NCBI GenBank assembly: GCA_029248265.1
Contig: JAQWJQ010000264.1
Coordinates: forward strand, 1-32,979
DNA length: 32,979 bases
Source: Planctomycetota bacterium
GTDB taxonomy: Bacteria > Planctomycetota > UBA1135 > GCA-002686595
Direction: 5' to 3'
The stretch's first letter is position 1. The number at the start of each line of letters is the position of its first letter. The notes under the pieces are model-generated. The model was not told where the DNA came from, did no database searches, and saw only the letters and a list, made by a program, of their open reading frames with translations. A program made the translations under genes and the position numbers. This document shows positions 1 through 32,979 of this stretch, one piece after another.

Positions 1-1190
1 TCTGGCTTGGAGGCGACCACGAGACCGAGGAGCACCTGGGGGAAGGGCTTGAAGGGAGCCGCGAGCGCAGAGATCGAGGCGCCCTGACGTGCGGCGACAC
101 CGAGGACATGGAGCGCGGTGAGCAGTCCGTCGCCGATGAAACCATTCTCTGACCCGAAGATGATGTGCCCGGACTTCTCGCCGCCCAGGCAGAGCCCCTC
201 GGAGCGGAGCCCCTCGACCACCTGGCGGTCGCCCACGCCGACCTCGTGGACACCCATGCCTACGGGGGCGAGGGCTCGGTGCAGGCCCCGGTTGCTCATG
301 ACCGTGGCGACGATGCGTTGGTCCTTCCAGAGCCCTCGCTCGGCGGCATCGCGCCCGATGATGGTCATGATCGCGTCTCCGTCGACGAGCTCACCGCGCT
401 CGTCGACGAGCAGGCAGCGGTCGGCATCGCCGTCGAGCGCAATACCGAGGTCCGCGCCGGCCTCGCGGACCCGGGCCTGGAGGGACTCCGGGTGGGTCGA
501 CCCACACCCGTCGTTGATGTTGAGGCCGTTCGGCGTGCAGTGGAGGCTGGTGACCTCAGCGCCGAGGCGGCTGAGGACCTCAGGGCCCACCGAGCTCGCG
601 GCGCCGTTCGCGCAGTCCAGCACGATCTTGAGGCCGCCGAGGTCCAGCGGGCTGTCTCCGGCGCTGAGGGCGACGAGGTGGCTGGCGTAGGCTCCGGTGA
701 GCGATGCGTCGGTGTCCAGCTGCCCCTCACCGGGGGCGCCATCCGCCGCAATTCGTTCGAGCTCGTCCCTGAGCCGGAGCTCGATCTCGGCCTGTTGGGC
801 ATCCGTGAGCTTGTTGCCCCCGCCTGCGAAGAGCTTGATGCCGTTGTCCTCCGACGGGTTGTGGGACGCACTGATCATTGCGCCGAGGGCGACGGGGCGG
901 CTGCCCGTGAGCCAGGCGAGCCCCGGCGTGGGAAGGAGCCCGGCGGTCGTAGCACGTATCCCGGACTGCGCGAGTCCGCGCGCCAGAGCCTCCTGGAGCG
1001 GCCCCGCAGAGGCGCGCCCGTCGTGGGCGATCAGCGCTGCGCCTTCGCTCCCGTCGGAGTCCCGGCTGAGCACGGCTCCAGCGGCGCGGCCGAGGGCCTC
1101 GACCGCCGTGGGGGAGAGCCAGCCCTCGAGGGCGCGGCCGCGAATTCCGTCGGTCCCGAAGATCGGTCCGTCACTTTTCTGGGTCGTCAT
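1..1190 (-). CDS. glmM: Phosphoglucosamine mutase (3' end truncated by window edge)
   Basis: Reverse-strand translation from ATG at 1190 reads MTTQKSDGPIFGTDGIRGRA..., with the phosphoserine loop ISASHNPSEDNGIKLF and metal loop DGDADRC. The frame stays open to the left edge, so it is missing from the ORF track. Confidence 0.95.
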   Translation of the reverse strand, partial: MTTQKSDGPIFGTDGIRGRALEGWLSPTAVEALGRAAGAVLSRDSDGSEGAALIAHDGRASAGPLQEALARGLAQSGIRATTAGLLPTPGLAWLTGSRPVALGAMISASHNPSEDNGIKLFAGGGNKLTDAQQAEIELRLRDELERIAADGAPGEGQLDTDASLTGAYASHLVALSAGDSPLDLGGLKIVLDCANGAASSVGPEVLSRLGAEVTSLHCTPNGLNINDGCGSTHPESLQARVREAGADLGIALDGDADRCLLVDERGELVDGDAIMTIIGRDAAERGLWKDQRIVATVMSNRGLHRALAPVGMGVHEVGVGDRQVVEGLRSEGLCLGGEKSGHIIFGSENGFIGDGLLTALHVLGVAARQGASISALAAPFKPFPQVLLGLVVASKP

Positions 1191-3156
1191 CAGGCACGTT
1201 TCGCACGAGGGCGATGGAACTCGTGGAGTCGTCCACGATGAGCCGTAGGGAGGCCGACGAATCGGACTTGGCCTCGTCGAAGTAGGGGCCGAGGCGCTGG
1301 CGCCAGAGGGGGTCGACGGCGTCGAGCTCCACGGGCGCACGGCTGCCGGGTTCTCGCAGGGCGCGGTCCACGTCAACGAACACGCGGGCGTTCTCCCTGG
1401 CGAACTGGAGGACCTCCTGGAGCATCTGGGTCCGCGTGCTGTCGGGGAGGCCCTCAGGGAACAGCCCGCGCTCCATCACGTGCACCTTGACCATCTCGGT
1501 CGGAGGCAGGAAGGGGCGTTCACCGTCAAGGCGCGCGGCGTCGAAGGACACGAGGGCGACCTCCAGTTCGATGGTCGTGATGAGGGTCTCCCTGGGCGCG
1601 ATCTGCCCGCGGAGGAAGAGCTCGCCGTCGATCTGGATCTCAGGCATCCGGGACTTGTCGATCCTGACGCGCTCGACGAAGCCGCGTCCCGCGTAGCTGG
1701 AGAGGTCAATCGGTTCGAAGGCGAGGGTCGCCGGGTCGGCCGCGATGGCCTCGATCACATCTGCGGGGCCGCGGAGCCCGATGCGTGAAGGGTTGAACTC
1801 AAGCGAGGTCCCGATCAAGTCCGTGGCCGGAGGGAGGGTGATCAGCGCGAACTCGCCGGCGCTGGCTGCCTCCGGGGATGCCGCGAGGGCTGCGACGGTG
1901 GGCTCGACCTGGTCGTTGGCGTAACGCTCGACCTTGATGACGAGGGCCTCGGGGGTCACGAAGCGGATGTCGAGGTCGTTCTGGACGCGACCCAGGCCCC
2001 AGGAAAAGTCCGAGGGCTCGACCTGTCGTTCGGTCCCGACCCAGCCTTCCTCGACGATGAGGACACCTCCGAGGCCGCCCCGGATCATGGCGAGCTCGGC
2101 CTCGGAGGCCTCCGCGCTGACCTCAAGGCTCTCCCCATCGAGCGGGGTCGCGACATGGAGCCCCGCGCTCGGTAGCACGATCGTGAGCACGCCGCGGGTC
2201 GGGATGGTGTTGGCCTCGGAGCCGGCTTCGACTCGCACCTCCACCGTGAACGTCTGCTCGCCCATCACCGCGCGGCCCGCGAGGGTGAAGATGAAGATGG
2301 CGAGGATCAGGGAGGTGAGCTTCTCTGCAGGGTTAGAGAAGAGCGTGCTGGCGAGGCGCGAGAGCAGCGGGGGCCGCTCCGCGAGCCTGGGGCTGGCAAG
2401 GTCATCGCCCCCGAGTCGGGCTCTCAAGACGTCCCCGAGCTCGTCGCGAATCACGCGCCGCTCCATGGTTCCGCCCTGGAACACGGAGATGAGGCCGGTC
2501 TCCTCGGAGACGGCGACCACCACCGCGTCGGTCTCCTCGGTGAGCCCGAGGGCCGCGCGGTGGCGGGTCCCGACGGAGTTGGCGAGCTGATCATTCTCCG
2601 AGAGGGGGAGGATCGCCATGGCGCACAAGACCCGGCCCTCACGCACGATCACGGCCCCGTCATGCAGTGCACTGCCTGCATGGAAGATGCTGTCCAGCAG
2701 ATCCCGCTGGACGTTGCCGTCGATCTTCACGGAGTTGGTGGTGAAGAGCTCGAGGGAAGATTGCCGCTCGAAGGCGATCAGCGCGCCCTGCTTGCGCTTC
2801 GCCATGGAGATGCAGGCCTCGGCGACCTCATCCACGGCGTCATACGAGCGGCGCCCGAGGACGCGTCGCAGCAGCGGGTTATCACCGATGCTGACGATGC
2901 CGCGCCGGAGCTCGGGCTGGAACACCACGGCGAGGATCACCACCGCAAAGCCCGTCACGCTCTTGACGATGACCTCGAGCTCCACGAGGTCCGCGGACTG
3001 CGCGATGCTGAGCAGGATCACGTACAGCAGGAAGTACGCGACCGCCGCGCCGCGGATCATCCGGCTGCTACGTGCCGTGGTCAGGAAGAACAGAAACAGG
3101 TGGATCCCGACCGTCAGGATGGCGACCTGAACGAATGTCTTGGGGTCCGGAGGCAT
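1171..3156 (-). CDS. Diadenylate cyclase (CdaA-type, DisA_N/DAC domain) fused to a C-terminal YbbR/CdaR-like region
   Basis: Start chosen at MPPDPKTFVQVAIL (ATG at 3156). Three N-terminal TM helices are followed by the DAC domain with catalytic motifs HDGAVIV and GTRHRAALG. A further TM helix (LTSLILAIFIFTLAGRAVMG) and extracytoplasmic YbbR-like repeats follow in the same ORF. The 3' end overlaps the glmM start by 20 nt. Confidence 0.9.
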   Translation of the reverse strand: MPPDPKTFVQVAILTVGIHLFLFFLTTARSSRMIRGAAVAYFLLYVILLSIAQSADLVELEVIVKSVTGFAVVILAVVFQPELRRGIVSIGDNPLLRRVLGRRSYDAVDEVAEACISMAKRKQGALIAFERQSSLELFTTNSVKIDGNVQRDLLDSIFHAGSALHDGAVIVREGRVLCAMAILPLSENDQLANSVGTRHRAALGLTEETDAVVVAVSEETGLISVFQGGTMERRVIRDELGDVLRARLGGDDLASPRLAERPPLLSRLASTLFSNPAEKLTSLILAIFIFTLAGRAVMGEQTFTVEVRVEAGSEANTIPTRGVLTIVLPSAGLHVATPLDGESLEVSAEASEAELAMIRGGLGGVLIVEEGWVGTERQVEPSDFSWGLGRVQNDLDIRFVTPEALVIKVERYANDQVEPTVAALAASPEAASAGEFALITLPPATDLIGTSLEFNPSRIGLRGPADVIEAIAADPATLAFEPIDLSSYAGRGFVERVRIDKSRMPEIQIDGELFLRGQIAPRETLITTIELEVALVSFDAARLDGERPFLPPTEMVKVHVMERGLFPEGLPDSTRTQMLQEVLQFARENARVFVDVDRALREPGSRAPVELDAVDPLWRQRLGPYFDEAKSDSSASLRLIVDDSTSSIALVRNVPDDDPEK

Positions 3157-3380
3157 CTGTGGGGCGGCTTGGTTCTGGCGCGTGAGGAGCAGGTACGGGT
3201 GCAAGACTATCGCCCCTGAGGGCTTCGAGCACGCGTGGGATAGCGATACGAGGTCTCGCTTCGCACGTACCCTCTCCTTCGATCGACGCGCCGGGGGGCT
3301 GACATCAAGCCCGCTCCGCCTTGAAGCTGCCTGACCCTGGCCAGGGGCGGCTGCTCGGGCTGGAGGGGGAGGGGCGCGGC

Positions 3381-4349
3381 TCAGACTGGGCCTTTGCCGC
3401 CCTGGCCCCATTGGCCCTGAGCGCTGATCGCCGAGGCGACCAGGGCGGCCTCGCGCATGATCGCCACATCATGGACCCGCAGGATATCGGCTCCCCCGGT
3501 GGCCACGGCGAGGGCGATCGCCGCCGCCGTCCCACCGAGGCGCCGCCTGTCGGCGGGTGCGTCGCCGGCCGCGGCTCCCTTCCAGTCGGCGTGGCGCTCG
3601 GCGCCAGTGATGTGCCCGATGAATGACTTGCGCGAGACCCCGAGCAGGAGCGGAGCTCCCAGGCCGCGCAGCTCCGGGAGCCCCCGGAGCAAGGCTAGGT
3701 TGTGCTCGAGGCGCTTGCCAAAGCCGACCCCGGGGTCCAGGGCCAGGCGGTCGGCGGGGAGCCCTGCAGCCAAGGCGGCTGCCATGCGTTGGCTCAGTGA
3801 TTCGCAGACCTCGGCGAGGGCGTCCTGGTAGGTGGGGGAGGCCTGCATGGTCAGCGGCCCTCCCTGGCGGTGCATGAGGACCAGGAAGAGGTCGTGCTGG
3901 TCTCGGAGGCGGCGGACGGTGGGGATCATCTCTGGATCTGCCAGGCCGCCGCTGATGTCGTTGACCACGGACGCCCCGGCCTCCACGGCGAGGCGGGCGA
4001 CCTCGGCCTTGGTGGTGTCCACAGAGATCGGCGCCGAGGTCCGCTCGGCGAGGCCGGTGATGACCGGGAGGATCCGGCGCAACTCCAGCGCGGCGGGGAC
4101 GGGCTCCGCCCCGGGGCGCGTGGACTCGCCGCCCACGTCGAGGAGGTCGGCACCCTCCTCGATCAGCCGCAGCCCGTGTTCGATCGCTCGCTCCGGCTCG
4201 AGGAACTGGCCGCCGTCCGAGAAGCTATCCGGGGTCACGTTGACGACCCCCATGATCGAGGGGCGTCGCGACCCCGCCGCGAACCCGAGGCCCGGGTCAA
4301 GGGGCCACGGGGAGCGGGGGCCCTCGTCTGCTGGTTGAGCGCCGTTCAA
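3381..4349 (-). CDS. folP: Dihydropteroate synthase
   Basis: Motifs IMGVVNVTPDSFSDGG, DVGGESTRPGAEPV, ISVDTTKAEVA, VNDISGG and LALDPGVGFGK. Confidence 0.95.
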   Translation of the reverse strand: MNGAQPADEGPRSPWPLDPGLGFAAGSRRPSIMGVVNVTPDSFSDGGQFLEPERAIEHGLRLIEEGADLLDVGGESTRPGAEPVPAALELRRILPVITGLAERTSAPISVDTTKAEVARLAVEAGASVVNDISGGLADPEMIPTVRRLRDQHDLFLVLMHRQGGPLTMQASPTYQDALAEVCESLSQRMAAALAAGLPADRLALDPGVGFGKRLEHNLALLRGLPELRGLGAPLLLGVSRKSFIGHITGAERHADWKGAAAGDAPADRRRLGGTAAAIALAVATGGADILRVHDVAIMREAALVASAISAQGQWGQGGKGPV

Positions 4350-4358
4350 GGCCGAGCG

Positions 4359-6701
4359 TCAGGCCGGGGAGAGGCCCGAGATCGGGCCGCTGTCGCCGTC
4401 CATGTCCAGCTCGGCCGCGGGCGCCGGGGGGCTGGCGGGCTTCGCCGCGCGGCGCTCCTCGCGGATCTCCTCGGCGGTCTTCTCCCGGAGGCTCTCGGGC
4501 TCATCGCCGTCAATGAGCTTCGCGATCTCCACGCGGTCGAGGGTCTCGTACAGCAGGAGCCCCTTGGTCAAGCGCTCCATGGCCTCGCGGCTCTCACCGA
4601 CGAGGTCCCGCGCGAGGTCGTAGGCCTCGCGCATGATGCGCTTGATCTCCTCGTCGATCTCGCGGGCGGTCTCCTCGGAGTGCCACTTCCCGCTCATGAG
4701 CTCGGTCCCGAGGAAGTCGGAGCCCTGGCGCTCGGCGAAGTTGATCGGACCGACCTTGTCGCTCATGCCGAGCTCCGTGACCATCGCGCGCGCCAACTCC
4801 GTGGCTCGCCGGATGTCATCGGAGGCGCCGGCTGAGATGTCGCCGCAGAAGATCTCTTCGGCCACGCGTCCGCCGTACAGCATGGCGAGCTGCCCGAGCA
4901 GGCGTCGCCGCTGGGTGTGGTAGCTCTCCTTCTCGGGGAGCATCATGGTCGCGCCGAGCGCGCGCCCCCGGGGGACGATGGTGACCTTGTGGGGGACGTC
5001 CACCTGGTCCTCGAGCTTGGCGGCCACGATGGTGTGCCCCGCCTCGTGGTAGGCGGTGATCTCGAGGTCTTCCTTCTCGACGTTGCGGGCGATCTTCTGG
5101 CGCCCGTAGCGCACCTTGGCCGCGGCCTCCTCGAGGTGGCTCATCTCAATCTCGTCTTTCTTGTCGAGGACGGCCATGATTGCCGCCTCGTTCACGATGG
5201 CGGCGAGGTCCGCGCCGGAGTACCCGGGCGTCGCGCGTGCGAGGTCGATGACCTCGATCTCCTTGGCCACGCGCACCTTCTTGAGGTGCACGCCCAGGAT
5301 GGCCTCCCGCCCCTCGAGGTCGGGGAGGTCAATCGTGACCTCGCGGTCAAACCGGCCCGGACGCAGGAGCGCGGGATCGAGGACGTCCGGGCGGTTGGTC
5401 GCCGCCACGACGATGATCCCTTCGTCCGTGCTGAAGCCGTCCATCTCGACGAGGATCGCGTTCAGGGTCTGTTCACGCTCATCGTGACCGCCGCCCATGC
5501 CGCTGCCGCGCCGTCGCCCGACGGCGTCGATCTCGTCGAGGAAGATGATGCAGGGGGAGTTCTCCCGCGCCTGCTTGAAGAGGTCACGGACGCGGCTCGC
5601 GCCGACGCCGACGAACATCTCAACGAAGTCCGAGCCGGAGATGGAGAAGAAGGGGACCTCGGCCTCGCCGGCGATGGCCTTCGCGAGGAGCGTCTTACCG
5701 CAGCCCGGGGAGCCCACGAGGAGCACGCCCCGGGGGATCCGGCCGCCGATCCGCGTGAACTTGCCGGGGTTCTTCAAGAACTCCACGACCTCGCGCACCT
5801 CGGCCTTCGCCTCTTGAGCCCCGGCGACATCCTCGAAGGTGACGCCCGTGTGGTTCTCCTTCGTGTACATCTGAGCGCGGCTGCGCCCGAAGTTCATCAC
5901 GCCAGCGCCCGAGCCCTGGTTGCGCATCTGACGCATGAACAGGATGAAGAGCGCGAAGATGAGCAGCCACGGACCATAGGTCAGCAGCATGAGGGTGAAG
6001 GAGCCGTCAGGCGGCCCGTGGACCGTGCCGCCGTTGGGGGTCAGGTCGAAGGGGAGCTGCTTGACGGTGGCGCCCTTCGCGATGAGGGCCTCGCGGACCT
6101 CGCTGAGCCTGGGGGCCACGTTCCCGACCTTGAGCGCGATCTCGTAGTCGCCGCTCTCACCGTTGGCGCTCTGCCCGACGGTGCCGCCGCTGGGCGTGAA
6201 GCCCGAGGCGGGGGTCGCCATGCCGAACACGAACAGGCGGTCGATCTGCCGTGTGCGGGGGAGGGCGGGGGGCTCCCCCTCGACGGCGGCCCCGGTGGAC
6301 TCCACCGAGACCTCGGTCACCTGCCACGCCTCGGTCGGTTGGAAGGTCCCTGCTTCGAGGGCCGCGAGCAACGTCTCGGGCTGCTCGCTGGTGTAGCGGG
6401 CGCGGGCCTTGATCTCGCGCCAGTACTCCTCGTGCTCGGCGACGCTCGCGAAGGAGGTCCGGAACGTCTTCCCTGAGGTCAGGACACCCTCCACGTCGGT
6501 CTGGCCCTTCAGCTCAAGTCGCTGCACGGTGCCAGTGACGAGGGCGTGGAGGAACCCGTCTTGAGTGAGGTCCTCGGTCTTCCGGAGGCTGCTGCCGCTG
6601 AAGGCGACGAGCACCACGACGATAACAGTCAGGAAGAGGAGGAAGGATCCGAAGGGACGGGGCTTGCGCGCCTTGTCCCCCTGGGGCTGTGTGTCGGCCA
6701 T
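4359..6701 (-). CDS. ftsH: ATP-dependent zinc metalloprotease FtsH
   Basis: AAA domain (Walker A GSPGCGKT, Walker [40 protein letters not shown]) followed by zinc motif HEAGH. N-terminal TM segments are present. Confidence 0.97.
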
Positions 6702-6757
6702 GTCTTGGATATCGGCCCGTCGGCGGTGATTCTCCAGCCCTTGGCGGGGCCCAACGG

Positions 6758-6765
6758 CTAATTAG
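6758..6765. promoter_or_regulatory. AT-rich palindrome CTAATTAG upstream of ftsH; possible promoter element
   Basis: Isolated AT island in otherwise GC-rich sequence, about 57 bp upstream of the ftsH start. No confident -35 element seen. Confidence 0.2.
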
Positions 6766-6870
6766 TGTGCCGGGGAGAGGCTGGTGGCGCGCTCAGCCAC
6801 CATCTGGGGGCGGAGGGACGCAAATCTCGACGTGCGGGCAGCAGTGTAGGCCATCCAAGGCGGTGCCCCT

Positions 6871-6898
6871 GCCCTGAGCCCCGATCTTCGTTCAGGGC
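6871..6898 (-). terminator. Possible weak hairpin downstream of the LptE-like gene
   Basis: Inverted repeat GCCCTGA (6871-6877) / TCAGGGC (6892-6898) just after the stop at 6909. No T-tract. Confidence 0.25.
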
Positions 6899-6908
6899 TT
6901 ACGGGAGG

Positions 6909-7448
6909 TCAGTCCTGGGGCGGCGCGCTGTCGCGATATTGCAGGTCGGCGATCAGGGCCAGGACGATCTGGTCAGCGGCCACCTTGAGGGCGCGCTCGC
7001 GCTGGGCGGGCTCCCGACCAGGCACATCGATGGCCGACCCCACGATGGTCTCCACGGTGGTGGTGCCCAACTCGACGCCCCGGGCGCGATCCACGAGGGT
7101 GGCCTGGATCAGGAGCACGTCCCGGGTCTCCACGAAGAGGTTGTCAGTGGTCCGCGCTCCCTCCCTGCGCTGGAAGTCCTTGATGGACCCTCTCAGGACC
7201 AGGTCGGCACGACCGGGCGACCGTAACTCGAGGTCGAGGAAGCGTCGTGCGGACTCGCTGGTGGCCTGGTGGAGCGGGCGTTCGATGTTCGGGAGCAGCG
7301 ACTCGTTGCCGAAGATCTCGATGCCGATCGACGCTGCCGTGCGCCCGTCGGGCAGCGCGGGGCTGAGGCCGGCGCGGTAGCCGCAGGCGGCCGCCATGGC
7401 CAGGCTCAGCAGCAGCAGGGCAGTGCCCAGTGTGTTGGTGAGCCTCAC
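6909..7448 (-). CDS. LptE-like LPS-assembly lipoprotein
   Basis: Lipoprotein signal with lipobox (LAMAAAC|GYR); the start GYRAGLSPALP..SIGIEIFGNESLLPNIERPLHQATSE is typical of LptE. Its 5' end overlaps the upstream gene by 4 nt (ATGA). Confidence 0.8.
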   Translation of the reverse strand: MRLTNTLGTALLLLSLAMAAACGYRAGLSPALPDGRTAASIGIEIFGNESLLPNIERPLHQATSESARRFLDLELRSPGRADLVLRGSIKDFQRREGARTTDNLFVETRDVLLIQATLVDRARGVELGTTTVETIVGSAIDVPGREPAQRERALKVAADQIVLALIADLQYRDSAPPQD

Positions 7449-8719
7449 TGCTGCTCTCCCCCTCCCCCGGACGGACCGCCAACCTCAAGCTCGGCCTGTT
7501 CGCCATCCTTGATCGCGCGCTCCGTCCGGCGCGGGATCCTGCGCGGCTCCATCGAGTCCGAGCCGGGCGCCAGCTGGGCTGGCCCTTGCTGGTCGAGCTC
7601 GCCGTCCAGCGGGACCGCGTCCTCTGGCCGAATGCCCTGGGGGATCTGTCGCGGCGGCCCGACCGACTCGATCTCGTCGAGCGCCTCGAGGAAGCTCCGG
7701 ATCTCGGTGAGCTGCTCGGGATTCCCTGCGCGCTTGGCCGACTCCAGCGCCCGGGCAGCGTGCTGCCTGGCTCCTGCCGGGCTGTCGACCGTCCGATAGA
7801 AGCGGGCCACGACCATGTCGTTGTCGGCGAGGCGTTGAAGGCAATCCACGAGGGTCCGCTCGACCTCCGGGCGGCTCTCATCGCCGGGGTAGTTGGCGAG
7901 CCAGGTCTCGAGCTCTCCGAGCGCGACTTCCATGAAGTCGCGCCCATACTCGGGCCCGTCGAGCACGGCGAGGCGCAGGCGGGGGATCGCCGCCTCGCTG
8001 GCGATGCGGTAGGGCGAGTCTCGACACCAGAGGACGAGCTCCTCGTGCTTTTCGATCGCCACGGCGAATTGACGGTTCGCCTCGTAGGTGTCCGCCAGCT
8101 TCTTGAGCGCGTCGTCGGTGTCGGGGTGCTTCGGGTACTCGGCGCTCAGATACTCGTAGATCTGCGGTGCGTTGCTCGAGTACGGAAACAAGAAGTACTT
8201 GCGCCGGGTGTCGAAGAAGAAGCTGTCGCCGATCTCCTTGAGCAGCGTCCCAGCCTCACTCCGGAGGCCGTGGGACGGATAGCGCTCGTCGAGCTTGCGG
8301 ATCGTCTTGAAGGCGTCCTTCCGCTCACCGCGCTCGAGGTAGATGGTGGCCGATCTCAGGCCAGCTGGCACCGAGATGCGGGCGGGGAGGTCGCTCTGGG
8401 ACAGGTCCGCGAGGGCCTCCGGGTCCTCGCCGCGGGTCGCGAGCTCCCCAGCGTATTGCTCGAGGGCGCCGCGCACCTGGACCCGGGTGCCCGTCTCAAG
8501 TCCCCGGGCCTTGTCGGCGGAGAGCAGGCTGGCGACCGCGTCGATGAGGTCGGAATCCCCGAGCTCGCTCGCCGGGGAAGTCAGCGTTGCGGCGAGGGCC
8601 GGCGGCACGTCCCCGGCGTCCATGGGGGACACCTTGGCGATAGGGGTCGAGCTGCAGCTCGCGAGGACGAGCAGCGCGAGGCTGGCCGAGAGAATCGGTC
8701 TCTGCTTGAAGGGGCTCAC
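7445..8719 (-). CDS. TPR-type outer-membrane assembly lipoprotein, BamD/YfiO-like
   Basis: GTG start at 8719 (MSPFKQRPILSASLALLVLASC|SS) with lipobox LVLASC, overlapping the recO stop by 4 nt (GTGA). Repeats such as PQIYEYLSAEYPKHPDTDDALKKLADTYEANRQFAVAIEKHEELVLWCRDSPY are BamD-like. Confidence 0.7.
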   Translation of the reverse strand: MSPFKQRPILSASLALLVLASCSSTPIAKVSPMDAGDVPPALAATLTSPASELGDSDLIDAVASLLSADKARGLETGTRVQVRGALEQYAGELATRGEDPEALADLSQSDLPARISVPAGLRSATIYLERGERKDAFKTIRKLDERYPSHGLRSEAGTLLKEIGDSFFFDTRRKYFLFPYSSNAPQIYEYLSAEYPKHPDTDDALKKLADTYEANRQFAVAIEKHEELVLWCRDSPYRIASEAAIPRLRLAVLDGPEYGRDFMEVALGELETWLANYPGDESRPEVERTLVDCLQRLADNDMVVARFYRTVDSPAGARQHAARALESAKRAGNPEQLTEIRSFLEALDEIESVGPPRQIPQGIRPEDAVPLDGELDQQGPAQLAPGSDSMEPRRIPRRTERAIKDGEQAELEVGGPSGGGGEQQ

Positions 8720-9573
8720 GGGGTGTACGGGCGCGTTGCAGTCCGTCGGTTTCGGTCGGGCGCGGCGAGGAACCGGGCGTGGCTCTTGGGGCGGGTCTCG
8801 AGGTGGTGGTCGAGGAAGCGGCCAGTGAAGTCGAGGACTCGAATGGAGCGCTCCTTGGACCAGTTCAATTCGTCGAGCTTGTTCAAGGTCGCGCCCAGCG
8901 CGAGGGAGGCCGAGTCGAGGACCGCGACGGGCAGGGTACCGACGCGGACTCCCGAGGCGTGAGCTTCGTTCGCGTGGATTGGGCAGAGCCGGCCACCCAC
9001 CGAGGTGGAGAACGGGGCCCGCGGCTCCGGGGCCGTGGGGTCGAGGGCGGCCGCGGGCGCGCCGCAGGTGGCGCAGGAGGCCAGCGCGGGCGCGAGGCCG
9101 AGCTGGTCGAGCAGCTTCAGTTCGAACCCGGCCAGCAAGGCGGAGGGGGGGCCTTGGGCGCGGTCCAGGGCGTCCAGGGCACTCTCCGCGAGCGTGAACT
9201 GGTCGCGGTCGCTGAAGCCGGCGCGGGTGACGAGATCCAGGAGCTCGACCACCGTCTGGGCGGCACGGTAGCTCCGCAGGGACCGGGTCAAGCCCCGCCG
9301 CCGGTGGCGAAGTTCGCCCTCTCGCAGGGTGCCGAGGTCCGCTTCCCCGCGCCGGACCCACGCGAGCTCAAGGGTGTCGAACCAGTCCAGGACCCCGAAG
9401 AAGCGAGATCGGGGGCGGTGCGCGCCCTTTGCCATCAGTTCCACCCGGCCGTGCCCAGGGGTGAGCACGTGGACCACCAGGGACGTCTCACCGAACGGCG
9501 TGCGCCGGAGGAGGATCGCGCGGTCGCTGGAGCGGGTGGCCGAGCGCCGAGCTGCGGGTCGGGAGCGGGGCAT
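8716..9573 (-). CDS. recO: DNA repair protein RecO
   Basis: SDRAILLRRTPFGETSLVVHVLTPGHGRVELMAKGAHRPRSRFFGVLDWFDTLEL..., with central CATCG...LCPIHA and a RecO-like C-terminus. Confidence 0.88.
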   Translation of the reverse strand: MPRSRPAARRSATRSSDRAILLRRTPFGETSLVVHVLTPGHGRVELMAKGAHRPRSRFFGVLDWFDTLELAWVRRGEADLGTLREGELRHRRRGLTRSLRSYRAAQTVVELLDLVTRAGFSDRDQFTLAESALDALDRAQGPPSALLAGFELKLLDQLGLAPALASCATCGAPAAALDPTAPEPRAPFSTSVGGRLCPIHANEAHASGVRVGTLPVAVLDSASLALGATLNKLDELNWSKERSIRVLDFTGRFLDHHLETRPKSHARFLAAPDRNRRTATRPYTP

Positions 9574-9587
9574 GGTCGGGGGCCGCC

Positions 9588-11075
9588 TCAGGCGCCGCGT
9601 CGCTCCAGAGCATCCCCGGCGTTGGCACCCCTCTTGCTCGGCGCGGGGGGGAGGTGCCGGGCGGGCCGAGGGACGCCAGGCTCGTGCCGCAGCTGGAGCC
9701 CGCCCGAGCGCTCCATGATCACCCGCAAGACACGTCGGTCGCTCGCTTCGCTGACGCGGAAGGTGACCCCCTCGGAGGTGAACGACTCGCCGGCGGACGG
9801 GAAGCGGCCGATCTCCGAGAGCACGAAGCCGCCCAGCGTCTCGTAGTCCGACTCCTCCGGGAGCTCGAGGCCGAGGGCCTCGTTGACCTCGGAGACGTGG
9901 AGGCTCGCGTCAGCTTCAACCGCGCCGTTCTCCAGCGGGCGGAACGCGGTGTTCTCCTCCTCGTACTCGTCGCTGACGTGCCCGACGATCTCGGCCACCA
10001 CATCAGCGAGGGTCACGAGCCCTGCGGTCCCCCCGTACTCATCGACGACGATGGCCATCTTCTGCCGACCGGTGCGGAACTGGTTCAGGAGGTCGGGGAC
10101 GCGTACCGTTTCGGGGACGAGCAGCGGCGGCCGCATGATGTCCCGGATGCGTGTGCTCTCAAGACGCTTCTCAGCGACGGCCTTGGCCGCTTCGAGGGCG
10201 GTCAGGGTGCCGATGATGGAGTCGATCGTGCCTTCGTAGACGGGGATCCGCGAGAAGCTCGCCTTCGCGAAGACCGCGACGGCGTCGGAAAGCGCGGCGC
10301 CCTCCTCGATGGCGTAGATCTCGGTGCGCGGGGTCATGACCTCGGCGGCGTCGACCTCGCCAAATTCGATCGCGTTGGCGATGAGCTCGCGGGTCTCAGC
10401 GGCGAGGTCGCCGTCAAACTCAGCGCTCTCCACCATGGCGCGGAAGCCCTCGACCATCCGGCGCGTGCCTTCGTCGGTCTCGGGGGATCGAACACCGCGG
10501 AGGATGGCGCGGCGAATGGTGCGGAGCAGGCTCACCACAGGGACGAGCGGCAGTGAGAGCCGCGCGAAGATCGGGAGCACCGCGCGGAGTAGCGCCTCGC
10601 CTCGGGAGCTGGCCAGCGCTGCCGGCAGGGTTTGCGTCGCCAGGTGCAGCAGCGGGGCGCCCAGGATGAGCGTCAGCGCAGCGGTCTTGAGCGCGCCCAG
10701 CCCGGCGGCTTCGCCGAGCAGTGACAGCAACAGCAAGGTGGCGGCGACGCGGCACAGCTGGGCCGCGAGGCTCGCGGCGCCGCTCAGCGACTCGCGACGC
10801 TCAAGGTGCGCGGCCAATGGGTCGTGCGGGCGCTGCTCCCCGTCGGCGGGCTCCTCGGTGGGTACGGCCCGCTCGATGGACTCCGCAAGCATCGCGAAGA
10901 AGCCCGCGGCGAGCAGGAGGAGCAGCAGGCTCAGGGAGCCGACGAGCGGCTGGTCCATGTTGAGCGGCGAGCCGCCGGGAGCGGCGCCGGAGCCAGGGGC
11001 TTCGACCAGCAGCGCCGAGCCGTGGGCTGGCGGAGGCTCGAGCTCGGCTTCGGGGGAGGGGAGATCGTTTGGCAC
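9588..11075 (-). CDS. HlyC/CorC family protein (CNNM-like TM region, paired CBS domains, CorC_HlyC domain)
   Basis: Motifs VMTPRTEIYAIEEGAALSDAV..SFSRIPVYEGTIDSIIGTL, RDIMRPPLLVPETV, KMAIVVDEYGGTAGLVTLADVVAEIVG; C-terminal transporter-associated domain. Confidence 0.9.
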   Translation of the reverse strand: MPNDLPSPEAELEPPPAHGSALLVEAPGSGAAPGGSPLNMDQPLVGSLSLLLLLLAAGFFAMLAESIERAVPTEEPADGEQRPHDPLAAHLERRESLSGAASLAAQLCRVAATLLLLSLLGEAAGLGALKTAALTLILGAPLLHLATQTLPAALASSRGEALLRAVLPIFARLSLPLVPVVSLLRTIRRAILRGVRSPETDEGTRRMVEGFRAMVESAEFDGDLAAETRELIANAIEFGEVDAAEVMTPRTEIYAIEEGAALSDAVAVFAKASFSRIPVYEGTIDSIIGTLTALEAAKAVAEKRLESTRIRDIMRPPLLVPETVRVPDLLNQFRTGRQKMAIVVDEYGGTAGLVTLADVVAEIVGHVSDEYEEENTAFRPLENGAVEADASLHVSEVNEALGLELPEESDYETLGGFVLSEIGRFPSAGESFTSEGVTFRVSEASDRRVLRVIMERSGGLQLRHEPGVPRPARHLPPAPSKRGANAGDALERRGA

Positions 11076-11360
11076 GGTCGATGGAGTAGGGGGGACGCTC
11101 CTCTGATCATAAGGCTCGGGCGGGGCGGAGGGCTAACCCGGGACGTGAGCGTGGTCGGGCGGCGAACCGAACGGCGCTCCTCCGGACCCTCAGCGTCCAT
11201 TCATGGTCGTGGGCGTTCCGAGCCCGTAACGTCTGGCCTCGCCCCACCCGGCCTCGTCGATGCGTGGTGTCGTCGCTAGTTCATTGCTGGATTGGGCTTA
11301 TGGCCGTTCTTGGCTCATTGTCGGCGGCGCTGGCACGGCACTCGCCCATGGGCCCTCGCC

Positions 11361-12065
11361 ATGTCCAACCTGTCCGCCGTCTGCACGCCCTCGCCTGTCC
11401 TCTCAACCCGCACCGTGGAAACCGGGCTGATGGTCGAGTTCCAGGCACGCCGGGACCACGCCTCGTTCGAGGCGTTGTATCGGGCGGCGGCCCCAGGGTT
11501 GCTCGTGTGGATCCGAAGCCTCCACGCTCAACAGCGGGACCGCGGGGACCCGAGAGAGACGCTGCAAGATGCCTTCCTCAACATCTACCGCTACGCGGCC
11601 TCCTTCAAGCCGTCGGCGCCCGGGGGATTCCGCTCCTGGGCGCGCACCATCGCCGGAAACGCGCTGCGCCGCAGGGGCAGGGACCGCGGCAGGAGGCCCG
11701 TGGTGCAGAGCGACCTTGGAGAGGGGGCGCTCGAGCAGGGGGACCTGCGCCTGGAGCCGTGCTCGGCCGTCTCACTCGGTGAGCAGGCCAACGCCGTTCG
11801 CTCGGGCATGGCCCTGCTTCTCCTTCACTACGCGACCTGCTTCAAGGCGCTCTCCACGCGCGACCAGGCCGCGCTTCGGATGGTGGAGGTCGAGGGGCGC
11901 TCCTACGACGAGGTGGGGGCGGAGCTGGGCACGAGGCGTTCAAACACCAAGATGGTCGTCTTTCGAGCTCGCAAGAGGCTCCAGAGCCTCGTGGCGGGCA
12001 CGATCAGCGGCGCCGGTTTGGTCCCCGGCTCCGGTGCGTCGGTGGCCGCGCTGCAGAGCGCCTGA
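11361..12065 (+). CDS. RNA polymerase sigma factor, ECF/sigma-70 family
   Basis: Region 2-like RETLQDAFLNIYRYAASFKPSAPGGFRSWARTIAGNALRRR and region 4-like LSTRDQAALRMVEVEGRSYDEVGAELGTRRSNTKMVVFRARKRL. Start chosen at MSNLS; 11292 is also possible. Confidence 0.8.
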   Translation: MSNLSAVCTPSPVLSTRTVETGLMVEFQARRDHASFEALYRAAAPGLLVWIRSLHAQQRDRGDPRETLQDAFLNIYRYAASFKPSAPGGFRSWARTIAGNALRRRGRDRGRRPVVQSDLGEGALEQGDLRLEPCSAVSLGEQANAVRSGMALLLLHYATCFKALSTRDQAALRMVEVEGRSYDEVGAELGTRRSNTKMVVFRARKRLQSLVAGTISGAGLVPGSGASVAALQSA

Positions 12066-12171
12066 GCCCCCGCACTTCGAGGCCAGCGCGCGCGCGGGCG
12101 AGGGGCCGCGGCGGCGCTGAACTGGAGGCTCGACGAGCGCATCCCCGCCCCAGTCCCGTAGTCTTGCACCC

Positions 12172-13437
12172 ATGAGCGATCGGGACGATGCACCTCCGAT
12201 CGAGGAGGTGGACCTCCTCGTGACCGGGATCGGTGAGCTTGCGACCCCAACCGGCACCTTGGCGCGGGCGGGCGCCTCCATGGGAGCCCTCAGTGTCTCT
12301 CGGGGGGCGGCGGTGGCCTGCGACGGGGGCCGCTTTGTCGCGGTGGGGGCTGAGCATGAGTTGACGTCGCGGTTCAGAGGGCGCGAGGTCCTCGACGCAG
12401 GTGGGGGCCTCGCCATTCCTGGCCTGGTCGACTCCCACACGCATCCGGTCTTCCTCGGGACCCGGGAGGGAGAATTCGAGCAGCGCATCGGGGGCCGGAG
12501 CTACGTCGAGATCGCGGCCGCAGGTGGCGGGATTCGCTCCAGCCTTGAGGGGGTGCGGGGGAGCACAGAGCAGCTCCTCCTCGCGGCCCTGCTCCCGCGC
12601 CTCGATCGCTTCCTCCAGCTTGGAACGACGACGATCGAGGCGAAGACCGGCTACGGGCTGACCGTGGCGGACGAGCTCAAGGGGCTGGACGTGATCGCTG
12701 CGGCCAACCAAGCCCACGCAGTGGAGCTGGTGGCAACGTGCCTGGGCGCGCATGACGTGCCCCCTGAATTCAATGGGCGCCCCGAGGACTGGATCGAGAT
12801 CGTCTGCGAGGAGCTCTGGCCCGCTGCAGCGACCAAGGCGGCCTTCGCCGACGTCTTCACCGAGAGCCATGTGTTCGGGCTGGACGCGTCGCGCCGCCTG
12901 ATGGAGTCGGCCCGTGAGCACGGGCTCGGGATCAGGATGCACGTCGACCAGCTCACCTCGCTCGGCGGCGCAGAGCTGGCTGCGGAGCTGGGCGCTTCGA
13001 GCGCGGATCATCTGGAGCACGTCTCCGAGCACGGCATCGCAGCGCTGGCGGACCGCGGCGTACAGCCAGTGCTCTGCCCGCTGGTGCCGCTCTTCTTGGG
13101 GGAAGCGCAGGAGGCACCGGCTCGGAGGATGATCGACGCTGGCTGCGCTCCGGCCCTCTCCACGGACTTCAATCCCGGCTCCTGCTACTGCATGAGCCTC
13201 TTCGAGGTCATGAGCTGGGCGGCGCTCCGGTACAGGATGAGCGCCGCTGAGGCGCTCACGGGGACGACCCTCAACGCGGCCTGCACGCTCGGCCTCGGCC
13301 ACGAACTCGGCTCTGTTGAGGTCGGCAAGCGAGCGGATCTCGTCTTGACGGACCTGCCGAATTACTCGCACCTGACCTACGAGCTCGGACGGAATCCGGT
13401 CCAGAAGGTCATCAAGGGCGGCGCGGTCGTCCGGTGA
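12172..13437 (+). CDS. hutI: Imidazolonepropionase
   Basis: Amidohydrolase fold with HutI signatures: DSHTHPVFLGTREGEFEQRIGGRSYVEIAAAGGGI, TTTIEAKTGYGL, CLGAHDVPPEF, HVDQLTSLGGAELAAELGASSADHLEH, STDFNPGSC. Confidence 0.9.
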   Translation: MSDRDDAPPIEEVDLLVTGIGELATPTGTLARAGASMGALSVSRGAAVACDGGRFVAVGAEHELTSRFRGREVLDAGGGLAIPGLVDSHTHPVFLGTREGEFEQRIGGRSYVEIAAAGGGIRSSLEGVRGSTEQLLLAALLPRLDRFLQLGTTTIEAKTGYGLTVADELKGLDVIAAANQAHAVELVATCLGAHDVPPEFNGRPEDWIEIVCEELWPAAATKAAFADVFTESHVFGLDASRRLMESAREHGLGIRMHVDQLTSLGGAELAAELGASSADHLEHVSEHGIAALADRGVQPVLCPLVPLFLGEAQEAPARRMIDAGCAPALSTDFNPGSCYCMSLFEVMSWAALRYRMSAAEALTGTTLNAACTLGLGHELGSVEVGKRADLVLTDLPNYSHLTYELGRNPVQKVIKGGAVVR

Positions 13438-13523
13438 GAGATTCCGCGGACCGCGCGGCAATCCCGACGTTCGGCGACCTCCCGGCTGCTAACCTCCCGC
13501 CGGCCCAAAGCCCCTCCCCAGCC

Positions 13524-14852
13524 ATGTCCAGCAAGAAGCAGCTGATCCAGCCGCGCACCCTCAAGGGGTTCCGCGACTTCCTCCCCGCGGCGATGATCCC
13601 CCGCGAGCGGCTCATCGACACGGCCAAGGGCGTATATCGCTCCTTTGGGTTCAGCCCCATCGATACGCCGTCGCTCGAGTACACGGAGGTCCTGCTCGGC
13701 AAGGGGGGCGCGGAGACGGACAAGCAGATGTACCGCTTCACCGATCACGGCGGCCGGGACGTGGGGATGCGCTTTGACCTGACCGTGCCCTTCGCGCGCT
13801 TCGCCGCCCAGCACATCGGCACGCTGGGGACGCCCTTCAAGCGGTACCACGTCGGCCCGGTGTGGAGGGGAGAGAACACGCAGCGGGGGCGCTATCGCGA
13901 GTTCATCCAGTGCGACTTTGACACGATCGGGACGACGAGCACGACGAGTGATGTGGAAGCCGCGCTGGTGATCCACGAGCTGTTCCGGGCGATCGGCTTC
14001 GAACGGTTCACGATTCGGATCAATGATCGCCGGCTGCTGACGGGGCTGCTCGAGTCCCTCGACCTCCTCGAACAGCAGACCTCCGTGCTGCGGGTGCTCG
14101 ACAAGTTGGACAAGGCCGGCCCGGGCGCGGTGGCTTCTGAGCTCAAGGACGGGGTCGGCCTCTCCGAGGCACAGGTCTCTGCCGTCCTTGAGTTCGCCCA
14201 GCTTGAGGGCTCGCCGGCGGCCCTGCTGGAGGCGATCGAGCCCCTGGTCCGCGGGGCCGAGGTCGGCCTCGCCGGGCACAGCGGCCTCGCGACCCTGTTC
14301 GAGGCGGCCACTGCGGCGGGCGTCCCCGCTGAACGGATCAAGCTCGACCCGTCCATCGCGCGCGGACTGGACTACTACACGGGCGCCATCTTCGAGACGT
14401 TCCTCGATGACCTCCCGGGGATCGGGAGCTGTTGTTCAGGGGGGCGGTACGACGACCTCGCGACCCTGTACACCAAGCAGGACCTCCCCGGCGTCGGCGC
14501 CTCGCTGGGGGTCGATCGACTCCTCGCAGCGATGGAGGAGCTCGGGATGATCGAGGCTCAGTCGGCTCCCTGCCCGGTCTTCATGCCCATGCTGGAGAAG
14601 GACCGCCTCGGCGACTACCTCGCCCTCGCGAGGGAGCTCCGGGCAGCGGGGGTGGGGGTCGAGCTCTACCCCGAGCCGAGGAAGCTCGGCGCGCAGCTGA
14701 AGTACGCGGACCGGCGAGGCTTCGCCCTCGCGGTGATCGCGGGGAGCTCCGAGTTCGAGTCGGGCACGTGCCAGTTGAAGGACCTCCGCGCCAAGGAGGG
14801 GGTCGAGGTGGCCCGTGGCGACCTGGCCGCCCGGATCGGAGAGCTCCTCTAG
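13524..14852 (+). CDS. hisS: Histidyl-tRNA synthetase
   Basis: Class II motifs: GFRDFLP, YTEVLLGKGGAETDKQMYRFTDHGGRDVGMRFDLTVPFAR, GPVWRGENTQRGRYREFIQCDFD, RGLDYYTGAIFE, GGRYDDL. Start at MSSKKQ. Confidence 0.95.
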   Translation: MSSKKQLIQPRTLKGFRDFLPAAMIPRERLIDTAKGVYRSFGFSPIDTPSLEYTEVLLGKGGAETDKQMYRFTDHGGRDVGMRFDLTVPFARFAAQHIGTLGTPFKRYHVGPVWRGENTQRGRYREFIQCDFDTIGTTSTTSDVEAALVIHELFRAIGFERFTIRINDRRLLTGLLESLDLLEQQTSVLRVLDKLDKAGPGAVASELKDGVGLSEAQVSAVLEFAQLEGSPAALLEAIEPLVRGAEVGLAGHSGLATLFEAATAAGVPAERIKLDPSIARGLDYYTGAIFETFLDDLPGIGSCCSGGRYDDLATLYTKQDLPGVGASLGVDRLLAAMEELGMIEAQSAPCPVFMPMLEKDRLGDYLALARELRAAGVGVELYPEPRKLGAQLKYADRRGFALAVIAGSSEFESGTCQLKDLRAKEGVEVARGDLAARIGELL

Positions 14853-15139
14853 TCCCGGGCTCTTCGGGGGGGCTGGCCCGCCGGGCTGCCTGCCAGCAGG
14901 ATTCCTGGCGCAGGGGTCCAGTCGTCGGGCCGTGGCTTAGGAAGAGGACAAGGACCAGGGGCCGACGGCGAGCCGCACTCCACGCGAGGCACGGGTCGCG
15001 ACGGGCGCTGCGATCCCCATTTTGGGAGGTTCCCGGAGCATGGGGACCTGCCATCTCGGACCACAGACTTCGGACGGGATCAGCCCTGAGGAGGTAAACT
15101 CAATGGAGAGTCCTAGCCCCTCCTTCGCGGAATCCTGCC

Positions 15140-16645
15140 ATGCAATCCCAACGGTCGTCCCTTCGCAGCGTGCGTTCCCGACGCACCATTCTCGGTGGGT
15201 CCACTGGTCGGGCGGCGTCCCAGGGGGCGATTTCTCCCATGGGACCGAGCGCCCCCGCGCCCGGGGCGGCCGCGCGAGGCGACCTGGACCGGGCCCTCGC
15301 GCACCGTGCGACCCAGGGGTTCACGCGGGAGACGCTGGGTGAGATCCGGTCGCTGGGGCGTCCGGCGTGGCTGGACCAACAGCTCAACCCGCAGCTCATC
15401 GCGGATCCGGCGGCCGACGCCTTCGTGGCGGGCTACCCGAGCGTCTCCATGTCGATCCCGGACCTGCACGCGAACTTCGCCAACTCAAGCCTCGTCCCCT
15501 GCGAGCACCTGCAGCAGGTGTGTGTGGCCCGTTCTGTGTTGAGCGAGCGTGAGCTCTTCGAGCGAGTCGTCGAGTTCTGGCATGACCACTTCAACGTCGA
15601 CCAACTCGAGACCGTGCGGGGGCGCCTGTTCTTCACCGCCTACGATCGAGACACGATCCGGCAGCACGCTCTGGGTCGCTTCGAGGACCTGCTGATCTCC
15701 GTCGCGAAGAGCCCCGCGATGTCCGCGTACCTGGACGGGGATGTGAACGTCGCCGGAGCAGCCAACGAGAACTTCGGTCGGGAGGTCATGGAGCTGCACA
15801 CCCTCGGGGTGGATGGGCCCTACACCGAGGACGATGTGCGTGAGATCAGCCGCTGCTTCACCGGCTGGCGGTACGAGTACTGGTTCGAGGCCAACCCGGG
15901 GGACTTCTACTTCGACGCGGCGGGCCATGACTTCGGGCCGAAGAGGGTCCTCGGCGTTCAGTTGCCGGGCGGCGGGGGAGTGCAGGACGGACTGGACATG
16001 CTCCGCTTCCTGGCGGCCCACCCGAAGACCCTCGACTACGTCTCGCGGAAGCTCCTGAGCTGGCTGGCCGGAGCGGAGCCACCCCAGGCCGCGGTGGATC
16101 AGGTGGTCGGGGTCTGGCAAGCCACCGCGGGCGATCTCAGAGAGGTCGTGCGCGAGGCGCTCTCGGATGGAGTGCTCGAGCTCTGCTCGGCGACGACGGC
16201 GCTCAAGCTAAAGCGGCCGTACCACTTCGGGGTCGGGCTCATGCGGCAGCTGCGCGCCGACACGGCGGACGACTTCCTGGGGGCCGCGCGGATCTTTGAG
16301 CTGGTCGGTCACCGGCCGTATGTCTGGGGGACACCGGACGGGTACCCCGATACGCTCCTCGCGTGGGGGAGCGACGTGAACGGTCGCTGGGCCTACTCGA
16401 CGAACCTCCTGAACGGGGCGCTGCCCGGGCTGAGGGTCCCGATCACCGCGCTGAATGACCTCCGCGGTTCAGCGCCCAACGCGGGCCTGGCCCAGCGTCT
16501 GGCTCAGGAGATGTCCGGCGGCCTCATCCCCGGTGCTGAGGTGGCACGGGTCCAGCAGTACATCGATTCCCGGCCTTTCACGGACCAGGTCCTGCGGGAC
16601 GCGGTGGCGCTCCTGGCGTCCAGTCCGGGTTACCAGTTCTATTGA
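15140..16645 (+). CDS. DUF1800 family protein
   Basis: Typical DUF1800 sequence: LSERELFERVVEFWHDHFNVD, NENFGREVMELHTLGVDGPYTEDDVREISRCFTGW, HDFGPKRVLG, FLAAHPKTLDYVSRKLLSWLAG. Immediately followed by a DUF1501 gene. Confidence 0.9.
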   Translation: MQSQRSSLRSVRSRRTILGGSTGRAASQGAISPMGPSAPAPGAAARGDLDRALAHRATQGFTRETLGEIRSLGRPAWLDQQLNPQLIADPAADAFVAGYPSVSMSIPDLHANFANSSLVPCEHLQQVCVARSVLSERELFERVVEFWHDHFNVDQLETVRGRLFFTAYDRDTIRQHALGRFEDLLISVAKSPAMSAYLDGDVNVAGAANENFGREVMELHTLGVDGPYTEDDVREISRCFTGWRYEYWFEANPGDFYFDAAGHDFGPKRVLGVQLPGGGGVQDGLDMLRFLAAHPKTLDYVSRKLLSWLAGAEPPQAAVDQVVGVWQATAGDLREVVREALSDGVLELCSATTALKLKRPYHFGVGLMRQLRADTADDFLGAARIFELVGHRPYVWGTPDGYPDTLLAWGSDVNGRWAYSTNLLNGALPGLRVPITALNDLRGSAPNAGLAQRLAQEMSGGLIPGAEVARVQQYIDSRPFTDQVLRDAVALLASSPGYQFY

Positions 16646-16660
16646 TCCGGAGCCGACACC

Positions 16661-17941
16661 ATGACACGACGAAGTGAACGTGCCGCGTGCTCTGAGTACG
16701 CCAACCTCTCCAGACGGGGCTTCCTGCGAACGGCGGCAGCGGGAGCAGCGGCCACCTCGGCCATGCCCCGGATCGCCTTCAGCGCAGCGCGCGGGAGCGG
16801 CGCTGGCGCGCAGCGTGATGTCCTGATCAACGTCTTCCTCCGTGGAGGGATGGACGGGCTCAGCGCGGTCGTGCCCTACGGCGACCCGGACTATGCGTCG
16901 TCACGGGGGCCGCTCGCCATCCCGGGCCCCTCCTCTGGCAACGGGTCAGTGGACCTGGACGGGACCTTCTGCCTGTCGCCGTCGGCTGCGCCGCTCCACA
17001 CGCCCTACGCGGACGGCCGACTCCTTGTCGTCCACGCCGCGGGCGCGCCGATCCACACGCTCTCTCACTTCGCTGGCATGCGCCGCTGGGAGACCGCGAC
17101 GCCGCTGAGCAACTCGCTCCCGCTCTCCGAGGGCTGGGTCTCGCGTCACCTCAGCACCGTCTCCCCTCTGGGTAGCGGGACCGTCCGAGCGCTGTCGGTC
17201 TCCGCGCTCCTGCCGTGGACGCTCACTGGAGCGCCCGGGGCTATCCCGATCGTGGTGCCTCAGACCTACGCGTTCCCCGGTGAGATCTCCACGGCGCTCG
17301 AGCGGAGGCAGGTGCTGGCGGACATGTACTCCCCTCAGCCCGCCCCGATGGGCCCTGCGGCGACCAGCGCGCTCGACGCGCTGGATCAGTTGGGAGGCGT
17401 GCAGTTCTCAAGCTACACCCCGTCCAACGGCGCGGTCTATCCCGGGGGGCCCTTCGGTGGCGGCCTCCGTTCGGTTGCGACGATGCTGAAGGCGGGCCTG
17501 GACCTCGAGTGCTGCGTCGTGGACTTCGACGGTTGGGACCACCACGTTCAGATGGGCCCGCTCAGCGGCACCTATGCGAGCATGCTGGACACCTTCGCGC
17601 GAGCCCTGGAGGCCTTCTACCTGGACCTGAAGAACTCCGGCATCGGATACACCCTCGTGGCCCACTCCGAGTTCGGCCGCCGGGTCGCGCCCAACCTCAG
17701 CGACGGCTGCGACCACGGCTTCGGGAACGCCATGTACCTCATGGGCGACGGGGTCGACGGCGGTCGCGTCCTGACCCAGTGGCCGGGGCTGGCGCCCACG
17801 AACCTGAATCAGGGGGACCTCGACGTCACGATCGACTATCGAGATGTCCTCTTCGAGGTCGCAGAGCGGCGGCTCGGGAGCCCCGACGCCAGCGTGCTCT
17901 TCCCTGGTCATACCCCGACGCTGCTCGGCGTCACGATCTAG
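16661..17941 (+). CDS. DUF1501 family protein with Tat signal
   Basis: Tat motif SRRGFLRTAAAGAAA; DUF1501 features NVFLRGGMDGLSAVVPYGDPDY, DGWDHH, HSEFGRRVAPN..GCDHGFGNAMYLMGDGVDGG. Confidence 0.92.
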   Translation: MTRRSERAACSEYANLSRRGFLRTAAAGAAATSAMPRIAFSAARGSGAGAQRDVLINVFLRGGMDGLSAVVPYGDPDYASSRGPLAIPGPSSGNGSVDLDGTFCLSPSAAPLHTPYADGRLLVVHAAGAPIHTLSHFAGMRRWETATPLSNSLPLSEGWVSRHLSTVSPLGSGTVRALSVSALLPWTLTGAPGAIPIVVPQTYAFPGEISTALERRQVLADMYSPQPAPMGPAATSALDALDQLGGVQFSSYTPSNGAVYPGGPFGGGLRSVATMLKAGLDLECCVVDFDGWDHHVQMGPLSGTYASMLDTFARALEAFYLDLKNSGIGYTLVAHSEFGRRVAPNLSDGCDHGFGNAMYLMGDGVDGGRVLTQWPGLAPTNLNQGDLDVTIDYRDVLFEVAERRLGSPDASVLFPGHTPTLLGVTI

Positions 17942-18076
17942 GAAGACCGCGTGGGGGTGGGGCCGCTCCTCCGCGCTCACGGGGCCTTGCGGTGGGCCCT
18001 CACGCGGCGCGGGCGGCGCCATGACTCGTGCTCAGGGCCCCAGGCCGTGCCCGAGACCCCGAGCGGAGGTGGGATC

Positions 18077-18088
18077 CACGTCGACGTG
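18077..18088. repeat. 12-bp palindrome CACGTCGACGTG
   Basis: Perfect palindrome in the convergent gap between the DUF1501 gene and the small peptide gene. Confidence 0.4.
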
Positions 18089-18108
18089 CGCAGGGCCTGA
18101 CGTGGGCG

Positions 18109-18120
18109 TGCTGCGCAGCA
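18109..18120. repeat. 12-bp palindrome TGCTGCGCAGCA
   Basis: Second perfect palindrome in the same convergent gap. Confidence 0.4.
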
Positions 18121-18164
18121 TGGACGGAAGGGAGGGGAGAGGTCCCCCCTGGCGGTCGGTCAGG

Positions 18165-18341
18165 TCACTTGTCGAAGACGTTCGTCTCGCTCGGGCTGAT
18201 GCGCTCCTCGACGGTCTCGACCGTGAGGTCGAGGCCCTCGAGGTCGAGGGCTTCTCCGCCTGCAGCGGCGGAGGTCTCATTGTCCTTGGCGGACACCTCG
18301 TCGTTCTCGAGGTCATCCCTTTGGTCTTTGTTCTGATTCAT
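18165..18341 (-). CDS. Small acidic peptide, candidate RiPP precursor (58 aa)
   Basis: MNQNKDQRDDLENDEVSAKDNETSAAAGGEALDLEGLDLTVETVEERISPSETNVFDK. ATG at 18341, TGA at 18165-18167, 37 nt after the stop of a B12-type radical SAM gene with an RRE-like C-terminus. Codon third positions are mostly G/C. No clear Shine-Dalgarno. The ORF track shows it only inside a longer, spurious upstream extension (18165..18773). Confidence 0.7.
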   Translation of the reverse strand: MNQNKDQRDDLENDEVSAKDNETSAAAGGEALDLEGLDLTVETVEERISPSETNVFDK

Positions 18342-18378
18342 CGTCGGTGGGGTGGGCAGAGATGGGAGGGGCAGAGGC

Positions 18379-20682
18379 TCAGCCTCGCGCGGTCGCGAGA
18401 GCCTTGGGAGCGGACGTGGGAGTCGCGGCCGCGCGCAACACCCCGAGGCGGTGGAGCTCGGCGGCGAACTGCTCGAGCTTTTGGATCGCGGCGTCGGAGG
18501 CGCCGGCGTCTCGCTGGGCCTCCACGAGGGCGCCGAGCGTCCCGCACTCACGCAGCGCGGAGAGGACGCGGGAGCCACCGTCTCGCAGCTCGACGAACTC
18601 GCCGTTCTCCGGGTCGTACAGCAGGAAGCGCTCCTTGGGATCGAGGGGCGGCAGCTTCTCCTCGGCCACGCGATCAGCGTCCCGGACGTAGCGGCCCGTG
18701 AGGAAGTCCGGGCGGGCGGCGCGGGCGAGTGGGTCGCCGAGGGTGCGGACCGCATCGGAGTGGCTGAAGCCAAGGGGGATACTGACGAGCCCGCGGCTCA
18801 CGGTCAGCTCGGGCTCGGCCTGCCGCTCAGCGCGCGCCGCCGTGCGCTCGGCGCAGCGCTCGGAGAAGCCCTGGGGTGTCTCTCCAGCGGCGAGGTGGAG
18901 GAAGTAGTGACTCTTCTGCATGAAGTAGAAGATGTTGTCCCCTGAGAAGATGGCGAGGTTGCGGCGGAACGAGGCCATCATCTCCTCGAACATCTCCGCG
19001 GCCTCCTCCTGGGTCATCCCCACGTCGGCCTCGTAGTCGTGGTAGAGGGCGAGGTCACCCGGCGCGTCGAGGACGCGGATGCCGAACTGCTCGGGCTCCT
19101 TGTAGGTCTTCGCGACCTCGTCGATGTGGAAGGTCTGGAGGGAGACCTCGCGGATGATGTCCGCGTGCTGCTCGATGAACTCGAGGGTCGCGCGTGCCTC
19201 CTCACGGGTCTCGGTCGGGAACCCGACCATCGCGTAGAAGGTCACGCTGATGTTGGCCTCCGTGCAGTTGCGGGCGACCTCCACCACCGACTTCAGGCTC
19301 TGACCCTTCATCATCATCTTCAGGATCCGCTTGGTTGCAGACTCGAAGCCGAAGAGCAGCTTGCGGCACCCGGACTCGTAGAGCCGCCTCGCGCCGTCGG
19401 CGTCATAGGCCTTCGGCTCGATGCGGGCGTCCGCCCACCAGGTGATGCCGGCCTCGGCTTCGATCAGCTGCTCGGGGAGATCCTTGATCATCCCCGGGGG
19501 CATGCAGTCGGTGATGAAGTTGAAGTGCGTCGAGGAGTAGCGGTCGCGGAGCTCGACCACGTGCCGGGCGATGGTCTCAGAGGAGCGCGTGCGGTACCCC
19601 GGGCCGATGACCGTGGGCAGGGTGCAGAAGGTGCACTCGCCGTAGTAGCAGCCTCGGTTGACGTCGTAAGGGATCACGACCTGCGGGGAGAAGTACTTGT
19701 CCAGCGGGAGCCCCTCGAGGTCCGGCGCTGGCGCGTCATCGAGCTTGATCGGGTGGGCCGACATGTTCTTGACCACCACGGGCTCCTCCGGGTTGGAGCG
19801 GTCCCACCAGGCGAGGCTCCCGACGTCGTGGAGCGGTTCCCCGGTCCGGAGCGCCTCGCAGAGCATCAGCAGGGGCCGCTCGCCCTCGTGGAAGACGATC
19901 GAATCAAAGCACTCCGCCATGCCAGGCGCAGCCATGACCTTGTCGCCGATGTAGGCGAGGAAGCCGCCGCCCATGGTGATGTGGCAGTCGGGGAGGGCCG
20001 CCTTCACCATCCGCGCCAGGGTGAGGGCGGGGATCAGTTGGCTGCCGTAGAGCACCGAGAGCCCCAGGAGCTTGGGCTTCCTCGCGAGCAGTCGGGGCAT
20101 GACCTGCTCTCGGTAGAACTCGATGAAGGGGTTCTGCTCCTCGTCCAACGTGGCCGCGAGCACCTCCTCACTGGAGTCGTTCGAGTAGGCCATCGTGAAG
20201 TTGTGGGGGGTGAGCTCGCTCGGGTAGTGCGCCGAGGAGATCAGCCGGAGCCCGTGGTAGAGCGTCCGCACCGCGGGGACGTAGCGGTCGGGGTCCCAGA
20301 ACCCGCGCTCGCTGTCCACAGGGTGGTCCTGCCCGCGGAGGATGGCCTTGGCCGACTCGACCCGGTCGATGAGGGACTGCGCAGAGGCCGCGCTCTCAGC
20401 GGCCGCGCGCCAGGCGCGCATCTGGCCCAAGGGCAAGCGGTCCCCCTGGAAGCGCTCGAGGGGGAGCCTGCGCTCGACCTTCTCCGCGGCGCGGGTCAGT
20501 GACTCGGCGGTGAGGAAGTGGTCAAAGGCCTCGACCGAGAGGTCCATCTGGTCCACGTCCGAGTAGCCGCTCGCGTGAAGCCAGGCCTTGAGGCAGGGGA
20601 GGGCCAGATGAGGTTGAGTCCAGTGCCCTTGCGGGGGGAACGCGAGGGTGACCGGGAAGTCGTTGCTGGGGAGCTGGATCAT
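18379..20682 (-). CDS. B12-binding-domain radical SAM protein with C-terminal PqqD/RRE-like domain
   Basis: Start at MIQLPSNDFPVTLAFPPQGHWTQPHLALPCLKAWL (ATG at 20682). B12-binding-like Rossmann region (LLGLSVLYGSQLIPALTLARMVKAALPDCHITMGGGFLAYI), radical SAM cysteines GCYYGECTFC (19624-19650), and C-terminal RFLLYDPENGEFVELRDGGSRVLSALREC..LEQFAAELHRLGVL resembling PqqD. Confidence 0.85.
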   Translation of the reverse strand: MIQLPSNDFPVTLAFPPQGHWTQPHLALPCLKAWLHASGYSDVDQMDLSVEAFDHFLTAESLTRAAEKVERRLPLERFQGDRLPLGQMRAWRAAAESAASAQSLIDRVESAKAILRGQDHPVDSERGFWDPDRYVPAVRTLYHGLRLISSAHYPSELTPHNFTMAYSNDSSEEVLAATLDEEQNPFIEFYREQVMPRLLARKPKLLGLSVLYGSQLIPALTLARMVKAALPDCHITMGGGFLAYIGDKVMAAPGMAECFDSIVFHEGERPLLMLCEALRTGEPLHDVGSLAWWDRSNPEEPVVVKNMSAHPIKLDDAPAPDLEGLPLDKYFSPQVVIPYDVNRGCYYGECTFCTLPTVIGPGYRTRSSETIARHVVELRDRYSSTHFNFITDCMPPGMIKDLPEQLIEAEAGITWWADARIEPKAYDADGARRLYESGCRKLLFGFESATKRILKMMMKGQSLKSVVEVARNCTEANISVTFYAMVGFPTETREEARATLEFIEQHADIIREVSLQTFHIDEVAKTYKEPEQFGIRVLDAPGDLALYHDYEADVGMTQEEAAEMFEEMMASFRRNLAIFSGDNIFYFMQKSHYFLHLAAGETPQGFSERCAERTAARAERQAEPELTVSRGLVSIPLGFSHSDAVRTLGDPLARAARPDFLTGRYVRDADRVAEEKLPPLDPKERFLLYDPENGEFVELRDGGSRVLSALRECGTLGALVEAQRDAGASDAAIQKLEQFAAELHRLGVLRAAATPTSAPKALATARG

Positions 20683-22700
20683 GGCGCCTGGTTCAGGGTG
20701 ATTTGCTGAGCGGGGAGGCCGGGGGGGGCGGCCGCGACGTCCGCAGGTGGAATGAGGACGCCGGATTGAATCAGTCCGCTGGCGGCGTCGCGGACGCCGG
20801 GGGCCTCGAGGGCCGCGGAGATTTGGGCGTGGGCCTTCGGGCTCTTGGCCTGCGCCAGCGCCTCGGCGAGGCGCACGGAGCCGCCGGAGAGCCTCACCGT
20901 ACGAACGCCCGATAGCCGGCCAGGGAGCGGGGTCGGGGCGACGACCGCGAAGGTCAAGTCGTCCGGTCCCAGGAGCCCCTCGGGTGACGCCTGGTCCGAG
21001 CCCGTCGTGGCGCGCCTCTTGATCAGGGCGTCCGTGGCTGAGCCGAGGTCGAGCTTCGTGGTGAGGAGCTCTGCGCCCAGGGACCATCGGCCTTGCCGCG
21101 CGCGCCGGGGGCCCCGGGCAGAGACGCGAATAAGGGCGTTCTCCCAGCGCAGGAGGGCATCGATGAGCGGGGCCGCCGTTGAACGCGCCACGCGGAGGCG
21201 GGCGAACGTCTCGAACGTTCGGCCGTCGGCCCTGAGCTCGCGTGCGAGCGTGAGGATGGACCCGCCTGAGAGGGACGCGAGCGCGCTCACCGAACGAGGG
21301 TAGCGCATCAGGGTCTCGCCAAATTCCCCGCTCAGGAAGACCAGCTCCGCCAGCTGCGCCTCCGGGTAGGGCAGCAGAGACCAGGTGGAGAACAGGTCCG
21401 GGTGCCCGAGGATCAGCGCCCTCTCCGCGGCGGACTCCCCCGCGCCGAGCGCCATGTCGGGTGGGACTCCAGGGATCGGACTCGAGCTCTCCGCGAGCTC
21501 CTCACCGAGGGCGCAGCCCGGCTGAGGATTCACGAGGTGGAGTGAGAGGTTGACCCCGGCGCGCAGCGCCGCGGAGGCGCAGAACTCCAGGGACTCGTTC
21601 AGCTCACCGTCGCCTTCCCCGGGCAAGCCCAGGATGAGGGAGAGGATCGGCGTGACCCCTGCGGCGGCGCAGTCGTCGACGACCTGGAGGAGGTCGACGT
21701 CGTCTCGCATGCCCTTCTGGTTGGCGGCGCGGACCGTCGCAGACGCGGACTCGATCCCGAGCAGGACGCGGTCACACCCCGCGCTCCCCATGCGGCGAAG
21801 GAGCTCGGCGTCCAGGTGGTCGGCGCGCGCCCGGACCTCCCAGGGGACCCGGACCTCACGTTCCACGAGCCGCTCGCAGAGGGCGAGGGCGTGGGCCCGG
21901 TCTGCGCCGAAGAGGTCGTGGCAAAGGTAGGCGCGCCGGGCTCCAGGGATGCCCCTGAGCGCAGCGATCTCATCCGCGAGGCGGGCGGCCGGGAGAGGCC
22001 GCGATCGGCGGCGCCACGTTCGGCCGATGGAGCAGAACGAGCAGTCGTAGGCGCAGCCTCGGCCGGAGTCGATCGGCACGAGCCCGTCCATCTCGCCGGT
22101 GATCTCCTTGTACCTCGCGATCGGGGGGAGGAGGTCCCAGGCGTAGGCCGGGAGCCCCTCGAGGTCTCGGATCATGGCTCGGTCCGGGGCGCGTCGGACC
22201 TCTCCTTCAGCGCGGAAGGTGATCCCATCCACGCTGCCTGCCGCGGGGAGACCGCCCGTCAAGGCCTCGCAGAGCTCGACGACCGTGACCTCGCCCTCGC
22301 CTCGGGCCACGAGGTCGATCGCCGGGAAGCGCTCGAGGATCGTGATGTCGACGCCGTGGACCCCGGGGCCGCCCAGCGCGATCGGCACGGTGGGCCAGCT
22401 CTCCTTGAGCTGCTCGGCGATGAGCAGCGCGATGGGCAGGGTCGCGCCCATGACTGAGAGGCCCACGATGTCCGGGCGCCCGCGGCGAGCGAGGAGCGCC
22501 GCCGCGGCTGCGGCGAGCGCGTCGCCCCCGGGGAGGTCCCCGATCCCGAGCCGAAAGGCGAGGTCCTCGAGCGCGACGTCATGGTCAGCCTCTCGCAGCG
22601 CGCCGCCGAGCCTCAAAAGGCCCGGGGGGGGCATTGAGTAGCCGAACGTGTCGGCGTGGGGGGAGGAGGCGAGCAGAATCTTCAACGGAACGGGGGGCAT
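20679..22700 (-). CDS. B12-binding-domain radical SAM protein
   Basis: N-terminal cobalamin-binding-like region (DIVGLSVMGATLPIALLIAEQLKESWPTVPIALGGPGVHG..ARGEGE) and canonical CX3CX2C (GCAYDCSFC, 22032-22055). 4-nt overlap (ATGA) with the downstream radical SAM gene. Confidence 0.87.
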   Translation of the reverse strand: MPPVPLKILLASSPHADTFGYSMPPPGLLRLGGALREADHDVALEDLAFRLGIGDLPGGDALAAAAAALLARRGRPDIVGLSVMGATLPIALLIAEQLKESWPTVPIALGGPGVHGVDITILERFPAIDLVARGEGEVTVVELCEALTGGLPAAGSVDGITFRAEGEVRRAPDRAMIRDLEGLPAYAWDLLPPIARYKEITGEMDGLVPIDSGRGCAYDCSFCSIGRTWRRRSRPLPAARLADEIAALRGIPGARRAYLCHDLFGADRAHALALCERLVEREVRVPWEVRARADHLDAELLRRMGSAGCDRVLLGIESASATVRAANQKGMRDDVDLLQVVDDCAAAGVTPILSLILGLPGEGDGELNESLEFCASAALRAGVNLSLHLVNPQPGCALGEELAESSSPIPGVPPDMALGAGESAAERALILGHPDLFSTWSLLPYPEAQLAELVFLSGEFGETLMRYPRSVSALASLSGGSILTLARELRADGRTFETFARLRVARSTAAPLIDALLRWENALIRVSARGPRRARQGRWSLGAELLTTKLDLGSATDALIKRRATTGSDQASPEGLLGPDDLTFAVVAPTPLPGRLSGVRTVRLSGGSVRLAEALAQAKSPKAHAQISAALEAPGVRDAASGLIQSGVLIPPADVAAAPPGLPAQQITLNQAP

Positions 22701-22752
22701 AGCCTAGCCCGTCGCACGGCAGATCGGGAGGCTCAGGCGGCCTCAAGGAGCT

Positions 22753-22774
22753 ACGATCCGGCCCGAAGGATCGT
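22753..22774. promoter_or_regulatory. Inverted repeat ACGATCC-N8-GGATCGT, candidate operator
   Basis: Perfect 7-bp arms (22753-22759 and 22768-22774) in the 91-bp divergent gap between the radical SAM pair and the plus-strand glycosyltransferase-like gene. Confidence 0.35.
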
Positions 22775-22791
22775 TGGCTGGATCCAGTTGA

Positions 22792-24309
22792 ATGAGACAC
22801 CTCCTCGACGACCAAGGGAATCCCCGAGCCCGCTCCGCTTGGCTGGAGTGGGCGCCGGTGATCGTGGCGCTGCTGCACGCGGCGACGCTCTTCGATGTCG
22901 GGCCGGTGGATGACGACTACATCGTCTATCGATACGCCCGGCACTGGGTTGAGGGGCTGGGCCCGGTCTTCAATCCCGGGGAAGTGCCGGTGGGCGGGGT
23001 GACGAGCCCGGGCTGGTTCCTCCTCGCGGCGCTGGGCCTGTGGGGAGGAGCCTCACCCGCGGTATGGACTCCGCTGGTCGGGGCCTCGAGCTTCGCGCTG
23101 CTGGTGTTCGTCGTCGGTCGATGGGCCCGGGCACGGGACAGGAGCCGCTTCGCCGAGCTGGCGCCATGGGCGGTCGCCGTGTCGCCCGCGGTTGCCTGGC
23201 ACGCGGTGGCCGGCCTCGGGACCATGCCCCTGGCGGCGGCGATCGCCCTCGGCTTTCACCGCTGGGCGCGCTGGGCCGCGGGAGAGGCGCAGGGGGTGGC
23301 GCTTCCCGGGCTGGCGTTCGCCGTCGCATGCACGCTTCGCGTCGAGGCGCTGGTCCCCTGGGCGGCGTGCGTGGTCGCCATGCGGCCCGCGCGGAGACTC
23401 GGGGTGACCGAGGTCTGGTGGATGGCCTCGCCGCTCCTCGCGCTCTTGGTGCTCTCCGGCCTGAGGTGGGAGTGGTTCGGAAGCCTCACGCCCCACGCGC
23501 TCGGGCTGAAGGCGCTCCCGCTCGCGGTCGAACTCGAGTACGGCGCTCGCTATCTCGTGCGATCGCTCTCCGAGGGAGGTCTCTCCTTGATGCTTCTCCT
23601 CGCGGTCCTCGTGCCGCGGACGGACCAGGAGGGGCGGGCGATCTCCCTCGCCGCCCTCGGGTCCCTGGTCGCCGTCCTCGGAGTCGGCGGGGACTGGATG
23701 GTCTACTCGAGGTTCCTGGTCCCGTTCGTGGGGGTCGGCGCCGTCGGCGCAGTTGGAATGGTCGCAGGCCTCGGTCGAGGGCGGCTGCGGGTGCTCCCGG
23801 CTGCCGGCGCGGCGGTGCTCGTGGTCGCGTTGCCCGGGGCGGGCTTGGTTGCGAGGCCCCAGGCCGTCTTCGAGCAGCGCTTCTTCGAGCACCACTGGCT
23901 GCGGATGGGGGCGGCCTTCGGTGACCTCGCGCCGGCAGGGAGCGCTGTCGGGGTGTCGCCGATCGGAGCGTTCGGGTGGGCCTCTCGGCTCCCGGTGGTG
24001 GACATCCTCGGCCTGACCCACGGGGCCTTCCTGCAGCAACCGCCGGACCTCGGGGGAGTCAAGGTCAAGGGGCATCACCGGCACGACGGGAGCTGGGTCC
24101 TGGACCAAGCGCCGGACTACCTGATCCTCGGGAACGGGGTGATCCAGCCTCAAACGGGCACTCTCGATGCGAACCCCTGGGAGGCGGACATCTTGGCGGA
24201 CCCGCGCTTCCATCGGATGTATCGGCCCCTCAGTCTCGTCCTCGAGGAGGGCGGCAGAGAATCGGTCGTGCCGTACTTCGCGCGGGCAGGCGTCCGCGCG
24301 GTCCGCTGA
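22792..24309 (+). CDS. Polytopic membrane protein, GT-C-type glycosyltransferase-like
   Basis: Multiple hydrophobic helices; N-terminal acidic loop motif VDDDYIVYRYARHWVEGLGPVFNPGEVPVGGVTSPGWFLL typical of AftB-like/GT-C enzymes. Confidence 0.65.
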   Translation: MRHLLDDQGNPRARSAWLEWAPVIVALLHAATLFDVGPVDDDYIVYRYARHWVEGLGPVFNPGEVPVGGVTSPGWFLLAALGLWGGASPAVWTPLVGASSFALLVFVVGRWARARDRSRFAELAPWAVAVSPAVAWHAVAGLGTMPLAAAIALGFHRWARWAAGEAQGVALPGLAFAVACTLRVEALVPWAACVVAMRPARRLGVTEVWWMASPLLALLVLSGLRWEWFGSLTPHALGLKALPLAVELEYGARYLVRSLSEGGLSLMLLLAVLVPRTDQEGRAISLAALGSLVAVLGVGGDWMVYSRFLVPFVGVGAVGAVGMVAGLGRGRLRVLPAAGAAVLVVALPGAGLVARPQAVFEQRFFEHHWLRMGAAFGDLAPAGSAVGVSPIGAFGWASRLPVVDILGLTHGAFLQQPPDLGGVKVKGHHRHDGSWVLDQAPDYLILGNGVIQPQTGTLDANPWEADILADPRFHRMYRPLSLVLEEGGRESVVPYFARAGVRAVR

Positions 24310-24378
24310 GAGCGCTGGGGTCGGGCGCGGCGATTGAGCCGCAGTGGACGCGCTCGGCGTCGCCCGTTCGCCCGTCGC

Positions 24379-25557
24379 CTACTGTTCTTCGGGCGCCCCC
24401 TTGAGGGCCTGACGCAGGACGGCCCCGAGGCTCGTTGAGAAGCCGCTGCTCGGCGTTCCATCCGCGCCAGGTTCTGGCAGGAGATCCTTCAGGGCGGGCA
24501 GGCTCCTGATGGTGCCGAAGTCTGCGATGCACTCGGCCTCATCCGCGGCGATGGGCTGGCCAGTCGCGTGCAAGAGCGAGAACGCGAGGCGCTCCTCCTC
24601 GGGGTCCATCTCCAGGATCCGCGCGGAGAGGCGGTCTCCGGTGGAGAGGCCCGCCGGCGGGCAACGATCGCCGCATTCGGACATCGGGAGGATCCCTTCC
24701 GCACCGGCGAAGAGCCTCCCGACGGCGCCGTAGCGCCCCACGCGCACGATCTCCACGGACACGATTTGACCCTCCCAGTGCTCGCGCTCGAGCCGGACCC
24801 AGGGGCTCTCGAGGAGCTGCTTGAAACCGAGTCCGATGCGCCTCCCGCCCGCCCGGACGTAGAGGACGCGCGCGTCGACCACCTCCCCGATCTGGACAAC
24901 GTCACCCGGGTGTTCGACTCGGTCCGCGGAGAGGTTGGTGACGTGGCAGAGGCCCTCCCGTCCCCGGCTGAGGCGGATGAAGACTCCGTAGGGTTCGATG
25001 CGGGTCACCCGTCCCTGGACAGTCTGCCCCGGGACCACTGCCCCGGGAGCAGCGCCAGCCTTCTGAAGCTTCAAGACGGCCTTCCGGGAGACGATCGCCC
25101 GCTGCTTGTCGGCGTCGACCTCGAGGACCTCCACCACGATGGAGCGGCCGAGGAGCGCGCCACGCTCGCGGGGCTTTCGCACCCCAGAGCGCGAGTACGG
25201 CATGTATGCGTAGACGGGTCCGATCTTGAGCTGATAGCCGTCGTGGGTCTTCGTGAGCACCCTCGCGGTCGTGAGGCTGCCCGCCTCAAGCTCCTCCCAC
25301 TCGGACAGGGTCCGTTCGCTGTGAAGGTTGAGCATCCACAGCTCATCCTCGCGGCCCCGCAGGGTGAACTGGTGGACCTCGCCCAGCCGCGGCTCGGTCT
25401 CGAAGGCCGCGAGGGGGATCACCCCCTGCTTCCTGGGCCCGAGCTCGACGAAGACGTCCGCCCCGTGGAGCCCGACGATCGTCCCATCCACGACGTCGAG
25501 CGTGTGGGCGCCCCGTTCCGGCTCTTCTTGTCGACGGGTCGGGTGGAAGCGTGACAT
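24379..25557 (-). CDS. S1 RNA-binding-domain protein (about four S1 domains, ribosomal protein S1-like)
   Basis: Repeated S1-like folds, e.g. GQTVQGRVTRIEPYGVFIRLSRGREGLCHVTNLSADRVEHPGDVVQIGEVVDARVLYV and GQIVSVEIVRVGRYGAVGRLFAGAEGILPMSE. Confidence 0.8.
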   Translation of the reverse strand: MSRFHPTRRQEEPERGAHTLDVVDGTIVGLHGADVFVELGPRKQGVIPLAAFETEPRLGEVHQFTLRGREDELWMLNLHSERTLSEWEELEAGSLTTARVLTKTHDGYQLKIGPVYAYMPYSRSGVRKPRERGALLGRSIVVEVLEVDADKQRAIVSRKAVLKLQKAGAAPGAVVPGQTVQGRVTRIEPYGVFIRLSRGREGLCHVTNLSADRVEHPGDVVQIGEVVDARVLYVRAGGRRIGLGFKQLLESPWVRLEREHWEGQIVSVEIVRVGRYGAVGRLFAGAEGILPMSECGDRCPPAGLSTGDRLSARILEMDPEEERLAFSLLHATGQPIAADEAECIADFGTIRSLPALKDLLPEPGADGTPSSGFSTSLGAVLRQALKGAPEEQ

Positions 25558-25583
25558 GGGGGTGGGGGAGCGCGGTTGAGGGC

Positions 25584-26357
25584 TCAGTGCCTCGGGGTGT
25601 CTCGGCGGGACTCAGGCGTCCAGCGTTCCCTCTCATAGACCCCAACCCGCCGAAGTTCGTCACTCTGGACCACGCGATTGATGGTCATGTAGTGAAAGCC
25701 GCTGCGGACCAGTCCCTCCGCCGCCTCGGCCGCGTTCATCGAAGAGAGCCGGTCTCGCAGCTTGGTGAACCCGACCGCGCCGAGGACCGCCAGGGTCGGG
25801 TCTGCGACAGTTCGCGCCAGGGTCTCCATGGGCCGTGGCTCGCGGCGGTCCGGGCCGCCGAGGAGCGGGGCACGGCAGATCGTGAAGGGCAGCCCGCTGG
25901 AACGGACGGCCTCCTCCGCGAGCCAGCGGTTCCTGAGGTAGGCGCCGCGCGCGCGGGGGGAGGCGCCGATGGCGGAGAGGTAGACGACTCGCGGCGGCGG
26001 GGAGACGGCCGCCGCGGCCTCGAGGAGGAGCCGGGTGAGGCCGAGGTCGACGGCCTCGTAGGGCGCCTTGAGGCCCTCCCGCCGCGCTCGACGGGCGGTC
26101 GTCCCGTGGCAGATGAAGAGGTGGCTCGGCCGGCATGCCTCCAAGGCGTGCGCGAGCGGGGAGAGCTCAAGCGGGGTGCGGTCTACGAGGATCGAACCTC
26201 CGACGCCGGCCTCCAGGGCGGCCCCGCGGCTCGAGCCTGGGCGGGCGTGTGCGATGACCTGGCCAACACCCTGCGTCCGCGCCGCGGCCTCGACCACGGC
26301 GCGGCCGACATAGCCGGTGGCACCGAATACGAAGGCGACGGGATCGGGCGGCTCCAT
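25584..26357 (-). CDS. NAD(P)-binding Rossmann-fold protein (atypical SDR / epimerase-like)
   Basis: N-terminal VAFVFGATGYVGRAVVEAAAR dinucleotide-binding motif; VVYLSAIGASPRARGAYLRNRWLAEEAVRSSGLPFTICRAPLLGG. Confidence 0.75.
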   Translation of the reverse strand: MEPPDPVAFVFGATGYVGRAVVEAAARTQGVGQVIAHARPGSSRGAALEAGVGGSILVDRTPLELSPLAHALEACRPSHLFICHGTTARRARREGLKAPYEAVDLGLTRLLLEAAAAVSPPPRVVYLSAIGASPRARGAYLRNRWLAEEAVRSSGLPFTICRAPLLGGPDRREPRPMETLARTVADPTLAVLGAVGFTKLRDRLSSMNAAEAAEGLVRSGFHYMTINRVVQSDELRRVGVYERERWTPESRRDTPRH

Positions 26358-26405
26358 GTCAGGATCCTATCACTGCGGAGGCCGCGCCGAAGTAGTCTGG
26401 GCCCC

Positions 26406-27014
26406 ATGCCTGAAGGACTCCTCCCCTGGATTCTCCTGCCGTTGGTGGGAGCGCTGATCGGTTACGGCACCAACCGCGTCGCCGTGGGAATGATCTTCCG
26501 TCCGATCGAGCCGCGGCGCGTCCTGGGCTTCACGCTGCAGGGGCTCGTCGGCCGCCGGCAGCCGGAGCTGGCGCGCAGCATCGGGGGAGTCGTCGGAGAC
26601 CACCTCCTCAGGCCCGAGGACCTGGAGGGGGTCCTCGCGACCATCGACCTCGAGCCGATGGTCGAGCAGGCCTTCCAGGCAGGGCTCGAACCCAAGCTCG
26701 CCGAGTTCCGGCGCATGCCGCTGGTGGGGGCCCTGCTCACGGACGAGCGGGTCGCGGACCTTCGCACGCAGGCGGTGAGGGGGGTCATGGAGCAGCGCGA
26801 GGTCCTCGTTGCAGGGTTCCATGAGGCGCTGGATCAGGGACTCGATGTCCACCGCATCGTCGAGGAGAAGGTGGCGTCCTTCCCCGTCGCACGGCTCGAG
26901 GAGCTCATCGTCTCGGTCGCCTCGAGGGAGCTGCGGGCGATCGAGGTCCTGGGCGGAGTCCTCGGCGCGCTGCTCGGTCTGCTCCAGGCCGGGCTCCTGG
27001 CCTGGCTCGGGTGA
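26406..27014 (+). CDS. DUF445 family membrane-associated protein
   Basis: MPEGLLPWILLPLVGALIGYGTNRVAVGMIFRPIEPRRVLGFTLQGLVGRRQPELARSIGGVVGDHLL matches the DUF445 N-terminal signature; C-terminal TM helix. Confidence 0.82.
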   Translation: MPEGLLPWILLPLVGALIGYGTNRVAVGMIFRPIEPRRVLGFTLQGLVGRRQPELARSIGGVVGDHLLRPEDLEGVLATIDLEPMVEQAFQAGLEPKLAEFRRMPLVGALLTDERVADLRTQAVRGVMEQREVLVAGFHEALDQGLDVHRIVEEKVASFPVARLEELIVSVASRELRAIEVLGGVLGALLGLLQAGLLAWLG

Positions 27015-27030
27015 GCCCCTGGCGGGTCGG

Positions 27031-27858
27031 TCAGTCCTCGAGTCCGGCCCCGCACTCCCCGCAGAAGCGGGCTCCGAGGCTGTGGTTCTCCGAGCCGCAC
27101 TCGGTGCAGGCTTGTCCGCCGACAGCCCCACGGCGTGGCGTCCGCGCGATCTCTGCGCTCACGATGCCCGTCGGCACGGCGATCACCCCGTAGCCGAGGA
27201 CCATGATGATGGAGGCGAAGAACTTCCCCAGCGGCGTGGCGGGCGAGATGTCTCCGTACCCGACGGTGGTCAGGGTGACGATCGCCCAGTAGACCGACTC
27301 GGGGATGTTGCTGAAGCCGTGCTCGGGACCCTCGATCAGGTACAGGAGGGAGCCTGAGATGGTCGTCATCGAGAGCACTGCGATGACGAAGACCGTGATC
27401 TTGGGCAGGCTTGCCCGGAGGGCAGAGCGCAGGTCGTCGGCTTGGTCGACGAACTGCGCCAGCTTCAGGACCCGGAAGATCCTGAGGAGGCGCAGCGTTC
27501 GAACGACCAGGAGCGCCTGGGTGCCCGGGACAAAGGCGGCGACGTAGGTGGGCAGGATGGCGAGCAGGTCAACGACCCCGAAGAAGCTGCGCGCGTAGAC
27601 CCACGGTCGTGGGTGGCAGTAGAGCCTGGTCAGATACTCTGCGGTGAACGCGATGGTGAGGCCCCACTCGAGTGACCTGAGGAGGCTCCCGTGCGAGTCC
27701 GCGAACCGAGGCACGCTCTCGACCATCACCAGCGCGATGCTCGCGACGATCACGAAGAGCAGGAGCACGTCGAAGACGAACCCCGGCCGGGTCTCGTGCT
27801 CGAAGATCGTTTCGTACAGCACGCGGCTGCCCGGTCTTGTCTTCCCCTCGGTGCTCAT
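27031..27858 (-). CDS. Kv-type voltage-gated potassium channel with C-terminal zinc ribbon
   Basis: S4-like RTLRLLRIFRVLKL, selectivity filter TLTTVGYGD, six TM segments, C-terminal CTECGSENHSLGARFCGECG. Confidence 0.92.
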   Translation of the reverse strand: MSTEGKTRPGSRVLYETIFEHETRPGFVFDVLLLFVIVASIALVMVESVPRFADSHGSLLRSLEWGLTIAFTAEYLTRLYCHPRPWVYARSFFGVVDLLAILPTYVAAFVPGTQALLVVRTLRLLRIFRVLKLAQFVDQADDLRSALRASLPKITVFVIAVLSMTTISGSLLYLIEGPEHGFSNIPESVYWAIVTLTTVGYGDISPATPLGKFFASIIMVLGYGVIAVPTGIVSAEIARTPRRGAVGGQACTECGSENHSLGARFCGECGAGLED

Positions 27859-27942
27859 GCCATCACTATGGGGGCATCGAACGGTTCAGTCCACGGCAGA
27901 GCCCCGCATGCACGCGCCCTGCCCTTGGGGGGGCGGCAGCGG

Positions 27943-28722
27943 TCAGGCCGGTCGACGCGCTGGGCCCGGCTCGTGGGCCTCGGCCTCACGTCTGCGCTCG
28001 ATGTACTTCAGGTACTCGGTCCGGCGGCGGGCCATTCCGTGGGTGGCGCCCCGGTCGAATTCGATCCCGAGGTGCACGTCCTTCCCGTCTCGATACCCGT
28101 GCCTCACGGTCCCAGAAACCTCGATCTCCTCGGCGCTTCCGGGGAGATCGATGGACGCCTGCACGTGCTCGCCGAGGCGGAAGACCGCCGCTTGGACCAG
28201 GGGGGCCCTTGTGCACAGACCGGTGGAGGACAGGTCGCTCGCGAGCCCCCGGACCCGGTGCGGACCGCGGGCAAGTCGCACGCCAATCCGTTCGCCTTCG
28301 GCAGGCGCGACTCGGTCCTCGCCGCGGCGGTTGAAGTACCTGCCCAGCGCGTTGTCGAGTTGTGCGTACAGCGCTCCGAGCTGCGTGAACTCGAGCTCGA
28401 GCATGACCTTGTCGTCGGACCAGCGGTTGAGCTGGGTCACCCTCGAGTGGGCCTGAACGGCCCACTGGCGCGACTCGTGCCTGATGTCGAGGCGGACGGG
28501 CTGGCCATCGGCTTCGGACGGAGCGAAGTGGAAGGGGGCGATGACCCTTGCCCCGTGGATGTTCATGTCAAAGAGCTCCACCGGTTGCGCCGGAGCGCCG
28601 CCGAAGGAGGCCTTGAGGGTCAGCTCCCGGGCAGCGCGGTCGGGGGAGCCGAAGTCCGCTTCGATGGCGTCCCGGGACGGCTTACCTTTGGTCCTGAAGA
28701 GGCGGAGGAGGTCGAATCGCAT
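27943..28722 (-). CDS. PilZ-domain protein
   Basis: C-terminal half has RRGEDR (RxxxR) and DLSSTG (D/NxSxxG), the c-di-GMP-binding PilZ motifs, followed by VSGTVRHGYRDGKDVHLGIEF. N-terminal half looks like a degenerate PilZN/YcgR-like region. Confidence 0.7.
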   Translation of the reverse strand: MRFDLLRLFRTKGKPSRDAIEADFGSPDRAARELTLKASFGGAPAQPVELFDMNIHGARVIAPFHFAPSEADGQPVRLDIRHESRQWAVQAHSRVTQLNRWSDDKVMLELEFTQLGALYAQLDNALGRYFNRRGEDRVAPAEGERIGVRLARGPHRVRGLASDLSSTGLCTRAPLVQAAVFRLGEHVQASIDLPGSAEEIEVSGTVRHGYRDGKDVHLGIEFDRGATHGMARRRTEYLKYIERRREAEAHEPGPARRPA

Positions 28723-28799
28723 GGGGGCAGGGGGGCGGCCAGGTGCGGAACGCGCCGGCCTCTCTTCCTCCAGTCGTCGGTCCGAAGCCCTGCCTCGGT

Positions 28800-30107
28800 T
28801 TAGCGATCCGCAGGCTGAGCCTCGCCAGCCTTGCCCCTCGGTCTCATGTCGAGAAGGACGGCCACGAGGTCCTCCTCAGGGAGTCGGAAGGGAGTCCTGA
28901 ACTCCCAGAGGATCCGGCCCTCGCGATCGATCTGGAGCGCGCGGCCGGCGGTGCTCTCAATCACGAGGAGTCGGTCTCCCGGGAGAGGCAGGACCGTCCC
29001 GCAGACCGGCGAGAAGAAGGGCGCCTCGGCGGAGCCTTGGAACACAAGCTCGGCGGCCTGGAGCCCCACATCCAGCGCGAGGACACGGGAGCCGACCCCG
29101 CTGTCTCCGAAGTTGTCGAACAGCAGCACGCCGCCGCTGAGGGGGTCGAGCTGGGGGTCATGGGCCCCGATGAACGGGCCCGCGCGGAGGCGCTCGATGC
29201 TGGAGAGACCAGGCGCCACATCGACCAGGGCGCCAGCCTCGCGAAGGAACACGCTCGGGACCCTCCGCTCCGGGTGGAGGCGCACAAGCGCGTTGGAGTG
29301 GAGCGGGTCCAGGGCTTGGTGCAGGGCGCCGCCGGGGCGGGCGTCTCCGATGTCGACGGACCGCGCGCGCCTGAGCGCGTCCCTGTAGGTCCTGGTCCAG
29401 TCCTCTCCACCCTCCAGCTCGGTGAGCGAGGCGCGCTCCAGGGCGCGGCCGTCTTCGAGCGAGATGCGGACCAGGCCGTCTCGGGCGACCTGCGCTTCGA
29501 GGCCCCCGAGCCACTCCCGCTCCGAGGTGGTCAGAGGGGTCACGGTCCGGTCCAGCACCCAGGCGCTGTCTCCCTCGACGAGGAAGTCATGGTGGGCACC
29601 GGGAGCGGCCCTCCAGCGAATGGTCGAGTTCGGGGCGAGGCGCATGACGCAGAGCCCCTCGTGGATCACGAGGAGGTCGCCGTCTGGGAGCTCCTGGATC
29701 CTGCGCCAGGCTCGCTGGGTGGGGTGTTGGATCCTGGGGCCGACCTCCCTCTGATTGGAGGCCTCACTGAGGGCCCAGCGCCGCTCGATGGTCCCGTCCG
29801 GAAGAAGCAGGTAAGCCGCTGCCTCGTGCCCTGAGGAGAAGAGCAACGGTTCGAGATAAGCGGACTCCGGGTCATGGACCCGCAGCCCAGTCCAGCGGCC
29901 AGCCGCCGGCTCGTATCCCGCGGCGTAGCCGAGGGAGCCGATGGCGTCTCTGGTCTCGGCCCCGCGCTCGGCGAACCAGAAGCCTGCGCTTGACGAGGGA
30001 GCGGGGTCGTCGGGCTCCCCGCAGCTCGCCACCCCCAGGGTCGCGGCGACCCCGAGGTCCCGAAGGAGGAGCAGAGGCGGGGGGAGTTGAGGGAGGCGTC
30101 GGCCCAT
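28800..30107 (-). CDS. Arylsulfotransferase (ASST)-like beta-propeller lipoprotein
   Basis: Lipobox-like LGVASC near the N-terminus when starting at MGRRLPQ (30107; 30131 also possible). Propeller repeats with ELPDGDLLVIHE, HHDFLVEGDSAWVLD, LDPLHSNALVRL, LFDNFGDSG, LQIDREGRILWEF. Confidence 0.55.
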   Translation of the reverse strand: MGRRLPQLPPPLLLLRDLGVAATLGVASCGEPDDPAPSSSAGFWFAERGAETRDAIGSLGYAAGYEPAAGRWTGLRVHDPESAYLEPLLFSSGHEAAAYLLLPDGTIERRWALSEASNQREVGPRIQHPTQRAWRRIQELPDGDLLVIHEGLCVMRLAPNSTIRWRAAPGAHHDFLVEGDSAWVLDRTVTPLTTSEREWLGGLEAQVARDGLVRISLEDGRALERASLTELEGGEDWTRTYRDALRRARSVDIGDARPGGALHQALDPLHSNALVRLHPERRVPSVFLREAGALVDVAPGLSSIERLRAGPFIGAHDPQLDPLSGGVLLFDNFGDSGVGSRVLALDVGLQAAELVFQGSAEAPFFSPVCGTVLPLPGDRLLVIESTAGRALQIDREGRILWEFRTPFRLPEEDLVAVLLDMRPRGKAGEAQPADR

Positions 30108-30254
30108 GGCGGCGGGTCGAAGCAGGTACACCCGCTCCGAGCCTTCTTCGAGGATGCCATCAAGCGCCCGGGGCGGCGCAGGAAAGAGTTCAACTAGGCC
30201 CTCAAACGGCGACCGGTGGTTGACGGAGCGGTTGCCGGATCACGTCATGGGTCC

Positions 30255-31265
30255 ATGACCACGCCTGTCACGCTCATCTCTGGCTTTCTCGGGAGCGGAA
30301 AGACCACTCTCGTTCAGCGGATCCTCGAGGAGAGTCACGGGCTGCGATGCGCAGTGATCGTGAACGAGTTCGGCGCCCTCGGTGTGGACGGAGACCTCGT
30401 GGTGCGCAAGGAGGCGGAGGGGAGCGCGGTCGTCGAACTGGCGAACGGCTGTATCTGCTGCGAGATCCAGGAGGACCTGCGCGCGACGCTGACCCAGCTC
30501 ACGGATCCAGGGGGGGGGAGGGGCCTCGTCGGCCGCTGGCTCAGGCGCGGCGAGGGAGGACCGGAGCGGATCCTGGTGGAGGCGTCAGGCGCCGCCTCGC
30601 CTGGACCCGCGGTGCAGACCTTCCTCCTCGATGAGGCGCTCGCGGACCGCGTTCACCTGGACGGAGTCGTGACCCTGTTGCACGCAGCCAAGATCGAGGC
30701 GCAGCTGGAGGAAACGGCGGAGGCCGGGACTCAGATCGCCTACGCGGACCGCCTCGTGCTCAACCACGTGGACCGGGTCGAGGGTGAGCGCATCCCCGAG
30801 CTAGCGGCGCTGCTCGCGTCGCTGAACCCGCTCGCGGCGATTCGTCACGCGGAGCGAGCCCGGGTCCCGCTGGACTGGGTCCTTGGCGGCGGCCCCACGG
30901 CAGGCGCAGATACCCGCTGGATGGAGCTCAGCCAAGCCGCCGGGGACGGGGCGCTGCCCCACACCTCGGGGCTCAGCTCCGTTTCTCTTAGCTCAGGGGA
31001 GGAGATCGACCGCGACGCCGCGCTGATGTGGCTCGAATTCCTCTCGCGTCGAAGGGGCCAGGAGCTCATGCGGGCCAAGGGGGTCCTGCGAGTACCGGGG
31101 GGCGCGCTGGTCGTCCAGGGGGTCTACCAGTGGCTCGAAGCCACCAGTGAACCCGGCGCGGCGCCAGACGCCTCGCAGCTTGTCTTGATCGGTCGGGGCT
31201 TGGACCCGCAAGAGCTCTTGCGCGGGTGGCAGGCGATCGGCGGCGCGAGCGCTTCGCTAAGCTAG
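30255..31265 (+). CDS. CobW/COG0523-family GTPase (putative metal chaperone)
   Basis: Walker A GFLGSGKTT, NEFG, CXCC motif GCICCEIQEDL, NHVD (NKxD-like) and a C-terminal CobW domain. Confidence 0.88.
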   Translation: MTTPVTLISGFLGSGKTTLVQRILEESHGLRCAVIVNEFGALGVDGDLVVRKEAEGSAVVELANGCICCEIQEDLRATLTQLTDPGGGRGLVGRWLRRGEGGPERILVEASGAASPGPAVQTFLLDEALADRVHLDGVVTLLHAAKIEAQLEETAEAGTQIAYADRLVLNHVDRVEGERIPELAALLASLNPLAAIRHAERARVPLDWVLGGGPTAGADTRWMELSQAAGDGALPHTSGLSSVSLSSGEEIDRDAALMWLEFLSRRRGQELMRAKGVLRVPGGALVVQGVYQWLEATSEPGAAPDASQLVLIGRGLDPQELLRGWQAIGGASASLS

Positions 31266-31299
31266 CGACGGTCCCACCCTCCCTCCTATCCAGCATTGC

Positions 31300-32262
31300 A
31301 TGAAGCCCCACGACGGCCCGTCCGATCTCCGCCCCACTCGCCGTGACGTCCTGCAGGCAGCCTCCGCTGCCACCGCAGTCGCCGCGGCCACGGGGGTCGG
31401 CCTGGCCCTTGATCCCATGGAATACGAAGACCCCTGGTTCAGAATCTCCCTCGCTGAGTGGTCGCTGCACCGTGCGCTCAAGAGCGCCGGCGCCGATCGA
31501 ATCTCCAACCTGGAATTCCCTGGCGTCGCGAAGGGGTTGGGCATGGACGGCGTCGAGTACGTCAACGCCTTCTTCAAGTCCGCCGGGCGCGGAGGTGAGG
31601 AGGTCTGGCGGGGGACGGACTTCGGGTACCTCAACGACCTTCGGGGCGCCTGCACCGAGGCCGGCGTGGAGAGCCTCCTGATCATGGTCGACGGCGAGGG
31701 GCAACTGGCGGACGAGGACGAGGCCCGCCGCAGGGACGCTGTGGAGAACCACTTCAAGTGGGTCGCCGCCGCCGCCTACCTGGGGTGCCACTCGATCCGC
31801 GTCAACGCTGGGGGAGGAGGCACCCCGGAGCAGCAAGCGGAACGGGCCGCCGACTCCCTCCTCAGAATCGCGCGGGTGAGCGACGCTTACGAGATCAACG
31901 TGATCGTCGAGAACCACGGGGGCCTCTCGTCGGACGGGGCATGGCTCGCGGGGGTCATGCGCCGCTGTGACCACCCGAGGGTCGGGACGCTGCCCGACTT
32001 CGGCAACTTCGGGGAGTACGATCGGTACCAAGGGGTCGCAGACCTCATGCCCTTCGCCAAGGCTGTGAGCGCGAAGTCCTACGCGTTTGATGGCGACGGG
32101 AACGAGACCAAGATCGACTACGCCCGGATGATGAACATCGTCAAGGGGGCGGGGTACCGAGGCTGGGTCGGCGTCGAGTATGAGGGGCCGGACGCGGACG
32201 AGCGGGCCGGGATCACACGCACGAGGGAGCTCCTTGAGCGCGTGCGCAAGGAACTCGCCTGA
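31300..32262 (+). CDS. Sugar phosphate isomerase/epimerase-like TIM-barrel protein with Tat-like signal
   Basis: N-terminal PTRRDVLQAASAATAVAAATG; TIM-barrel xylose-isomerase-like elements (GMDGVEYV, IRVNAGG, INVIVENHGGLSSD, GTLPDFGNFG, YRGWVGVEYEG). Confidence 0.83.
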   Translation: MKPHDGPSDLRPTRRDVLQAASAATAVAAATGVGLALDPMEYEDPWFRISLAEWSLHRALKSAGADRISNLEFPGVAKGLGMDGVEYVNAFFKSAGRGGEEVWRGTDFGYLNDLRGACTEAGVESLLIMVDGEGQLADEDEARRRDAVENHFKWVAAAAYLGCHSIRVNAGGGGTPEQQAERAADSLLRIARVSDAYEINVIVENHGGLSSDGAWLAGVMRRCDHPRVGTLPDFGNFGEYDRYQGVADLMPFAKAVSAKSYAFDGDGNETKIDYARMMNIVKGAGYRGWVGVEYEGPDADERAGITRTRELLERVRKELA

Positions 32263-32370
32263 GCCCAACGCGGGCGCTGCCCGGCGCTCGGCGGTGGGGA
32301 GGGTCCCCGCCCCTGAGCCCGTTCGCCCCCTCTCCTGACCCCCGCAGGGGGCTCCTGGGGCGACCCGAGG

Positions 32371-32403
32371 GCCCTGAAATCTCCGATCCGGGAGAGACAG
32401 GGC
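32371..32403 (+). other. Potential RNA hairpin upstream of rpsN
   Basis: GCCCTG(32371-32376)/CAGGGC(32398-32403) outer stem and TCTCC(32380-32384)/GGAGA(32391-32395) inner stem with a 6-nt loop. Confidence 0.35.
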
Positions 32404-32592
32404 ACTCGCTTGATTGCCACCGGAGCCCTGGGACCGTATCTTCTTGCCCCCGAACCGGCCTCCGAGAGGCCGCGGCTCGGCCCAGCGGGTGCGCTCTGCC
32501 CCGCCGAACCACGATCTCCCGACCGAACCGGCGTCCGCCGCCGCGGTCGGGTCCCAACCACCCTCGATCCCTCACCCACCGACCGCACCGCC

Positions 32593-32898
32593 ATGGCCAA
32601 GGTCTCCTCAGTTCAAAAGAACGATCGCCGCCGGCGACTCGCCGACAAGTACTCCGAGCGTCGCGCGGAGTGCAAGAGCATCATCCGCTCCACCAAGACC
32701 ACGGAGGAGGCCAAGGACGAGGCCCGCGCCGCGCTGGCCAAGATCCCGCGCAACGCGAACCCGAACCGGATCCGCAACCGCTGCGCGTTCACCGGTCGCC
32801 CCCGCGCGGTGTACCGTCGCTTCGGCATCTGCCGGGTGACCCTCCGCGAGCTTGCCCACGAGGGCAAGATCCCGGGCATGCGCAAGTCGAGCTGGTGA
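32593..32898 (+). CDS. rpsN: 30S ribosomal protein S14 (zinc-independent type)
   Basis: [31 protein letters not shown]...[51 protein letters not shown]; lacks the CXXC pairs of zinc-binding S14. Confidence 0.96.
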
Positions 32899-32958
32899 TC
32901 TCCAGTCGGGGGTGAGGCGCCGCGTGCGCACGACACCCACCGCCAACAAGAGAGGAGG

Positions 32959-32979
32959 CCGGAGCACATCGTGCTCCGG
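32959..32979 (+). terminator. Hairpin downstream of rpsN, probable terminator stem (window ends before any T-tract)
   Basis: Perfect CCGGAGCAC-ATC-GTGCTCCGG at the right edge, 60 nt after the rpsN stop. Confidence 0.6.

Follow-up and report, generated by a model that had tools for sequence, protein, structure and literature searches.

The 58-aa open reading frame (ORF) described here, located in a 32,979-nt stretch of planctomycetal DNA (contig JAQWJQ010000264.1; called the window in the following), in all probability encodes the precursor, i.e., the substrate, of an undescribed RiPP-like pathway. This reading is based on a conserved short peptide that shares an operon with two B12-binding radical SAM enzymes (termed rSAM1 and rSAM2), co-occurs and co-evolves with them, and on the presence of a PqqD-like domain in rSAM1. 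As in RiPP systems, a ribosomally encoded precursor candidate is found beside putative modifying enzymes, and the C-terminal tail of rSAM1 supplies a leader recognition domain (RRE, PqqD-like) that is predicted to bind it.

Table 1. Position of the peptide gene, its segments and the neighbouring enzyme genes in the window.
Feature	Position	Strand	Basis or remark
Type-A precursor-like peptide gene, 58 aa, ATG start	18165..18341 (stop included)	-	Kept in 50/81 family genomes
Peptide residues 1-31, N-terminus, hydrophilic, variable	18249..18341	-	Alignment; within-genus dN 0.1-0.4
Peptide residues 32-46, LDLEGLDLTVETVEE, alternating hydrophobic, leader-like	18204..18248	-	Conserved; counterparts in sister types
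Peptide residues 47-58, RISPSETNVFDK, proposed core	18168..18203	-	Invariant residues, synonymous codon change only, within-genus dN=0
C-terminal PqqD-like (RRE-like) domain of rSAM1, residues about 685-751	18430..18630	-	Pfam, model
rSAM1, B12-binding radical SAM enzyme, 767 aa, CX4CX2C	18379..20682	-	
rSAM2, second B12-binding radical SAM enzyme, 673 aa, CX3CX2C	20679..22700	-	

Translation of the minus strand between positions 18165 and 18341 yields MNQNKDQRDDLENDEVSAKDNETSAAAGGEALDLEGLDLTVETVEERISPSETNVFDK, exactly the peptide given in the earlier note on this DNA, which had also pointed out that it lacks Cys, Tyr and Trp. The same note had described the gene as hidden in an over-extended frame, and indeed the ORF track contains a 202-aa frame started by TTG (18165-18773). 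The ATG at position 18341 is situated 37 bases past the rSAM1 stop, and no clear ribosome-binding site was seen upstream of it; conservation within the genus points to this codon as the probable start. The G+C content of the window is about 70%. Searches with Pfam and NCBIfam models gave no match to the peptide, and its motifs were absent from the literature searched.

On the minus strand, rSAM2, rSAM1 and the peptide gene follow each other in a three-gene operon with the peptide at its end, the ATG of rSAM1 overlapping the stop of rSAM2 as ATGA. Pfam identified Radical_SAM and B12-binding domains in both enzymes, with the B12-binding score of rSAM1 (31.4) just under the Pfam cutoff of 32.1, and both carry the Fe-S cysteine triad. 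The AlphaFold models (pLDDT 88 and pTM 0.89 for rSAM1; pLDDT 85 and pTM 0.86 for rSAM2) have TsrM, MgmA, OxsB, TokK, CysS and also AprD4 as their nearest structures, all of them B12-dependent radical SAM enzymes. Domains, cysteine triad and fold matches lead to the prediction that rSAM1 and rSAM2 belong to this enzyme class as well.

A single-sequence search of relatives (best E=3e-26) recovered the peptide at E below 1e-5 in 25 family genomes, not counting that of the window, and a profile search in 50 of the 81 family genomes (own genome counted, and with one weak match cut by a contig end among the 50), at one copy per genome. When the profile of this peptide type, termed type A, was applied to a sample of 395 genomes from the phylum, one match outside the family was real, namely in family f49. 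In-depth sampling comprised Planctomycetota only, and the scan of named genomes, which relied on type-A motifs alone, returned loci whose records name Planctomycetota (or planctomycete) or unclassified bacteria. Among them are three complete genomes with the peptide, CP036434 (Poly30), CP036296 (Pla86) and CP036290 (Pla163), which makes a direct search for the product feasible.

In an alignment of 24 sequences, D38, L39, V44, R47, I48, P50 and E52-K58 are invariant, while the N-terminal half is hydrophilic and variable in both sequence and length. The C-terminus LDLTVExVEERISPSETNVFDK is almost invariant at the protein level with free synonymous change; among 48 distinct tail DNA sequences, codons change synonymously all along the tail (these sequences were picked by the motif P.ETNVFDK, so that the residues of the motif are fixed by selection), and an ETNIFDK variant of the core is present as well. 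Dozens of Planctomycetota species have the same last residues. Four copies from within the genus show no length change. Pairs of them differ by 6-11 synonymous and 0 nonsynonymous codons over the C-terminal 29 codons (dN=0, dS about 0.4-1.0), and by 7-14 nonsynonymous codons in the N-terminal half (dN 0.1-0.4). These observations support the leader/core-like layout proposed in the earlier note, which had named LDLEGLDL and SETNVFDK as the parts to be checked for conservation: the alternating LDLxVE and P-x-ETNVFDK are kept, the reading frame is intact in relatives, and homologous short ORFs adjoin orthologous radical SAM genes there.

The order rSAM2-rSAM1-peptide was found in nearly all examined loci. 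Within the 81 family genomes, type-A rSAM1 (identity from about 55% upwards) is present in 52, the peptide in 50, rSAM2 in 50, and both peptide and rSAM2 in 48. Hence, 48 of the 52 genomes with peptide or rSAM2 hold both, 29 of the 81 hold neither, and each of the 52 has type-A rSAM1. The four genomes with only one of the two are fragmented, at 71-76% completeness; in genome G309, the enzymes and the peptide sit on separate contigs. A distinct rSAM1 homolog of 37-41% identity (type B) occurs in 25 family genomes, which contain neither the type-A peptide nor rSAM2, and one or the other rSAM1 type is present in 77 of the 81. Since these counts come from incomplete genomes of related species, they do not represent independent events and are strong in their pattern. 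Judged by its conservation and its neighbours, the 58-aa ORF is a real, conserved gene coupled to the enzyme genes beside it.

The earlier note had further suggested that the alternating hydrophobic segment is of the kind an RRE could bind as a beta-strand. This idea gains support from the C-terminal tail of rSAM1, which on its own matches the PqqD model PF05402 with E=7.7e-5 and 23.4 bits, equal to the cutoff; eight of nine rSAM1 tails tested alone match this model (best E 1.7e-6). With the full-length protein the PqqD match is weak and falls under the Pfam cutoff, and a PDB profile search with the tail returned designed helical-repeat proteins and did not recover PqqD. The PqqD-like assignment is therefore drawn jointly from Pfam, the fold, modelled by AlphaFold as strands followed by three helices, and co-occurrence. 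Where close rSAM1 homologs extend ~160-180 residues past the radical SAM core, the peptide is encoded nearby, and next to eleven homologs with ~30 residues past the core it is lacking (L161-L171 from families f33, f97 and f78, roughly 600 aa each); one unrelated 43-aa ORF at these loci happens to end in ER. This rule is limited to the close rSAM1 clades, because no recognised peptide was found with remoter homologs that do have tails (25-37% identity; L125, L182-L187). At L125 (G009:C99), further rSAM1-like paralogs of about 32% identity lie near a 71-aa ORF starting with MPKTGEFYRC and a methyltransferase-like ORF, possibly as parts of another pathway. An RRE was also considered for rSAM2, whose model ends in strands and three helices; it is not claimed here, as there was no Pfam match and only 12% probability against the rSAM1 tail profile.

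Beyond what the earlier note had covered, several sister peptide types are recognisable by sequence. The type-B peptide is a short ORF with a variable hydrophilic N-terminus and the conserved tail YVFKIxPADPKNxFDFEDVADK. It follows directly downstream of type-B rSAM1 in 19 of 19 loci, usually overlapping the rSAM1 stop, and rSAM2 is absent from type-B loci (L106-L124, L176-L180). In the phylum sample it was detected beside rSAM1 in families f1, f5, f8 and f64, and types A and B never occur in one genome. The type-A2 peptide of f49, sometimes located several kilobases away from rSAM1, ends in ...DLHIEEIEEKHIPKDRNIFDK (L157, L159, L160, L181: HIPKDRNIFDK). Type C (f27 and f72; L158, L173, L174, L175) consists of two tandem ORFs after rSAM1, which end in ...KEGFTGQER (once KEGFTGQEM) and ...YGxEDIADK. 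Common to all types is the layout of a variable N-terminus, an alternating hydrophobic segment and a short core, and, with the one exception of KEGFTGQEM, a terminal acidic-basic pair.

A rapid phylogeny of 81 rSAM1 proteins, for which the matched region was truncated at 640 residues and the tail thereby mostly left out, recovers one clade each for types A, A2, B and C and for the tail-less group; some branches are long, and SH-aLRT is the only support measure. As the window's family holds both types A and B, and type B is also found in f5, f8 and f64, the peptide type tracks the enzyme and not the taxon. rSAM2 homologs (32-37% identity) precede rSAM1 in five of five f49 loci, in four of which the fetched stretch contains an NIFDK peptide; beside types B and C no rSAM2 homolog was found. 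In two families, rSAM2 is thus paired with the N(V/I)FDK core. One rSAM1 family with differing cores, with or without rSAM2, provides a natural experiment for the task of each enzyme.

RRE domains are known to take up precursor peptides as an added strand (PMC11117315). For the peptide studied here, we propose the segment LDLEGLDLTVETVEE as the dock, with its LDLxVExVEE stretch pairing as a strand with the PqqD-like tail of rSAM1. Docking would present the C-terminus of the peptide to both active sites, and the core RISPSETNVFDK would then be modified by rSAM1 and rSAM2, with cobalamin-dependent C-methylation or another radical C-H reaction as the likeliest chemistry. Methylation is the first guess because ApyD methylates, and so do most of the closest relatives with solved structures; related B12 radical SAM enzymes also perform other radical chemistry. 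As to the sites, rSAM1 might act near the terminal acidic-basic pair (D-K, E-R), which nearly all types share, and rSAM2 on N-(V/I)-F, a part seen exclusively in systems that have rSAM2.

Among the genes examined around the operon, no dedicated protease or transporter gene recurs from operon to operon. In 13 of 35 loci, the peptide is followed on the same strand, mostly within 30 bases, by a gene for a secreted-looking c-type cytochrome with four or five heme motifs, five CXXCH motifs making it a pentaheme cytochrome. Pentaheme loci include L043, L046, L048, L052, L091, L093, L094, L099 and L101, and a VWA-domain gene often comes after the cytochrome gene. This neighbour hints at a redox context. 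As an obligate partner the pentaheme cytochrome was rejected, since genomes of the window's genus lack its family and type-B genomes have it. Two further observations concern single genera: genus g23 has a third B12-binding radical SAM gene pointing at the peptide gene (L035:7385-8983, L102:8253-9851), and a divergent hydrophobic 505-aa ORF without Pfam match (window 22792-24309, plus strand) is a conserved neighbour of the operon, though solely within the window's genus.

The invariant core and the presence of either rSAM1 type in nearly all family genomes suggest one fixed physiological product, cofactor- or signal-like, rather than a diversified antibiotic. In mycofactocin and PQQ biosynthesis, terminal residues are cut out of a modified precursor. 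A narrower version of the precursor reading, which we regard as possible at somewhat less than even chances, holds that the terminal residues are likewise excised after modification, yielding a small-molecule cofactor or redox carrier for the cell's own metabolism. The invariant core, the single copy per genome and the near-universal occurrence in the family are in line with it, as is the cytochrome gene after the peptide, and together they match the signature by which mycofactocin was recognised (PMC3023750). Nevertheless, neither a dehydrogenase partner family nor a peptidase was identified, the window's own genus is without the cytochrome family, which type-B genomes possess, and with cores that differ among A, A2, B and C, a universal cofactor would need differing precursors. 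It is with comparable reserve that we put forward the wider picture of a phylum-wide family of precursors for B12 radical SAM enzymes, comprising at least A, A2, B and tandem C, which would lead to a conserved cofactor, redox carrier or signal in a mycofactocin-like manner by unrelated chemistry. If true, a peptide-derived cofactor, carrier or signal would be near-standard equipment of a Planctomycetota family.

The peptide might instead stay unmodified and serve rSAM1 as a small subunit for docking or regulation, its C-terminus being a binding motif and the enzymes acting, e.g., on a lipid or small molecule. This appears improbable. Conserved C-termini can serve as binding motifs, the tail-less rSAM1 relatives without peptide must have another substrate, and the related TokK, OxsB and AprD4 use small molecules; on the other hand, the most rigid residues are those that follow the putative dock, clades with the same enzyme family differ sharply in their cores, and the presence of rSAM2 tracks the core and not the leader-like segment. 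Even less credit can be given to the peptide as a scaffold or carrier of the pearlin type, on whose C-terminus, with the terminal D-K as attachment point, a small molecule is built or extended and then released: the invariant last residues and the widespread acidic-basic pair would fit, but the conserved neighbours, of which the radical SAM genes alone are constant, included no recognisable peptide-aminoacyl-tRNA ligase or any other enzyme for attachment. Invariant C-terminal motifs can also be sorting or modification tags shared by many proteins, of which this ORF would be one carrier, yet a search of the window's genome for DNA coding for ETNVFDK gave exactly one site, also when two mismatches were tolerated, which rules out a shared sorting tag and leaves hardly any room for this reading in general. 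That the ORF is a chance product of G+C-rich DNA over a longer frame, as the many overlapping frames in the mechanical ORF track might suggest, is practically refuted by its conservation across dozens of genera at a fixed place after rSAM1 and by the dN/dS pattern of its C-terminal half.

As a precursor, the peptide would add, together with its enzymes, a coherent precursor-enzyme family that lies outside all Pfam and NCBIfam models tried, in a phylum with little-explored RiPP chemistry. The named model closest to rSAM1 is rSAM_ocin_1 (TIGR03975), a RiPP maturation radical SAM C-methyltransferase with the same domain make-up. Membership was rejected at a cutoff of 281.85 (117.8 bits for rSAM1, 88 bits for rSAM2); in addition, the match of rSAM1 covers the B12-binding domain and radical SAM core only, and the precursors are unrelated. 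For rSAM2 the closest named model is ApyD (NF050148), with 197.7 bits far under the equivalog cutoff of 750, so that rSAM2 is not ApyD. ApyD beta-methylates the Tyr adjoining the C-terminus of its precursor, and the apy pathway thus resembles the one proposed here in having an RRE-containing B12-dependent radical SAM enzyme that acts near the precursor C-terminus (PMC11117315). In contrast to it, the operon in the window contains no MNIO or P450 gene, and the peptide, which lacks the ApyA motif and Tyr, ends in Lys and not in a C-terminal Asp. The combination of small peptide, PqqD-type domain and radical SAM enzyme is shared with the PQQ system (PqqA, PqqD, PqqE). Here, however, the enzymes bind B12, no PQQ genes were recognised in the operon, and identity with PqqA, which needs Glu and Tyr in its core, was rejected for want of a Tyr. 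TsrM, MgmA, OxsB, TokK and CysS share 15-22% identity with rSAM1 and rSAM2, act on other substrates, and none is associated with this precursor.

In most bacteriocin-like RiPPs the core is not the invariant part, and the peptide with its variable N-terminal half and, going by the alignments, invariant core is the opposite of this pattern. A close parallel is mycofactocin. Its precursor MftA is short, varies in length and, up to an invariant C-terminus that is conserved as protein and not as DNA, in sequence, always sits beside one radical SAM family and is frequently overlooked by gene callers (Haft 2011, PMC3023750); peptide features, invariant C-terminus and radical SAM partner all recur in the system described here. 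Membership in the mycofactocin family was rejected, since the peptide has no NCBIfam match and mycofactocin models are not among the matches of either enzyme. Likewise, the core is unrelated and without the terminal Val-Tyr, the other mycofactocin genes are not present, and there are two enzymes, both B12-binding, with the PqqD-like domain fused to rSAM1. The resemblance to mycofactocin is therefore one of logic and not of family, as sequence, enzyme class and domain layout all differ.
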